Shown here in pieces: positions 1 to 64,000 of a stretch of 64,000 nt of DNA (its first letter is position 1; every line of letters begins with the position of its first letter). Where the stretch lies: contig NZ_CP014619.1 in the NCBI RefSeq assembly GCF_002074055.1, forward strand, positions 1,426,001 to 1,490,000, read 5' to 3'. The DNA is from Frondihabitans sp. 762G35. Lineage in GTDB: Bacteria; Actinomycetota; Actinomycetes; Actinomycetales; Microbacteriaceae. The notes under the pieces were generated by a model that saw only the letters and a list, made by a program, of their open reading frames with translations, made no database searches and was not told where the DNA came from. Made by a program: the position numbers and the translations under genes.

Positions 1-1
1 C

Positions 2-649
2 GCGCGGGGCATCGACATCCGGCTCAAGACCACGATGCCCTCCTGCGAGAACGGCGACTGCGTCCTCAGCGACGGCGAGACGATCCCCGCCGGCACGATC
101 GTGTGGACGGCCGGCGTCAAGCCGAACCCGGCGCTCGACGCGACCGACCTCCCCCGCGGACCGAAGGGTCACGTCAACGCGAACGCGCGCCTCGAGGTCG
201 TCACCGACGAGGGCAAGCGCGTCGACGGCGTGTGGGCTCTGGGGGACAACGCGCAGGTTCCTGACCTGACCGCGGCCAAGCAGCCGGCCTACTACCCGCC
301 GAACGCTCAGAACGCGGTCCGCCAGGCCCGCACCGTCGCCGAGAACATCCTCGCGTCCATGGCCGGCGAGCCGCTGGCGGAGTACCGCCACGAGTCCGTC
401 GGGACCGTCGCCAGCTACGGCATCGGCAAGGGAGCGGCCCTGATCCAGGGCGTGCACCTCAAGAACGTCCTGGCGTGGCTCGCCCACCGCGGCTACCACC
501 TGCTGGCGATGCCGACCTACACGCGCAAGTGGCGCATCCTGACCGGCTGGATCACGAACTTCGTGAGCGGCCGCGACGAGACGACGCTGGAGAACCTCAC
601 CGACCCCCGGGCGTCCTTCGTGGCAGCCGCCGGAGGCGTCAAGGAGTAA
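2..649 (+). CDS. ndh: Type II NADH dehydrogenase, C-terminal part (5' end outside window)
   Basis: The reading frame is open from the window edge to TAA at 647-649, so only about the last 215 residues are present. The product resembles the C-terminal half of single-subunit NDH-2 flavoproteins, which pass electrons from NADH to menaquinone at the inner face of the membrane without pumping protons. The block VWALGDNA is the conserved FAD-contacting 'GD' motif of this two-Rossmann family, and AGVKPNP just before it is also typical. The hydrophobic and aromatic stretch near the end (AWLAHRGYHLL, then TYTRKWRILTGW) fits the C-terminal membrane-binding helices. A related NAD(P)H-dependent flavoprotein cannot be excluded because the N-terminal nucleotide sites are missing. 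A rho-independent terminator follows. Confidence 0.85.
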   Translation, partial: ARGIDIRLKTTMPSCENGDCVLSDGETIPAGTIVWTAGVKPNPALDATDLPRGPKGHVNANARLEVVTDEGKRVDGVWALGDNAQVPDLTAAKQPAYYPPNAQNAVRQARTVAENILASMAGEPLAEYRHESVGTVASYGIGKGAALIQGVHLKNVLAWLAHRGYHLLAMPTYTRKWRILTGWITNFVSGRDETTLENLTDPRASFVAAAGGVKE

Positions 650-674
650 TCGAGACACCTCTCGGCCACCGAGG

Positions 675-715
675 CCCCCGCTTGCTGTGCGAACCATAGT
701 GAGCGGGGGTTTCTT
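675..715 (+). terminator. Rho-independent terminator after ndh
   Basis: CCCCCGCT (675-682) is perfectly complementary to AGCGGGGG (702-709), and TTTCTT follows directly. It lies 25 nt after the ndh stop codon and so isolates ndh from the downstream glycan operon. Confidence 0.8.
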
Positions 716-1138
716 CTGTCAATCAGGGGATTTCGGGTGACGTTTCCCGTCCAGAGGGTCCGCCGCGTCTTTCCGAGATCACCCGTCTCACCCGTTGCAA
801 CCATTCGGGGTACACGAACTGCGGTCATTGGGGAGGACTCCCGTCCGGGGGGTCTCGACGACCCTCGACGGGGACCCCCCGATCGGCCCTGCGGTTGAGG
901 AACGGGCCCGGAACCCCGATCCCTGCAGGCATGGGGATCGAACGGGGTCCCGAACCGAACGGATCGGTCGCCCGACGACCGGAGCACCGCTCCGCCCCGA
1001 CGACTCCCCCGGGGCCTCCCGCACGCCTCACCCGGGCCACGGGTCCACTCACCCGTTTCGCTCACCCGACGAGGCACGAGCGGAGTCCCCCGAAATGGGG
1101 GCATGTGCTTCGTGTGTCGGATGCAATACCGTCAGAGC

Positions 1139-1239
1139 ACACCCGGTAGAACTGGGGAAGTACCACACCCGAAGAAACACCCGCGGTCCAGCCGCGGAAC
1201 ACCCGTAGAACACACCCGAAAAGCTGCACCCGACACCCG
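1139..1239. repeat. Cluster of ACACCCG heptamers upstream of glycan operon
   Basis: Six exact ACACCCG copies start at 1139, 1165, 1177, 1199, 1212 and 1233, with one GCACCCG at 1226. Start-to-start spacings are 26, 12, 22, 13, 14 and 7 bp. Three TCACCCG copies lie upstream at 1028, 1049 and 1062. Short motifs repeated on one strand at roughly helical-turn spacing suggest binding of an oligomeric regulator. This is inferred from pattern only. Confidence 0.6.
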
Positions 1240-1494
1240 AAATCGTCGACGCGCTCCGAGCCTCGAGACAAGCCGTACCCGACGGCCCCTCACCGGATCA
1301 GACATCGCGTCGTCGCCCGGGTGGACGACTGGAACCCGATCTCCGCTCGTCCACTCGAACCCGGCCGCCGATCACTCCCGAAAAGTGATCTGTCGGCACA
1401 GCGCCGCCTACCCGAACCTGAGATCCATGCTTACCCTGCAGCCCTCCCGTGCGCTTTCGCGTACCCACAGCCGCCCCGAATCGGTTGTGGAATC

Positions 1495-3051
1495 ATGACC
1501 GGCCTCGGCCGCGACATCGGCCAGACCCGCCGTGCCGCGTTCCCCGTGCCGGTGCGATCAGCGCAGGCGGAGTGGGCGGATCCAGGCGATCGGGTGGGCG
1601 GCGCCTCCGGAGTCGGCTGGGCGGTGCGCTACCGGCGCCGCCTCCTGGCCACGGACGCGATCATCGTCACCCTGAGCGTCGTCGTCGCCTCCTTCGTTGA
1701 GGCGTTCCGCGAGGGCCTCGACAAGACCGCGGCCGGCATCGCCGCGGCCGCTCCCGAGTCGGTCTTCGAATCGATCGGCTACCCCGTCGGGATCGGCGTC
1801 CTCTGGGCGCTCTGCCTGGCCGTCCACCGGACCCGCGACCTCGCCGTCGTCGGGACCGGCGCCGCCGAGTACAAGCGCGTCGTCAACGCCACCGTCCTGA
1901 CGTTCACCGTGATCGCCCTGATCATCTCGATCACCGGCCACCAGAGCATGCGGGCGTACTTCTTCGTCGCGCTGCCCGGGGGTGCGCTCGGCCTCATCGC
2001 GTCGCGCTTCACCCTCCGCCGGTGGCTCGTCCGCCAGCGCACGATGGGCAACTACCTGTCCCGCGCCGTCGTCGTCGGAAGTCGCGCCGACGTCCGCTAC
2101 GTCATCGACCGCATCGACGAGAAGCCCGGCGCGCTCTACGACGTCGTCGGAGCCGTCGTCGACGACGAGGACGTGTCCGGCATCTCCATCGGTCGACGCG
2201 TCGTCCCCGTGGTCGCGGGCCTCGACGACGTCTCTCGGGCCGTCTGGCGGATGAACGTCGAGAGCGTGATCGTCGCCGGCGATCCCCGCCACGGCACCGA
2301 CTACCTCCGCGACCTCGGCTGGAGCCTCGAGGGTCGGGCGACGGAGCTCGTGATCGCCTCGCGGCTCGCGAACGTCGCCGGTCCCCGGATCCACTTCCGT
2401 CCCGTCGAGGGCCTTCCCCTGATGCACGTCGAGCTGCCGCAGTTCGACGGGCCGAAGCACCTCATGAAGCGCGCCACGGACGTCGTCCTGTCCGGGATCG
2501 CCGTCCTCCTGGCCCTTCCCGTGCTCGCCGTCATCGCGATGCTGGTGCGTCTCGACAGCGACGGCCCGGTCCTCTTCCGTCAGGAGCGCGTCGGTCGCGA
2601 CGGCCAGCGCTTCACGATGCTGAAGTTCCGCACGATGGTCGTCGACGCGGAGGAGCGCCTCGCCGCGCTGCAGTCGCAGTCCGAGGGCGCCGGCCTCCTG
2701 TTCAAGATGCGCGACGACCCGCGGGTGACCCGGGTCGGCCGGATCCTGCGCCGCTACTCGCTCGACGAGCTGCCCCAGCTGTTCAACATCCTCGGCGGCT
2801 CGATGAGCATCGTCGGACCGCGCCCGCCGCTCCCCCGCGAGGTCGAGGGCTACGCCGATCACGTCCACCGCCGCCTCTACATCAAGCCCGGACTGACCGG
2901 GATGTGGCAGGTGAACGGACGCAGCGACCTCAGCTGGGAGGAGAGCGTCCGCCTCGACCTCTACTACGTCGAGAACTGGTCGATGACCGTCGACTTCGTC
3001 CTGATGTGGCGCACCGTGAAAGTCATCCTGAAACCGACGGGAGCCTACTGA
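1495..3051 (+). CDS. Polyprenyl-phosphate hexose-1-phosphate transferase (WcaJ/CpsE-like)
   Basis: Membrane enzyme expected to start a lipid-linked glycan by moving a sugar 1-phosphate from a nucleotide sugar onto undecaprenyl phosphate. The 518-residue protein has four N-terminal membrane segments (about 50-68, 95-115, 135-152, 158-178), a cytoplasmic Rossmann-like middle part, a further hydrophobic segment near 330-350 and a C-terminal bacterial sugar transferase domain (about 325-518). Domain hallmarks are KRATDVV, the QERVGR...FTMLKFRTM block, SLDELPQ with Asp424 and GPRPP. The ATG at 1495 is chosen because the product then begins just before the first membrane segment; an upstream in-frame extension looks non-coding, and the ribosome site is weak. 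The stop overlaps the next ATG by one base, so translation is probably coupled. The sugar transferred cannot be read from sequence. Confidence 0.9.
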   Translation: MTGLGRDIGQTRRAAFPVPVRSAQAEWADPGDRVGGASGVGWAVRYRRRLLATDAIIVTLSVVVASFVEAFREGLDKTAAGIAAAAPESVFESIGYPVGIGVLWALCLAVHRTRDLAVVGTGAAEYKRVVNATVLTFTVIALIISITGHQSMRAYFFVALPGGALGLIASRFTLRRWLVRQRTMGNYLSRAVVVGSRADVRYVIDRIDEKPGALYDVVGAVVDDEDVSGISIGRRVVPVVAGLDDVSRAVWRMNVESVIVAGDPRHGTDYLRDLGWSLEGRATELVIASRLANVAGPRIHFRPVEGLPLMHVELPQFDGPKHLMKRATDVVLSGIAVLLALPVLAVIAMLVRLDSDGPVLFRQERVGRDGQRFTMLKFRTMVVDAEERLAALQSQSEGAGLLFKMRDDPRVTRVGRILRRYSLDELPQLFNILGGSMSIVGPRPPLPREVEGYADHVHRRLYIKPGLTGMWQVNGRSDLSWEESVRLDLYYVENWSMTVDFVLMWRTVKVILKPTGAY

Positions 3052-4247
3052 TGAGCGAATCGACGACCGAGCGAGAGATCGACCGCCCCGTCACCCGGCA
3101 CGGCGCTCGTCGCAGCCGCGTCCTTGTCGTGCACTCCTCGGACGAGATGTACGGGTCCGACCGCATCGTCCTCGAAGTGGTCTCCGAACTCGTCTCCACG
3201 GACGACCTCGACGTGACGGTCTGGCTCCCCACCGACGTGGAGCCCGGCCGTCTCGGCCCGCTGCTCAGCGAGCTCGGCGCGAGGGTGGAGCGGCACCCGC
3301 TCCCCATCCTGCGCCGCATGAAGCTGACGCCGGGAGGCTTTCTCCGCCTCGGACGCGATGCCGTCCGGACGCTGGCCCGACTCCAGGGACGCCACTTCGA
3401 TCTCGTCTACTGCGCCACGAGCGCCTGTCTCCCCGTCGCCCCGCTGGCCCGCCTCGTCGGGATCCGCCGGGTCGTCGGTCACCTCCAAGAACCATGGGGT
3501 GCGAAGGACCGGGTAGGTCTTCGCCCCCTGGCGCGCGCGTGCACGGCCCTCGTGGCCGTCTCGCGCTCGGTCCTCGGCGCGTCGGGTCTCGCCGAGGACG
3601 CGCGGGCGGTGGTGGTACACAACGGGGTACCCCACCGCTCGCGTGATCTTCCCGCCGAGGCTCCGGCGCACCCGCGACCGCACTACGTCGTCGCCAGCCG
3701 CTGGAACCCGCACAAGGGCCACGCGACCCTCCTCCGGGCCTGGGAGAAGGCAGGATGCCCGGGCGAGCTCGTCATCCTCGGCGCCGCTCCCGAGGTGGGT
3801 CTCGGCGTCGACGTGCCCGAGCTCGTCGCCCGCCACGTGTCGCGGCCCGAGACCGTCGTCGTCGTCGGCGAGGTCGACGACGCCACCCCGTACCTGCAGG
3901 CCGCCGACGCCGTCATCCTGCCGACCGACACGCTCGAGGGCTTCGGCCTCGTCGCCGTCGAGGCCTTCAGCGAGGGTCGCGCCGTGATCGCCAGCCGCTC
4001 GGGCGGGCCCGAGGAGGTCATCCGAGAGGGCGAGACCGGCTGGCTGTTCGACTGCCGCGACGTCGATGCACTCGCCCACCTGCTGGCGTCCCTCGACGTC
4101 GCGACGCTCGCGGAGGCCGGCAAGCGCGCCCAGCAGGCGTACCTCGACGAGTTCACCCCCGAGCGCATGCGTCGTCGCATCAGCGCCGTCGTCGACGGCG
4201 AACTCCACGGTCGTGCCGCGGCACGGTCGCTGGCGGTGGCCTCGTGA
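3051..4247 (+). CDS. Glycosyltransferase family 4 protein
   Basis: A 398-residue GT-B fold transferase, probably cytoplasmic, that would add a sugar to the lipid-linked acceptor made by the preceding enzyme. RVLVVHSSDEMYGSDRI near the N terminus is the acceptor-side start typical of GT4. The C-terminal donor domain shows the E-x7-E motif EGFGLVAVE (Glu296 to Glu304), followed by SGGPEEVI and GETGWLF. The start ATG overlaps the upstream stop (TGATG), and the stop overlaps the next GTG, so it is embedded in the operon. Donor and linkage are unknown. Confidence 0.88.
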   Translation: MSESTTEREIDRPVTRHGARRSRVLVVHSSDEMYGSDRIVLEVVSELVSTDDLDVTVWLPTDVEPGRLGPLLSELGARVERHPLPILRRMKLTPGGFLRLGRDAVRTLARLQGRHFDLVYCATSACLPVAPLARLVGIRRVVGHLQEPWGAKDRVGLRPLARACTALVAVSRSVLGASGLAEDARAVVVHNGVPHRSRDLPAEAPAHPRPHYVVASRWNPHKGHATLLRAWEKAGCPGELVILGAAPEVGLGVDVPELVARHVSRPETVVVVGEVDDATPYLQAADAVILPTDTLEGFGLVAVEAFSEGRAVIASRSGGPEEVIREGETGWLFDCRDVDALAHLLASLDVATLAEAGKRAQQAYLDEFTPERMRRRISAVVDGELHGRAAARSLAVAS

Positions 4248-5026
4248 GCGCCACCTCCACCTCCTCGCGGACACCGCAGGAGTCTTACTCGCAGTCCCTC
4301 GCCCGCCTCGCCTCCGCCCAGAAGTCGTCGAGCGGCGCCCCGGCGTACTCGCGCTTCGTCAACCGGCGCCTCGGGCGCTACTTGGCGGCCCTCGCCTACC
4401 AGCTCGGGGCGACGCCGAACCAGGTGACCGCCGTCAGCGCGCTGTTCACGTTCGCGGGCATCGCGGTGATCGCGTTCGTTCCCGTGTCGGTCCTCGGTGC
4501 CGTGGCCGTCGTGCTCCTGCTCGTCGCCGGTTACGCCCTCGACTCCGCCGACGGCCAGCTGGCGCGCCTCCGCGGAGGCGGCAGCCCGTCGGGCGAATGG
4601 CTCGATCACGTGATCGACGCGACCAAGATCGGCACGCTCCACCTGGCGGTGTTCCTGAGCTTCCTGCGCGCGCCCCAGGGCCGCGAGGCCGTCCTCGGCG
4701 TGCCGCTGGTCTACATGGTCGTGGCCGCCGTCGCCTTCTTCGCCATCGTGCTGACCGACCTCCTGCGCCGCGCCGAGAACGTGCGCACCGGCGTGCCGAC
4801 GCGCGGGAGCCGCTCGACCAGCGCCCTCTACTCCCTCGCCGTCGTGCCGACCGACTACGGCCTGATGTGCCTGTCGTTCATCCTGCTGGCCTGGCCTCTC
4901 GGCTTCACGGTCGTCTACCTGGCGTTCTTCGCCGCCAACACGCTCTACCTCGTGCTCGCGCTCCCGAAGTGGTTCCGTGAGCTCAAGGGCCTCGGCGAGC
5001 TGCCCTCCCGCGAGGACCGCCCGTGA
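4244..5026 (+). CDS. CDP-alcohol phosphatidyltransferase family membrane protein
   Basis: A 260-residue integral membrane enzyme of the family that transfers a phospho-alcohol or phosphatidyl group from a CDP-linked donor. The full catalytic signature D-x2-DG-x2-AR-x8-G-x3-D-x3-D is present: Asp100, Asp103-Gly104, Ala107-Arg108, Gly117, Asp121 and Asp125. Hydrophobic segments lie at about 65-98, 133-148, 160-178 and 205-245. It begins at a GTG overlapping the upstream stop by four bases (GTGA). A cytidylyltransferase two genes downstream could make its CDP-activated substrate. This suggests attachment of phosphoglycerol or a similar group to the glycan or lipid, rather than ordinary phospholipid synthesis. 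That role is inferred from context. Confidence 0.85.
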   Translation: MSATSTSSRTPQESYSQSLARLASAQKSSSGAPAYSRFVNRRLGRYLAALAYQLGATPNQVTAVSALFTFAGIAVIAFVPVSVLGAVAVVLLLVAGYALDSADGQLARLRGGGSPSGEWLDHVIDATKIGTLHLAVFLSFLRAPQGREAVLGVPLVYMVVAAVAFFAIVLTDLLRRAENVRTGVPTRGSRSTSALYSLAVVPTDYGLMCLSFILLAWPLGFTVVYLAFFAANTLYLVLALPKWFRELKGLGELPSREDRP

Positions 5027-6141
5027 CCGGCCCCGCGCGGGACCGGTCGGGCATCTTCGACGTCGCGGCGCAGCTGCGCCGGCGCTGGGCCGTGCTCGCA
5101 GGATCCGCGCTCATCGGCCTCGTCGTGGGCGTCGCGGCCCTCCAGGTCGTGCCCCGCGGGACCGCGCCGGTCGACGCGCCCAACGCCGTCGTGGCCGTCG
5201 TCCTGCTCGTCTTCGTGGCCCTCGGCATCGCGGGAGGGGCCGTCGTCGGGCTCGTGCTCGTCCACCTCCACCCGAGGGTCACGACCGTCGACGACGTCCG
5301 CCGCGTGACCGGTCTGCCGGTCGTCGCGCTCCTGCCCGCCGCGACCATCGACCCGGACGACGTCGACGACAGCGCCTTCGGCCAGCGGGGGTCGTCGCGC
5401 CGCATGCGCACGTCCCTCCGCGAGGGTCTGCTCAACACGCGAGCCCTCTTCGGCGGCGCCCTGCCCGAGCGGATCGTCATCGCCCGCACCGACAGCGTCG
5501 CCGAGACCTCCGGCGTCGACGCGGGCCTCGCCCGCGCTCTCGTCGAGAGCGGGTACGTCCCCGCGCTCGTGCGCACCGACTTCGAGAGCAGGATGCTCGC
5601 CGGCGAGTCACCCCTCGTCGAGGAGCCCCTCGGCCAGACGACACGCCCGGACTCGCACGGCTACGAGCGTCTCGGCGTCAGCGACCGCGTCTCCTCCGCG
5701 CGGCCCGCGGACCGCCTCCACGAGGTCGACCGGTTCCTCGGCGCCCTCGGGGAGCGCTACGACGTCACGGTCTCGCAGGCCGCCAGCAACTCGCTCCCCG
5801 TCCCGCTCCGGAGCATCGCTCCCGCGGCCTCGGCCGTGCTCCTCGTGGTCCGGTCCAACCGGACGACGGTGGAGTCGCTCGTGTCGCTCTACGCCGAGCT
5901 GATCGCCCTCGACGTCGAGCCGCTCGGCGTCGTGATGACCGCGGTCGCTCCGCGCCACCGTGTTCTGCTGCGCCGCACGTGGATGCCCACCGACTTCCGA
6001 GACGCCTCCGCGGGCTCACGGGTCGAGACGTCGTTCCGCGCCGCGTCCTCGGCTCCCGCCCCGGTGCCCGCTCCGGTGCGCAGCGGCTTCTCGATCGCCG
6101 ACCTCGCGCGACCCCTCGACGACAGGAAGGATCCGTCATGA
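5023..6141 (+). CDS. Degenerate Wzz / bacterial tyrosine kinase-like membrane protein
   Basis: A 372-residue protein with two membrane segments (about 23-43 and 55-82) and a cytoplasmic domain resembling the BY-kinase part of polysaccharide co-polymerases. The C-terminal core SAVLLVVRSNRTTVESL...LDVEPLGVVMT (about 270-306) matches the end of that fold. The usual large extracytoplasmic loop between the two membrane segments is almost absent. In the P-loop position (about 150-176) the protein reads RIVIARTDSVAETSGVDAGL, with no GKS/T Walker A motif, and LVRTD replaces the usual LVDAD (Walker A'). Kinase activity is therefore unlikely, and a scaffolding or chain-length role fits better. The GTG start overlaps the previous stop by four bases. 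Confidence 0.7.
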   Translation: MTGPARDRSGIFDVAAQLRRRWAVLAGSALIGLVVGVAALQVVPRGTAPVDAPNAVVAVVLLVFVALGIAGGAVVGLVLVHLHPRVTTVDDVRRVTGLPVVALLPAATIDPDDVDDSAFGQRGSSRRMRTSLREGLLNTRALFGGALPERIVIARTDSVAETSGVDAGLARALVESGYVPALVRTDFESRMLAGESPLVEEPLGQTTRPDSHGYERLGVSDRVSSARPADRLHEVDRFLGALGERYDVTVSQAASNSLPVPLRSIAPAASAVLLVVRSNRTTVESLVSLYAELIALDVEPLGVVMTAVAPRHRVLLRRTWMPTDFRDASAGSRVETSFRAASSAPAPVPAPVRSGFSIADLARPLDDRKDPS

Positions 6142-6605
6142 CGTCTCTTACCCCCTCCTCCCCCCGGGTCGGCTACGCCGCCGGCGCGTACGACCTGTTC
6201 CACATCGGCCACCTCAACCTGCTCCGCCACGCGAAGAGCCAGTGCGACGAGCTGATCGCCGGGGTGGTCTCCGACGAGATGCTCCAGCTCACCAAGAGCA
6301 TGTCGCCGATGGTGCCCCTCGCGGAACGCCTCGAGATCGTCAGCCACATCGACTTCGTCGACCGCGCCTACGCCGAGACCGTGCCGGACAAGCTCGACGT
6401 GTGGCGGGAGCTCCGCTTCGACGTGTTCTTCAAGGGCGACGACTGGCGCGGCACGGAGAAGGGCCTGCGGCTCGAGCGGGAGTTCGCCGCCGTCGGGGTC
6501 GAGGTCGTGTACTTCCCCTACACGATGTCGACGTCGAGCACCGTCCTCCGCCGAGCCGTCTCTCGGCTCGACGACGCCGACGCGGCGTCCGCGGGCGGTC
6601 GGTAG
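6138..6605 (+). CDS. Adenylyl/cytidylyltransferase, glycerol-3-phosphate cytidylyltransferase-like
   Basis: A 155-residue nucleotidyltransferase of the HxGH class, similar in length to TagD/GCT. YAAGAYDLFHIGHLNLL places the nucleotide-binding HIGH at 22-25, and the second signature region appears as TMSTSSTVLRR close to the C terminus. It would activate a phospho-alcohol with CTP, for example to CDP-glycerol, in the cytoplasm. The ATG overlaps the upstream stop (ATGA), which ends a five-gene chain of 1-4-nt overlaps. Pairing with the CDP-alcohol transferase at 4244 strongly suggests one supplies the other. The real alcohol (glycerol, ribitol or another) cannot be determined here. Confidence 0.85.
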   Translation: MTSLTPSSPRVGYAAGAYDLFHIGHLNLLRHAKSQCDELIAGVVSDEMLQLTKSMSPMVPLAERLEIVSHIDFVDRAYAETVPDKLDVWRELRFDVFFKGDDWRGTEKGLRLEREFAAVGVEVVYFPYTMSTSSTVLRRAVSRLDDADAASAGGR

Positions 6606-6615
6606 CGACTCCGGC

Positions 6616-6723
6616 GGGTTCGCCTCGCGCCCGGGTTCGCCTCGCGCCCGGGTTCGCCTCGCGCCCGGCGCCGTCTCGTGGTCGGCATCGTCTCGTCGTC
6701 GGCTTCGTCTCGTGGTCGGCATC
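6616..6723. repeat. Two adjacent sets of 17-bp tandem repeats
   Basis: Three perfect head-to-tail copies of GGGTTCGCCTCGCGCCC occupy 6616-6666. Six bases later, three copies of a second 17-mer, GTCTCGTGGTCGGCATC, occupy 6673-6723; the middle copy differs at two positions. The set lies just after the glycan operon. No unit is clearly part of a gene. Equal unit length in two unrelated sequences is unusual. Confidence 0.85.
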
Positions 6724-6813
6724 GTTCCTCCACAGGCGGCGCTGGCGCGCAGGATGCCCGGGGCCCTGTGGAGAACAGCGTCGCGCCTCGCCCCCGTGAC
6801 CGATGCTCGTCGC

Positions 6814-7500
6814 ATGACACTCACCGCACCCTCCAACGCCTCCCGCCCCGTCGCGTCGTCGTCCCCGTCGTCGTCTCCCTCTTCAGGGTCCTCCTCGGCG
6901 ATTCCTTCTCCGTCGCCCGACTCCTCGACCTTCGACTCCCACCGACCGCTGTCCACGCGCTGCGACCTCGACGCCCGCGTCCGGCAGCTGGTGCCGTGCG
7001 CCGTGCAGCGGCAGCTGTGGCTCCTGCTGCTCGACGCCGACGACGTGCAGCTCCCGGTCATGGTCCCCCTGGGTGACATCCCCCTCCGGGGAGGCAGCGC
7101 CGACGGCGAGGGTCTGATCGAGATGCTGCGCTCGCTCGCGCGCGAGTTCGCGGCGGCGTCCTTCGTCTTCATCCTGGAGCGCCCCGGTCCGCCGTCACCG
7201 CGCTACGACGACCGCCTCTGGCTGACGATGCTGCTCACCATCGGTCCGACCGAGACGTTCGGCGTCCGGGCGGCCTTCCTGGCCCACGACGCCGGGATCA
7301 CCGGCTACGACGTCGGCGATCTGCCCGATCTCGCCCCCGCTCCGACTGCCGGGTGCGGCGCCTCCGCATCCCGGGCGCTCGTGCAGGACGAATGCTGCGC
7401 CCGCTGTGCACCGGGCGCCGACGTCCGGCCGATTCAGGCGTCCTCGGACGAGTCCCGGTGCCGCCACCAGGCCGTCTCGGCGAGTTCCTTCGAGGTGTAG
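6814..7500 (+). CDS. Hypothetical protein with Ser-rich N terminus
   Basis: A 228-residue protein of unknown function. Residues 1 to about 45 are low-complexity Ser/Pro. About 50-165 look like a compact soluble domain with the block RQLWLLLLDADDVQLP and a later DDRLWLTMLLTIGPTE. I recall similar uncharacterised proteins in actinobacteria but can name no function. The ATG at 6814 is chosen because the upstream frame runs through 17-bp repeats; GATGCT lies six bases before it as a possible leaderless -10. The last 60 or so residues are Cys/Ala-rich and overlap the opposite-strand gene at 7434-7643, so the natural C terminus may have been lost to a frameshift. Confidence 0.55.
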   Translation: MTLTAPSNASRPVASSSPSSSPSSGSSSAIPSPSPDSSTFDSHRPLSTRCDLDARVRQLVPCAVQRQLWLLLLDADDVQLPVMVPLGDIPLRGGSADGEGLIEMLRSLAREFAAASFVFILERPGPPSPRYDDRLWLTMLLTIGPTETFGVRAAFLAHDAGITGYDVGDLPDLAPAPTAGCGASASRALVQDECCARCAPGADVRPIQASSDESRCRHQAVSASSFEV

Positions 7501-7643
7501 ACCCCGAGCGGGTGCCGCTCCGACTCGACGAGAGACCACGCGGTGAGCTTGTATCCGCGCGCGAAGGCCTCGACGAGCGCCTCGGGCGGGCTCGAGTCGT
7601 GCCGGCGGACGAGCCAGCTGTCGGGTCCGCTTTCGTCGAGCAT
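7434..7643 (-). CDS. Small hypothetical protein (69 aa)
   Basis: A 69-residue protein starting MLDESGPDSWLVRRHDSS and ending in TAWWRHRDSSEDA. Its composition is balanced and protein-like, with alternating hydrophobic positions (LVEAFARGYKLTAWSLVESE), unlike the Arg/Pro-rich shadow frames around it. Support for the start is a TACGAT hexamer six bases upstream of the ATG, the same leaderless layout as other genes in this window. It converges with and overlaps the end of 6814-7500 by 67 bp. No family or function recognised. Confidence 0.6.
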   Translation of the reverse strand: MLDESGPDSWLVRRHDSSPPEALVEAFARGYKLTAWSLVESERHPLGVYTSKELAETAWWRHRDSSEDA

Positions 7644-7649
7644 CCTGCG

Positions 7650-7655
7650 ATCGTA
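7650..7655 (-). promoter_or_regulatory. Candidate -10 (TACGAT), leaderless start for 7434-7643
   Basis: TACGAT on the minus strand ends six bases before the ATG at 7643, so transcription would start at or next to the start codon. No clear -35 is seen. Confidence 0.45.
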
Positions 7656-7761
7656 CTGGCTGGGCGCGGGGTCGCCCTCTGCGGTGGGCGACCGGCCTGG
7701 TCGGCGCCCGGGTCGCTGCACTTTCGTGTCGGCCCCGGCGGCGGGCGGCCCCGCGCGCGCT

Positions 7762-8382
7762 GCGATTCCACGTTTTGCCACGTGGGCGGAATGTGAGCGG
7801 CGTGTTGTGGAGTCTCGCGGGGTGGGGCGTGGCCGCGTGTGGCCGACGCGTGTTGCGACTCCACGTTTTGCCACGTGGGCGGAGGCTGAGCGGCGTGTTG
7901 TGGAGTCTTGCGGGGTGGGGCGTGGCCGCGTGTGGCCGGCGCGTGTTGCGACTCCACGTTTTGCCACGTGGGCGGAATGTGAGCGGCGTGTTGTGGAGTC
8001 TCGCGGGGTGGGGCCCGGCGGCGCGGGGCCCGGGCGTGCTGCGACTCCACGTTTTGCCACGTCGGTGGAACGTGAGCGGCGTGTTGTGGAGTCTCGCGGG
8101 GTGGGGCGTGGCCGCGTGTGACCGATGCGTGCCGCGACTCCACGTTTTGCCACGTCGGTGGAACGTGAGCGGCGTGTTGTGGAGTCTCGCGGGGTGGGGC
8201 GTGGCCGCGTGTGACCGATGCGTGCCGCGACTCCACGTTTTGCCACGTGGGCGGAAGCTGAGCGGCGTGTTGTGGAGTCTCGCGGGGTGGGGCCCGGCGG
8301 CGCGGGGCCCGGGCGTGCTGCGACTCCACGTTTTGCCACGTCGGCGCAAGGTGATCGGCGTGTTGTGGAGTCTCGCGGGGTG
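7762..8382. repeat. Array of seven 93-bp palindromic repeats
   Basis: Units start at 7762, 7855, 7948, 8041, 8134, 8227 and 8320, each exactly 93 bp after the last; the seventh stops after about 63 bp. Each unit opens with GCGACTCCACGTTTTGCCAC (first copy GCGATTCC) and contains GTGTTGTGGAGTC, so GACTCCAC and GTGGAGTC can pair into a hairpin spanning about 51 nt. Units 4 and 5 are identical over all 93 bp. The linker alternates between a CGTGGCCGCGTGTG type and a CCCGGCGGCGCGGGG type in the order a,a,b,a,a,b. 93 is a multiple of three, so several frames stay open through the array, but this looks like non-coding DNA. A related two-unit copy lies at 38767-38949. Confidence 0.95.
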
Positions 8383-8433
8383 ACCGGCGGCGACCGGCGC
8401 CGGGGCAGGGGCAGGGGCGGGGCCGCGACCGCG

Positions 8434-10299
8434 CTAGCGGCGGCTGCCGATCCGGCCGCGGAGCACGTCGATCCGCTTCTGGATCTGCTCCGTGGAGGCC
8501 TGAGCGACGGCGGGGCCGCCGCTGATCCGGCGCAGGTCGGCGTGGATCGTGCCGTGGGGTTCGTTCGAGTGGCGCGACCAGATCGAGACGAGGCGGCTGA
8601 GCTCCTGCCGCTGCTCCTTGATGGTCTGGTAGAGCGGCCGGGCCTCCTGCACGACCTGCGTCGGCAGACCCGTCTTCGGGGCGCGTTTCGCGCGGCCCGC
8701 CTGGGTGGCCTGGCGCTGACGGAGGAGGTCGCGCACCTGGTCGGGCTCCAGGAGCCCGGGGATGCCGATGAAGTCGAGCTCCTCCAGGCTGCCGATCTCG
8801 CCGCCGGAGCCGAACTCTCCGCCGTCGTAGAGGACGCGGTCGAACGAGGCCTGCGCGTCGAGGGCCTCGAACGGCTGCTGCTCGAGAAGGCTGGACGCCT
8901 TCTCCTCGCGGTTGGCCTCGGCGACGAGGGCGTCCTCCTCGGGGGTGAAGAGCCCGTCGTCGGCGTCGGTGGGTCGGTCGAGGGCGTGGTCGCGTTCGAG
9001 CTCGAGTTGTCCGGCGAGAGCCATGAGGCTCGGGACGCTCGGAAGGAAGATCGATGCGGTCTCTCCGCGGCGTCGGGCACGGACGAACCGGCCCACCGCC
9101 TGGGCGAAGAAGAGCGGCGTGGAGGCGCTGGTGGCGTAGACGCCGACGGCCAGCCGGGGGACGTCGACTCCCTCGGAGACCATTCGGACAGCGACCATCC
9201 AGCGGCTGTCGCCGTCGGAGAACGCCTGGATCCGGTCGCTCGCGGCCTTCTCGTCGGAGAGGACGACCGTCGGTCGCTCCCCCGTGAGCCGGGTGAGGAT
9301 CGTCGAGTAGGCGCGTGCGGCCGTGTGGTCGGTCGCGATGACGAGGCCGCCGGCGTCGGGGACGCCGCGCCGGACCTCGGTGAGCCGCTTGTCGGCGGCC
9401 GACAGCACGGCCTGCATCCAGTCGCCCTGCGGGGACAGGGCCGTTCGCCAGGCCTGCGCGGTGATGTCTTTGGTGACGGCTTCGCCGAGCGTGGCGCTCA
9501 TCTCGTCGCCCATCCGGGTGCGCCAGCGCATGGCTCCGGCGTAGGCCATGAACAGGACGGGGCGCACGACGCCGTCGGCGAGGGCCCGACCGTACCCGTA
9601 GGAGTAGTCGGACTGCGAGGTGCGGATGCCGTGCTCGTCGGGCGCGTACTGGACGAACGGGATCGGAGCCGTGTCGGAGCGGAACGGGGTACCAGTGAGG
9701 GAGAGCCGTCGGGTCGCTCGGCCGAACGCCTCGCGGATGCCGTCGCCCCAGGTGAGGGCGTCGCCGCCGTGGTGGACCTCGTCGAGGATGACGAGGGTGC
9801 GCCCCGCCTCCGTGATGGCCCGGTGGACCTCGGGCTTCATCCCGACCTGCGCGTAGGTGATCGCGACGCCGTGGTAGTGCCGCCCGAAGGTGCCGTCGCC
9901 GTTCTTGAACATCGGGTCGAGCCGGAGGTTGACGCGGTCGGCGGCGTCGGCCCACTGGCGCTTGAGGTGCTCCGTCGGGGCGACGACGACGACGCGGTCG
10001 ATCTCACCGCGCGAGAGGAGCTCGGTCGCGAGGCGGAGGGCGAAGGTCGTCTTGCCGGCGCCGGGTGTCGCGGCGGCGAGGAAGTCGCGCGGCGACGTCG
10101 CGAAGTACTTCTCCAGCGCCTCGGCCTGCCAGGCGCGCAGCTTGCCCGCGGTGCCCCAGGCGGCCCGCTCGGGGAAGGCGGGCGAAAGGTGCTCGGCGGC
10201 CGAGTTCCCGGCGGAGACGCCCGCGGATTCGACGGACTCCGCCTGGCCCAGATCGGGGCCCTGCGGCTCGTCGGGAGGGGTTGTGCTGGCGATGCTCAC
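8434..10299 (-). CDS. DEAD/DEAH-box (SF2) helicase
   Basis: A 621-residue superfamily 2 helicase-type ATPase. Walker A is ATPGAGKTT (77-85), the Walker B variant is DEVH (173-176), motif III region is SLTGTPFRSD, and the C-terminal lobe carries MVSEGVDVPR and the arginine-finger motif QAVGRFVR. The layout resembles the helicase subunit of restriction-like proteins, yet no methylase or nuclease gene is nearby. Chromosomal homologues of this type are common in actinobacteria and their role is unknown to me. The GTG at 10299 follows a TAGAAT hexamer by eight bases, and that hexamer contains the dinB stop codon. The 93-bp repeat array begins about 50 bp beyond its 3' end. Confidence 0.88.
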   Translation of the reverse strand: MSIASTTPPDEPQGPDLGQAESVESAGVSAGNSAAEHLSPAFPERAAWGTAGKLRAWQAEALEKYFATSPRDFLAAATPGAGKTTFALRLATELLSRGEIDRVVVVAPTEHLKRQWADAADRVNLRLDPMFKNGDGTFGRHYHGVAITYAQVGMKPEVHRAITEAGRTLVILDEVHHGGDALTWGDGIREAFGRATRRLSLTGTPFRSDTAPIPFVQYAPDEHGIRTSQSDYSYGYGRALADGVVRPVLFMAYAGAMRWRTRMGDEMSATLGEAVTKDITAQAWRTALSPQGDWMQAVLSAADKRLTEVRRGVPDAGGLVIATDHTAARAYSTILTRLTGERPTVVLSDEKAASDRIQAFSDGDSRWMVAVRMVSEGVDVPRLAVGVYATSASTPLFFAQAVGRFVRARRRGETASIFLPSVPSLMALAGQLELERDHALDRPTDADDGLFTPEEDALVAEANREEKASSLLEQQPFEALDAQASFDRVLYDGGEFGSGGEIGSLEELDFIGIPGLLEPDQVRDLLRQRQATQAGRAKRAPKTGLPTQVVQEARPLYQTIKEQRQELSRLVSIWSRHSNEPHGTIHADLRRISGGPAVAQASTEQIQKRIDVLRGRIGSRR

Positions 10300-10307
10300 T
10301 TCGCCCG

Positions 10308-10313
10308 ATTCTA
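10308..10313 (-). promoter_or_regulatory. Candidate -10 (TAGAAT) of helicase gene, containing dinB stop
   Basis: Minus-strand TAGAAT lies eight bases before the helicase GTG. Its TAG is the dinB stop codon (10311-10313), so the promoter hexamer and the upstream terminator codon share bases. Confidence 0.4.
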
Positions 10314-11651
10314 CTCGGGGCGCCACGGCGGCTCCGACACGTCCGGGGTGTTGCGGGGAACGACGGGGGCCTGCGCCGGAGCCTCGGGCGTGTCGCGACG
10401 CTCGGGCCGCGTGCCGCGCGACAGGCGCTTGGTCGACGTGCCCAGGAGGCTCGCGGACGTCACGCTCCCGGGGCCGAAGCGGGCGCGAAGGGCGTCCATC
10501 GTCGTCTCCGCCTCGCGCCAGTCGGCGTCGTCGTCCCAGAGCCCCACGGCTCCGGAGGAGCCGCCCTCGAGCGTCAACTGCTCGAGCCGCACGCCGACCA
10601 GGCGGATCGGCGTCAGCTGCTTGCCGGAGGCCTCGTAGACGCCGCGCACCTCCTCGTAGATGCGGCGACCGAGGTCGGTCGGCTCGGCGAGCGTCTTCGA
10701 GCGCGTGATCGTCGTGAAGTCGCCGAAGCGCAGCTTGAGCACCACCGTGCGCCCGGACGCGCCCGCCGCGCGGAGTCTCCTGCCGACCTGGTCGCTCAGC
10801 CGGAAGAGCTCGCGCCGGATCTGGTCGGCGTCGGCCACGTCGTGCTCGAACGTGACCTCGTGACCGACGCTCTTCTCGTCGACCCTCGTCTCGATCCGCC
10901 GGGGGTCGCGCCCCCACGACAACGCGTGGATCTTCGCCCCGCCCGCCTGCCCGATGGCGCGCTGCAGGAACTCGAGGGGCGCGTGCGCGACGTCGCCGAT
11001 GGTCGCGAGGCCGTAGCCCCGCAGCACCTCTTCGGTGCGACCACCGACGCCCCAGAGCGCCCCGATGGGCCGAGGGTGGAGGAACGCGATCGTCTCGTCG
11101 TGCGGGACGATGAGCAGCCCATCGGGTTTCGCGACGCTCGACGCGAGCTTCGCGACGAACTTCGTCGACGCGGCCCCGATGCTGCAGTGCAGTCCCGTCT
11201 CGGCGAAGACACGGCGGCGGAGCGCCGTCGCGATCTCGAAGGTGGAGCCCAGGAGCCGCCGGGAACCGGTCACGTCGAGGAACGCCTCGTCGATGCCCAG
11301 GCGCTCGACGAGCGGGGTGACGTCGTCGAACATCGACATGACGACCGACGAGAAGTGCCGGTAACGCTCGAAGTGCGGTTCGAGGACGATCGCCTGGGGA
11401 CAGCGCCGAAGGGCGACGGCCATCGGCATCGCGGAATTGACGCCGTACTTGCGGGCCTCGTAGGTGGCCGCCGTGACGACCGACCGCTGCGAGCGATGAC
11501 CCACGACGACCGGCAGGCCGACCAGCTCGGGGTGCTCCAGCAGCTCGACGGAGGCGAAGAAGGCGTCCATGTCGACGTGCAGGATGCCCGCCGTCGCGTC
11601 GTCGGTCGCGTACGCCGTGACCTGCCGACCGCTGCCGTCCTGTTTGCTCAC
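10311..11651 (-). CDS. dinB: DNA polymerase IV (Y-family translesion polymerase)
   Basis: A 446-residue error-prone polymerase that copies damaged DNA. ILHVDMDAFFASVE places the metal-binding Asp27, and GIDEAFLDVTG gives the catalytic pair Asp121-Glu122. MPMAVALRRCP is the conserved finger-domain block, and a helix-hairpin-helix and little-finger domain follow. The GTG at 11651 is supported by a strong GGAGG six bases upstream. The C-terminal tail (Arg/Pro-rich, about 60 residues past the little finger) shows no obvious beta-clamp motif to my eye. No LexA-type palindrome was found upstream, so SOS control is not evident. Confidence 0.95.
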   Translation of the reverse strand: MSKQDGSGRQVTAYATDDATAGILHVDMDAFFASVELLEHPELVGLPVVVGHRSQRSVVTAATYEARKYGVNSAMPMAVALRRCPQAIVLEPHFERYRHFSSVVMSMFDDVTPLVERLGIDEAFLDVTGSRRLLGSTFEIATALRRRVFAETGLHCSIGAASTKFVAKLASSVAKPDGLLIVPHDETIAFLHPRPIGALWGVGGRTEEVLRGYGLATIGDVAHAPLEFLQRAIGQAGGAKIHALSWGRDPRRIETRVDEKSVGHEVTFEHDVADADQIRRELFRLSDQVGRRLRAAGASGRTVVLKLRFGDFTTITRSKTLAEPTDLGRRIYEEVRGVYEASGKQLTPIRLVGVRLEQLTLEGGSSGAVGLWDDDADWREAETTMDALRARFGPGSVTSASLLGTSTKRLSRGTRPERRDTPEAPAQAPVVPRNTPDVSEPPWRPE

Positions 11652-11678
11652 CCGCCGCCTCCTTCGAGACCATGCTCA

Positions 11679-11720
11679 CACGAGCCACCGACACCCGTGA
11701 GCACGAGCCACCGACCCCCG
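11679..11720. repeat. Two 19-bp direct repeats upstream of dinB
   Basis: CACGAGCCACCGACACCCG (11679-11697) recurs as CACGAGCCACCGACCCCCG (11702-11720), differing at one base and offset by 23 bp. They sit in the 122-bp gap between the dinB start and the acyl-CoA dehydrogenase stop, where a dinB promoter would be expected. Confidence 0.6.
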
Positions 11721-11773
11721 CGAGACGACGGAGCAGGGTCCCGCCGACGCCGCGGGGGACGCCGGAGCCTCGC

Positions 11774-12940
11774 CTACAGCGGCCCGAGCAGCCTCTGCGC
11801 CACGGTGGCGTGCGCCGAGTCGGTCGACGACGGGTGGAACCGTCCCGCCAGCACGTCGCGGTACAGCCGTCCCAGCTCGGTGTCGGCCCGGAAAGACGAC
11901 CCGCCCGCGATCGTGATGGCCTGGTCGACGACGCGCGCGGCGGTCTCGGTGGCGCGCACCTTGAGGCCGACGAGCCTCGGGAACCAGTCCGCTCCGTGAT
12001 CGACGAGGGCGTCCACATCCTGCGCTACGCGGTCGACCTGAGGTTCGAGGCCGTCGACGTCGATGGCGGCGTCCGCGACGCGCCACCGGACGACGGGATC
12101 GAGGGCCAGCGAGGCGCCACCGGCCCGCCGCGAGGTGCGCGCGGAGGCGGCGTCGACCGCGAGTCGGAGGGCCCGGCGGGCGATGCCCCGGTAGACGGCG
12201 GCGATGAGCGTCTCGAAGGCGGCGAAGATCCCGAACACGAGCGGATCCGCGCTCGGGCCGACGGGCAGGACGCGGACGATCCGCGAAGCGGCGACCGGCG
12301 CGCCGTCGAGCACCGTCGTGTGGCTCTGCGTAGCCCGCATGCCCACCGTGTCCCAGTCGCCGAGCGAGCGGTGCCCCGGGTCGTCGCGCCGGAGGAAGCC
12401 GTGCACGATCGTGGGTGCCGCCTCGTCGGAGTCGTCGCGGCCGAAGACGCCGAGCCGCGTCCACACGGGAGAGAGCGAGGTGAAGATCTTCGTGCCCGTG
12501 AATCGGTAGCCGCCGTCTCCTGCGGGCTCGGCGCGGGTGACCGAGTCGAACAGCACGAGGTCGTTGGACGGTTCGCTCACCCCGAAGGCGAACACCTCCC
12601 CGGCGGCCGCGTCGTCGAGGACCAGCCCCAGCGAGTCGTCTCCGCGGGCCCTCAGGATGCTCGCCGTCGCGGTCCAGACGAGGTGCATGTTGACCGCGAG
12701 GGCCGTCGCGGGTGCCGCCTCGGCCAGCCGGCTCTGGAGTCGGGCGATATCCTCGAGGCCGAGCCCCGAGCCTCCTGCGGCCACGGGAACGGCGAGACGC
12801 AGGTAGCCGAGGGCGCGCAGCTCCTCGAAGTCCTCGGTCGGGAATTCGTTGCGCTCGTCGTACCCCGCGGCTCGCGAGCGGAAGCGCTCGAGGAGCGCGT
12901 CGTCGAGGAGGAGGGTCGGGTCGACAGGGGCGATGGTCAC
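11774..12940 (-). CDS. Acyl-CoA dehydrogenase family protein
   Basis: A 388-residue flavoenzyme-like protein with the acyl-CoA dehydrogenase layout: helical N-terminal domain, FAD-binding middle domain with FAFGVSEPSND and GYRFTGTKIFTSLSP, and a C-terminal helical bundle ending in GGSSFRADTELGRLYRD. The expected reaction is alpha,beta-oxidation of an acyl-CoA or a related flavin-dependent reaction. I could not place the catalytic Glu with confidence, so a monooxygenase-like relative (DszC/SfnC type) is possible. No fatty-acid degradation genes are adjacent. The GTG start follows TAGCGT by six bases, consistent with a leaderless message, and the divergent GDSL gene begins 36 bp away. Confidence 0.85.
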   Translation of the reverse strand: MTIAPVDPTLLLDDALLERFRSRAAGYDERNEFPTEDFEELRALGYLRLAVPVAAGGSGLGLEDIARLQSRLAEAAPATALAVNMHLVWTATASILRARGDDSLGLVLDDAAAGEVFAFGVSEPSNDLVLFDSVTRAEPAGDGGYRFTGTKIFTSLSPVWTRLGVFGRDDSDEAAPTIVHGFLRRDDPGHRSLGDWDTVGMRATQSHTTVLDGAPVAASRIVRVLPVGPSADPLVFGIFAAFETLIAAVYRGIARRALRLAVDAASARTSRRAGGASLALDPVVRWRVADAAIDVDGLEPQVDRVAQDVDALVDHGADWFPRLVGLKVRATETAARVVDQAITIAGGSSFRADTELGRLYRDVLAGRFHPSSTDSAHATVAQRLLGPL

Positions 12941-12946
12941 CCGACC

Positions 12947-12952
12947 ACGCTA
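12947..12952 (-). promoter_or_regulatory. Candidate -10 (TAGCGT), leaderless start for 11774-12940
   Basis: Minus-strand TAGCGT ends six bases before the GTG at 12940. It is only 11 bp from the opposing hexamer at 12964-12969. Confidence 0.5.
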
Positions 12953-12963
12953 TGCCGAAGGCG

Positions 12964-12969
12964 TACCGT
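12964..12969 (+). promoter_or_regulatory. Candidate -10 (TACCGT), leaderless start for 12977-13771
   Basis: TACCGT is followed by seven bases and then the ATG at 12977. There is no ribosome-binding site in the interval, as expected for a leaderless transcript. Confidence 0.5.
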
Positions 12970-12976
12970 TGGGAAC

Positions 12977-13771
12977 ATGGCTCGTCTTCATCCGTGGTCC
13001 CGCTACGTCGCCATCGGCGACTCGTTCACCGAAGGGGTCGGCGATCCCGAGCCCCGCGTCCCCGGAGGCATGCGCGGCTGGGCCGATCGCACGGCCGAGG
13101 TGCTGGGCTCGTCGACGGACGACTTCGCCTACGCCAACCTCGCGATCCGGGGCCGGCTCCTGCAGCAGATCATCGACGAGCAGACGGACGCGGCCCTGGA
13201 GCTCCGCCCCGACCTCGTCACCGTCTCGGCCGGCGGCAACGACATCATCCGTCCCGGCACCGACCCCGACGAGGTCGCCTCCCGCCTCGAGGGGCTCGTC
13301 GCCCGCCTCGGTGCCGACGGCGCGACGGTCGTCCTGTTCACCGGCCCGGACATCGGGCAGACGCCCGTGCTGGGGCGGATCCGCGGCAAGGTCGCGATCT
13401 ACAACGAGAACATCCACACGATCGCGCTCCGTCACGACGCCGTGGTCGCCGACATGTGGGCTCTCCGCGAGCTCGCCGACAGCAGGATGTGGGCGCCCGA
13501 CCGCCTGCACTTCTCGCCGCTCGGCCACCACACGATCGCGCGCATGGTCCTGTCGTCGCTCGCCGTCGAGAACGACCTCCAGCCCTACGAGCTCCCGCCC
13601 GCGGAACCGCAGCTGTGGCGCGCGGCGCGGCGCGAGGACATCGGCTGGGCCCGGGAGTACCTCGTGCCGTGGGTGCTCCGGCGGGTCCGGCACCAGTCGT
13701 CGGGCGACGGCCGGTCCGCCAAGCGTCCCACGCCGCTCGCGGTCTTCCTGGGCGACGACAGGGCGGAGTGA
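12977..13771 (+). CDS. SGNH/GDSL-family hydrolase
   Basis: A 264-residue esterase/lipase-like protein. Block I is YVAIGDSFTEG, with nucleophile Ser16. The block III Asn is in SAGGNDI and the block V Asp/His in APDRLHFSPLGHH. There is no signal peptide, so it is probably cytoplasmic. The substrate cannot be deduced. It is divergent from the acyl-CoA dehydrogenase gene across a 36-bp gap, which suggests shared control through overlapping promoters. The C-terminal part after about residue 205 is an extension common in actinobacterial members. Confidence 0.9.
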   Translation: MARLHPWSRYVAIGDSFTEGVGDPEPRVPGGMRGWADRTAEVLGSSTDDFAYANLAIRGRLLQQIIDEQTDAALELRPDLVTVSAGGNDIIRPGTDPDEVASRLEGLVARLGADGATVVLFTGPDIGQTPVLGRIRGKVAIYNENIHTIALRHDAVVADMWALRELADSRMWAPDRLHFSPLGHHTIARMVLSSLAVENDLQPYELPPAEPQLWRAARREDIGWAREYLVPWVLRRVRHQSSGDGRSAKRPTPLAVFLGDDRAE

Positions 13772-13792
13772 CGCCTCCTCTCGCGCCGGGCG

Positions 13793-15016
13793 TCAGCCGA
13801 GCTGCGGGTTCGTGATGCGCCACCACGCGGTCGGCGCCGTCAGGGCGCGGTCGAGCCGGAGCGGCACGGCGACCTTCTCCCCCGCGATCGCCACGTCGAG
13901 CGTTCCGACGCGCTCGCCGGCAGTCCCCGAGCGCAGCCGCTCGGTCGAGACCTCCGTCGAGATCGCAGGAGCCCCGTACACGAGCCGCGAGACGGTCGCG
14001 TCGGCCTCGGCCCGTGCCGTCGCGCCCCACTTCGTCGAGTAGGTCCCGACGACGTCGCCCTTCTTCACCGGGGTGACGGTCCGGAACCCGGCCCTGACGG
14101 AGGCCAGCAGCCTCCGGACGTCGGTGTCGAGGGAGTCGTGGTCCTTTCCGCCGAGCATCACCCCGACGATGGTCACCTCGCGCCCCGCGATCGTCTCGCG
14201 GGAGGCGAACAGGAGGCAGGCGCCCGCCTCGTCGAGGGTGCCGGTCTTGATCCCCTCGACGCCGTCGACGCCGAGCAGCCGGTTGGAGTTGGTGACGACC
14301 CCCACGCCCGGGATCGACACGCGCTCGGTGGCCACGATGGCCTTCACGTCGGGGTTCTGGAGGGCGAGGGTGCCGAGGCGGACGAGATCGGCGGCGGTGC
14401 TCCTGTTCCTCGGGTCGAGGCCCGTGGGCTCGACGAGCGTCGTGTTCGAGAGGTGGTTCTCCCGGAGCCAGGTGCGGGTCGCGGCGACGAACTGGTCGTT
14501 CGACCCGAAGGCCCAGGCGGAGAGCGCCCCGGCGTAGTTGTTCGCCGACTTGATGAGCGCGACCTGGAGCGTCTGCCGCTCGCTCAGCCGCGCACCCGTC
14601 GCCATCGGTGCGACCTCGCCGTTCTTCGCGAGGTAGGTGTCGTAGAGCGCGTGGTCGGCCGCGGTGAAGGTGATCGTCGGCCCGGACCCGCCCCGGAGGG
14701 GCCGCTTGTCGAGCACGACGAGCGCGGTCACGATCTTGGAGATCGACGCGATCGAGCGCGGTCTCGTGTCTCCGGAGGTGGTGAGGCTGTCGTCGAAGCC
14801 GAGGGCCTCGACGCCGGTCGCCCCGTAGGTCGGGAAGGTCGGGTCGACCGGGGACGAGGACGGTGGAGCGGGCGAGGTCACGGAGGCGGCGGCGGTCGGC
14901 GGCGGTGCCAGGAGCGTCGCCGGGAAGTAGACCGCCGAGGCGACCACGACGACGGCGAGGAGCGCCCCGACGAGCCGGCGCCGCACCCGGTGGGCGCCGG
15001 AGCCCGACCGGCTCAC
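13793..15016 (-). CDS. D-alanyl-D-alanine carboxypeptidase (low-molecular-weight PBP)
   Basis: A 407-residue serine-type DD-peptidase expected to trim peptidoglycan stem peptides outside the membrane. A single N-terminal membrane anchor (about 14-36) is followed by a Pro/Ser linker. All three active-site motifs are present: SISK (Ser91-Lys94), SAN (Ser157-Asn159) and KTG (257-259). A beta-sandwich-like domain lies after about 300. It is shorter than typical DacA, and the N-terminal anchor replaces the C-terminal amphipathic helix of the Escherichia coli enzymes. The GTG start overlaps the stop of the upstream methyltransferase gene (GTGA), so the two are co-transcribed. Confidence 0.92.
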   Translation of the reverse strand: MSRSGSGAHRVRRRLVGALLAVVVVASAVYFPATLLAPPPTAAASVTSPAPPSSSPVDPTFPTYGATGVEALGFDDSLTTSGDTRPRSIASISKIVTALVVLDKRPLRGGSGPTITFTAADHALYDTYLAKNGEVAPMATGARLSERQTLQVALIKSANNYAGALSAWAFGSNDQFVAATRTWLRENHLSNTTLVEPTGLDPRNRSTAADLVRLGTLALQNPDVKAIVATERVSIPGVGVVTNSNRLLGVDGVEGIKTGTLDEAGACLLFASRETIAGREVTIVGVMLGGKDHDSLDTDVRRLLASVRAGFRTVTPVKKGDVVGTYSTKWGATARAEADATVSRLVYGAPAISTEVSTERLRSGTAGERVGTLDVAIAGEKVAVPLRLDRALTAPTAWWRITNPQLG

Positions 15017-15843
15017 GCCTCGGCTCCTGCGGAGGGGGTGGCGCCGACGCGGAGCGCCCACAGCGCGACGGCGGAGGCGGCCGCCACGTTGAGGCTGTCG
15101 ACGCCGTGGAGCATCGGGATGGTGACGACGCGGTCGGCGGCCCGGAGCGCGTTCGTCGACAGGCCGTCGCCCTCGGTGCCGAACAGGAGCGCGACGCGCT
15201 CGGGTGGATCGGCCGCGTAGGCGTCGAGGGTCACCGCGTCGTCGCTGAGGGCAAGCGCCGCGATCTCGAAGCCGGCCGCCCGGAGCAGGTCGCTGCCCTC
15301 CGGCCAGTCCGGCAGGCGGGTCCACGGCACCTGGAGAACCGTCCCCATGCTGACGCGGACGCTCCGCCGGTAGAGCGGATCGGCGCAGCGGGGGGTGACG
15401 AGGACCGCGTCGGCGCCGAGACCCGCGACGGCGCGGAAGATCGCGCCCACGTTGGTGTGGTCGACGATGTCCTCCAGGACGACGACGCGCCGGGCATCCT
15501 GCAGGATCTCGGCCACCGTCGGCAGGGCCGGACGGTGCATGGACGCCAGGGCGCCCCGGTGGAGGTGGTACCCCGTCAGCTGCTCGAGGAGCGCAGGCTC
15601 CCCCACGAAGATGTCGCCGTCGAACTCGCGGACGAGAGGCTCGATGTCGGCCAGCCACTTCTCGCCGAGCAGGATCGAGCGCGGCCGATGCCCGGCCGCG
15701 AGGGCCCGGGAGATGACCTTCGACGACTCGGCGATGTAGAGGCCGTCCTCCGGTTCGCGCTTGCGACGCAGGGCGACGTCGGTGAGTCGCGAGTAGTCGT
15801 CGAGCTCCGGCCGATCGAGGTCGGAGATGGGGGTGATGCGCAC
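15013..15843 (-). CDS. TrmH/SpoU-family RNA 2'-O-methyltransferase
   Basis: A 276-residue SPOUT-fold enzyme that methylates a ribose in rRNA or tRNA using S-adenosylmethionine. It has the three family motifs: NVGAIFRAVAGLGAD, then LLFGTEGDGL, then IPMLHGVDSLNVAAASAVAL, which form the trefoil knot. The N-terminal part (ITPISDLDRPELDDYSRL...REPEDGLYIAE) is the usual RNA substrate-binding domain. The GTG at 15843 is preferred because GGAG lies six bases upstream; an in-frame GTG at 15891 would add 16 residues. The exact target nucleotide is unknown. Its stop overlaps the carboxypeptidase start. Confidence 0.88.
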   Translation of the reverse strand: MRITPISDLDRPELDDYSRLTDVALRRKREPEDGLYIAESSKVISRALAAGHRPRSILLGEKWLADIEPLVREFDGDIFVGEPALLEQLTGYHLHRGALASMHRPALPTVAEILQDARRVVVLEDIVDHTNVGAIFRAVAGLGADAVLVTPRCADPLYRRSVRVSMGTVLQVPWTRLPDWPEGSDLLRAAGFEIAALALSDDAVTLDAYAADPPERVALLFGTEGDGLSTNALRAADRVVTIPMLHGVDSLNVAAASAVALWALRVGATPSAGAEA

Positions 15844-15923
15844 GGCACGCTCCAGGAGGAGACCCCGGCGCAGCGACGGTCGGAGGACCACGCACAGGAG
15901 TCGGAAACATATCGGAAAGAGAC

Positions 15924-15942
15924 GTTGTTTAGGCTAACGTCA
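15924..15942. promoter_or_regulatory. Weak DtxR/IdeR-like iron box upstream of sirtuin gene
   Basis: The 19-mer centred on G15933 (core TTTAGGCTAAC) matches 14 of 19 positions of the known iron-box consensus TTAGGTTAGGCTAACCTAA. It lies 24 bp before the ATG at 15966, between divergent genes. Only the central half is well matched, so this is a low-confidence candidate; TAGGCT within it could equally be a -10 hexamer. Confidence 0.25.
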
Positions 15943-15965
15943 CCCGCCTTTGAGGAGCACCACCC

Positions 15966-16841
15966 ATGCCGGACCCAGCCACCACCCACGTCGCAGGGCC
16001 TCCCGCCGACCACGGAGCCGCCCTCGACCGAGGTCTCGACGAGGCCGTCGCCGTCCTCCGGGGCCGCCGCGTCGCTGTCCTGACGGGCGCCGGCGTCTCC
16101 ACCGACTCCGGGATCCCCGACTACCGAGGCGAGGGGGCACCGGTCCGGCACCCCATGACGTTCCAGCAGTTCGTGGCGAGCGAGGAGCGCCGCAAGCGCT
16201 ACTGGGCGGGCAGCCACCTTGGCTACCGCGCGTTCGCGTCGGCTCGGCCCAACCCGGGGCACCGGGCGCTCGCGGCGCTCGAGGAGGCGGGCATCACCAA
16301 CGGCGTCGTCACGCAGAACGTCGACGGCCTCCACCTGCGGGCAGGATCCGCGCGCGTCGTCGACCTGCACGGCACCGTCGACCGCGTGGTCTGCCTCGAC
16401 TGCGGGCAGGAGTTCGCCCGCGACACGATCGCCGCGCGCATGGCCCTCGAGAACCCGTGGCTCGAACACCCCGAGGAGGTGCGCCTCAACCCGGACGGCG
16501 ACGTCGAGGTCTCCGACATCGACTCCTTCGAGGTGCCCGCGTGCACCGTGTGCGGCGGCGTCCTGAAGCCCGACGTGGTCTTCTTCGGCGAGTTCGTCCC
16601 GGTGGAGCGCTTCGCCGAGGCGAAGGCGATGGTGCAGGGCGCCGAGGCGCTGGTGATCGCGGGGTCGTCGCTGGTCGTGAACTCCGGCATCCGGCTCCTG
16701 GAGGCGGCCCTCCGCCGCAAGGCGGCGGTGGTGATCGTCAACCGGGGCGTCACCAAGGGCGACGCCCGGGCCAGCGTTAAGCTGAACGCCGGCACGTCGG
16801 AGACTCTGGCGCGCCTTCTCGAACGGCTCGTCGACGCGTAG
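15966..16841 (+). CDS. NAD-dependent protein deacylase (sirtuin)
   Basis: A 291-residue Sir2-family protein that removes acyl groups from lysine using NAD. The NAD-binding GAGVSTDSGIPDYRG spans 41-55, TQNVDGLH is at 116-123, and the catalytic His is His135 in DLHGT. A structural zinc site is formed by CLDC (Cys143, Cys146) and CTVC (Cys193, Cys196), and GSSLVVNSG is the distal nucleotide-binding block. The length and single domain fit a bacterial cytoplasmic sirtuin. GAGGAG lies about nine bases before the ATG. It is divergent from the methyltransferase-carboxypeptidase pair. Confidence 0.93.
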   Translation: MPDPATTHVAGPPADHGAALDRGLDEAVAVLRGRRVAVLTGAGVSTDSGIPDYRGEGAPVRHPMTFQQFVASEERRKRYWAGSHLGYRAFASARPNPGHRALAALEEAGITNGVVTQNVDGLHLRAGSARVVDLHGTVDRVVCLDCGQEFARDTIAARMALENPWLEHPEEVRLNPDGDVEVSDIDSFEVPACTVCGGVLKPDVVFFGEFVPVERFAEAKAMVQGAEALVIAGSSLVVNSGIRLLEAALRRKAAVVIVNRGVTKGDARASVKLNAGTSETLARLLERLVDA

Positions 16842-16883
16842 TCCCCCCGCAGCGCGACGCCGCCGCGGAAAGGACGACACCCG

Positions 16884-17522
16884 ATGACCCTCCTCTACCT
16901 GGTGCGACACGGCGAGACCGACTGGAACAGGGCGCGCAGGATCCAGGGCGCCACCGACATCCCCCTCAACGACCTCGGTCGCGAGCAGGCCCGAGCCGCG
17001 GCCGATCTCCTCTCGCGCCGCCGCTTCGACCGGGTCGTCGCGAGCCCGCTGGTCCGCGCCCACGAGACGGGGGCGATCATCGCTTCGCGCCTCGGCCTCC
17101 CCGAGCCGACTCCGGCGCCCGGCATGGTCGAGCGCAGCTACGGCGAGGCGGAGGGCCTGACCTTCCAAGAGGTGGAGGCCCGATTCCCGGACGGCACGGA
17201 GGTGCCGGGTCGCGAGAGCCGGGCCGACCTCCTCGTGCGCGTGGAGCGCTCGCTCCTCGAGATCGCCCGGGAGGCCGCCGGCCGGTCCGTCGTCGTCGCC
17301 ACCCACGGAGCGGTGATCCGCGCGATCGTCAGCCACGTGGCTCCCGACGAGGAGGTGGCCGTCGGCGTACCGATCCGCAACGGTTCGATCCACTCGTTCG
17401 AGGTGGTCGACGGGGCTCTCGCCCTGGTCACCTTCGACGACCCGATCGAGGTCGAGTCGGAGGCCGCCGGGCGCTACGCGTTCGACTACCAGAACGCCCT
17501 GGAGGGCCGAGGCGACCTCTGA
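16884..17522 (+). CDS. Histidine phosphatase (phosphoglycerate mutase-like) family protein
   Basis: A 212-residue cytoplasmic phosphatase of the branch-1 histidine family. LVRHGETDWN carries the phospho-accepting His near residue 9, and VVATHGAV supplies the second catalytic His; ASPLVRAHET is the conserved Arg block. Family members include broad phosphatases, cobalamin phosphatase and phosphoglycerate mutases. The local context gives no substrate, and the C-terminal part is not that of a glycolytic mutase. GGAAAGGA precedes the ATG by about 10 bases. It converges with the glycosyltransferase gene at 17541 across 18 bp. Confidence 0.9.
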   Translation: MTLLYLVRHGETDWNRARRIQGATDIPLNDLGREQARAAADLLSRRRFDRVVASPLVRAHETGAIIASRLGLPEPTPAPGMVERSYGEAEGLTFQEVEARFPDGTEVPGRESRADLLVRVERSLLEIAREAAGRSVVVATHGAVIRAIVSHVAPDEEVAVGVPIRNGSIHSFEVVDGALALVTFDDPIEVESEAAGRYAFDYQNALEGRGDL

Positions 17523-17540
17523 GCGCTTCGGCGGCTCCTG

Positions 17541-18629
17541 TCAGCGCGGCGCGCGGCCGACGCGCTCCAGCACCTCCAGGAGGGCCTGGGCCGAGGTCTC
17601 CCAGCTGAACGAGGACGCCTGATCGATCGAGGCCGCGCTCCTCCGGTGCCACTCCCCCGGCGCCTCGAGGAGCCGGACCGCCTCGGCGATCGCGCGGGGC
17701 GACTCCTGGTCGAAGTAGATCGCGGCGTCGCCGCCGATCTCGCGGAAGATCGGGATGTCGCTCGCGAGGGCGGGCGTGCCGACGCTCATGCCCTCGATGA
17801 GCGGGATGCCGAAGCCCTCGGCCCGCGAGGCCGACACGACGGCCGTGGCACCGAGCAGGGTCTCGAAGTACTCCTCGTCGCTCGACCCGCCGTGGAAGAC
17901 CAGCGACGACGCCGGTGCGAGGCTCTCGAGCGTCTCGCGCTCGCGCTCGCTCACACGGCTCATCAGGTGCAGCCGGTACCCGTCGAGGAGCGGGAGAGCC
18001 CTGGCCAGGGTCTGGACGTTCTTGTAGGGCATGAACGAGCCCATGTAGACGAGGTCCCGGCTCCGGGGCCCGTCGCGCTCGGGGACCTCGACGGGCGAGG
18101 GATCGGCCGCGTTCGTGACGACCGTCACCCGGCGTCGGGTGAGGTGGTGCTCCGCGATCTCGCTCGCCGTCGTGCGGCTCACGGTCACGACCTCGTCCGC
18201 GCGGTTCAGCAGCAGCCGCTGGGGCCACCACGCGAGGTGGTAGAGCCGCCAGAGCAGCCGGATCGGGGCCGCGAACTCCGGCGGCGGCGTGCGGTTGGTG
18301 TAGTAGATCAGGTCGTGCAGGGTCAGCACGAGGCGGTAGCGCCGCCCCAGGGATCCCATCGTCTGCATCGGCGACCAGACGACGTCCGGACGGAGCCGGT
18401 TCACCTGCAGGGCGACGAGGGGCTCCAGGATGCTCGTGGGCGCCGAGACCAGCCGGTGCGGCGCCTCCGGCAGCTTGTCGAGCTGCCGCACGTCGCTGAT
18501 CAGCATCGTGACCTCGTGCCGCTCGGCGAGGGCCCGGACCACCCCCGCGGTGAACCGGGAGATGCCGTCGTGGCGGCCCACCCGCACGTAGCGGCAGTCG
18601 ACGACGATGCGCAGGGCGGGAGGCGTCAT
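17541..18629 (-). CDS. Glycosyltransferase family 4 protein
   Basis: A 362-residue GT-B transferase. The N terminus IVVDCRYVRVGRHDGISRF is typical of the mannosyl/rhamnosyltransferase subgroup that starts with a 'DxR...GIxR' block. The C-terminal half shows VYMGSFMPYKNVQTL and the donor-binding motif SRAEGFGIPLIEGMSVGTPAL. It is predicted to be cytoplasmic, acting on a cell-envelope glycan or glycolipid; donor and acceptor are unknown. The ATG overlaps the stop of the upstream hydrolase gene by four bases (ATGA), so both form one operon. It is separate from the glycan operon at 1495-6605. Confidence 0.88.
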   Translation of the reverse strand: MTPPALRIVVDCRYVRVGRHDGISRFTAGVVRALAERHEVTMLISDVRQLDKLPEAPHRLVSAPTSILEPLVALQVNRLRPDVVWSPMQTMGSLGRRYRLVLTLHDLIYYTNRTPPPEFAAPIRLLWRLYHLAWWPQRLLLNRADEVVTVSRTTASEIAEHHLTRRRVTVVTNAADPSPVEVPERDGPRSRDLVYMGSFMPYKNVQTLARALPLLDGYRLHLMSRVSERERETLESLAPASSLVFHGGSSDEEYFETLLGATAVVSASRAEGFGIPLIEGMSVGTPALASDIPIFREIGGDAAIYFDQESPRAIAEAVRLLEAPGEWHRRSAASIDQASSFSWETSAQALLEVLERVGRAPR

Positions 18630-19555
18630 CGGAGGAAGTCCTCGATCGCGATCGCCGCCTCCCGCGGCTTCTCGTAGTGGATGAGGTGGCCGACACCGTG
18701 GATCACGTCGAGCTGCGCGTCGGAGAACAGCGTCTGCAACGTGTACTGCGCCGGCAGCGCCGTGATGTCGTCGCGGTCCGCCGCCACCAGGAGCACCGGA
18801 ACGTCGATGCGCGACGCGTACGTCGACACGTCGCTCGACACGCTCGCGCGGAACGCTTCGAGAACCACCTGGCGGGACGCGAACCTCGAGAAGTAGCTGT
18901 CGTGCTGGTCGTGGATCCACGCCCGGAGCGAGGTCGACCTCGTCTTGGCCATGGCGACGCTCGCGACGCGGGTGACGATTCGGCTGCGGAGAGCCGCCTG
19001 CCCGATCCGCTCGGGGAGCGCCGCGCCCGCCCAGTAGTAGAAGACCGCGAGGCGCGTCAGCACCCCCCGCGGACCCTGGAGCGCAGGAGCCGCGATCGGG
19101 TTCACGAGGATCAGCTTCGCCGCGCGCACCCCCTGCGCCAGCGCCGCCGCCGACACGATCGAGCCGAAGGAGTGCCCCAGTACGACGACCGAGTCGCGGG
19201 CGGACCCGGCGGTCCGCTCGAGGAAGCCGTCGAGCCACGACGCGTACGTGGCGACGCTGTGCTCGCGGCCCGGGAGAGCCGGCGACTCGCCGAAGCCGGG
19301 GAGATCCGGGGCGAGCACGCGGATCCTGCCCTCGGCCACGCCGTCGAGGAACGCCACGACCGGCTCGAGACCGTGGTGCTCGCCGCGGAAGCCGTGCACG
19401 GCCACCAGGGTCAGCGGGGCGTCGTCGCTGCCGTAGACCCAGTAGTGCGCCGTGGTGCCGAAGACGTCCACGGCGCGCCGCACCGTCGGGATGGCCGAAA
19501 GACGCGCGGCGTAGGGCGATTCGACGGTGGGCTCGGGGGAAGTCGGGGCACTCAC
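18626..19555 (-). CDS. Alpha/beta-fold hydrolase
   Basis: A 309-residue hydrolase. The oxyanion block VAVHGFRGEHHGLEP is followed by the nucleophile elbow GHSFGS, the acidic residue in LLVAADRDD and the catalytic His in IHGVGHLIHYEKP. Family members include esterases, lipases and dehalogenases; the substrate cannot be told. There is no signal peptide. The GTG at 19555 follows TAGACT by six bases, pointing to a leaderless transcript that continues into the GT4 gene. Confidence 0.9.
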   Translation of the reverse strand: MSAPTSPEPTVESPYAARLSAIPTVRRAVDVFGTTAHYWVYGSDDAPLTLVAVHGFRGEHHGLEPVVAFLDGVAEGRIRVLAPDLPGFGESPALPGREHSVATYASWLDGFLERTAGSARDSVVVLGHSFGSIVSAAALAQGVRAAKLILVNPIAAPALQGPRGVLTRLAVFYYWAGAALPERIGQAALRSRIVTRVASVAMAKTRSTSLRAWIHDQHDSYFSRFASRQVVLEAFRASVSSDVSTYASRIDVPVLLVAADRDDITALPAQYTLQTLFSDAQLDVIHGVGHLIHYEKPREAAIAIEDFLR

Positions 19556-19561
19556 CCGGCC

Positions 19562-19567
19562 AGTCTA
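19562..19567 (-). promoter_or_regulatory. Candidate -10 (TAGACT), leaderless start for 18626-19555
   Basis: Minus-strand TAGACT is followed by GGCCGG and then the GTG at 19555. The six-base spacing puts the transcription start on or beside the start codon. Confidence 0.5.
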
Positions 19568-19689
19568 GGGACGTGACCCCGCGTGTCCCGGCCCGGCGGA
19601 GGGCGAGTGTGAACGTCGGGGCCGCGGGCGGTTGTAGCGTTGGTGGGGTCCAGACCGTCCGGTGACACCCCCACTCATCGAGGAGACAG

Positions 19690-21450
19690 GTGAGCTTTAC
19701 CGCCCCCATCCAACTGCCCGGCCTCACCCTCGACCCCCAGTGGTATCGACGCAGCGTCTTCTACGAGGTGATGGTGCGCTCCTTCGTCGACAGCAACGGC
19801 GACGGTGCGGGCGACATCGCGGGGTTGGCCTCGAAGCTCGACTACCTGCAGTGGCTCGGCGTCGACGCCCTCTGGATGCCGCCGTTCTTCCAGTCGCCCC
19901 TCCGCGACGGCGGCTACGACATCTCCGACTACAAGGCGATCCTGCCCGAGTTCGGGACCCTCGACGAGTTCCGCGACCTCGTCACGAAAGCGCACGAGCG
20001 CAATATGCGCATCGTCATCGACATGGTGATCAACCACACCTCCGACGCGCACGAGTGGTTCCAGCAGTCCCGCGAAGATCCGGACGGCCCCTACGGCGAC
20101 TTCTACGTCTGGAGCGACACCGACGAGAAGTACGAGAACATCCGCATCATCTTCGTCGACACCGAGGAGTCCAACTGGACCTTCGACCCGGTCCGACGCC
20201 AGTTCTTCTTCCACCGCTTCTTCTCGCACCAGCCCGACCTCAACTACGAGAACCCGAAGGTGCACGAGGCGATCTACGACGTCATCCGGCACTGGCTCGA
20301 CCTCGGCGTCGACGGCATCCGACTCGACGCGATCCCCTACCTCTACCAGTCCGACGAGGGCAACGGCGAGGGCGAGCCCGAGACGCACGAGTTCGTCAAG
20401 CGCCTTCGCACGATGGTCGACGAGGAGTACCCGGGCCGGATCATGATCGCCGAGGCCAACCAGTGGCCCCGCGAGGTCGCCGCGTTCTTCGGCACCGAGG
20501 AGGAGCCCGAGTGCCACATGGCGTTCGACTTCCCCGTGATGCCGCGCATCTTCTACTCGCTGCGCTCGCAGAGCGCCGGCGAGCTGACGCGGATCCTCTC
20601 CGAGACGACCGACGTCCCCGAGTCCGCCGGCTGGGGCGTCTTCCTGCGCAACCACGACGAGCTCACGCTCGAGATGGTCTCGGAGGAGTACCGGCAGGCG
20701 ATGTACGGCTGGTACGCCTACGACCCCCGGATGCGGAGCAACATCGGCATCCGGCGTCGCCTCGCACCCCTGCTCGACAACTCCCGGGCCGAGCTGGAGC
20801 TCGTGCACGCGCTGCTCTTCTCGCTCAAGGGGTCGCCGTTCCTCTACTACGGCGACGAGATCGGGATGGGCGACAACATCTGGTTGAACGACCGCGACGC
20901 GTCGCGCACGCCGATGCAGTGGACCCCCGACCGCAACGCCGGGTTCTCGACCGCCGACCCCGGGAAGCTCTACCTCCCGGTCGTCCAGTCGCTCGTCTAC
21001 AACTACGCCCTGGTCAACGTCGAGAGCCAGCTCGCGCAATCGCGATCGCTGCTCCACTGGATCCGCAACGTCATCCACGTGCGGAAGGCGCACCCGACCT
21101 TCGGCCTCGGCACGATGACGGTGCTCCCCACCGACCACGAGTCGGCGCTCGCCTTCGTCCGGTCGTACGCCGGATCCGGCACCCAGTTCGGCGACTCGGC
21201 GGAGGACGTCCTGTGCGTCTTCTCCTTCGCGCACAACCCGGCGTCCGTCACCATCACCGAGCCCCGGTTCGCCGGTCGCACCCTCTACGACCTCTTCGGA
21301 GGCGGGACCTTCCCGTCGTTCGACGACGAGGGGCGGGTGACGCTCACGATGGGCACGCAGGCCTTCTTCTGGTTGCACGTCGGCGGTCCCGCGGCGCCGA
21401 CGGTGCTGGCGGCTCTGCCTCCGGTCGGAGATGTCGGTGGCGGGCTCTAG
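19690..21450 (+). CDS. treS: Maltose alpha-D-glucosyltransferase / trehalose synthase
   Basis: A 586-residue GH13 enzyme that interconverts maltose and trehalose in the cytoplasm. RIVIDMVINHTSDAH is conserved region I, GIRLDAIPY carries nucleophile Asp213, MIAEANQWP the acid/base Glu255 and FLRNHDE the third carboxylate Asp323. The N-terminal LDPQWYRRSVFYEVMVRSF is the typical TreS opening, and the length matches single-domain TreS without a fused maltokinase. No pep2 (maltokinase), glgE or treYZ gene is in the window. The GTG start has GGAG about seven bases upstream. TreS links trehalose to glycogen metabolism, and glgA/glgC lie 5 kb downstream. Confidence 0.95.
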   Translation: MSFTAPIQLPGLTLDPQWYRRSVFYEVMVRSFVDSNGDGAGDIAGLASKLDYLQWLGVDALWMPPFFQSPLRDGGYDISDYKAILPEFGTLDEFRDLVTKAHERNMRIVIDMVINHTSDAHEWFQQSREDPDGPYGDFYVWSDTDEKYENIRIIFVDTEESNWTFDPVRRQFFFHRFFSHQPDLNYENPKVHEAIYDVIRHWLDLGVDGIRLDAIPYLYQSDEGNGEGEPETHEFVKRLRTMVDEEYPGRIMIAEANQWPREVAAFFGTEEEPECHMAFDFPVMPRIFYSLRSQSAGELTRILSETTDVPESAGWGVFLRNHDELTLEMVSEEYRQAMYGWYAYDPRMRSNIGIRRRLAPLLDNSRAELELVHALLFSLKGSPFLYYGDEIGMGDNIWLNDRDASRTPMQWTPDRNAGFSTADPGKLYLPVVQSLVYNYALVNVESQLAQSRSLLHWIRNVIHVRKAHPTFGLGTMTVLPTDHESALAFVRSYAGSGTQFGDSAEDVLCVFSFAHNPASVTITEPRFAGRTLYDLFGGGTFPSFDDEGRVTLTMGTQAFFWLHVGGPAAPTVLAALPPVGDVGGGL

Positions 21451-21453
21451 GCT
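21448..21453 (+). promoter_or_regulatory. Candidate -10 (TAGGCT) containing treS stop; leaderless start for 21460
   Basis: TAGGCT, whose first three bases are the treS stop codon, is followed by six bases and then the GTG at 21460. The downstream exonuclease gene could thus be transcribed independently from inside the treS end. Confidence 0.45.
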
Positions 21454-21459
21454 TTCCGC

Positions 21460-22191
21460 GTGAGTGAATCGGCCGTGATCCTGCCTCCGGGCGCCCTGCC
21501 CTCATCGTGGTGGAAGGCCCTCGGCGTCTTCGACCTCGAGACGACCGGCATCGACGTCGAGACGGCGCGGATCGTCACCGCCCACGTCGGCCTGATCGAC
21601 GCCACGGGCGCGTCGATCGCGCACGGGGAATGGCTCGCGGATCCCGGGGTCGAGATCCCGGAGCAGGCGGCCGCGGTCCACGGCGTCTCGACCGAGCAGG
21701 CCCGAGCCGAGGGGCGGCCGGCCGCGGAGGTCGTCTCCGAGATCCTCGAGGCCGTGCGGGCCGTCTTCGCGCGCGGCGTCCCCCTCGTGATCTACAACGC
21801 GCCCTACGACCTCACCCTCCTCGACCGGGAGGCGCGACGCCACGGGCTCGAGCCTCTCGACCTCTCGACGGGCACGGTCGTCGATCCGCTCGTGATCGAC
21901 AAGGCCGTCGACAAGTGGCGGAAGGGCAAGCGGACCCTCGAGGCCGCCGCCGTCTTCTACGAGGTCGTGCTCGACGACGCCCACAACGCCGGGGCCGATG
22001 CCATCGCCGCGGGCCGGGTCGCCCAGGCCATGGCGAAGCGGTACCCCGACCGGCTCGACATCCCGGCGACCGACCTCCACTCGCTGCAGGTCGGTTGGTG
22101 CGGCGAGCAGGCCGCGAGCTTCCAGGAGTACATGCGACGGAAAGACCCGACGTTCACCACGTCGGGCGCGTGGCCCGTGCGTCCGCTCTGA
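21460..22191 (+). CDS. DEDD-family 3'-5' exonuclease (DnaQ-like)
   Basis: A 243-residue exonuclease-fold protein related to the epsilon subunit of DNA polymerase III. The ExoI motif is VFDLETTG (Asp25, Glu27), ExoII is in VIYNAPYDLTLLD, and the C-terminal HNAGADAIA supplies ExoIII with the His of DEDDh enzymes. It would hydrolyse DNA or RNA 3' ends with two metal ions. Stand-alone versions like this are frequent in actinobacteria and need not be the replicative proofreader. The GTG lies nine bases after the treS stop, preceded by a leaderless-type hexamer. Confidence 0.88.
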   Translation: MSESAVILPPGALPSSWWKALGVFDLETTGIDVETARIVTAHVGLIDATGASIAHGEWLADPGVEIPEQAAAVHGVSTEQARAEGRPAAEVVSEILEAVRAVFARGVPLVIYNAPYDLTLLDREARRHGLEPLDLSTGTVVDPLVIDKAVDKWRKGKRTLEAAAVFYEVVLDDAHNAGADAIAAGRVAQAMAKRYPDRLDIPATDLHSLQVGWCGEQAASFQEYMRRKDPTFTTSGAWPVRPL

Positions 22192-22200
22192 GCGCACTCC

Positions 22201-22248
22201 GCCCGACGCTCCCCCCGCCCGACGCTCCCCCCGCCCGACGCTCCCCCC
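22201..22248. repeat. Three perfect 16-bp tandem repeats
   Basis: GCCCGACGCTCCCCCC is repeated exactly three times head to tail (22201-22216, 22217-22232, 22233-22248), 10 bp after the exonuclease stop codon. It lies outside any gene and just before the palindrome at 22295-22360. Confidence 0.85.
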
Positions 22249-22294
22249 GATCGCACACGGCTTCCCCCGCAAACGACTGGACCCGTCAAACGAC

Positions 22295-22360
22295 TGAACC
22301 CTCGTGTTCGGCCGGCGCGGTGGTCCTAGGACCACCCGCACGGCCGAACACGAGGGTTCA
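22295..22360. terminator. 66-bp palindrome, probable bidirectional terminator (copy 1)
   Basis: TGAACCCTCGTGTTCGGCCG (22295-22314) is perfectly complementary to 22341-22360, and inside lies a second perfect palindrome GGTGGTCCTAGGACCACC (22319-22336). It sits between the convergent exonuclease gene and rpmE2, starting 17 bp from the rpmE2 stop codon. A sister element at 33233-33296 has the same core but different arms. A bidirectional terminator is the simplest reading; there is no long T-run. Confidence 0.75.
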
Positions 22361-22377
22361 GCAGGGGTGCGAGGCTG

Positions 22378-22632
22378 TTACGCCTTGCCGCCGAAGTTCT
22401 TGAAGCGCTGGTTGAACTTCTCGACGCGACCGGCCGAGTCGAGGATGCGCTGCTTGCCCGTGTAGAACGGGTGCGACGCGGACGAGATCTCGACGTCGAT
22501 GACGGGGTACGTGGCGCCGTCGAGCTCGATCGTCTTGTCGCTGGTCGCGGTGGAGCGCGTGAGGAACGTCTCACCCGACGCGAGGTCGCGGAACACGATC
22601 GGGTTGTAAGCGGGGTGCGTATCGGTCTTCAT
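22378..22632 (-). CDS. rpmE2: 50S ribosomal protein L31, type B
   Basis: An 84-residue ribosomal protein. The start [16 protein letters not shown] and the block [24 protein letters not shown] are diagnostic of the type B (zinc-free) L31; the CxxC zinc ribbon of type A is absent. Type B paralogues usually replace zinc-binding L31 when zinc is scarce. GAGGAA lies about five bases before the ATG, and a small hairpin lies in the leader. I recognised no Zur box. Confidence 0.95.
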
Positions 22633-22655
22633 GGGGTTCCTCAGAGTCTCAGGGT

Positions 22656-22675
22656 GCGCTGGTTTTTGCCAGCGC
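22656..22675 (-). promoter_or_regulatory. Hairpin in rpmE2 leader
   Basis: On the minus strand GCGCTGG, a six-base CAAAAA loop and CCAGCGC form a perfect 7-bp stem ending 23 nt before the rpmE2 ATG. It could be an autoregulatory L31-binding structure or a transcript-stabilising hairpin. No protein or ligand is assigned. Confidence 0.45.
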
Positions 22676-22743
22676 GGAATGGGTGGCCAGGGCCAACTGG
22701 AGAGCTTACCAGAGCGGCGCACAGGAACTGAAGAGGTCGCCCT

Positions 22744-24231
22744 GTGCAAGCATGGATGCCCGTGAGCACCAGACCAGAGACCGACGTCGAGCCGGAGAAC
22801 GACACCCGTTTCTTCGGACAGCCCCGTTCCCTCGCGACCCTCTTCGGGGTCGAGCTGTGGGAGAGGTTCTCCTTCTACGGAATGCAGGGCATCCTGCTGC
22901 TCTACCTGTTCACCTCGACCGCGCAGGGCGGCCTCGGCATCGACCAGGCCACCGCCGCGGGCATCGTCGGTGCCTACGGCGGCGGGGTGTACCTCTCGAC
23001 CGTCCTCGGCGCCTGGATCGCGGACCGTCTGCTCGACGCGCAGCGCACGCTCCTCGGCAGCGCCACGATCGTCATGCTCGGCCACATCGCCCTCGCCCTG
23101 CTCCCGGGCGTGTCGGGTGTGACGGTGGGCCTCATCCTGATTGCCGTCGGCTCCGGCGGGCTCAAGGCGACGGCGACGAGCCTCGTGGGATCCCTCTACG
23201 GCGAGCAGGATCCCCGCCGCGACGCCGGCTTCTCGCTCTACTACCTCGGCGTGAACCTCGGCGCGTTCTTCGGGCCGCTGCTCACGGGCCTACTGCAGGT
23301 GACCTGGGGCTTCCACGTCGGCTTCGGCCTCGCCGCGATCGGCATGGCTCTCGGCCTCGCGCAGTACGCGGTGGGCCGCAGGAACCTCCCGGCCGTCTCG
23401 CGCCGCCTGCCGAATCCCCTTCCGCGGCGACTGCTCCCCCGCGCCGTGGCCGCCGCCGCCGTGGGCGTCGCGGCCGTCGTCGTCCTCGTGGCGACCGGCG
23501 TCATCACCGCTTCGAACCTGGCCGTGATCGTCATCGCGGTGACGGCCGTCGCGGCGGTGGCCTACTTCGTCGTCATCCTCTCGAGCCGCTCCGTCGCGCC
23601 GGACGAGCGCAGTCGCGTGGTCGCGTTCATCCCGCTCTTCCTGGCGAGCACGGTCTTCTGGTCGATCTATCAGCAGCAGTTCACCGTGATCACGATCTAC
23701 TCCGCGGAACGTCTCGACCGGTCCGTCCTCGGGTGGGAGTTCCCGGTCGCGTGGGTGCAGTCGATCAATCCCGTCTTCATCATCGTGCTCTCGGGCGTGT
23801 TCGCGGCGCTCTGGACCCGGCTCGGGCCGCGTCAGCCGTCGACGCCGGTGAAGTTCGGACTCGGGACCCTCGTCGTGGGACTCGGCTTCCTGCTGTTCCT
23901 GCCGTTCACGGGGACCGGGCCGCACGGGACGCCCGTGGTCGCCCTGGTGGGTATCCTGCTCGTGTTCACCGTCGCGGAGCTCCTGCTCTCGCCCGTCGGG
24001 CTGTCGGCCTCGACGAAGCTGGCACCGGCTGCGTTCCGGACCCAGATGGTGGCGCTCTTCTACCTGTCCGTCGCGCTGGGGTCGGCGATCTCCGGTCAGC
24101 TCGCCGGGCTCTACGCCACCGGCTCGGAGGTGCCGTACTTCGGCGTTCTCGGAGTCGTCGCCATCGCGGCGGGCGCGGTTCTGCTCCTGCTTTCGCGGCT
24201 CGTTCTGCGGCTCATGCGCGGGGTCCGCTGA
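22744..24231 (+). CDS. Proton-dependent oligopeptide transporter (POT/PTR2 family)
   Basis: A 495-residue membrane transporter of the major facilitator superfamily that imports di- and tripeptides with protons. [19 protein letters not shown] carries the POT signature ExxER-like helix 1 motif, and [20 protein letters not shown] is the second family signature. About 14 hydrophobic helices are visible. The GTG at 22744 is chosen because AGAGG lies seven bases upstream; in-frame ATG 22756 and GTG 22762 are alternatives without ribosome sites. It is divergent from rpmE2 and convergent with the ABC ATPase gene. Confidence 0.93.
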
Positions 24232-24264
24232 GGCGGCTCCGCTCGAGCAGCGACGACGCGGGAT

Positions 24265-25050
24265 CTAGGAGATGGCGCGGGCGGTGTAGCGCCCGCCCTC
24301 CTCGGTCACCGTGAGCGCCAGGCCGAAGGCCTCGCCGAGCGTCTCGGCGGTGATGACCTCGGCGAGAGGACCGGCCGCGATCACGGAGCCCTTGCCGAGC
24401 AGCAGGGCGTGCGTGAAGCCTCGCGGGATCTCCTCGACGTGGTGAGTGACCATGACGATGGCGGGGGCACCCTCCGAGGAGGCGTAGCCGCCGAGCATCT
24501 GCAGGAGCTCCTCGCGGGCGCCGAGGTCGAGGGAGGCGGCGGGCTCGTCGAGGAGGAGCAGCTCGGGGTCGGTCATGACCGAGCGGGCGATCTGGACGCG
24601 CTTCTGCTCCCCGTCGCTCAGTTCGCCGAAGAGGCGCTCGGAGAGGTGGTCGAGCTTCCACTCGTCGAGGACGCGGTGCGCACGACGGACGTCGACGCTC
24701 TCGTACTCCTCGTTCCAGCGACCGGTGACCGAGTACGCCGCGGTGAGGACGACGTCGACGACCTTCTCCTTGGCCGGGATGCGGCGGGCGATCGTCGTCG
24801 AGGCGAACCCGATGCGGGGCCGCAGCTCGAAGAGGTCGACGCTCCCGAGGTCTTCGCCGAGGATCTCGACGTCGCCCGAGGACGGGTGCGTCTGCGCTGC
24901 CGCGACCTGGAGGATGGTGGTCTTGCCCGCGCCGTTGGGCCCGAGCACGACCCAGCGTTCGTCGGAGTCGACCGTCCAGGAGACGGAATCGACGACCCGG
25001 GAGCCTTCCCGGACGACGGACACATCGGTGAGCTGGAGAACGGTCGGCAT
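24265..25050 (-). CDS. ABC transporter ATP-binding protein
   Basis: A 261-residue stand-alone ABC ATPase. Walker A is LGPNGAGKTT, the signature is LSDGEQKRV (Asp instead of the usual Gly, as in FepC/ModF-like ATPases), Walker B is ELLLLDEPAASLD, and the switch His is in VMVTHHVEEIP. No permease or binding protein is adjacent, so the transported substrate is unknown and the protein may not be a transporter subunit. The start ATG at 25050 follows TAGAGT by six bases, consistent with a leaderless message. Confidence 0.9.
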   Translation of the reverse strand: MPTVLQLTDVSVVREGSRVVDSVSWTVDSDERWVVLGPNGAGKTTILQVAAAQTHPSSGDVEILGEDLGSVDLFELRPRIGFASTTIARRIPAKEKVVDVVLTAAYSVTGRWNEEYESVDVRRAHRVLDEWKLDHLSERLFGELSDGEQKRVQIARSVMTDPELLLLDEPAASLDLGAREELLQMLGGYASSEGAPAIVMVTHHVEEIPRGFTHALLLGKGSVIAAGPLAEVITAETLGEAFGLALTVTEEGGRYTARAIS

Positions 25051-25056
25051 GGGTCG

Positions 25057-25062
25057 ACTCTA
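25057..25062 (-). promoter_or_regulatory. Candidate -10 (TAGAGT), leaderless start for 24265-25050
   Basis: Minus-strand TAGAGT, then CGACCC, then the ATG at 25050. The spacing is six bases and no ribosome site is present. Confidence 0.5.
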
Positions 25063-25136
25063 TTCCACGCCGGCCGTGTGGGCCGCGCACGGACCGGGTC
25101 TGTGGACAACTCGTGTCGCGGCCCTCGCCCTCCGCG

Positions 25137-26318
25137 TCAGACGAGGGAGCGGTAGACCTCGAGGGTGCGGTCGGCGATGTTCGACCAGCTGAAGTCCTGC
25201 TCGGCGCGGGCGCGACCGGCGCGTCCCATGAGGGCGGCGAGACCCGGATCCTGCACGGTCTCGATCAGTTTGTCGGCCAGGTCGCGGACGAACCTCTCCG
25301 GGTCGAGGGGGGTGCCGGTACCGTCGTCGGCCTGCTCGATCGGGACGAGGTGACCCGTGAAGCCGTCGGCGACGACCTCGGGGATCCCGCCGGTGGCCGT
25401 TCCGACCACGGGCAGCCCGCACGCCATGGCCTCGAGGTTGACGATGCCGAGGGGCTCGTAGACGGAGGGGCAGACGAAGACGGTCGAGGCGGAGAGGACC
25501 GCGCAGAGCTCGTCGCGGGGCAGGATGCGCTCGATCCAGACGACGCCGGTCCGCGACTCCTGCAGCTCCTCCACCAGCCCGGTCACCTCGCGCATGATCT
25601 CGGGGGTGTCGGGAGCGCCGGCGCAGAGGATCAGCTGGACCTCGGGCGGCAGCAGCGCGGCGGCCCGCAGGAGGTACGGGAGGCCCTTCTGGCGCGTGAT
25701 GCGGCCGACGAACACGACGGCGGGGCGGTCGGGGTCGATGCCGAGGGAGCGGACGATCTCTGGCTCGTCGAGCCGGCGCCAGCCCTCGAGGTCGATGCCG
25801 TTGTAGACGACGCTCACCTTGGACTCGTCGATCGACGGGTAGGACCGCAGGATGTCGCGTCGCATCCCCTCGCTGACGGCGATGACGGCGTCGGCCGTCT
25901 CGTACGCCTGCTTCTCGATCCAGCTCGACACGCGGTAGCCGCCTCCGAGCTGCTCGGCCTTCCAGGGCCGGAGCGGCTCCAGGGAGTGCGCGGTCAGGAC
26001 GTGCGGGATCCCGTGGAGCATCTGCGCCAGCTGACCGGCAGCGTTGGCGTACCAGGTGTGCGAGTGGACGACGTCCGCGCCCTCGACGTCCTGGGCGATG
26101 GCGACGTCGACGCCGAGGGTCTTCAGGGCCGGATTCGCGTGGGAGAGCTCGGCCAGGTCGGGGTAGCCGGTCGTGCCGTCCTCCTCGACGGCGTTCCCGA
26201 ACGCTCGGACGCGCACGTCGATCGACGGACGGAGGGCTTTGACCAGCTCCGTGGCGTGGACTCCGGCGCCTCCGTAGACGTTCGGCGGATATTCCTTGGT
26301 GATCACATCGACTCGCAC
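25137..26318 (-). CDS. glgA: Glycogen synthase (GT4-type, actinobacterial)
   Basis: A 393-residue GT-B enzyme expected to add glucose from ADP-glucose to alpha-glucan, or to make maltose 1-phosphate as GlgM does in mycobacteria. It opens with MRVDVITKEYPPNVYGGAGVH, whose KEYPP...GGAG block binds the nucleotide sugar. The C-terminal half has VGRITRQKGLPYLLRAA and the E-x7-E region VYEPLGIVNLEAM. The length and sequence fit the GT4 'actinobacterial' type rather than classical GT5 GlgA. It is divergent from glgC over 46 bp, a hallmark gene pair. The GTG start follows TACGTT by six bases. Confidence 0.93.
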   Translation of the reverse strand: MRVDVITKEYPPNVYGGAGVHATELVKALRPSIDVRVRAFGNAVEEDGTTGYPDLAELSHANPALKTLGVDVAIAQDVEGADVVHSHTWYANAAGQLAQMLHGIPHVLTAHSLEPLRPWKAEQLGGGYRVSSWIEKQAYETADAVIAVSEGMRRDILRSYPSIDESKVSVVYNGIDLEGWRRLDEPEIVRSLGIDPDRPAVVFVGRITRQKGLPYLLRAAALLPPEVQLILCAGAPDTPEIMREVTGLVEELQESRTGVVWIERILPRDELCAVLSASTVFVCPSVYEPLGIVNLEAMACGLPVVGTATGGIPEVVADGFTGHLVPIEQADDGTGTPLDPERFVRDLADKLIETVQDPGLAALMGRAGRARAEQDFSWSNIADRTLEVYRSLV

Positions 26319-26324
26319 GGCCCT

Positions 26325-26330
26325 AACGTA
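26325..26330 (-). promoter_or_regulatory. Candidate -10 (TACGTT) of glgA
   Basis: Minus-strand TACGTT is followed by AGGGCC and the glgA GTG at 26318. A TTGACA sits further upstream (26346-26341), but only 10 bp away, too close for a normal -35. Confidence 0.45.
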
Positions 26331-26352
26331 GTCGCCCGCGTGTCAAACGTGC

Positions 26353-26358
26353 CATTCT
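26353..26358 (+). promoter_or_regulatory. Candidate -10 (CATTCT) of glgC
   Basis: CATTCT lies six bases before the glgC ATG at 26365. It differs from the TANNNT pattern at the first base, so support is weaker than for glgA. Confidence 0.3.
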
Positions 26359-26364
26359 GGCTCC

Positions 26365-27606
26365 ATGGCATCAAAGAAGATCTTCGGCATCGTTCTCGCT
26401 GGCGGAGAGGGCAAGCGGCTGATGCCCCTGACGGCGGACCGCGCGAAACCCGCCGTCCCCTTCGGCGGCAACTACCGTCTCATCGACTTCGCCCTCTCCA
26501 ACCTCATCAACTCCGGCCTCCGGCAGATCGTCGTGCTGACGCAGTACAAGTCGCACAGCCTCGACCGCCACGTGTCGCAGACCTGGAGCATCGAGGGTCT
26601 CCTCGGCGCCTACGTCGCGTCGGTGCCGGCGCAGCAGCGCCTGGGCAAGCGGTGGTTCGCCGGATCCGCCGACGCGATCCTCCAGAGTCTCAACCTGCTC
26701 CGCGACGAGAAGCCCGACATCGTCGTCGTGGTCGGCGCCGACCACGTCTACCGGATGGACTTCGCCCAGATGGTCGAGGCGCACATCGCCTCCGGCAAGA
26801 GCGCGACCGTCGCCGCGATCCGCCAGCCGATCTCCCTGGCCGACCAGTTCGGTGTCATCCAGGTCGACCCCTCGGACGCCACGCTGATCGACAAGTTCCT
26901 CGAGAAGCCCAAAGACCCGGTGGGCCTCAGCGACTCCCCCGAAGAAGTGCTCGCGTCGATGGGCAACTACGTCTTCAACGCCGACGCCCTCATCGACGCC
27001 GTCCTCCGCGACGGCGAGAACCCCCTGTCGAACCACGACATGGGCGGCGACATCATCCCCGACTTCGTCTCGCGCGGCGACGCGGCGGTCTACGACCTCA
27101 ACCGCAACGACGTCCCGGGATCGACCGAGCGCGACCGCTACTACTGGCGCGACGTCGGGACGATCGACTCCTTCTACGACGCTCACCGCGACCTCATCGC
27201 CGCGCTCCCCGTCTTCAACCTCTACAACACGGCGTGGCCGATCTTCAGCCAGCAGCTCAACTCGCCCCCGGCGAAGTTCGGGCGCGACGAGCACGGGAAC
27301 CCGGGCTCGGTCATCGAGTCGATCGTCTCCCTCGGGACCCTCGCCGTCGGCTCGCACGTCGAGCGGAGCGTCGTCGGGCCCTGGAACACGCTCGACTCGG
27401 GCTCGCGGGTCGTCGACTCCGTCCTCTTCGACCGCATCTACGTCGGGAAGAACTCGATCGTCAACCGCGCCATCCTCGACAAGGACGTCGTCATCGTCGA
27501 CGGGGCCCACGTCGGCCTCGACGCCGAAGCGGACCGGGCCCGCGGGTTCACCGTGACCCCGTCGGGCATCACGGTCGTCGGCAAGGGCGTCCGCGTCGAG
27601 CCGTGA
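26365..27606 (+). CDS. glgC: Glucose-1-phosphate adenylyltransferase (ADP-glucose pyrophosphorylase)
   Basis: A 413-residue enzyme forming ADP-glucose from ATP and glucose 1-phosphate, the committed step of bacterial glycogen synthesis. LAGGEGKRLMPLTADRAKPAV (11-31) is the nucleotidyltransferase signature with the catalytic Arg/Lys, and VVGADHVYRMDF carries the metal-binding Asp. The left-handed beta-helix C-terminal domain is visible in repeats around RSVVGPWNTLDSGSRVVDSVL. The length matches the family. It is divergent from glgA, so substrate maker and polymerase share one regulatory gap. Confidence 0.96.
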   Translation: MASKKIFGIVLAGGEGKRLMPLTADRAKPAVPFGGNYRLIDFALSNLINSGLRQIVVLTQYKSHSLDRHVSQTWSIEGLLGAYVASVPAQQRLGKRWFAGSADAILQSLNLLRDEKPDIVVVVGADHVYRMDFAQMVEAHIASGKSATVAAIRQPISLADQFGVIQVDPSDATLIDKFLEKPKDPVGLSDSPEEVLASMGNYVFNADALIDAVLRDGENPLSNHDMGGDIIPDFVSRGDAAVYDLNRNDVPGSTERDRYYWRDVGTIDSFYDAHRDLIAALPVFNLYNTAWPIFSQQLNSPPAKFGRDEHGNPGSVIESIVSLGTLAVGSHVERSVVGPWNTLDSGSRVVDSVLFDRIYVGKNSIVNRAILDKDVVIVDGAHVGLDAEADRARGFTVTPSGITVVGKGVRVEP

Positions 27607-27694
27607 GCGCCCCGTTCTCCGGTCGCCGTGACGCCGTGCCCGCAGGCCTGACCGGCCGGACGACCCGCGAGGCGTAACACTGCCGCTCAGCCGC

Positions 27695-27700
27695 TAGCGT
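27695..27700 (+). promoter_or_regulatory. Candidate -10 (TAGCGT), leaderless start for serB
   Basis: TAGCGT is followed by GGAGGA and immediately by the GTG at 27707. GGAGGA is too close to the codon to act as a ribosome site, which favours a leaderless reading. Confidence 0.5.
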
Positions 27701-27706
27701 GGAGGA

Positions 27707-28345
27707 GTGCCGCGCTTCCTGGTCGTCCTCGACGTCGACTCCACTCTCATCGAGAACGAGGTCATCGAGCTCCTCGCCGACGTGGCGGGGTCCCACGGAG
27801 CCGTCCGCGACATCACGGAGCGGGCGATGGCGGGGGAGCTCGACTTCGCGGAGAGCCTCCGGGAGCGGGTCGCGACCCTGCGGGGGCTGACGGAGGCCGA
27901 CGTCGACGGCGTCGCCACGCGGATCCTGCTGACCCCGGGGGTCCCCGAGATGATCGCCGGCGTCCACGCCGCCGACGGACTCGTCGCCGTCGTCTCGGGC
28001 GGATTCCACGAGCTGCTCGATCCGCTCGCGGAGCGGCTCGGCCTCGACCGCTGGCGGGCGAACCGGCTCGAGGTCTCCGGGGGCGTCCTCACGGGCCGTG
28101 TCGCCGGGCCGATCGTCGACGCCGCCGCCAAGGCCGCCGCCCTGACCGAGTGGGCGCAGGAGTCGCGGGTCCCCTTGTCGAGGACGGTCGCCGTGGGCGA
28201 CGGCGCCAACGACCTCGAGATGATGCGTGCGGCCGGCCTCTCGGTCGCCTTCGACGCGAAACCGCGTGTGCGCGAGCGGGCCGACGTCTCGATGGCCAGC
28301 CGCGACCTCTCGCAGGTGCTGCCGCTGCTCGGGCTGCGCGGCTGA
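27707..28345 (+). CDS. serB: Phosphoserine phosphatase (HAD family)
   Basis: A 212-residue HAD phosphatase for the last step of serine synthesis. LDVDSTLIENEVIELLAD carries the nucleophile Asp9 and acid/base Asp11. VVSGGFHELLDPL provides the Ser of motif II, and VGDGANDLEMMRAAG is motif IV with the metal-binding Asp pair. The C1-type cap is encoded by the Glu/Arg-rich stretch at about 20-75. It lacks the N-terminal ACT domains of longer SerB forms. No other serine-pathway genes are nearby. Confidence 0.93.
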   Translation: MPRFLVVLDVDSTLIENEVIELLADVAGSHGAVRDITERAMAGELDFAESLRERVATLRGLTEADVDGVATRILLTPGVPEMIAGVHAADGLVAVVSGGFHELLDPLAERLGLDRWRANRLEVSGGVLTGRVAGPIVDAAAKAAALTEWAQESRVPLSRTVAVGDGANDLEMMRAAGLSVAFDAKPRVRERADVSMASRDLSQVLPLLGLRG

Positions 28346-28414
28346 GCCGAATTCCGCGTCCGACCCGATCCTGCCGTCGCCGCCCGATCGGAGAGCGCTA
28401 GCGCCGGTCGGGGA

Positions 28415-29125
28415 TCAGTGGCCCATCCCGAGGCCGCCGTCGACGGGGATGACGGCTCCCGAGACGTAGCCGGCGTCGTCGGACGCGAGCCACGTCACGG
28501 CCTTGGCCACGTCGTCGGTCGATCCGAAGCGGCCCGCGGGGATCGACTTCTTGTACTCCGCCTGCTGCTCGGCGGGGAGCACGGCCGTCATGTCGGTCTC
28601 GATGAAACCGGGGGCGACGACGTTGGCCGTGATGCCGCGGGCGCCGAGCTCGCGGGTCACGGAGCGGGCGAAGCCGACGAGGCCCGCCTTCGACGAGGCG
28701 TAGTTCACCTGGCCGGCGCCGCCGTAGAGGCCGACGACGCTCGAGATGAGGACGATCCGGCCGAAGCGCGCCTTCAGCATGCCCTTCGACGCGCGCTTGA
28801 CGACGCGGAACGCGCCTCCGAGGTTGGTGTCGAGCACCGAGGTGAAGTCGTCCTCCGACATCCGCATCAGCAGGGTGTCCTTCGTGATGCCCGCGTTCGC
28901 GACGACGACCTCGACGGGCCCGAGGGCACCCTCGATCTCGGTGAAGCCGGCGTCGACGCTCGCCGAGTCGGTGACGTCGGCGCGCACGGTCAGGCTGCCC
29001 TCGGGACCCTCGCCCGATCGGGCCGTCACCGCGACCCGGTGGCCGTCGGCGACGAACTGCTGCGCGATCGCGAAGCCGATGCCGCGGTTCCCACCGGTGA
29101 CGAGGACGGTCCGGGGCGTGGTCAT
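28415..29125 (-). CDS. fabG: 3-oxoacyl-ACP reductase (SDR family)
   Basis: A 236-residue short-chain dehydrogenase that reduces 3-oxoacyl-ACP with NADPH in type II fatty-acid synthesis. The cofactor motif TGGNRGIG is at 10-17, NAG at 76-78, and the catalytic set is Asn100, Ser128, Tyr141 and Lys145 (YASSK). The C-terminal SDDAGYVSGAVIPVDGGLGMGH is typical of actinobacterial FabG1/MabA-like proteins. It stands alone here, without the usual inhA partner, so the physiological substrate is inferred. GGAGA precedes the ATG by four bases. Confidence 0.88.
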   Translation of the reverse strand: MTTPRTVLVTGGNRGIGFAIAQQFVADGHRVAVTARSGEGPEGSLTVRADVTDSASVDAGFTEIEGALGPVEVVVANAGITKDTLLMRMSEDDFTSVLDTNLGGAFRVVKRASKGMLKARFGRIVLISSVVGLYGGAGQVNYASSKAGLVGFARSVTRELGARGITANVVAPGFIETDMTAVLPAEQQAEYKKSIPAGRFGSTDDVAKAVTWLASDDAGYVSGAVIPVDGGLGMGH

Positions 29126-29265
29126 GTGGTCTCCAAGTTGTTCGATGACGAGTGATCCGCCGCGGGAGATGCTTCGAACCTCGACCGCTGCGACCCCGAC
29201 AAGCCTAGTCTCGGGACAGACGACTTAGCATTGACCCGAGCGTCACCCCCGAATCCCCCAAGCAG

Positions 29266-29694
29266 ATGAAGACCACCATCAAGACTCCCCACCGGGGCCG
29301 GAAGGCCGCCCCCATGAACTCGATCACGACCCTCCCGCCGTCGCCCGCCGACGAGCGCCGCGGTCGCATGATCCGGTACTCCCTGGCGATGCTCGTGCGC
29401 ATGGTCTGCATCATCGTCGCGTTCCTCGTCCCCGGATGGTGGGCGCTGGTCCCCGCGATCGGTGCGATCGTCCTCCCCTACGTCGCGGTCGTCCTGGCCA
29501 ACGTCGGCCAGGAGGGCGAGCGCGGTCAGGTGGAGGCGCCGGGCGGACTCCAGATCTACCGGCCCGAGCCCGTGTTCGACCCCGCCGACTACGAGCCCTC
29601 GCCGCGTGACCCGTTCGCCTCCGCCGACAGTGCGGCGAGCGACAGGCGGCCCCGAGCCGGAGGCACGGGCGAGACCCAGCCCAGTCCTCGATGA
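29266..29694 (+). CDS. DUF3099 membrane protein
   Basis: A 142-residue actinobacterial protein of unknown function. SITTLPPSPADERRGRMIRY leads into two membrane helices (about 38-54 and 56-78) with the family block RMVCIIVAFLVPGWWALVP, then an acidic and disordered C terminus. An internal in-frame ATG at 29314 has a better ribosome site (GGAAGG) and would start the protein right at the conserved part, so the first 16 residues are uncertain. Its stop overlaps the next gene, which leads into SURF1, hinting at a link with respiration. Confidence 0.8.
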   Translation: MKTTIKTPHRGRKAAPMNSITTLPPSPADERRGRMIRYSLAMLVRMVCIIVAFLVPGWWALVPAIGAIVLPYVAVVLANVGQEGERGQVEAPGGLQIYRPEPVFDPADYEPSPRDPFASADSAASDRRPRAGGTGETQPSPR

Positions 29695-29936
29695 TCCTCG
29701 GCTCCCCCGGGCCCGACGTCGTCCAGTGCTCCCGCGCGGGCTGCCGCGCGGACGCCACCCGCGCCGTCCACTGGAGGAATCCCAAGATCCACTCCGTCGA
29801 CCGAGTGAAGACCTGGGCGGCCTGCGACGAGCACGTAGACTTCCTCGAGGGTTTCCTGCGGTCCCGCGACTTCCCCGTGGTGGTGACCGCACTGGGTGTG
29901 ACCGTCGAATCGGTCGGAGCGGAGGCGTCCTCGTGA
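29691..29936 (+). CDS. Small conserved Cys/His protein
   Basis: An 81-residue protein containing CSRAGC near the N terminus and a later AACDEH, a Cys/His spacing that could hold a zinc ion. VHWRNPKIHSVDRVKTW and FLEGFLRSRDFPVV lie between and after these. Similar small proteins are often encoded next to SURF1 in actinobacteria, but I know of no tested function. The ATG overlaps the DUF3099 stop (ATGA) and its own stop overlaps the SURF1 GTG, so all three are one operon. Confidence 0.75.
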   Translation: MILGSPGPDVVQCSRAGCRADATRAVHWRNPKIHSVDRVKTWAACDEHVDFLEGFLRSRDFPVVVTALGVTVESVGAEASS

Positions 29937-30817
29937 AGGAGTGGCGATTCGCGCTGTCCCGCAAGTGGCTGGGGTACTTCGCGGTCGCCGTCGTCTTCGC
30001 CATCGTGTGCGCGTTCCTCGCCCACTGGCAGTGGCAGCGCCGGGCCGAGAACCTCGCCCTGCTCGACCGGTTGAACGCCAACTACAGCGCCCAGCCCGTC
30101 GCTCTCACGAGCATCCTGCCGGAGCTCTCGTCGTACAGCGACGCCGACGAGTACCGCCCCGTGAAGGTCACCGGGACCTACCTCGTCGACAAGACGTTCC
30201 TCGCCCGCGACCGCAGCTACAACGGCTTCCCGGGCTTCGAGGTGCTCGTCCCCCTCCAGACCGCGTCGGGAGACGTCTTCATCGTCGACCGCGGCTGGGT
30301 CCCCACCGGCAACCGGCAGGACGCCCCGGACTCGATCCCCGCTCCCCCGAGCGGAACCGTCACCGTCGTCGCCCGCCTCGCCCCCGCCGAGCCGACCGTC
30401 CCCGGTCGCACCGACATCCCGGGCACCAACCAGCTCGCCGTCATCAAACCCGGCGACATCGCCTCCCGGATCCAGCTCCCCACCTACACGGCCGCCTTCG
30501 GTCAGCTCCGCAGCGAGTCGCCCAAGGCCGCCGACCTGCCGAAGCTCGCGCAGAAGCCGCAGGTCGACTACGGGCTCAACCTCTCGTATGCGATCCAGTG
30601 GATCCTGTTCGCCCTCGCCGCCTTCGCCTTCTTCGGCTACGTGATCCGCCAGGAGTACGACGCGATCCACAGCGACGAGGAGGACCAGCGCTGGCTCGAG
30701 GAGGCCCGGGCGTACCGCCGGTCGCGCCGGGGCCCCGACGACGCCGAGATCGAGGACGACCTCCTCGACGAGGTCGGCTACGAGGGGTCGGAGCCGGGCA
30801 CCAGGATCGGGCGCTGA
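29933..30817 (+). CDS. SURF1-family cytochrome oxidase assembly protein
   Basis: A 294-residue membrane protein. One helix lies at about 11-31 (YFAVAVVFAIVCAFLAHWQW) and the second near 218-240 (IQWILFALAAFAFFGYVI), flanking a large extracytoplasmic domain with VDRGWVPTGNRQD, the usual SURF1 topology. SURF1 proteins help insert heme into the aa3 oxidase. This fits ctaA and ctaB 7-9 kb downstream. The GTG start overlaps the previous stop by four bases. The acidic C-terminal tail is cytoplasmic. Confidence 0.9.
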   Translation: MKEWRFALSRKWLGYFAVAVVFAIVCAFLAHWQWQRRAENLALLDRLNANYSAQPVALTSILPELSSYSDADEYRPVKVTGTYLVDKTFLARDRSYNGFPGFEVLVPLQTASGDVFIVDRGWVPTGNRQDAPDSIPAPPSGTVTVVARLAPAEPTVPGRTDIPGTNQLAVIKPGDIASRIQLPTYTAAFGQLRSESPKAADLPKLAQKPQVDYGLNLSYAIQWILFALAAFAFFGYVIRQEYDAIHSDEEDQRWLEEARAYRRSRRGPDDAEIEDDLLDEVGYEGSEPGTRIGR

Positions 30818-30836
30818 CGCCGGCTCCGCCGGCGTC
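30816..30836. terminator. Hairpin between convergent SURF1 and ABC-F genes
   Basis: GACGCCGGC (30816-30824), a TCC loop and GCCGGCGTC (30828-30836) form a perfect 9-bp stem that begins inside the SURF1 stop codon. It is symmetric, lies between convergent genes and has no T-run. Confidence 0.5.
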
Positions 30837-30849
30837 CTGCGCCTTCCGG

Positions 30850-32448
<1,599 letters not shown>

Positions 32449-32540
32449 AGCAAAAGTCCAATCATCTGAGGAGGTGTCCACAACGCTGCCCGCCGATGGG
32501 CCGCCCCTAGGATGATAGGGATCGAGCGTGGAACCGCTGA

Positions 32541-32552
32541 TGAACGCGTTAG
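32541..32552. promoter_or_regulatory. Palindromic TGAACGCGTTAG upstream of bioY
   Basis: This near-palindrome (perfect inner AACGCGTT) lies 33 bp before the bioY ATG. It resembles the TGAAC-N3-GTTAC half-site pattern reported for the biotin repressor BioQ of corynebacteria, but with a two-base rather than three-base spacer. Low-confidence operator candidate. Confidence 0.25.
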
Positions 32553-32585
32553 GCGTCGGTCAACCTACCCATTCTAGGAGATTGC

Positions 32586-33185
32586 ATGACGAACACCGCC
32601 GCACCCGCTCTCCGGCCCGTCCTGGCCGACCGTTTCGTGACGCGCAGCCTCGCCACCGACGCCGCCCTGATCGCGGGCGGCGTGGCCGTCATGGGCGTCC
32701 TCGCGCAGGTCACGGTGCCCCTGTGGCCCGTCCCCGTCACCGGGCAGACCCTCGGCGTGCTCCTGGTCGGCGCCACCCTCGGGGCGCGCCGCGGTGCGCT
32801 CTCCCTGCTCGCCTACATGCTCGTCGGGCTCGTGGGCCTTCCGATCTTCGCCGACGCGAACGGCGGGTTCTCGAGCATCCTGCTGCCCAGCTTCGGCTTC
32901 GTGATCGGATTCGTCCCCGCCGCCTTCGCCATCGGCTGGCTCTCGGAGCGCGCCTGGGACCGCCACGCCGCCCGATCGCTCGTCGGTTTCTTCCTGGCGA
33001 GCCTCATCCCGTTCGCGATCGGCCTGCCGTGGCTCGCCGTCGCGCTCGGCAACCTCGGCTACCCGAACGACTTCGCCGCGGTCATGGCCGCCGGGTTCAC
33101 GCCGTTCATCGTCGGCGGGCTCGTGAAGTGGCTCATCGCCGCAGGGGCTCTGCCGCTGGCCTGGCGCCTCACCGGGCGTCGGTAG
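32586..33185 (+). CDS. bioY: Biotin transporter BioY (ECF S component)
   Basis: A 199-residue membrane protein with about six helices. VTVPLWPVPVTGQTLGVLL is the diagnostic BioY block, followed by GARRGALSLLAYMLVGLVGLP and the later GFVIGFVPAAF. It binds biotin outside the cell and, with an energising ATPase/EcfT module, imports it. No bioM/bioN are adjacent, so a shared ECF module encoded elsewhere would be used. AGGAG lies six bases before the ATG. It is divergent from the ABC-F gene. Confidence 0.95.
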   Translation: MTNTAAPALRPVLADRFVTRSLATDAALIAGGVAVMGVLAQVTVPLWPVPVTGQTLGVLLVGATLGARRGALSLLAYMLVGLVGLPIFADANGGFSSILLPSFGFVIGFVPAAFAIGWLSERAWDRHAARSLVGFFLASLIPFAIGLPWLAVALGNLGYPNDFAAVMAAGFTPFIVGGLVKWLIAAGALPLAWRLTGRR

Positions 33186-33191
33186 CCTCCG

Positions 33192-33216
33192 GGCGCACGC
33201 CCCCGCGGCGTGCGCC
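33192..33216 (+). terminator. GC-rich hairpin after bioY
   Basis: GGCGCACGCC (33192-33201) pairs perfectly with GGCGTGCGCC (33207-33216) around a CCCGC loop, seven bases after the bioY stop codon. There is no T-run. The larger palindrome follows 16 bp downstream. Confidence 0.5.
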
Positions 33217-33232
33217 TCCCCTGCACACGACG

Positions 33233-33296
33233 AAACCCTCGGTTCCGGCTTCCGCGGTGGTCCTAGGACCACCGCGTCGGCCGGAACCGAGGGTTT
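33233..33296. terminator. 64-bp palindrome, probable bidirectional terminator (copy 2)
   Basis: AAACCCTCGGTTCCGGC (33233-33249) is perfectly complementary to 33280-33296. The core GGTGGTCCTAGGACCACC (33256-33273) is extended by CGC/GCG on each side. It lies between bioY and the convergent sufT gene. The core equals that at 22319-22336, while the arms differ yet remain complementary. Confidence 0.75.
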
Positions 33297-33313
33297 TCGC
33301 GTCGATGCGCGTG

Positions 33314-33646
33314 CTAGATGCTGAAGCCGATGGCGCGCATCATGTCGCGACCGTCGTCGGTGATGCGGTCGGGGCCCCACGGCGGCATCCACACCCAGTT
33401 GATGCGGAAGGCCTCCACCACGCCGTCGAGGGCGTTGGCGGTCTCCGACTCGATGACGTCGGTGAGAGGGCAGCCGGCGCTCGTCAGCGTCATGCTGATG
33501 ATCAGGGCGTCTTCGTGCTCGTCGTCCATGGCCAGGTCGTAGATGAGGCCGAGGTCGACGATGTTGACGCCGAGCTCCGGGTCCATGACCTCCTTGAGCG
33601 CCTCTTCGACCTGGTCGAACTTCTCCGGAGCGAGTGCGACGGCCAC
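33314..33646 (-). CDS. sufT: Metal-sulfur cluster assembly factor (SufT/MIP18-like)
   Basis: A 110-residue protein of the DUF59/FeS assembly family. VMDPELGVNIVDLGLIYDL is the signature, and the conserved Cys is in LTSAGCPLTDVI. It helps mature Fe-S proteins late in the SUF route. Its GTG lies two bases after the sufC stop, so it is the last gene of the SUF operon. In many actinobacteria sufS and sufU stand between sufC and this gene; here they do not. Confidence 0.9.
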   Translation of the reverse strand: MAVALAPEKFDQVEEALKEVMDPELGVNIVDLGLIYDLAMDDEHEDALIISMTLTSAGCPLTDVIESETANALDGVVEAFRINWVWMPPWGPDRITDDGRDMMRAIGFSI

Positions 33647-33648
33647 GG

Positions 33649-34422
33649 TCAGCTGCCGTTCGCGGCGGCGGCCGCGGTGACGTAGCGGTCGTAGCCCTCG
33701 TTCTCGAGCGTGTCGGCGAGCTCGGGGCCACCCTGCTCGGCGACACGGCCGTCGACGAAGACGTGGACGAAGTCGGGCTTGATGTACCGCAGGATGCGCG
33801 TGTAGTGGGTGATCATCAGGATGCCCAGATCGGTGGCCTGGTGGGCGCGGTTCACGCCTTCGCTGACGATCTTCAGTGCGTCGACGTCGAGGCCGGAGTC
33901 GGTCTCGTCGAGGATCGCGAACTTCGGCTTGAGGAGCTCGAGCTGCATGATCTCGTGGCGCTTCTTCTCGCCGCCCGAGAAGCCCTCGTTGACATTGCGC
34001 TCGGCGAAGCTGGGGTCCATCTTGAGGTCGCTCATGTGCGAGCGGAGGTCCTTCACCCAGGTGCGGAGCGCAGGAGCCTCGCCGTCGAGGGCGGTCTTCG
34101 CGGTCCGGAGGAAGTTCGCGACCGTGACGCCCGGGATCTCGACCGGGTACTGCATGGCCAGGAAGAGACCGGCCTTCGCGCGCTCGTCGACCGACATGTC
34201 GAGCACCTCGACGCCGTCGAGGCGGATGGAGCCGCCGTCGACCTTGTAGCGGGGGTGCCCGGCGATCGTGTAGGCGAGGGTCGACTTGCCGGAGCCGTTG
34301 GGGCCCATGACGGCGTGGATCTCACCCTTCTTGATGGTGAGGTCGACACCCTTGAGGATGGGCTTGTTGCCCTGGTCGGTGTCGATCGAGACCTGGAGGT
34401 CGCGGATTTCGAGGGTGGACAT
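33649..34422 (-). CDS. sufC: Fe-S cluster assembly ATPase SufC
   Basis: A 257-residue ABC-type ATPase that powers the SufBC2D scaffold for building Fe-S clusters in the cytoplasm. Walker A is GPNGSGKSTLAYT, the signature is FSGGEKKRHEIMQ, and Walker B is FAILDETDSGLDVDAL, a SufC-specific form. The length is standard. AGGAA lies close before the ATG. It follows the Rieske-type gene with a gap of 42 bp. Confidence 0.96.
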   Translation of the reverse strand: MSTLEIRDLQVSIDTDQGNKPILKGVDLTIKKGEIHAVMGPNGSGKSTLAYTIAGHPRYKVDGGSIRLDGVEVLDMSVDERAKAGLFLAMQYPVEIPGVTVANFLRTAKTALDGEAPALRTWVKDLRSHMSDLKMDPSFAERNVNEGFSGGEKKRHEIMQLELLKPKFAILDETDSGLDVDALKIVSEGVNRAHQATDLGILMITHYTRILRYIKPDFVHVFVDGRVAEQGGPELADTLENEGYDRYVTAAAAANGS

Positions 34423-34464
34423 CGTGTTCCTATCTGTGGCGCTGAGAAGAAATCGGGGTGCGGT

Positions 34465-34788
34465 CTACGAGGCGATGTTGACGCTCGTGTCGACGTACAC
34501 GTCGCCGTCGACGACGGAGACGGCGAAGACCGGCACGGGCTCGTAGGCGGGGAGGGTGAGCGGCTTGCCCGACGTCAGCTCGAACTTCGAGCCGTGGGCC
34601 CAGCACTCGAGGCTGTCGTCCTCGACGAAGCCCTCCGAGAGGGAGATGTCTCCGTGCGTGCAGGTGTCGCCGATGGCGTGCAGCGTTCCGGAGGAGTCGC
34701 GGACGACCGCGACGGCGACACCGTCGACGACGACCTTGATCGCCTCGGCGACGCTGACGTCGGAGTCGGAGCAGACCTTCGTCGCCAT
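34465..34788 (-). CDS. Rieske [2Fe-2S] ferredoxin-like protein in SUF operon
   Basis: A 107-residue soluble Rieske protein. The cluster ligands are in CTHGDISL (C-x-H) and CWAHG (C-x2-H), separated by the usual 15-17 residues. It resembles ferredoxin subunits of non-heme oxygenases, but its place between sufD and sufC, overlapping the sufD stop by one base, indicates a role in or after Fe-S assembly, for example electron supply. This gene position is common in actinobacteria; the function is untested as far as I know. Confidence 0.9.
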   Translation of the reverse strand: MATKVCSDSDVSVAEAIKVVVDGVAVAVVRDSSGTLHAIGDTCTHGDISLSEGFVEDDSLECWAHGSKFELTSGKPLTLPAYEPVPVFAVSVVDGDVYVDTSVNIAS

Positions 34789-36059
34789 CAGAGGGTCGCC
34801 CCGGGCTGGCTGTCGACGTAGGGCGCGCGGACCGGAGCCGTGGCTCCTGCCTGCGCTCGCGCCTCGGCGCCGTCGGTGAGCTCGGCCTCGAGGGAGGCGA
34901 TCAGTCGCTCCTGCAGGTCGGAGTCGCCGATGCGCTGGACGATCTCGCTGAGGAAGCCGAGGACGACGATGCGTCGGGCCTCCTCCTCGGGGATGCCGCG
35001 CGACTCGAGGTAGAAGAGGTGCTCGTCGTCGAACCGGCCGGTGGCGCTGGCGTGACCGGCTCCGAGGATGTCGCCGGTCTCGATCTCCAGGTTGGGGATC
35101 GAGTCGGCGCGCGTGCCCTCGGAGAGGACGAGGTTGCGGTTCTGCTCGTAGCTGTCGGTGCCGGGGGCGGTCCGCCCGATGAGGACGTCGCCGATCCAGA
35201 CGGTGCGTGCGCCCTCGCCCTGGAGCGCGCCCTTGTAGTTCACGCGGCTCTTGGTGGTCGGGGCGTCGTGGTTGACGTAGACCTGCTGCTCGAGGTGCTG
35301 GCCGGCGTCGGCGAAGTAGACGCCGTTGAGGTCGGCGTCGGCGCCCTGCTCCGCGAGGTGCGAGGAGGTGTTGACGCGCACGATCGACCCGCCGAGGCTG
35401 ACGACGAAGTGCTTGAGGACCGCGTCGCGACCGAGGCGCGCACGGTGGCTCGCGAGGTGGATCGCCTCGTCGTCCCACTCCTGGACGCTCACGACGGTGA
35501 GCTGCGCCCCCTCGTCGACGACGATCTCGACGTTCTCGACGAGGTTCGCGGGCCCGGAGTTCTGCAGGATCACGATGCTGGAGGAGTTGGCCGTCGCGTG
35601 GACGATCGTGTGACCCGCCCGGGCGCTCGTGTCGAGGCCGGACCGGCCGATCGTGATCGACGACGGCTCGTCTCCCGTCAGCGTGACGAGGAGGACGTTC
35701 TCGACGTTCGACGCGGCGTTCGCAGCGGCTTTGTCCTCCGGCGCGCCGGCCCTGCCGACGAGCTCGTGCGACGTCGACACCCACTCGACGGCGGCCCCGG
35801 GCGTCTCGCGCGCCAGGTAGGCGTAGGGCGAGCCGTCGAGGGGACCGTCGATGAGATGACGGAGGCGCGACACGGGGCTGAGCTTCCAGTCGACCTCGCG
35901 ACCCGTGACGTCGGGGAACGCGGTCGGGTCGGACGACGTGAAGCGCTCGGACCGCGTCTGCACGGGGATCCGGCTCCAGCCGCCGTCGCTGTGGGCCTTC
36001 GCGCCGTGCTGGACGGGCTCGACGAGGGGGGTCTCGGTTGCTGCGGGAGTTGCGGACAT
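34788..36059 (-). CDS. sufD: Fe-S cluster assembly protein SufD
   Basis: A 423-residue scaffold subunit that pairs with SufB and SufC. The right-handed beta-helix region is visible through repeated short hydrophobic strands from about 130, and the C-terminal block LGAGHASATGRFDDEHLFYLESRGIPEEEARRI... contains the conserved His and helix typical of SufB/SufD. Its ATG directly follows the sufB stop, with no gap. Confidence 0.95.
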   Translation of the reverse strand: MSATPAATETPLVEPVQHGAKAHSDGGWSRIPVQTRSERFTSSDPTAFPDVTGREVDWKLSPVSRLRHLIDGPLDGSPYAYLARETPGAAVEWVSTSHELVGRAGAPEDKAAANAASNVENVLLVTLTGDEPSSITIGRSGLDTSARAGHTIVHATANSSSIVILQNSGPANLVENVEIVVDEGAQLTVVSVQEWDDEAIHLASHRARLGRDAVLKHFVVSLGGSIVRVNTSSHLAEQGADADLNGVYFADAGQHLEQQVYVNHDAPTTKSRVNYKGALQGEGARTVWIGDVLIGRTAPGTDSYEQNRNLVLSEGTRADSIPNLEIETGDILGAGHASATGRFDDEHLFYLESRGIPEEEARRIVVLGFLSEIVQRIGDSDLQERLIASLEAELTDGAEARAQAGATAPVRAPYVDSQPGATL

Positions 36060-37478
36060 CTATCCGACGGATCCTTCCATGCTCATCTCGATGAGCTTGT
36101 TCAATTCGAGGGCGTACTCCATCGGGAGCTCACGGGCGATGGGCTCGATGAAGCCTCGGACGATCATGGCCATGGCCTCGTCCTCCGCCATGCCGCGCGA
36201 CATCAGGTAGAAGAGCTGCTCCTCGCTGACGCGCGAGACGGTCGCCTCGTGGCCGAGCTGCACATCGTCGACCCGGATGTCGATGGCCGGGTACGTGTCG
36301 GAGCGGGAGATGGTGTCGACGAGGAGAGCGTCGCAGCGGACCGTGTTGGCGGAGTGGTGCGCACCCTCGTCGACGCGGACCTCGCCGCGGTAACCGGCGC
36401 GGCCACCTCCGCGGGCGATCGACTTCGAGACGATCGACGACGTCGTGTACGGCGCCATGTGGATCATCTTCGCGCCGGCGTCCTGGTGCTGGCCGGGGCC
36501 GGCGAAGGCGACGGACAGGGTCTCGCCCTTGGCGTGCTCGCCGGCCAGGTAGATCGAGGGGTACTTCATCGTCACCTTGGAGCCGATGTTGCCGTCGATC
36601 CACTCCATGGTGGCGCCCTCGTGGGCGATGGCTCGCTTGGTCACGAGGTTGTAGACGTTGTTGGACCAGTTCTGGATCGTCGTGTAGCGGACGCGGGCGT
36701 TCTTCTTCACGATGATCTCGACGACGGCGGAGTGCAGCGAGTCGCTCTTGTAGATGGGAGCGGTGCAGCCCTCGATGTAGTGCACGTAGCTGCCCTCGTC
36801 GGCGATGATCAGCGTGCGCTCGAACTGGCCCATGTTCTCGGTGTTGATCCGGAAGTAGGCCTGCAGCGGGATCTCGACCCGGACGTTCTTCGGCACGTAG
36901 ACGAAGGACCCGCCGGACCAGACGGCCGTGTTGAGCGCGGCGAACTTGTTGTCGCCCGCCGGGATCACGGTGCCGAAGTACTCCTTGAACAGCTCGGGGT
37001 GCTCGCGCAGCGCCGTGTCGGTGTCCATGAAGATGACGCCCTGGGCCTCGAGGTCCTCGCGGATCTGGTGGTAGACGACCTCGGACTCGTACTGAGCCGC
37101 GACGCCGGCGACGAGGCGGTTGCGCTCCGCCTCGGGGATGCCGAGCTTCTCGTACGTGGCCTTGATGTCGTCCGGGAGCTCCTCCCAGCTGCCGGCCTGC
37201 TTCTCGGTCGAGCGCACGAAGTACTTGATGTTGTCGAAGTCGATGCCGGAGAGGTCGGCTCCCCAGGTGGGCATCGGCTTGCGCTCGAAGAGCGCGAGGC
37301 CCTTGAGGCGGTTGGCGAGCATCCACTCGGGCTCGCTCTTGAGGTTCGAGATGTCGGTGACGACCTCGGGGTTCACGCCACGGCGCGCGGACGCGCCGGC
37401 TGCATCGGAGTCGGCCCAGCCGAACTCGTACTGGCCGAGCCCTTCGAGTTCCGGTCGGTCAATCAATACGTCGGACAT
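36060..37478 (-). CDS. sufB: Fe-S cluster assembly protein SufB
   Basis: A 472-residue core scaffold of the SUF system. [41 protein letters not shown] and the C-terminal [25 protein letters not shown] are all family signatures; the Cys likely to accept sulfur is in the YIEGCTAP region. The ATG at 37478 is supported by GAGG eight bases upstream; an in-frame upstream extension is Arg-rich and not conserved-looking. This is the first gene of the operon. The SufR-type regulator gene often found upstream is absent, and ctaA is divergent instead. Confidence 0.96.
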
Positions 37479-37769
37479 ACCTAAACCTCTTCCTGTGTCT
37501 GACGAACGCGCTCTGCCTGAAGAACGCGAGGAACACTCGGGGCATTCCCTCTTCGGCACGACAGAGCTCGCAGCTTGCGCTGCTTAGAATCGTCGAGTAG
37601 CTCCGCTGCTCCCTCTGATGAGGGTGCAGTCGGCTGAGGCCCGTGAATGCGGCCCCGGCTGGTGGTCTCTCGACTCGGCGGTCGCCGTCGACCCGCCCGT
37701 TCCGGATGTATTCCCGAACCCCACGATTCTACAGGTCGAGGCTCGAAAAGTGACGAAGGGCAGCAATCC
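37479..37769. other. Divergent regulatory region sufB/ctaA
   Basis: A 291-bp gap with no gene. It contains a small hairpin, GCAGC-GCAA-GCTGC on the minus strand (37583-37570), with a GNRA-type loop in what would be the sufB leader, about 92 nt before the ATG. GATTCT hexamers occur on both strands, but I could not assign firm promoters. Confidence 0.5.
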
Positions 37770-38735
37770 GTGAGCAACGCACAGGCAACGGCCACCGGAC
37801 TGGTTTCGCGAGTATGGTCCTGGCTGCCCGACACCGTCGACCGCCGCGTGCGATTCCTCGCCTGGGCGTCGTTCGTCTGCCAGGTGGTGCTCATCGGCAC
37901 CGGCGGGCTCGTGCGCCTCACCGGGTCCGGACTCGGCTGCCCGACCTGGCCCCAATGCACCGACGGGTCGTTCGTCTCGACGCCGGAGATGGGCATCCAC
38001 GGGATCATCGAGTTCGGCAACCGGTTGCTCACGTTCGTGCTCGTGATCATCGTGATCGCGGCGTTCGTCAGCATCCTGCGATTCCGTCGCCAGCGGCGGG
38101 ACCTCTTCCGCCTGACCCTGATCCAGGGACTCAGCATCCCGTTCCAGGCCGTCGTCGGCGGTCTGAGCGTGCTCGCCAAGCTGAACCCGTACGTCGTCGG
38201 CTCGCACTTCGTGATCTCGATGATCCTCGTGGCCCTGACCGCGACGCTCGTCTACCGGGCCTACCGCGGGCCGCGCGGGACCTCGTCGGCGACGCCGTCG
38301 TGGTACGCCACGTTGGCTCGTGTGGCAGCGGTGTTCGTCGGGATCACGGTGGTCCTGGGCATCCTGACCACTGGTGCCGGCCCCCACGCCGGAGACGCCA
38401 ACACGCATCGCAACGGATTCGACACGACCGTCATCCAGCACGTGCACGCGATCCCGGCGTACGTGCTCTTCGCCCTGACGCTCGTGCTCGTCGTCGGGGC
38501 GCTCCGCTCCGGGCTGCCGCGACGGTTCCCGTCTCTCCTGCTCGGTGTCGAGCTGCTGCAGATCGTCGTGGGGCTCACCCAGGCGCGGACGGGACTCCCC
38601 GCCGGGCTCGTCGGCACGCACATGGTCCTGGCAGGCCTCCTCGTGGGGGCGATGACGGCGGTCGTGCTGACGCTGCGGGCTGACGCCGACCTGACGAAGC
38701 CGGTGCCCGAGGCGGCGGAGGTCGCTGCGGCCTGA
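37770..38735 (+). CDS. ctaA: Heme A synthase (COX15/CtaA family)
   Basis: A 321-residue membrane enzyme that oxidises heme O to heme A for the aa3 cytochrome oxidase. About eight helices are visible. Conserved features are GGLVRLTGSGLGCPTWPQC near helix 1, IEFGNRLLT, and His-bearing segments HFVISM, VIQHVHA and GTHMVLA that ligate hemes. The GTG at 37770 has AAGGG about nine bases upstream. It converges with ctaB, the preceding enzyme of the same pathway, across a repeat-containing gap. Confidence 0.95.
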   Translation: MSNAQATATGLVSRVWSWLPDTVDRRVRFLAWASFVCQVVLIGTGGLVRLTGSGLGCPTWPQCTDGSFVSTPEMGIHGIIEFGNRLLTFVLVIIVIAAFVSILRFRRQRRDLFRLTLIQGLSIPFQAVVGGLSVLAKLNPYVVGSHFVISMILVALTATLVYRAYRGPRGTSSATPSWYATLARVAAVFVGITVVLGILTTGAGPHAGDANTHRNGFDTTVIQHVHAIPAYVLFALTLVLVVGALRSGLPRRFPSLLLGVELLQIVVGLTQARTGLPAGLVGTHMVLAGLLVGAMTAVVLTLRADADLTKPVPEAAEVAAA

Positions 38736-38766
38736 CGTTCGGCGGCGCGCCGAGGGACCGCAGGAT

Positions 38767-38949
38767 GTGAGACTCCACGTTTGGCCACGCCGGGCGAAGG
38801 TGAGTGGCGTGTCGTGGAGTCTCGCCGGGGGCGTGGGCGCAGCGCGCGCGGGATTGCGTGACGTGAGACTCCGCGTTTGGCCACGCCGGGCGAAGGCGAG
38901 TGGCGTGTCGTGGAGTCTCGCCGGGGGCGTGGGCGCAGCGCGCGCGCGG
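38767..38949. repeat. Two 96-bp palindromic repeats (same family as 7762-8382)
   Basis: Units start at 38767 and 38863 (period 96 bp). Each reads GTGAGACTCC(A/G)CGTTTGG, later GGCGTGTCGTGGAGTCTCG. In unit 1 GAGACTCCAC (38769-38778) pairs perfectly with GTGGAGTCTC (38814-38823). Compared with the array at 7762 the sequence matches at the conserved ACTCCACGTTT-GCCACG and GTGGAGTCTCGC positions. It lies between convergent ctaA and ctaB. Confidence 0.9.
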
Positions 38950-38960
38950 GGTGGAGCTGC

Positions 38961-39896
38961 CTAGAAGGGCAGGAGCGGGTCGATCCCGACCGCGAGGAAG
39001 ATCAGCGTCAGATACGTGATCGACGAGTGGAAGACCCTCATCGGCTGCACCTCGGCGACGTGCTGGATGGCACGACCGTAGAGGCGGTGCGACTCCCAGA
39101 TGAACCAGGCCCCGCTCGCCACGGCGACCGCCGTGTAGACGACTCCCATGTGCGCGACCGGCACGAGCAGCAGCGAGCACGCGACGGTGGCCCACGCGTA
39201 GAGGATCACCTGGAGGCCGACGTGGGCGCGACCGCGGACGACGGCCAGCATCGGCACGTTGACCGACGCGTAGTCGTCGCGGTAGCGCATCGACAGCGGC
39301 CAGTAGTGCGGCGGGGTCCAGAGGAAGATGACGAGGAACAGGATGACCGGGGCCCAGGTGAGCGACCCGGTGACGGCCGCCCAGCCGATGAGGACCGGCA
39401 TGCATCCGGCGATGCCGCCCCAGACGATGTTCTGCGGGGTGCGGCGCTTGAGCCAGAGCGTGTAGACGAAGACGTAGAAGAGGATGGCGCCGAGCGACAG
39501 GGCGGCGGAGAGCGGGTTGACCGTGAACCAGAGCCAGACGATCGAGGCGACGCCGATGACGTAGGCGAACACGAGAGCCTCGCGATCGCTGACGTCGCCC
39601 GTGACGAGCGCGCGATCCTTGGTGCGCTTCATGATGCGGTCGATGTCGCGGTCGATGTAGCAGTTGAACGCGGAGGCGGAGCCGGCGCTCAGGGCGCCGC
39701 CGATCAGCGTCGCCGCGATGAGCCAGAGATTGGGCACGCCGCCCTGGGCGAGGAACATCGTCGGAGCGGTCGTGACGAGCAGGAGCTCCATGACCCGGGG
39801 CTTGGTGAGGGAGACGTACGCACGGACCTTGCGTTTGACGCCGATGCGGGCTCGACCCGCTTCGGGGCCGGAGCGAGTGTCGAGTGCAGCAGTCAT
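38961..39896 (-). CDS. ctaB: Protoheme IX farnesyltransferase (heme O synthase)
   Basis: A 311-residue UbiA-family membrane prenyltransferase that farnesylates heme B. The first Asp-rich motif is [20 protein letters not shown], and the second region is [36 protein letters not shown] is the family start. About nine helices are visible. The ATG at 39896 is chosen because AGAGGA lies just before it; the long upstream open frame is Arg-rich shadow. It works with CtaA to make heme A and is divergent from tkt. Confidence 0.95.
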
Positions 39897-40223
39897 ACGT
39901 CCTCTGGGAAACGGGCCCCGGAGTGGGGCGGGCGGCCGTCGGAGAGCCCGACCTCGGCCTTGGCAGAGTCTAAACGATGAATGTCTACGCTCACGGCGAT
40001 AAGCACGACGTCGAGCGGACGGCGGAACCCGGTACCTCCCTATACTGGCAGGTGCTTGCCAGTTGCAGCACCCGGGCGCCGACCTCACTGATCGTGTCGA
40101 TGTCGCCCTAGACGCATGTCTGCAGCGGGGCCGATAAGCCTGAGTCGACGGAGCCTCGGCAGGCGCCATGTCAGTGCGGGGGCGAAACCCGTGCTATCTC
40201 GCATCAAGAAGGGTCATCTTCAA
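39897..40223. other. Divergent leader region ctaB/tkt
   Basis: A 327-bp region without a recognised gene. It holds a good -10 TATACT at 40041-40046 with an overlapping inverted repeat, then about 170 bp of tkt leader. The leader contains short complementary segments, e.g. GCCT-CGGC-AGGC and GGG-GCGAAA-CCC, that could fold but match no riboswitch I know. The last 25 bases before the tkt GTG are distinctly AT-richer than the surroundings. Confidence 0.5.
40041..40063 (+). promoter_or_regulatory. tkt promoter -10 with overlapping inverted repeat (candidate operator)
   Basis: TATACT (40041-40046) is the best -10 in the region. ACTGGCA (40044-40050), GGTGCT and TGCCAGT (40057-40063) form a perfect 7-bp inverted repeat that shares three bases with the hexamer and covers the expected transcription start. 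A repressor bound here would block initiation of the pentose phosphate operon. The regulator is unknown. No good -35 was found. Confidence 0.5.
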
Positions 40224-42317
40224 GTGGCAGATCTGCAATGGGAATCCATTGACAACAAGGCGGTCAACACGGTTCGCGTCCTCGCGGCCGATGCGGTGGA
40301 GAAGGTGGGAAACGGCCACCCCGGAACGGCGATGAGCCTGGCACCCGCTGCCTATCTCCTCTTCCAGAAGGTCATGCGGCGTGACCCCAGCGACAGCACC
40401 TGGATCGGTCGCGACCGGTTCATCCTCTCCGTCGGGCACTCCTCGCTCACGCAGTACATCCAGTTCTACCTCGGCGGCTACGGCCTCGAGCTCGAGGACC
40501 TCGAGGCGCTCCGCACGTGGGGCTCCAAGACCCCGGGCCACCCCGAGTTCGGCCACACCGACGGCGTCGAGATCACGACCGGCCCGCTCGGCCAGGGTCT
40601 CGCCAGCTCCGTGGGCATGGCGTACGCGGCACGCTTCGAGCGCGGTCTCTTCGACCCCGAGGCTCCTGCCGGTACCAGCCCCTTCGATCACTTCGTCTAC
40701 GTGATCGCCGGCGACGGCGACATGCAGGAGGGCGTGACCAGCGAGGCCGCGTCCCTCGCGGGCCACCAGCAGCTCGGCAACCTCATCGCGATCTACGACT
40801 CCAACCAGATCTCGATCGAGGACGACACCAACATCGCCTTCACCGAGGACGTCCACAAGCGCTTCGAGGCCTACGACTGGGACGTCCAGGTCGTCGACTG
40901 GAAGAAGACCGGCGAGTACGTCGAAGACGTGCAGGAGCTCAACGACGCCATCGACCGCGCCAAGGGCGTGACCGACAAGCCGTCGCTCATCATCCTGAAG
41001 ACGATCATCGCGTGGCCCTCCCCCACCAAGCAGAACTCCGGCAAGTCGCACGGCTCCGCCCTGGGTGCCGAGGAGATCGCCGCGCTCAAGCGCGTCGTCG
41101 GCTTCGACCCCGACAAGTCGTTCGACGTCGACCCGGAGGTGCTCGAGCACACCCGCAAGGCCGTCGAGCGCGGCCAGGCGCAGCACGCCGAGTGGAACGC
41201 CCGTCTCGACGAGTGGGCTGCGGCCAACCCCGAGAAGAAGGTCCTCCTCGACCGGATCCTCGCGGGCGACCTGCCCGAGGGCCTCGCAGAAGCCCTCCCG
41301 GTCTTCGAGCCCGGCAAGGACGTCTCGACCCGAGCCGCCTCCGGCAAGGTCATCAACGCCATCGCCGGCGTCGTCCCCGAGTTCTGGGGCGGATCGGCCG
41401 ACCTCGCCGAGTCGAACCTCACGACGATCACGAACGCGCAGTCGTTCGTGCCGACCGAGTGGTCGACTCACGAGTGGACGGGCAACCCCTACGGACGCGT
41501 CCTCCACTTCGGGATCCGGGAGCACGCCATGGGTGCGATCCTCAACGGCATCGCCCTCCACGGCAACACGCGCCCGTTCGGCGGCACGTTCCTGATCTTC
41601 AGCGACTACATGCGCCCCGCGGTCCGCCTGGCGGCCCTGATGAAGTCGCCGGTCACCTACGTCTGGACCCACGACTCCGTGGCGCTCGGCGAGGACGGCC
41701 CGACCCACCAGCCGGTCGAGCAGCTCGCCGCCCTCCGCGCGATCCCGGGGCTCGACATCGTGCGTCCCGCCGACGCCAACGAGACCGCCTACGCCTGGCT
41801 CACCATCCTGCAGCGTCACTCCGGCCCCGCCGGTCTCGCGCTCAGCCGCCAGAACCTCCCCGTGTTCGAGCGCGGCGACGGCGACGCCGAGGGCGAGACC
41901 TTCGCGTCGGCCAAGAACGTCGCCAAGGGCGCCTACGTCCTCGCCGAGGCCCCGGGCGGAACGCCCGACGTCCTCCTCATCGCCACCGGCAGCGAGGTCC
42001 AGATCGCCGTCGAGGCCCGCGAGGTCCTGCGCGGCGAGGGCATCAACGCCCGCGTCGTCTCGGCCCCGTCGCTCGAGTGGTTCGACGAGCAGAGCGCCGA
42101 ATACCGCGAGTCGGTCCTCCCCGCCGGCGTCAAGGCGCGCGTCTCCATCGAGGCCGCCGTGTCGATGTCCTGGAAGGGCATCGTCGGTGACGCCGGACGC
42201 AGCGTCTCGATCGAGCACTTCGGTGCCTCGGCCGACTACAAGACCCTGTACGAGAAGTTCGGGATCACCACGGAAGCCGCCGTCGCCGCGGCCAAGGATT
42301 CGCTGGCCGCTCTCTGA
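40224..42317 (+). CDS. tkt: Transketolase
   Basis: A 697-residue thiamine diphosphate enzyme that moves two-carbon units between pentose and glycolytic sugars. [14 protein letters not shown] carries the conserved N-terminal His. [20 protein letters not shown] followed by [12 protein letters not shown] is the GDG...N cofactor motif. The C-terminal [20 protein letters not shown] is the Pyr-domain signature. The GTG at 40224 is chosen because the product then begins with the usual ADLQWE...[11 protein letters not shown]; an upstream in-frame ATG at 40116 would add 36 unlikely residues. It heads the operon tkt-tal-pgi-zwf-opcA-pgl. Confidence 0.96.
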
Positions 42318-42349
42318 GCGCCCGGCCAGTACAGAAGGTAACGACACAC

Positions 42350-43477
42350 ATGACCGACACATCCACCTCCACCCCCACCCCCACCGCAGAGCTCTCGGCC
42401 GCGGGCGTCAGCATCTGGCTCGACGACCTGTCGCGCGAGCGCATCAAGGCCGAGGGCCTCCAGAAGCTGATCGCCGAGCGGAACGTCGTCGGCGTCACCA
42501 CGAACCCGACCATCTTCGCGTCGGCTCTCGCCAAGGGCGAGGCCTACGACGAGCAGGTCGCCGAGCTCGCCAAGGCCGGCACCGGGGTCACCGATGCCGT
42601 CTTCGAGATCACGACTGACGACGTCGCCGACGCGTGCATCGTCTTCAAGCCGATCTACGACGCCACCGCCGGCTACGACGGCCGCGTGTCGATCGAGGTC
42701 GAGCCCGGCCTCGCCCACGACGCCGCCGGGACCATCGAGCAGGCGAAGAGCCTGTTCACGAAGGTCGACCGCGAGAACGTCCTCATCAAGATCCCCGCGA
42801 CCGTCGAGGGACTCGAGGCCATCACCGCCGTCATCGCCGAGGGCATCAGCGTCAACGTCACGCTGATCTTCTCGCTCGAGCGCTACCGCGCCGTGATCAA
42901 CGCCTACCTGACCGGTCTCGAGCAGGCCAAGGCCGCGGGCAAGGACCTCACGAAGATCCACTCCGTCGCCTCGTTCTTCGTGTCGCGCGTCGACACCGAG
43001 ATCGACAAGCGCCTCGACGCGATCGGCACGGACGAGGCCAAGGCCCTGAAGTCGAAGGCCGGCGTCGCGAACGCCCAGCTCGCCTACCAGGTGTACCAGC
43101 AGGCCTTCGAGACCGAGCGCGCCCAGGGCCTCATCGCCGCCGGCGCCAACAAGCAGCGCCCGCTGTGGGCGTCCACCGGCGTGAAGGACCCCGCGGTCCT
43201 CGACACGACGTACGTCGTCGAGCTCGTCGCGGCCGACGTCGTCAACACGATGCCGGAGAAGACCCTCGAGGCCACCTTCGACCACGGCGTCATCGCCGGC
43301 GACACCATCACCGGGTCCTACGCGAAGGCCAACGAGGTCATGGACGCCATCGCGGCCCAGGGCGTCTCCTACGACGAGGTGACCGCGGCTCTCGAGTCCG
43401 AGGGCGTCGAGAAGTTCATCGTCTCCTGGAACGAACTGCTGGACACCGTCACGGCCGCTCTGGAGGCCGCCAAGTGA
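42350..43477 (+). CDS. tal: Transaldolase
   Basis: A 375-residue Schiff-base enzyme of the non-oxidative pentose phosphate branch. The catalytic Lys147 lies in [12 protein letters not shown], and [14 protein letters not shown] is the N-terminal signature. The size fits the longer actinobacterial/cyanobacterial transaldolase group. AGAAGG lies about 11 bases before the ATG. The stop overlaps the pgi GTG by four bases. Confidence 0.96.
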
Positions 43478-45069
43478 CCGTCGCCATCACCGCGAGCGGC
43501 GACGCTCTCGAGGCCGTCAAGCGCGTCGTCCCGATCCTCGTCGACGACATGGTCGCCTCCGGCATCACGGCACAGAACCCCAGCCTCTGGGGTCCCGACG
43601 CCGAGTCGGAGTCGGCGAAGCGTCTGGGCTGGACCGAGGCGGTCGCCGTCTCCGCCCCGCTCGTCCCGCAGATCGTCGAGCTCCGCGAGAAGCTCGCCGC
43701 CAAGGGCCTGACGCGCTTCGTCCTGGCCGGCATGGGCGGCTCCTCGCTCGCACCCGAGGTCATCACGCGGACCTACGGCGTCGACCTCGTCGTGCTGGAC
43801 GCGACCGAGCCGACCCAGGTCCTGACCGCACTCCACGAGGACCTCGAGCACTCGGTGCTCGTCGTCTCGTCGAAGTCGGGCTCGACCGTCGAGACCGCCA
43901 GCCAGCGCAAGACCTTCGAGAAGGCCTTCGGAGACGCCGGCTACGACGTCACGGAGCGCATCGTCGTCGTCACCGACCCGGGCTCGCCGCTCGATCGGTC
44001 GGCGCGCGAGGCCGGCTACGTCGTCTTCAACGCCGACCCCAACATCGGCGGTCGCTACTCCGCGCTGTCGGCCTTCGGCCTCGTGCCGTCGGGCCTGGCC
44101 GGAGCCGACATCGGCGAGCTCCTCGCCGAGGCCGACGCGGTCACCGTCGAGCTCGCGCAGGATCGCGCCGACAACCCCGGCCTCGTGCTGGGCGCGGTGC
44201 TGGGTGGCACGAAGCCCCTCCGCGACAAGATCGCCATCGTGGCCGACGGCACCCACATCCTGGGCTTCCCGGACTGGGCAGAGCAGTTGATCGCCGAGTC
44301 GACGGGCAAGCTCGGTCGTGGGCTCCTGCCGGTCGTGATCGGTCTCGACGCCCCGGAGATCACGGAGGGCCTGCACGACGTGCAGATCGTCCGTCTTGTC
44401 GCCAACACCGAGGAGACGCGCGACGTCGCCCCCGGCGAGGTCGAGATCTCGGGATCGCTCGGCGCTCAGATCATGGTCTGGGAGTACGCGGTCGCCGTCG
44501 CCGGTCGACTGCTCGAGATCAACCCGTTCGATCAGCCCGACGTCGAGTCGGCCAAGATCGCCACGCGGGCCCTCCTCGACGACCGTCCGGAGCCGGCTCC
44601 CGCCGCCTTCGAGGTCGACGGTGTCGAGGTCCGCGAGGTCGGCGGAGTCGAGCTCGGCGACTCGCTCGCCAGCGCGGTCGAGGGGCTCCTGTCCCAGCTG
44701 ACCGACGAGGGCTACGTCTCGATCCAGGCCTACGTCGACCGGGTTCACAACCCGGAGCTCGAGGAGACCCGCGACGTCCTCGCGGCGCGCACCCAGCGCC
44801 CGGTGACGTTCGGCTGGGGACCCCGGTTCCTGCACTCGACCGGTCAGTACCACAAGGGAGGCCCGGCCAACGGCGTCTTCCTCCAGATCACGCAGGTCGC
44901 CGAGACCGACCTCGAGATCCCCGACAGCCCCTTCACCTTCGGCACCCTCGTCGCGGCTCAGGCCGCGGGCGACGCCAAGGTGCTCTCGGAGCACGGTCGA
45001 CCCGTCCTCACCCTCACGGTGAAGGACGTAGCGGCAGCGTTGCCGGCCATCCTCAGCGCACTCCGTTGA
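43474..45069 (+). CDS. pgi: Glucose-6-phosphate isomerase
   Basis: A 531-residue isomerase of glucose 6-phosphate and fructose 6-phosphate. [11 protein letters not shown] and the phosphate-binding [10 protein letters not shown] are present, along with [13 protein letters not shown]. The arrangement resembles the tal-linked actinobacterial PGI type rather than the E. coli type. In some species tal and pgi are fused; here they are separate but overlap (GTGA), so translation is probably coupled. A strong hairpin follows before zwf. Confidence 0.93.
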
Positions 45070-45075
45070 TCGTGG

Positions 45076-45107
45076 GGCGGGCGCAGGGCATTCCTCCTGC
45101 GCCCGCC
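45076..45107 (+). promoter_or_regulatory. 12-bp stem hairpin between pgi and zwf
   Basis: GGCGGGCGCAGG (45076-45087) pairs perfectly with CCTGCGCCCGCC (45096-45107) around an eight-base loop. It begins seven bases after the pgi stop. With no T-run it may be a processing or stability element, or a weak attenuator, that sets zwf-opcA-pgl expression apart from tkt-tal-pgi. Confidence 0.5.
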
Positions 45108-45164
45108 TCTCCCGGTTCCGGAGTACCACTCGAGCACCACAACGCAAGGACACAGACACCACAC

Positions 45165-46724
45165 ATGGCACCGGTGGAAATCACGCCGGAGTTCAACCCC
45201 CTGAGGTTGCCCTCCGATCGACGACTCAACCGAATCGCCGGTCCGAGCGGCCTCATCATCTTCGGCGTGACGGGCGACCTCTCGCGCAAAAAGCTGATGC
45301 CGGCCGTGTACGACCTGGCCAACCGCGGTCTCCTCCCCCCGGGCTTCGCACTCGTCGGCTTCGCCCGACGCGAGTGGGAGGACCAGGACTTCGAGCAGGT
45401 CGTCTACGAGGCGGTCAAGCAGCACGCCCGCACCCCCTTCGACGAGGACGTCTGGCGGCAGCTCAAGGAGGGCATCCGGTTCGTCCAGGGCAACTTCGAC
45501 GACGCCGAGGCCTTTGCCCAGCTCAAGGCCACCATCGACGAGCTCGACGTCGCCCGCGGAACGATGGGCAACCACGCCTTCTACCTCTCGATCCCGCCGA
45601 AGTTCTTCCCGCTCGTGACCGAGCAGCTCCGCAACTCCGGCCTCGTCGACGACGACGCGTCCAGCGACAGCGTCGAGCGCCCTTGGCGCCGCGTCGTGAT
45701 CGAGAAGCCCTTCGGCAGCGACCTGAAAACGGCGCGCGAGTTGAACGCCGTCGTGGAGACGGTCTTCGAGCCCGACTCGGTCTTCCGGATCGACCACTAC
45801 CTCGGCAAGGAGACGGTCCAGAACCTCCTGACCCTCCGCTTCGCCAACCAGATGTACGAGCCCCTCTGGAACTCCAAGTACGTCGACCACGTCCAGATCA
45901 CCATGGCCGAGGACATCGGCGTGGGCGGCCGCGCCGGCTACTACGACGGCATCGGCGCCGCGCGCGATGTCATCCAGAACCACCTCCTGCAGCTCCTCGC
46001 CCTCACCGCGATGGAGGAGCCGGTCAGCTTCAAGGCCAAGGATCTCCGGGCCGAGAAGGAGAAGGTCCTCTCCGCCGTGCGGATCCCCGAGGACCTCGCC
46101 ACGGGCACCGCCCGGGGTCAGTACTCCGGTGGCTGGCAGGGCGGCGAGAAGGTCCTCGGCTTCCTCGACGAGGCCGGCATGAACCCGGAGTCGGTCACCG
46201 AGACGTTCGCCGCGATCCGTCTCGAGATCGCCACGCGCCGCTGGTCGGGCGTTCCGTTCTACCTCCGCGCCGGCAAGCGACTCGGTCGCCGCGTAACGGA
46301 GATCGCCGTGGTCTTCAAGCGCGTCCCCGAGAACGTCTTCGGCCTGCAGGACGGCGCCGAGCTCGGCCAGAACGCGCTCGTCATCCGCGTGCAGCCCGAC
46401 GAGGGCGTCACGCTCCGCTTCGGCTCCAAGGTCCCCGGCATCGGCACGCAGGTGCGCGACGTCACGATGGACTTCGGGTACGGGCACGCCTTCACCGAGG
46501 CAAGCCCCGAGGCCTACGAGCGACTCATCCTGGACGTGCTCCTCGGCGATCCCCCGCTCTTCCCCCGCCACGAGGAGGTCGAGCTCTCGTGGAACATCCT
46601 CGACCCGATCGAGGAATTCTGGGCGACCCAGGGGCAGCCGGAGCAGTACCGCCCCGGCACCTGGGGCCCGCATTCCGCTGACGAACTGATGGCCCGTGAC
46701 GGCCGCACCTGGAGGCGTCCGTGA
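45165..46724 (+). CDS. zwf: Glucose-6-phosphate 1-dehydrogenase
   Basis: A 519-residue enzyme oxidising glucose 6-phosphate with NADP, the entry to the oxidative pentose phosphate route. The dinucleotide motif GVTGDLSRKK is at 34-43 and the active-site block RIDHYLGKE at 208-216 (His211, Lys215). DHVQITMAEDIG is also typical. The ATG at 45165 gives the normal N terminus; 33 further codons upstream are open but not protein-like. The stop overlaps the opcA GTG by four bases. Confidence 0.97.
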   Translation: MAPVEITPEFNPLRLPSDRRLNRIAGPSGLIIFGVTGDLSRKKLMPAVYDLANRGLLPPGFALVGFARREWEDQDFEQVVYEAVKQHARTPFDEDVWRQLKEGIRFVQGNFDDAEAFAQLKATIDELDVARGTMGNHAFYLSIPPKFFPLVTEQLRNSGLVDDDASSDSVERPWRRVVIEKPFGSDLKTARELNAVVETVFEPDSVFRIDHYLGKETVQNLLTLRFANQMYEPLWNSKYVDHVQITMAEDIGVGGRAGYYDGIGAARDVIQNHLLQLLALTAMEEPVSFKAKDLRAEKEKVLSAVRIPEDLATGTARGQYSGGWQGGEKVLGFLDEAGMNPESVTETFAAIRLEIATRRWSGVPFYLRAGKRLGRRVTEIAVVFKRVPENVFGLQDGAELGQNALVIRVQPDEGVTLRFGSKVPGIGTQVRDVTMDFGYGHAFTEASPEAYERLILDVLLGDPPLFPRHEEVELSWNILDPIEEFWATQGQPEQYRPGTWGPHSADELMARDGRTWRRP

Positions 46725-47671
46725 TCGTCGATCTTCCCGACAGCACCATCAGCCGCGTGTCGAAGGCGCTCGTCAAGATCCGGGAGGAGGGCGGCGTCGT
46801 CGCCCTCGGCCGGGTCCTGACGCTCGTCATCTCCACGAACCTCGGACACGAGGAGGAGGCCATCGAGGCCGCCAACGAGGCGTCCCGTGAGCACCCGATG
46901 CGCGTCATCGTCATCTCCACCGACGTCGACGGACCGGGTCAGGCGGAAGCGCGGCTCGATGCCCAGATCCGGGTCGGCGGAGACGCCGGCGCGAGCGAGG
47001 TCATCCTCCTGCGCGCCTACGGCGACATCGCGACCGACGAGGAGGGGCTCGTCACGGGCCTCCTGCTCCCCGACGCACCGGTCGTGGCCTGGTGGCCCGG
47101 CAAGGCGCCGAGCGTCGTCTCCGAGTCTCCCCTCGGGCGCATCGCCCAGCGTCGCATCACGGACGCCGCGGCACAGAGCAACCCCCGTCAGTCGATCGTC
47201 GACCTGGCCAAGACGTACGAGCCCGGCGACACCGACCTCGCCTGGACGCGCCTCACCCTCTGGCGCACACAGCTCGCCGCCGCCCTGGATCAGCCGCCCT
47301 ACGAGCCCGTCACGGCGGTCGAGGTGAGCGGCGCTGCGGATTCCCCCTCGACGCTGCTCCTGGCGGCGTGGCTGCGGCTCCAGCTGCAGGTGCCGGTGAA
47401 CCACGAGCTGACGACGCGGGCCACCGGGTCGAGCGGGATCCACGGGGTCCGCCTGATCCGCGCATCCGGCCCCATCGAGCTCGAGCGCTCGCTCGTGAAC
47501 GTCGCGACCCTCTCGCAGCCGGGACAGCCGACCCACGACTTGGCTCTGCCACGCCGCAACCTGCGCGACTGCCTGGCCGAGGAACTCCGTAGACTCGACC
47601 CTGATTCCCTCTTCGGGAACGTCGTGAAGACGGGCGTCGCCCAGCTGGGCGCCGACCGAGAGAACAACTGA
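46721..47671 (+). CDS. opcA: Glucose-6-phosphate dehydrogenase assembly protein OpcA
   Basis: A 316-residue protein needed for active Zwf assembly in cyanobacteria and actinobacteria. It begins VIVDLPDSTISRVSKALVKIREEGGVVALGRVLTLVI, and VVAWWPGKAPS is the conserved central block. There is no enzymatic motif. Overlap with zwf suggests coupled synthesis of enzyme and assembly factor. Confidence 0.94.
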   Translation: MIVDLPDSTISRVSKALVKIREEGGVVALGRVLTLVISTNLGHEEEAIEAANEASREHPMRVIVISTDVDGPGQAEARLDAQIRVGGDAGASEVILLRAYGDIATDEEGLVTGLLLPDAPVVAWWPGKAPSVVSESPLGRIAQRRITDAAAQSNPRQSIVDLAKTYEPGDTDLAWTRLTLWRTQLAAALDQPPYEPVTAVEVSGAADSPSTLLLAAWLRLQLQVPVNHELTTRATGSSGIHGVRLIRASGPIELERSLVNVATLSQPGQPTHDLALPRRNLRDCLAEELRRLDPDSLFGNVVKTGVAQLGADRENN

Positions 47672-47716
47672 TCCAGAGCGATCTGATCCCCGAGAGTAAC
47701 TGAGGCAGACTGAGAC

Positions 47717-48487
47717 GTGACGAACGAACGCCGGGTGCTGGTTCACCCCGACAAGGAATCACTGGGCGCATCCGTCGCCGCTCGATTCATCACCAAGATC
47801 ATCGACGTCATCGAGGAGCAGGACTACGCCTCGATCGTCCTGAGCGGCGGGTCGGTGAGCACGCTCGTGCTGGCGGCCATCAACCACTCGGGTGCTCGCG
47901 ACAGCGTGGACTGGTCGAAGGTGTCCGTGTGGTGGGCCGACGAGCGCTGGGTCGGAGCGGACGACGCCGATCGCAACGACCGCCAGAACGGCGTGGACCT
48001 CCTCGACCACATCGGGGTGCTCCCCGAGAACGTCCACCGCTTCAAGGCGGTCGGCGAGGTCGAGAGCATCGAGGAGGCCGCGTCCGCCTACATCGCCGAG
48101 CTGAAGGCGCACGCGCAGGGTGACGACGAGTCACCCCGCTTCGACATCACGCTCCTCGGTGTGGGCCCCGACGGACACGTCGCGTCGCTCTTCCCCGACA
48201 AGCCGCAGGTGGGCATGACCGAGCCGACCGTGCTGACGATCGACGACAGCCCCAAGCCGCCGCCGGAGCGTCTGACGCTCAGCCTCCCGGCCATCAACAA
48301 CTCGCAGCGCGTGTGGATGATCCTCGCCGGTGCCGAGAAGGCCTCCTCGCTGGGCCTCGCCCTGGCGGGCGCCGGTGCCGACCAGGTGCCCGTCGCGGGC
48401 GTCAAGGGCCGCAAGCGCACGGTCTTCTTCGTCGACCAGGATGCCGCGGCCGAGGTCCCCGAGCAGCTCATCGCCTCCACCTACTGA
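47717..48487 (+). CDS. pgl: 6-phosphogluconolactonase
   Basis: A 256-residue lactonase of the DevB/SOL type that hydrolyses 6-phosphogluconolactone made by Zwf. VLSGGSVSTLVL, SVWWADERWVG and LLGVGPDGHVASLFP are the three family blocks; the His in GPDGHVAS is at the active site. The GTG at 47717 has a weak upstream GAGG. It is the last gene of the operon, followed by a clear terminator. 6-phosphogluconate dehydrogenase is not in the window. Confidence 0.95.
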   Translation: MTNERRVLVHPDKESLGASVAARFITKIIDVIEEQDYASIVLSGGSVSTLVLAAINHSGARDSVDWSKVSVWWADERWVGADDADRNDRQNGVDLLDHIGVLPENVHRFKAVGEVESIEEAASAYIAELKAHAQGDDESPRFDITLLGVGPDGHVASLFPDKPQVGMTEPTVLTIDDSPKPPPERLTLSLPAINNSQRVWMILAGAEKASSLGLALAGAGADQVPVAGVKGRKRTVFFVDQDAAAEVPEQLIASTY

Positions 48488-48524
48488 GACGGCTCCACTG
48501 AGACGTCGCCGGTTGCGGTGTCTG

Positions 48525-48559
48525 TCCCCCGCGGATGTTCCCGCGGGGGATTTCTCTTT
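48525..48559 (+). terminator. Rho-independent terminator of the pentose phosphate operon
   Basis: TCCCCCGCGG (48525-48534), ATGTTC loop and CCGCGGGGGA (48541-48550) make a perfect 10-bp stem followed by TTTCTCTTT, 38 bp after the pgl stop. Confidence 0.9.
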
Positions 48560-48608
48560 GCCGAAACGCCACAGCGCCGCACCGTGCCGGCGGCCCGCAG
48601 GATCACGA

Positions 48609-48640
48609 CGGAAGGCCCGGCACGAATGCCGGGCCTTCCG
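48609..48640. terminator. 14-bp stem hairpin at the end of the gap-rbpA operon
   Basis: CGGAAGGCCCGGCA (48609-48622) and TGCCGGGCCTTCCG (48627-48640) pair perfectly around a four-base loop that reads TTCG on the minus strand. It lies 15 bp after the rbpA stop. There is no T-run, so it may act as a minus-strand terminator or as an insulator between the convergent operons. Confidence 0.7.
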
Positions 48641-48654
48641 TCGTCGCCGTGACG

Positions 48655-49023
48655 CTACTTCTTGGCGGGAACCTTGCCGCGCCGCTCGCGCAGAGCCTGC
48701 AGGGCCTCGTCGAGGAGCTGAGCCGCCTCCTCTTCGGTGCGGCGCTCCTTCACGTAGGCGAGGTGAGTCTTGTAGGGCTCGAGCTTGGCCACGACGGGCG
48801 GGTTGTCCTTGTCGCGCCCGGCGGGGAGACCGCTCGACGGCGAGTCGACGGTCTCGGGGATCTCCTCGTCGGGGACGTTCGCCGCGAAGTGACGGACGAC
48901 CTCGTTACCGAGGGCATCCCAGTAGGAGATGGTGATGCGCTCGGCGTGGTAACCCCGATCCTGCTCCCCCATCGGCCCGGCTCCGACACGCGAGCCTCGG
49001 ATTGCACTGCCACCTGATGCCAT
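48655..49023 (-). CDS. rbpA: RNA polymerase-binding protein RbpA
   Basis: A 122-residue actinobacterial transcription factor that binds principal sigma factor and RNA polymerase and stabilises the open complex. MASGGSAIRGSRVGAGPMGE is the diagnostic basic linker and sigma-interacting N terminus, followed by YWDALGNEVVRHFA and the core domain. The expected C-terminal sigma-interaction helix is visible in ERRTEEEAAQLLDEAL. The ATG overlaps the secG stop by one base. Confidence 0.95.
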   Translation of the reverse strand: MASGGSAIRGSRVGAGPMGEQDRGYHAERITISYWDALGNEVVRHFAANVPDEEIPETVDSPSSGLPAGRDKDNPPVVAKLEPYKTHLAYVKERRTEEEAAQLLDEALQALRERRGKVPAKK

Positions 49024-49274
49024 TAGGACCCCGCTGAGAATTTGGTGATGAGCCCGAGGACCACGATGCACGCGATCCAGATGAGCCCGAGGATGACTGT
49101 GATCCGGTTGAGGTTGCGCTCGGCCACACCCGACGCGCCGAGGTTGCTGGTGACACCGCCGCCGAACATGTCGGAGAGGCCGCCACCGCGACCGCGGTGA
49201 AGCAGGATGAGCAGGGTCAGCAGGAGGCTCGTGATACCGAGCAGCACCTGCAATACGACCTGGAGAATTAGCAC
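49023..49274 (-). CDS. secG: Preprotein translocase subunit SecG
   Basis: An 83-residue protein with two membrane helices (about 4-24 and 56-78) separated by a Gly-rich loop containing GRGGGLSDMFGGG, the usual SecG pattern. It assists SecYE in protein export. It starts with GTG directly after a weak ribosome site, in the common actinobacterial order gap-pgk-tpiA-secG-rbpA. Confidence 0.93.
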   Translation of the reverse strand: MLILQVVLQVLLGITSLLLTLLILLHRGRGGGLSDMFGGGVTSNLGASGVAERNLNRITVILGLIWIACIVVLGLITKFSAGS

Positions 49275-49333
49275 GGAGAACCTTTCACGTGGCGGATGGC
49301 CGCTAACGAGTATAACCGGGGCTGTGCCGGTTC

Positions 49334-50122
49334 TCAGACTCCGACGTGGTTCTGGTAACGGACGATGCTGGCGAACTCCGGGATGTCGAGACTGGCACCG
49401 CCGACGAGGGCGCCGTCGACGTTCGGCTCGCGCATGAAGGTCGCGATGTTGCCGGACTTGACGGAACCGCCGTAGAGGATCCGGGTGCTCGAGGCGGCGT
49501 CGGCCCCGAGGACCTCGGCCAGCGTCTCGCGGAGCGCTGCGGCGACCTGCTCGGCCTGATCGGGCGTCGCCGCCTGGCCGGAGCCGATGGCCCAGACGGG
49601 CTCGTAGGCGACGACGATCTCGGCCGTCTTCGGAAGCGACGCCAGTGCGGCCCGGAGCTGGGCCGTGGGCACGGCGCTGGGGCCGTGCTTCTCCAGGTCT
49701 TCGGCGGTCTCGCCGACGCAGAGGACCGGCACCAGACCGTGGCGGTGGGCCGCTGCCACCTTGGCGGCGACTATCTCGTCGGTCTCCCCGTGCAGGGTCC
49801 GTCGTTCGGAGTGCCCGACGATGACGTACTTGACGTCGAGTCGAGCGAGGAAGGCCCCGGAGATGTCACCCGTGAAGGCGCCGGAGTCGTCGGCGGACAG
49901 GTCCTGCGCGCCCAGCTCGAGATCGAGCTTGTCGGCGTCGATCAACGTCTGCACGGAGCGCAGATCGGTGAACGGCGGGAAGATCGCGGCCTCGACCTTG
50001 GCGAAGTCGTGCTTGGCGTCTTTGAGGCTCCAGGCGAGCTTCTGGACGAACGCGATCGACTGCAGGTGATCGAGGTTCATCTTCCAGTTGCCGGCGATGA
50101 ACGGGCGACGTGCGGTTACCAT
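49334..50122 (-). CDS. tpiA: Triose-phosphate isomerase
   Basis: A 262-residue TIM-barrel enzyme interconverting dihydroxyacetone phosphate and glyceraldehyde 3-phosphate. Lys14 (GNWKMN), His104 (VGHSERR) and Glu174 (AYEPVWAIG) are the catalytic residues. The ATG overlaps the pgk stop by seven bases. Confidence 0.97.
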   Translation of the reverse strand: MVTARRPFIAGNWKMNLDHLQSIAFVQKLAWSLKDAKHDFAKVEAAIFPPFTDLRSVQTLIDADKLDLELGAQDLSADDSGAFTGDISGAFLARLDVKYVIVGHSERRTLHGETDEIVAAKVAAAHRHGLVPVLCVGETAEDLEKHGPSAVPTAQLRAALASLPKTAEIVVAYEPVWAIGSGQAATPDQAEQVAAALRETLAEVLGADAASSTRILYGGSVKSGNIATFMREPNVDGALVGGASLDIPEFASIVRYQNHVGV

Positions 50123-51327
50123 CCGAGGACCTCCAGTCCGGGGAGCTTCTTGCCCTCGAGGAACTCGAGGCTGGCTCCACCACCGGTGGAGATGTGGCCG
50201 AACTGGTCGTCGCGGAAGCCGAGCGCGCGGACCGCCGAGGCGGAGTCTCCGCCGCCGACGACGCCGAGGCCGTCGACCCGCGTCAGTGCGTCGGCCACGA
50301 CGCGCGTGCCTGCCGCGAACGCGTCGAACTCGAAGACGCCCATGGGTCCGTTCCAGAAGACCGTCTTCGACGACGCGATGATGTCGGCGAAGGTCTTCGC
50401 GGTGTCGGGCCCGATGTCGAGACCGATGCCGGACGCTCCGAACGAGGTCGACTCGATGGCCGAGGCCTCGACCGTCTCGTGCTCGGCGTCGGCGGAGAAG
50501 CTCTCCGCCACGACCACGTCGGTCGGCAGGACCAGTCGGATGCCGCGGGACTCGGCGTCGCGCAGGTAGCCGCGGACCCGCTCCAGCTGGTCGCTCTCGA
50601 GGAGGCTCTTGCCGACCTGGTGGCCCTGCGCCGCCAGGAAGGTGAACAGCATCCCACCGCCGATGAGGAGGTTGTCGACGCGGGGCAGCAGGTGCTCGAT
50701 CACACCGAGCTTGTCGCTGACCTTCGAGCCGCCCAGGACGACCGTGTAGGGCCGCTCCGGCTTCTCGGTGAGGCGCTCGAGCACGTCGAGCTCGGCCGTG
50801 ATGAGCGATCCTGCTGCACTCGGGAGGAGCCGGGGCAGGTCGTAGACGCTGGCCTGCTTGCGGTGGACGACACCGAAGCCGTCGGAGACGAAGGCCTCGC
50901 CGAGAGCGGCGAGCTGCTCGGCGAAGGCCTTCCGCTCGGCGTCGCTCTTCGAGGTCTCGGCCGCCTGGAAGCGGAGGTTCTCGAGCACGATGATCTGGCC
51001 GTCCTCGAGCGAGTGGACGGCCGAGGCCGTCTCGTCGCCGACGGTCTCCGGAGCGAAGCCGACGGAGGTGCCGAGCAGCTCGCCGAGTCGCTGCGCGACG
51101 GGAGCGAGGCTGTACTCCGGCTTGACCTCCCCGTCGGGTCGACCGAGGTGGGAGATCACGATGACGCGAGCCCCCTCGTTGATCAGGGTGTCGAGGGTTC
51201 CGAGCGAGGCGCGGACACGCCCGTCGTCCGTGATCGCGCCGTCTTTCAACGGCACGTTCAGGTCGCAACGGACGATGACGCGCTTACCGGCCAGGGAGCC
51301 GAGAGACTCGAGAGTGCGAAGAGGCAT
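50116..51327 (-). CDS. pgk: Phosphoglycerate kinase
   Basis: A 403-residue kinase making ATP from 1,3-bisphosphoglycerate. RVIVRCDLNVPL is the N-terminal signature with the substrate Asp, VVISHLGRP follows, and the C-terminal nucleotide domain has VLGGSKVSDK and GVVGGGDSASAV. The ATG at 51327 gives the standard start MPLRTLESL; it is 14 bp after gap. Confidence 0.97.
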   Translation of the reverse strand: MPLRTLESLGSLAGKRVIVRCDLNVPLKDGAITDDGRVRASLGTLDTLINEGARVIVISHLGRPDGEVKPEYSLAPVAQRLGELLGTSVGFAPETVGDETASAVHSLEDGQIIVLENLRFQAAETSKSDAERKAFAEQLAALGEAFVSDGFGVVHRKQASVYDLPRLLPSAAGSLITAELDVLERLTEKPERPYTVVLGGSKVSDKLGVIEHLLPRVDNLLIGGGMLFTFLAAQGHQVGKSLLESDQLERVRGYLRDAESRGIRLVLPTDVVVAESFSADAEHETVEASAIESTSFGASGIGLDIGPDTAKTFADIIASSKTVFWNGPMGVFEFDAFAAGTRVVADALTRVDGLGVVGGGDSASAVRALGFRDDQFGHISTGGGASLEFLEGKKLPGLEVLGW

Positions 51328-51341
51328 CGGTGCAGCGGCGC

Positions 51342-52361
<1,020 letters not shown>

Positions 52362-52393
52362 TCAGGCGTCTGTCGACGCGGTTGTGTACAGCG

Positions 52394-52425
52394 AAAAACG
52401 GCGGCTGCGACCTCGCGCTTCAGCC
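52394..52425 (-). terminator. Candidate terminator of sodA
   Basis: On the minus strand GGCT...AGCC with an inner GCG/CGC pairing precedes GCCG and a run of five T (52398-52394), about 32 nt past the sodA stop. The stem is short and imperfect. Confidence 0.35.
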
Positions 52426-52456
52426 TTTACGACAGTAGCAGGAGGCACCTCGTGTG

Positions 52457-53080
52457 TCAGAAGACGAGGAGTCCGTCGGTCTTGGTGGTGGCGGTGGTGT
52501 AGCGGGCCTGGACGTTCTCCCACGAGACGACGTTCCAGAACGCCTTCACGTAGTCGGCGCGCACGTTGCGGTAGTCGAGGTAGTACGCGTGCTCCCACAC
52601 GTCGAGCATCAGCAGCGGCACGATGCCCAGCGGCACGTTGCCCTGCTGGTCGAACAGCTGGAACACCAGCAGCTTCTTCCCGATGGTGTCGTACCCGAGG
52701 ACGCTCCACCCCGATCCCTGCACGCCGAGCGCGGTCGCGGTGAAGTGCGCAGTGAACTGATCGAACGACCCGAACTGGTCGTCGATGACCTGGGCGAGGT
52801 CGCCGGTGGGCTTGTCACCACCGTCGGGCGACATGTTCGTCCAGAAGATCGAGTGGTTCACGTGACCGCCGAGGTTGAACGCGAGGTCCTTCTCCAGCTT
52901 GTTCACGTTCGCGAGGTTCCCGCTCTCGCGGGCCTCCGCGAGCTGCGCCACGGCCGTGTTCGCACCCGTGACATACGTCTGGTGGTGCTTGGAGTGATGC
53001 AGCTCCATGATCGTGCCCGAGATGCTCGGCGCCAGAGCCGAGTAGTCGTACGCGAGGTCGGGAAGGGTGTATTCAGCCAT
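52457..53080 (-). CDS. sodA: Superoxide dismutase (Mn/Fe family)
   Basis: A 207-residue cytoplasmic superoxide dismutase. The metal ligands are His28 (ELHHSKHH), His76 (HVNHSIFW), Asp160 and His164 ([11 protein letters not shown]). MGG-type Mn/Fe discrimination was not attempted; [13 protein letters not shown] is compatible with a Mn enzyme. AGGAG lies seven bases before the ATG. It sits between whiA and gap, both on the same strand. Confidence 0.96.
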
Positions 53081-53102
53081 GAACTGTCTCCTAGCTCGAG
53101 GG

Positions 53103-53152
53103 CCCGCCTTCTCCGCGATCGGAGACTCCGGCGGGTGGACGATTTAAGTCTA
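53103..53152 (-). promoter_or_regulatory. sodA -10 and leader hairpin
   Basis: Minus-strand TAGACT (53152-53147) is a plausible -10. About 12 nt further downstream the leader contains a two-part stem: outer CCCGCC/GGCGGG (53103-53108 with 53130-53135) and inner TCTCC/GGAGA (53110-53114 with 53121-53125). The resulting leader is about 60 nt with a proper ribosome site, unlike the leaderless genes in this window. Confidence 0.4.
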
Positions 53153-53270
53153 GTGACGACTCAGGGAACGAAGATGGATCGTCGCGTGAACGCTCAGGCA
53201 ATCCTCACGCCGGGCGGACCGTGGACCGGGCGGGGCCGGGACCTCGCGGCACGGGGACGGGGGTCCTGCG

Positions 53271-54251
53271 TCAGTCGAGATCGAGGTCGGCCGGGAGGTT
53301 CGCCTCGGTGCCGGGGATCCCCTGTTCGGAGGCCTTCTTGTCGGCCATGGCCAGGAGGCGCCGGATGCGGCCGGCGACGGCGTCCTTCGTCATCGGCGGG
53401 TCGGCGTGGTGCCCGAGCTCGTCGAGGCTGGCGTCGCGGTGGGCGAGACGCAGCTCGCCGGCGTAGCGGAGGTGGTCGGGGATGTCGTCGCCGAGGATCT
53501 CCATGGCGCGGTCCACGCGAGCGCAGGCCGCCACGGCCGCCTGGGCCGAGCGTCGGAGGTTGGCGTCGTCGAAGTTCACCAGGCGGTTGGCCGTGGCGCG
53601 GACCTCGCGGCGCTGGCGCAGCTCCTCCCAGTCGGCGACGCTGCGGGCGGCGCCCATCTGCTTGAGCATGGCGCTGATCGCCTCGCCGTCGCGGATGACG
53701 ACGCGGTGGATGCCGCGGACCTCGCGGGCCTTCGCGGCGATCCCGAGGCGACCCGCGGCTCCCACGAGCGCCATGGCGGCCTCGTTGCCGGGGCACACGA
53801 CCTCCAGGGCGGCCGAGCGGCCGGGATCGGTGAGGCTGCCCTGCGCGAGGAACGCGCCCCGCCAGATGGCCGCGAGGTCGTCGCGCGACCCCGTCGTCAG
53901 GCGGTTCGGGAGGCCGCGGACGGGGCGTCTCCTGGCGTCCATCAGTCCGGTCTGCCGAGCGAGCGTCTCGCCGGCCTCGTGGATGCGGACGAGGTAGTGG
54001 CTCGTGCGGCGGAGGCCCGTCGCCGCGATCACCGTGACGTCGCTCCGGGCGCCGTAGAGCTCCGCCAGGTCTTTGCGGACGCGGCGGGCCAGGAGCGCGC
54101 TGTCGAGCTCCGCCTCCACGGCGATGCGGCCGGAGATGACGTGGAGCCCCCCGGCGAAGCGCAGGATCGTCGCGACCTCGGCCGCGCGGACGGTCGTCTT
54201 GCCGACCTCGACGCGGGCGAGTTCTTCTTTGACGTCGGCAGTCTGAGCCAA
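53271..54251 (-). CDS. whiA: DNA-binding protein WhiA
   Basis: A 326-residue regulator conserved in Gram-positive bacteria; in sporulating actinomycetes it acts with WhiB on cell division genes. It has a degenerate LAGLIDADG-like N-terminal region ([12 protein letters not shown]) and a C-terminal helix-turn-helix ([34 protein letters not shown]). The start appears to be TTG at 54251, with AAGGA seven bases upstream; the product then begins [16 protein letters not shown] as expected. The usual upstream neighbour yvcK is missing. Confidence 0.95.
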
Positions 54252-54443
54252 GACACATTCCTTTACGAGATTCGAGTTGTTCTGTCGGCGCTGGTGAGGC
54301 GCTTTCCCTGGGGCGTGCGTGCGGACACGCGCTTCACGGATGGAGGGGAGACGGAGCCGCAGCGGACGGCCGTCGGTCGGTCGTCTCGGCCCGGGCCCGG
54401 CGACCGACCCGGTTCGCCGGTGTGGCGTGGACGTCGCAGCGGG

Positions 54444-55331
54444 TCATTCCCGCCCGAGATCTCGGTGCTTCACGCTCACGGCGACCCCGGGGAGCCCGCG
54501 CAGGTGGGCCGCGAGTTCGCCGACGAGGGTCACCGACCGGTGCTTCCCGCCCGTACAGCCAATGGCGATCGTAGCGTGTCTCTTGTTCTCGCGCTGATAG
54601 CCCGCCATGACCGGCTCCAGGGCGGCGCCGAAGGCCGTGACGAACTCGCGCGCTCCGGCCTGCGCGAGGACGTACTCCTGCACGGGGGCGTCGAGGCCGT
54701 TCTGAGGTCGCAGAGCGGGCACCCAGAACGGGTTGGGCAGGAATCGCGCGTCGCCCACCATGTCGGCGTCGGCGGGAAGACCGTACTTGAATCCGAAGCT
54801 GAGGACCGTGACCTGGACGCCGGCCGTCTCGGGGCCCGAGAACATCTCCGTGATGGACGTCGCGAGCTGGTGGATGTTGAACTCGGACGTGTCGATGATG
54901 ACGTCGCTCGTCTCGCGCAGCTCCTCCATCCGGCTGCGTTCGGCCAGGATGCCGTCGAGCAGCGTGCCGTCGCCCTGGAGCGGGTGGGGTCGCCGCACCT
55001 GCTCGAAGCGTCGCACGAGGGCGGCATCGGTCGCGTCGAGGAAGAGGACCCGCACCTTCGTCGGCATCGAGCTCTGCAGAGCGCGCACCGCCTCCTGCGC
55101 CTCGGAGAAGAGGCGGCCGCCCCGGACGTCGACCACGGCGGCGATCTTGGGCAGGGAGTCCCCCGCCCGCTCGGCGAGGTCGATGAGGGGTCGGAGCATC
55201 TGCGCCGGCAGGTTGTCGACGACGTACCAGCCCAGGTCTTCGAGAGCGTTGCCGACCGTGGACCGCCCCGCGCCCGACATTCCCGTCACGATCAGGACGT
55301 CTTGCTGTTCGGCTGCGTCGGTCACGGACAC
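54444..55331 (-). CDS. rapZ: RNase adapter / nucleotide-binding protein RapZ (YvcJ)
   Basis: A 295-residue P-loop protein. Walker A is GMSGAGRST at 17-25, and the C-terminal domain holds IAIGCTGGKHRSV with the conserved Cys/His block. In E. coli RapZ controls GlmS via small RNAs; in actinobacteria its role is less defined. A GTG start at 55331 is used (a second GTG six bases on is possible). It lies between uvrC and whiA. Confidence 0.93.
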   Translation of the reverse strand: MSVTDAAEQQDVLIVTGMSGAGRSTVGNALEDLGWYVVDNLPAQMLRPLIDLAERAGDSLPKIAAVVDVRGGRLFSEAQEAVRALQSSMPTKVRVLFLDATDAALVRRFEQVRRPHPLQGDGTLLDGILAERSRMEELRETSDVIIDTSEFNIHQLATSITEMFSGPETAGVQVTVLSFGFKYGLPADADMVGDARFLPNPFWVPALRPQNGLDAPVQEYVLAQAGAREFVTAFGAALEPVMAGYQRENKRHATIAIGCTGGKHRSVTLVGELAAHLRGLPGVAVSVKHRDLGRE

Positions 55332-55368
55332 ACGCCCTTTCGATAGCGGCTCGCGGACGGGGACGATC

Positions 55369-57330
55369 TTACTCGGCGCGCGACACGCCGACGGGCTCGG
55401 GCCGACCGGCCTCCCCCGTCGCCTGGGCTTCTTCGGTCGCCTCGGCCTCCTCCGTCGCCTCGGCCTCCTGCCGGGTGCCGAGCGTCGCGGTGATGCTCGC
55501 GGCCAGGGTCGGCCCGATCCCCCGGACCTCGGCGATCTCGGCGGGTGAGGCCTTCTTGAGCCGGGCGACCGAGCCGAAGTGCTTCAGGAGCTCCGCCACC
55601 CGGGCCTTGCCCAACCCGGGGATCTCGGCCAGCTGGGTCGAGATGTCTCGCTTGCGCTTCTGCCGCTGGAACGTGATCGCGAAACGGTGGGCCTCGTCGC
55701 GGATCCGCTGGATGAGGAAGAGGGCGTCGGAGTTGCGGGGCAGGATGACGGGGAAGTCGTCGTCGGGAAGCCAGATCTCCTCGAGCCGCTTCGCGATGCC
55801 GCAGAGCTGGATGCCCGTCACGCCGAGGTCGTCCAGCGCGCGCTGTGCGGCGGCGACCTGGGGTTGGCCGCCGTCGACGATGAGGAGGTTGGGCCGGTAG
55901 GCGAACCGCTTCCGCTGCTCCCCCACCTCCTCCACGGGCGCCGTCTCGTCATCGAGCCGAGCGAGACGCCGCGAGAGCGTCTGGTAGATCGACTCGGTGT
56001 CGTCGGTCGAGGACGGGATGCTGAAACGGCGGTACTGGTCTTTCCGCGGGAGGCCGTCCTCGAAGACGACCATCGACGCGACGATGTTCGTCCCCTGGAG
56101 GTGCGAGACGTCGTAGCACTCCATCCGGAGCGGCGCATCGGCCATGCCCAGCGCCTCCTGGATGTCGGCCAAAGCCGTCGAGCGCGTCGCGAAGTCGGCG
56201 CTCCGCTTCGTCTTGTAGAGCATGAGCGACTGGCCGGCGTTCAGTGTGGCCGTCTGCATGAGGTTGGCCTTGTCGCCGCGCTGAGGCGTGTGGAGCTGGA
56301 CCCTGCCGCGACCGCGCAGGTCGGACAGCCAGGTCTCGAGCGCGGGGGCGTCGTCGGGCAGGGTCGGCACGACGATCTCCCGAGGGAGCTCGGTGCCCTT
56401 GGAGTAGACGTCCTGGAGAACCTGCTCGACGATGTCGCCCGTCGAGATGTCGATCTCCTTGTCGAGGACCCACCCGCGGACACCGCGGATCCGGCCCCCG
56501 CGGACGGTGAACTGCTGGACCGCCGCGGCGAGCTCGTCTTCCGCGATCGCATACAGGTCGAGATCGACGGAGTCGCGGAGGACGACTGCGGACTTCTCGA
56601 GGACCGCCTCGAGCGCTCCGACCTGGTCGCGGAAGCGCGCGGCGTCCTCGTAGCGCTGCTCCTCCGCGGCCACCCGCATGTCTTTCTGGAGTCGGGAGAT
56701 GACCTTCCGGTCGTAGCTCGACATGAAGCGGATGAACTCGTCGACGATGACACGGTGCTCCTCGACGGTCACCCGACCGGAGCACGGCCCTCCGCAGCGG
56801 CCGATCTGACCGGGGAAGCAGGGCTTGCCGGTCTGCATCGCCTTCTTGTAGCTCGAGTCGGAGCAGGTGCGGATCGGGAACACCTTGATCATCAGGTCGA
56901 TCGTGTCGTGCACCGCCCAGATCTTCGGGAACGGCCCGAAGTACTTGGCCCCTTTGATGCGCGTGTTCCTCGTGACCATCACCCTCGGCGCCTCGTCGGC
57001 CAGGGTGATCGCCATGAAGGGATAGGACTTGTCGTCGCGGAACTTGACGTTGAACGGCGGATCGAACTCCTTGATCCAGGTGTACTCGAGCTGGAGCGCC
57101 TCGATGTCGGTGCCGACGACCGTCCACTCGACGCTCCTGGCGGTGAGCACCATCCGCCGGGTGCGCTCGTGGAGGGAGGGCAGGGGCGCGAAGTAGTTGC
57201 TCAGCCGCGCCCGGAGGTTCTTCGCCTTGCCGACGTAGAGGACGCGCCCGCGCTCGTCGCGCCAGCGGTAGACGCCGGGCTGGGTCGGGATGTCGCCCGC
57301 CTTCGGGCGCCAGGATACGGTGTTGCTCAT
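55369..57330 (-). CDS. uvrC: Excinuclease ABC subunit C
   Basis: A 653-residue dual nuclease of nucleotide excision repair. The N-terminal GIY-YIG domain is seen in [21 protein letters not shown], a Cys cluster lies around [13 protein letters not shown], the UVR motif is near 205-240, and the RNase H-like nuclease begins near [12 protein letters not shown]-terminal helix-hairpin-helix motifs ([30 protein letters not shown]) follow. The last 35 residues are an unusual Glu/Ala/Thr-rich repeat ([20 protein letters not shown]) not needed for the fold. Confidence 0.97.
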
Positions 57331-57348
57331 CGGGTCGCGGGTCAGCTC

Positions 57349-60300
57349 CTAGCGGCTCAGCGCGCCGGCCTTGACCGCCGCCTGCTTCTTCTTCGGAGAG
57401 CGGGGAGTCGACGGGCGCGGCCCTGCGGGCTTCTGCGAGAGGATCTCGGCCAGGAACCGGCCGGTGTGGCTCTCCTCGACCTTGGCCAACTGCTCGGGTG
57501 TCCCGGTCGCGAGCACGCGCCCACCGCCGGCGCCGCCTTCGGGCCCCATGTCGATCAGCCAGTCGGCGGACTTGATGACGTCGAGGTTGTGCTCGATCAC
57601 GACGACCGTGTTGCCCTTCTCGACGAGGCCGTTGAGGACCAGCAGGAGCTTGCGCACGTCTTCGAAGTGGAGACCAGTCGTCGGCTCGTCGAGCACGTAG
57701 ATGCTGCGACCGTTGGACCTCTTCTGCAGCTCGGTCGCGAGCTTCACGCGCTGCGCCTCGCCGCCGGAGAGCGTGGTCGCGCTCTGGCCGAGGCGGACGT
57801 AGCCGAGGCCGACATCGACGAGCGTCTTCATGAAGCGCGAGATCGCGCTGATCGGCTCGAAGAAGACCGCGGCCTCGCTGATCGGCATGTCGAGCACCTC
57901 GGAGATGTTCTTGCCCTTGTAGTGCACCTGGAGGGTGTCGCGGTTGTACCGCGCTCCCCCGCACACCTCGCACGCGACGTAGACGTCGGGCAGGAAGTTC
58001 ATCTCGATCTTGATGGTGCCGTCGCCCGAGCAGTTCTCGCAGCGGCCGCCCTTGACGTTGAAGCTGAAGCGTCCGGGGAGGTATCCGCGCGCCTTCGCCT
58101 CGACGGTCTCGGCGAACAGGTTCCGGATCCGGTCGAAGACGCCCGTGTAGGTCGCGGGGTTGGATCGCGGGGTGCGCCCGATCGGCGCCTGGTCGACGTG
58201 CACCACCTTGTCGAGGTTGTCGAGGCCGGTCACGCGCGTGTGCTTCCCGGGGATCTGCCGTGCCCCGTTGAGCTCGTTGGCGAGGACGCGGTAGAGGATG
58301 TCGTTGACGAGAGACGACTTGCCGGAGCCGCTGACGCCGGTGACGGCGACGAAGGTGCCGAGCGGGAAGTCGACGGTCACGTTGTCGAGGTTGTTGGCCC
58401 GCGCGCCCACGACCGACAGGAGACGGTTCTTGTCCATCTTGCGTCGCTTCGAGGGGGTGTCGATCGAGCGTCGACCGGCGAGGTAGTCGCCGGTGACGGA
58501 CGACTCGTTGGCGAGCAGTGCGTCGTATCCACCCGAGTGGACGACCTGGCCGCCGTTGACGCCGGCGCCCGGTCCGATGTCGACGATCCAGTCGGCGGTG
58601 CGGATGGTGTCCTCGTCGTGCTCGACCACGATCAGCGTGTTGCCGAGGTTCTTGAGCTTGACGAGGGTGTCGATGAGGCGGCGGTTGTCGCGCTGGTGGA
58701 GACCGATCGACGGTTCGTCGAGGACGTAGAGCACGCCCGTCAGGCCCGAGCCGATCTGGGTGGCCAGCCGGATGCGCTGGGCCTCGCCTCCCGAGAGCGA
58801 CCCCGCCGCTCGCGCCAGCGTCAGGTAGGTGAGACCGACCTCGAGGAGGAATTCGAGGCGGACGCGGATCTCCCGGAGGACCTGTGCGGCGATCCGCGCC
58901 TCGCGAGACGTGAGCACGACGTCGTTCATGAAGGAGAAGGCGTCGCTGAGGCTCAGCTCGGAGACGTCGGCGATGCTCCTGCCGTCGACCAGCACGGCCA
59001 GGACCTCGGGCTTGAGTCGCTTTCCCTTGCAGACGACGCAGGGGATCTCGCGGAGGTAGCTGGCGTACCGCTGCCGCTGCGAGTCGCTCTCGGCCTCGGC
59101 GTACTTGCGCTCGATGTAGGGCATGACGCCCTCGAAGCCGGTGGAGTACTTCATCTCGCGGCCGAAGCGGTTGCGGTAGCGGACGGTCACCTCGAAGTCG
59201 TTGCCCTCGAGGACTGCGCGTCGCACCTCGGGCGAGAGCTTCTTCCACGGGGTGTTCAGCTTGAAGCCGAGATCGCTCGCGAGACCCTCGAGGAGCTTCT
59301 GGAAGTAGTTGTAGAGGCCCTTGCCGGAGTTCGTCCACGGCAGGATCACGCCTTCGGCGAGGCTCAGCTCCTCGTCGCCGAGGAGCAGGTCGGAGTCGAC
59401 CGACATCTTGGTGCCGAGGCCGGAGCACTCCGGGCAGGCGCCGAACGGGGCGTTGAACGAGAACGTGCGCGGCTCGATCTCGGTGAGCTGCAGCGGGTGC
59501 TGGTTGGGGCACGAGAGCTTCTCGGAGAACGTCCGGAACGCCTCCGGACCGCTCTCGTCGACGAAGTTGATCGTCACGAGGCCGTCGGTGAGTCGAAGCG
59601 CGGTCTCGAGGGAGTCGGTGAGACGGGTCAGCACGTCGTCGGAGGCCACGAGACGGTCGATGACGACGGAGATGTCGTGCTTGATCTGCTTCTTGAGAAG
59701 CGGAGGCGAGCTGAGCTGGACGGTCTCGCCGTCGACGATGGCCCGCGAGTAACCGGAGGACGCCAGCTCCTTGAAGAGGTCGACGAACTCGCCCTTCTTC
59801 TGCGAGACGACCGGGCTGAGCACCTGGTAGCGGCGACCCGTCTCGAGAGTCATGAGCTGGTCGGCGATCTGCTGCACCGTCTGCTTGCTGATCTTCTCGC
59901 CGCAGACGGGGCAGTGCGGAGTCCCGATACGAGCCCAGAGGAGACGCATGTAGTCGTAGATCTCGGTGATCGTGCCGACGGTCGACCGCGGGTTGCGGTT
60001 GGTCGACTTCTGGTCGATGGAGACCGCGGGGCTCAGGCCCTCGATGAAGTCGACGTCGGGGCGATCGACCTGGCCGAGGAACTGCCGGGCGTAGGCCGAC
60101 AGCGACTCCACGTAGCGGCGCTGACCCTCCGCGAAGATGGTGTCGAAGGCGAGCGACGACTTGCCGGATCCGCTCAGGCCGGTGAAGACGACCAGGGAGT
60201 CGCGCGGGATCTCCAGGTCGACGTTGCGGAGGTTGTGCACTCGGGCGCCGCGCACGCTGAGCTTCGACACGTCGCCCGGGTCGGCCACGCTCGCGACCAC

Positions 60301-60360
60301 GGCGGTGCCGAGGAATTCGGTCGTGGCGGTCGCTTCGGGGGTGGTGGGTGAAATCGACAC
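57349..60360 (-). CDS. uvrA: Excinuclease ABC subunit A
   Basis: A roughly 1003-residue DNA damage sensor ATPase with two ABC modules. [12 protein letters not shown] and [13 protein letters not shown] are the Walker A motifs, and [13 protein letters not shown] and [13 protein letters not shown] the signatures. Zinc modules are marked by [16 protein letters not shown] and CENCSGDG. The GTG at 60360 is preferred over the in-frame ATG at 60369 because a TAGAAT hexamer (60373-60368) overlaps that ATG and lies seven bases before the GTG. The C-terminal Lys/Pro-rich tail is an extension. Confidence 0.95.
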
Positions 60361-60367
60361 TCTGTCC

Positions 60368-60373
60368 ATTCTA
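60368..60373 (-). promoter_or_regulatory. Candidate -10 (TAGAAT), leaderless start for uvrA
   Basis: TAGAAT is followed by seven bases and the GTG at 60360. CTGACA occurs 20 bp upstream, slightly too far for an ideal -35. Only 26 bp separate the alternative ATG from the SDR stop. Confidence 0.45.
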
Positions 60374-60395
60374 GGGAAGACGGTGAGGGAGGTTG

Positions 60396-61331
60396 TCAGG
60401 CCGTGACTGGCTGGAGGCGCGTGAGGCGAGCCGAGAGGTTCCAGAGCCGGGCCGCCGCTCGGCGGTCGCGCGTGTGGGGCCTGGCGCGGACGAGAGAGGG
60501 GGCTCCCGTGAGCTGGAACCAGCCGTCCGGCCCCCAGTATTCCCCGCCCTGGACGTCGGTGCCCACGGCCGCGTAGGCCAGGGGCCTCGCCCCCTGCTCC
60601 TTGCCCTGGCAGACGGTGCGCAGGAGGCCGACGAGGGGTGCGGGAAGTCGTCGTCGAGCGATGATGCCCGGACGCCGCTCGGTGAGCGTGTCCAGAGCGA
60701 AGCCCGGGTGCGCCACGACGCTCCTGACCGGGGACCCCGCCTCGCGCAGCCGGCGATCGAGTTCGAACCCGAAGGTCATCACGGCGAGCTTGCTCCGCGC
60801 GTACGCCGTGTGGCCGCGGTACCTCGCCACCATCATCGGATCGTCGAGGTCGAGCCGGACGAAGCGATGGCTGATGCTGCCGAGGTGGACGATGCACCCG
60901 GCCTCGGCTTCGGTGAGAGCAGGCAGCAGTCGCGTCACGAGTGCGAAGTGACCCAGGTGGTTCGTACCGAACTGCAGTTCGAAGCCGTCGACCGTCGTCT
61001 GACGCCGGGAGGATCCGACCACGCCCGCATTGGCGACCAGAGTGTCGACAGGACCGCCCGAGAGGATGCGTTCTGCACAGCGCCGGACCGACTCGAGGTC
61101 GGCCAGGTCGAGGACGACGATCTCGAGGTCGGCGTCCGGGACGTGCGCCAGGATGCTCTCCACCGCGGCGCGCGCCTTGGTCTCGCTCCGGCACGCCAAG
61201 ACGACGCGCGCCCCGGTGGCGGCCAGCTGTTCGGCCGCGAAGTAGCCCAGCCCCGCGTTGGCGCCCGTGATGACGATGCGCGGCCGCTTCACCACGTCGG
61301 GCCGGTGGGCCCCCGCCTCGTCAGCGGACAT
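60396..61331 (-). CDS. SDR-family NAD(P)-dependent oxidoreductase
   Basis: A 311-residue short-chain dehydrogenase of the WWOX/retinol dehydrogenase-like subgroup. [16 protein letters not shown] binds the cofactor, VANAG follows, and the catalytic Tyr-Lys pair is in YARSKLAV with a Ser in [21 protein letters not shown] with Arg at the end of beta 2 suggests NADP. It lies between uvrA and uvrB on the same strand; its ATG overlaps the uvrB end by 11 bases, so it is probably made from the uvrB transcript. A link to DNA repair is not implied by its fold. Confidence 0.88.
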
Positions 61332-63387
61332 GGCCCGCCGCCTCCATGCCGCGGAGGTCTTTCTTGAGCTCGGCGACCTCGTCGCGGAGGCGGCCGGCCA
61401 GCTCGAACTTGAGTTCGGCGGCGGCCTGGAGCATTTGGTCGTTGAGGTCGGCGATGATCGACTCGATGTCGTTCGCCGCACTCGCGGCCTTGCCCTCGCG
61501 CCGGAGGTTCGGTGTGGGAGCGCGCTTCGAGCCCTTCCTCCCGGCGAGGAGCTCGGCCGTGTCAGCACCCTCGCGGGCGAGGACGGCGGTGATGTCGGCG
61601 ATCTTCTTGCGCAGGGGCTGCGGATCGATGCCGCGCTCCAGGTTGTAGGCGATCTGCTTGTCGCGTCGCCTCTCGGTCTCGTCGAGGGCCTGCTTCATGG
61701 AGTCGGTCATCCGGTCGGCATACATGTGCACCTCGCCGGACACGTTGCGGGCGGCACGACCGATGGTCTGGATGAGCGATGTCGAGGAGCGGAGGAAGCC
61801 CTCCTTGTCGGCATCGAGGATCGAGACGAGCGAGACCTCCGGGAGGTCGAGGCCCTCTCGGAGGAGGTTGATGCCGATGAGGACGTCGTAGACGCCCTGG
61901 CGGAGCTCCGTCAGCAGTTCGACGCGACGCAGCGTGTCGACGTCGGAGTGGAGATAGCGGACCCGCACACCAGCCTCGGTGAGGAAGTCGGTGAGCTCCT
62001 CCGACATCTTCTTCGTGAGAGTGGTGACGAGGACGCGCTCGTTGAGCTCGACCCTCTTGTGGATCTCCTCCAGGAGGTCGTCGATCTGCCCCTCGGAGGG
62101 CTTGACGACGATCTTGGGATCGATGAGGCCGGTGGGCCGGATGATCTGCTCCACAACGCTGTCGGTGATCCCGAGCTCGTAACGCCCCGGGGTGGCGGAG
62201 AGGTAGACCTTCTGGCCGACGCGGTTGAGGAACTCCTCCCACTTGAGAGGTCTGTTGTCGAGCGCGCTGGGGAGACGGAAGCCGTGCTCGACGAGGGTGC
62301 GCTTGCGGGATGCGTCGCCCTCGTACATGGCACCGATCTGCGGCACGGTGACGTGGGACTCGTCGATGACGACGAGGAAGTCGTCGGGGAAGTAGTCGAG
62401 GAGACAGTGCGGAGCCTCCCCCGCCACGCGACCGTCGATGTGGCGCGAGTAGTTCTCGATGCCGTTGCAGAATCCGATCTGCTCCATCATCTCGAGGTCG
62501 AACGTGGTCCGCATCCGGAGGCGCTGCGACTCGAGCAGTTTGCCCTGCTTGTCGAGTTCGCTGAGGCGACCGGCGAGTTCCTCCTTGATGGTGCCGATGG
62601 CCCGGTGCATGACGTCGGTGCCTGCGACGTAGTGGGACCCCGGGAAGACGGAGACGGCGTCCATCTCGCGAACGACGTCGCCGGTGAGGGGATGGAGGTA
62701 GTACAGCGCCTCGATCTCGTCGCCGAACATCTCGATGCGGATGGCCAGCTCCTCGTACATCGGGATGATCTCGATGGTGTCGCCGCGCACGCGGAAATTG
62801 CCCCGGGAGAAGTCGATGTCGTTGCGCTGGTACTGCATCGCGACGAAGCGGCGGATGAGGGTGTCTCGGCTGATGTTCTCGCCGACCTGCAGGGCGATCA
62901 TCGCCTCCATGTAGCCCTCGGGAGTACCGAGACCGTAGATGCAGGAGACGGTGGAGACGACGATGACGTCGCGTCGGCTCAGGAGGGAGTTGGTCGTCGA
63001 GTGACGCAGGCGCTCGACCTCGGCGTTGATCGAGGAGTCCTTCTCGATGAAGGTGTCTGTCTGAGGCACGTACGCCTCGGGCTGGTAGTAGTCGTAGTAC
63101 GAGACGAAGTACTCGACGGCGTTGTTCGGGAAGAGCTCGCGGAATTCGTTCGCGAGCTGCGCCGCCAGCGTCTTGTTGTGCGCGAGCACGAGCGTCGGGC
63201 GCTGGACGGCCTCGACCAGCCAGGCGGTCGTCGCCGACTTGCCCGTACCGGTCGCGCCGAGCAGCACCACGTCGGTTTCGCCCGCGTTGATGCGGCCGGC
63301 GAGTTCAGCGATGGCGGCGGGCTGATCGCCGCTCGGCTGGTACTCGCTGACCACTTCGAAGGGGCGGACACTGCGAGTCGGTTCCAT
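61321..63387 (-). CDS. uvrB: Excinuclease ABC subunit B
   Basis: A 688-residue helicase-like repair protein that verifies damage and recruits UvrC. Walker A is GATGTGKS (44-51), the DNA-clamping beta hairpin is [24 protein letters not shown] is Walker B, and [12 protein letters not shown] is motif VI. A C-terminal UVR domain follows ([29 protein letters not shown]). The ATG at 63387 lies seven bases after TAGACT, with no ribosome site, so a leaderless start is likely. Confidence 0.97.
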
Positions 63388-63394
63388 GGAATCG

Positions 63395-63400
63395 AGTCTA
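63395..63400 (-). promoter_or_regulatory. Candidate -10 (TAGACT), leaderless start for uvrB
   Basis: Minus-strand TAGACT is followed by CGATTCC and then the ATG at 63387. Confidence 0.5.
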
Positions 63401-63494
63401 CGAGCGACCACTGACACTCGGCCCGGCCCCGGTGCTCCTTGGCCCTCCTCCGTCGTCGCTGACAGCGAACACGACGGCCCGCAGGAGACGCGGA

Positions 63495-64000
63495 CTACTC
63501 GCCGCGGTCGGCTTTCGCGGCGGCCACCCGGGCCAGCTCCCCGAAGAGGACGTCCACCTGCGCGAGAGTCTGCTCCAGCGACCCGGACGAGTCGACGACG
63601 TGGTCGGCGACCGCGAGGCGCTCCTCGTCGGTGGCCTGGGCGTCGATGCGTCGGGCGGCGTCGACGGCGGGCATCCTGCGGAGGTCGACCAGACGGGCGA
63701 GGCGGGTGTCGCGCGGAGCGTGGACCACGACGATCGTGTCGAACTCGGATGTTCCCCGGGCCTCGACGAGCAGCGGGACGTCGTAGACGACGACGCGCGC
63801 CGGATCGTGGAGGACCGCCTCGGTCATCCGTCGCTGGCTCAGTTCGTGCACGGCGGGGTGCGTGATCGCCTCGAGGTCCTTCCGCGCGGCAGGATCCGCG
63901 AAGACGATGGAGCCGAGCGCCGGTCGGTCGAGGCTGCCGTCGGGCAGCAGGATCCCGCGGCCGAAGCGCACCGCGATGGCGTCGAGCCCCGGGGTCCCGG
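63495..64000 (-). CDS. coaE: Dephospho-CoA kinase, C-terminal part (5' end outside window)
   Basis: The frame is open to the window edge, so the P-loop start is missing. The remaining part has the CoaE blocks [38 protein letters not shown] and [12 protein letters not shown], then [13 protein letters not shown]. It catalyses the last step of coenzyme A synthesis. It is upstream of uvrB on the same strand, with a 107-bp gap. Confidence 0.93.

Follow-up and report, generated by a model that had tools for sequence, protein, structure and literature searches.

REPINs are high-copy, species-specific palindromic units, and they depend on RAYTs. BIME-2 elements are bound and cut by DNA gyrase, with IHF in the inter-REP sequence. 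In PMC3733652 and PMC2817692, REP/BIME sequences are described as small palindromes with more than 100 extragenic copies, placed behind genes or between convergent or co-oriented ones; their clusters have spacers of similar length and different sequence, and the cognate RAYT gene is flanked by copies. TIRtrons, according to PMC3733652, carry an enzyme gene (TIRYT) between double-palindromic ends, and these ends also occur as scattered repeats.

The window analysed here is the whole 64,000-bp stretch at positions 1426001-1490000 of the single 3,409,251-bp contig of Frondihabitans sp. 762G35. The palindrome family represented in it by a seven-unit array resembles REP/BIME families in its 117 exact copies, in the lack of overlap between its clusters and called genes (0 of 45), in the co-oriented or convergent setting of its clusters (45/45 in 762G35 and 15/20 in other genomes), in its clusters with linkers of similar length and unlike sequence, and in a cognate-type gene flanked by copies. 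It differs in its unit of 51-52 bp (20-40 in REP), in its symmetric ends, with GCGA/TCGC on both sides in most units whereas the REP foot is GTAG or CGTC, and in its linkers, which lie on a helical grid. The flanked gene would encode a PD-(D/E)XK-type nuclease and not the Y1 transposase of REPtrons. An enzyme gene between palindromic ends that also occur scattered is shared with TIRtrons, whereas TIRYTs are HUH tyrosine transposases and the enzyme here is DUF559/MTES_1575-like. High copy number and species specificity are shared with REPINs; no RAYT was found in the genomes of the genus, the RAYT-type transposase domain (Y1_Tnp) being matched in 0 of 7 Frondihabitans genomes (control, 5/14). 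The family behaves like a BIME family but fails as REP on size, tag and RAYT. Among the matches listed from the open-access literature, no paper on Frondihabitans repeats or on the helical phasing of REPs was found.

Results

Structure of the seven-unit array

The array was returned by Tandem Repeats Finder at 7754-8382 with a period of 93 bp, 6.8 copies, 90% matches and no indels, and also with a period of 279 bp (2.3 copies, from 7734), which bears out the exact 93-bp units and agrees with the three-unit block whose duplication the earlier note suggested. Each repeat consists of a 51-bp palindromic core and a 42-bp linker, and the cores follow in exact 93-bp steps. A single mismatch is found in core 1 (GATTCCAC). 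Core 4 has the same sequence as core 5, as first claimed, and the linker order a,a,b,a,a,b was confirmed; linkers that repeat in this way agree with the claim that CRISPR-like unique spacers are lacking. The position given for the array, between an SF2 helicase gene and a 69-aa gene, both on the minus strand, was kept, and the statement that there is no transposase is true at the array locus itself. The features are as follows.

7434-7643, minus strand: flanking 69-aa gene, no Pfam family; refound by motif scan in 3/6 relatives' loci
7764-7814, plus strand: palindromic core 1, 51 bp, one mismatch
7815-7856, no strand: linker 1 of six, each of 42 bp (four helical turns)
7857-7907, plus strand: palindromic core 2
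7950-8000, plus strand: palindromic core 3
8043-8093, plus strand: palindromic core 4, identical to core 5
8136-8186, plus strand: palindromic core 5
8229-8279, plus strand: palindromic core 6
8322-8372, plus strand: palindromic core 7
8434-10299, minus strand: flanking SF2 helicase gene, start uncertain; its ResIII and DEAD domains score over the cut-off, and its 3' end is followed by the array

In Frondihabitans sp. PhB188 (L127), the 69-aa gene next to the helicase gene is on the opposite strand compared with 7434-7643 of the window. No match at the gathering score was given by Rfam in the window, no DNA match to the array by the plasmid and phage collections, and no exact match to the relaxed palindrome pattern by the viral contigs. 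The window also has two other tandem repeats, short and perfect, with units of 17 bp (6615-6668) and 16 bp (22199-22249) and 3.2 copies each; they are unrelated to the palindrome family.

A genome-wide family of palindromes

The locus had been taken for a single odd one, which proved wrong: the genome has about sixty clusters of a 51-52 bp palindrome, this array among them. The genome search with a hairpin pattern proposed earlier was run, and GACTCCACN{25,45}GTGGAGTC gave 117 exact matches (reversed control, 0), a relaxed pattern 152 at no more than one mismatch, and another relaxed pattern 172 at two mismatches (control, 3); by BLAST, the seven-unit array matched 49 places. The family is far from chance. 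A second array of the family lies within the window at 38771-38917.

38771-38821, plus strand: second array, core 1, between the converging ORFs 37647-38735 (plus) and 38961-40169 (minus), starts uncertain
38867-38917, plus strand: second array, core 2, one mismatch, after a linker of 45 bp

The products of these two ORFs are presumably similar to heme A synthase and protoheme IX farnesyltransferase.

The set used for further analysis, smaller than the genome total of 152-172 units, comprised 145 units in 62 clusters; it was limited to units of 51-52 bp with no more than two mismatches, two with three mismatches being admitted (608195 and 831405) and 21 units being added from listings. There were 19 single units, 20 pairs, 14 triples, three clusters of four, five of five and one of seven, the last being the array described above. 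Units within arrays are more alike (87% vs 77%), so many arrays look tandemly copied. The B-to-A polarity of the units is biased by strand (38 clusters vs 17, p=0.006), and the bias is seen in each half of the deposited sequence; the origin was not placed by the sampled GC skew.

Anatomy and folding of the units

Although 41-61 bp were allowed, the matches listed were 51 or 52 bp long. In 125 of the 145 units a variable B arm, GACTCCACG(A/T)TT(G/T)GC, is joined to a conserved A arm, GAAnGTGAGYGGCGWGTYGTGGAGTC; 15 units have two A arms and five were left unclassed. Within a set limited to 51-52 bp, all 15 two-A-arm units were of 52 bp and 122/125 B-A units of 51 bp. In most arrays the palindrome is longer, to about GCGAGACTCCAC...GTGGAGTCTCGC, with GCGA...TCGC outside the core; the seven-unit array of the window is without that extension, its linkers ending in TGC. 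No T-run follows the arms of the palindromes.

The check by folding and covariation, which the earlier note had proposed, was run. The first units of the 62 clusters had a mean z of -3.7 with DNA parameters, and 94% were below -2 in comparison with shuffles, whereas the seven units of the window array fold weakly (z -0.1 to -2.0 with DNA and -1.9 to -3.7 with RNA parameters). In Frondihabitans sp. Leaf304, where the 15 units at hand of 51 bp were taken, 92.3% of cells formed the 19-pair stem, against no more than 38.8% in slid controls. Cells with a change on both sides numbered 34, a value reached by 0 of 500 shuffles; from these counts the palindrome is therefore kept. The number of pairs with two-sided change (8) was not above shuffles (191/500), the number of pair types was not clearly above them (37/500), and much of the covariation may be due to subfamilies. 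One Leaf304 subfamily carries GTAG within both arms and not at the foot.

Placement relative to genes

With a home-made gene caller, 31 of the 45 clusters with flanks had convergent neighbours, 12 had minus-strand genes on both sides, two had plus-strand genes on both sides and none lay between divergent genes. Since the 69-aa gene had escaped this caller, the window array belongs to the same-strand class and the convergent clusters are 30 of 45. The convergent excess was significant against the adjacent gene pairs of the window (10/56, p=7e-7) and against those with gaps of at least 100 bp (5/21, p=0.0015). No called gene was overlapped by any of the 45 clusters, and at least one gene ended before the cluster in all of them. 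Among 20 units of other genomes, counted after three rows from unrelated single matches had been left out, 11 were convergent, four same-strand and two divergent, one lay inside a called gene and two were cut off. An expressed protein with a 31-residue repeat had been named beforehand as an observation against a palindrome array. It was not borne out, because the periods of the other arrays (82, 83, 92, 94, 103 and 104 bp) are not multiples of three and no called gene overlaps the 45 clusters.

Helical phasing of the linkers

The lengths of the linkers fall into classes close to three, four and five helical turns: 36 were of 31-34 bp, 35 of 40-45 bp and seven of 52-53 bp, together 78 of 83, the independent linkers being fewer than counted owing to tandem copying. 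The remaining five were of 57, 59, 71, 101 and 116 bp, and none was of 35-39 or 46-51 bp. For the non-redundant linkers (n=53, one value per array and class) R was 0.755 at 10.5 bp and 0/20,000 jittered sets were as strong, and for those of no more than 60 bp (n=50) R was 0.80 and was reached by 0/20,000 uniform sets, both nulls scanning fewer periods than the observed value did. Start-to-start distances (n=50) were best fitted by whole multiples of 10.38 bp.

Linkers of equal length from different arrays were 44% alike (shuffled, 42%), with 0/101 pairs above 70%; as judged by sequence comparison, the linkers of different arrays are not homologous. Among unlike neighbouring units, 16 of 18 pairs were no more than 2 bp off the grid, where 39% would be expected, the grid being anchored on the data and seven of the 18 pairs coming from two arrays. 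The four close pairs of Leaf304 all join unlike units, and their starts fit the grid at 84, 94 and 104 bp and miss it at 70 bp (3/4).

Distribution and the same sites in relatives

Of 15 matching stretches, 13 came from Leaf304 and PhB188, and a relaxed match was found in 6 of 398 genomes of the taxonomic family. Leaf304 contains about 24 units (26 matches; control, 3). Single matches were also obtained from two MAGs and from a few genomes of the family, and were taken for chance.

Behind the helicase gene, no unit of the 762G35 family was present in the stretch viewed in any of the six other Frondihabitans genomes. Leaf304 has two other palindromes there, G001 one of 64 bp and G006 GC-rich tandem ones; a 62-bp palindrome in G002, missed by the scan, and CAAGGA repeats in PhB188 were read by eye, and G005 has no dyad. 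At a second site, with five units in 762G35, there are three tandem palindromes in G002, one other palindrome each in Leaf304 and G005 and a short terminator-like hairpin in G001, with no dyad in PhB188 and G006. At both sites the relatives are too diverged for an insertion boundary to be read.

Other repeats were seen in these genomes. At a convergent gene end of G002 (L178), three tandem palindrome copies contain ACCTATAGGTAAGCCCTC. G001 has its own dispersed family, with 82 matches of AACGCGAC-N28-GTCGCGTT; its members are near-perfect hairpins of AACGCGACACCTGCGACG-N8-mirror with compensatory variants (e.g. L133:5896-5939), and no close tandem pairs occurred among the matches listed. In G006, a 64-bp palindrome family AAACCCTC...GAGGGTTT is found (L155:12000-12063, L156:2277-2650), with three copies close together (139 and 171 bp). 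In the PhB188 genome (G003; L144-L151), the non-palindromic word GGCGCAGGAACTC occurs 276 exact times (139 and 137 per strand, respectively) against 1-5 in six sister species, and the related shorter words GCAGGATC, CGCAGGAGC and CAGGATCC are enriched in the samples of other species. The PhB188 word is one which we take to resemble DNA uptake sequence dialects.

A candidate nuclease gene between palindromes

In 762G35 (locus L061), a gene of 301 aa (1622-2527) has a single unit (2893368) on one side and an array of three units (2894449) on the other. The Leaf304 homologue (L117, 46% identity) has a palindrome unit directly behind the gene, on one side, and that of G298, a genome of another genus with three family matches in all (L102, 40% identity), lies between two copies. 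The 762G35 protein gives weak Pfam matches to REase_MTES_1575 (1.3e-4; 22.4 bits, cut-off 38.2) and DUF559 (0.0021; 18.3 bits, cut-off 20.6), both below the curated cut-offs, and two Tsukamurella homologues are annotated as DUF559. We know of no link of the DUF559/MTES_1575 family to flanking palindromes.

Besides these three loci, which were chosen for their palindromes and were left out of the test, nine of the 12 homologues were found by protein similarity alone with palindromes disregarded: two in the sampled stretches (PhB188 L147 and Leaf304 L164), one on a phage-labelled contig, and, on plasmids, three of Arthrobacter and a partial one of Nonomuraea with the 762G35 query and two of Tsukamurella with an Arthrobacter query. 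MTES_1575 was matched at 0.01 by 6/9 aligned homologues (best, 1.3e-6). E201, D235, an E/Q-Y/H-D/E-G block and H252 are conserved in the nine-protein alignment, giving an acidic, nuclease-like core near the C end, which in our own reading of the alignment is putatively of the PD-(D/E)XK type. The single-sequence structure prediction of the Leaf304 nuclease was unusable (mean pLDDT 36), and the profile search against solved structures gave nothing below E=0.038, with PvuRts1I (0.14) among the matches.

The 330-bp flanks shared a word of at least 13 bp in 6/9 homologues and 8/225 control genes (Fisher p=1e-6), and dyads of score at least 13 stood on both sides in 4/9 homologues (L147, L164, L180 and L185) and 10/225 controls (Fisher p=9e-4), with the boundaries of L147 and L164 taken from the protein match (longest-ORF boundaries, which overrun the palindromes, give 5/9 and 2/9, respectively) and with controls that were Frondihabitans genes of similar length from the sampled stretches, 7/9 homologues being from other genera. 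The shared words were of 14 (L164), 22 (L180), 15 (L182), 13 (L184), 21 (L185) and 22 bp (L186), and those of L147 (11), L181 (10) and L183 (11) were too short. A dyad on at least one side was found in 85/225 control genes; one-sided dyads being common in controls, only the two-sided, same-family measure is telling.

The palindromes of L147 and L164 occur in only two places each within their 160-kb samples. An Arthrobacter record has three direct arms 31 bp apart, which is three turns. On the two Tsukamurella plasmids (L185 and L186) the words shared by the flanks of the annotated DUF559 genes are inverted, and in L185 strong palindromes stand on both sides of the gene.

Discussion

The reading preferred here, for which the evidence is evenly poised, is that the array arose when a REP-like palindrome, itself non-autonomous, expanded locally in tandem; this palindrome would be bound on one face of the DNA and have a nuclease as its partner. 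No other enzyme is as good a candidate for this partner as the nuclease with flanking copies, in an arrangement that recalls REPtrons, and this nuclease probably drives the palindrome family; homologues of its gene elsewhere stand between copies of palindromes of other kinds. We infer that its target would be the palindrome in double-stranded form, that it would break the palindrome or its surroundings, and that it would partner the palindrome as a RAYT partners REP, repair of the break then spreading or rearranging the copies. If adjacent units of an array were each occupied by protein, all contacts would be made from one helix face, so that unit starts would come to stand about 8, 9 or 10 turns apart. 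The arrays may have a use for the host as well, such as the insulation of converging genes from each other that has been proposed for BIMEs; the results on the nuclease make the mobile, enzyme-linked reading likelier and the insulator role less likely. Of the three roles offered in the earlier note, that of a non-autonomous element gains from dispersal, species-specific expansion and the flanked nuclease gene, and that of a protein-binding site, still putative, from the whole-turn spacing; for a structured RNA array there are the placement behind genes and the clusters that mostly fold better than shuffles.

The palindromes around the nuclease gene could instead be its operators or terminators, the scattered copies having been multiplied by another route in which the nuclease takes no part. 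Such an arrangement would agree with the common occurrence of a palindrome on at least one side of control genes (85/225) and with the single nuclease gene seen in the sampled part of the 762G35 genome against at least 145 units. It is nevertheless unlikely: two-sided repeats of the same family were seen in 8 and 10 of 225 controls against 6 and 4 of 9 homologues, and operators need not stand behind a gene. The phasing itself could be a by-product of copying, in which a complex sitting on an existing copy directs the following one to the same helix face, with no use for the host. Neighbours that are unlike and of opposite orientation, at 32 or 43 bp (82013, 2318490, 2321805 and 3237946), the species-specific expansion of the palindromes, and two of six relatives without a dyad at the site with five units in 762G35 all suit this explanation, but a direct repeat of 8 bp (candidate target-site duplication) was found at only one of nine single copies, none being consistent across the nine, and the greater likeness of units within arrays (87% vs 77%) makes many arrays look tandemly copied. 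Copying onto one helix face is also regarded as improbable.

Quite improbable is the reading in which an RNA hairpin is what matters and the palindromes are bidirectional terminators or stabilisers of 3' ends. It would account for the position behind at least one gene in 45/45 clusters, for z below -2 in 94% of 62 clusters and for the stem kept in the Leaf304 units, but it leaves the 10.4-bp grid without explanation, the arms are without a T-run, and the seven units of the window fold weakly as DNA.

The 10.4-bp grid across unrelated linkers is a quantitative sign of double-stranded protein sites. The finding matters for how REP-like repeats work and spread where no RAYT exists, and the DUF559-like nuclease genes between their own palindromes in Microbacteriaceae, Arthrobacter and Tsukamurella are a concrete candidate for the partner enzyme. 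Tentatively, and with the balance of judgement somewhat against it, these loci may belong to a new class of small elements, mobile or selfish, in Actinomycetota. A DUF559/MTES_1575-like nuclease gene would lie between two copies of a gene-specific palindrome, and wherever such a system does well the palindrome would spread as scattered arrays with helical phasing. If true, this class would stand to PD-(D/E)XK nucleases as REPtrons stand to HUH transposases, and DUF559/MTES_1575, a large protein family of unknown function, would gain a role.
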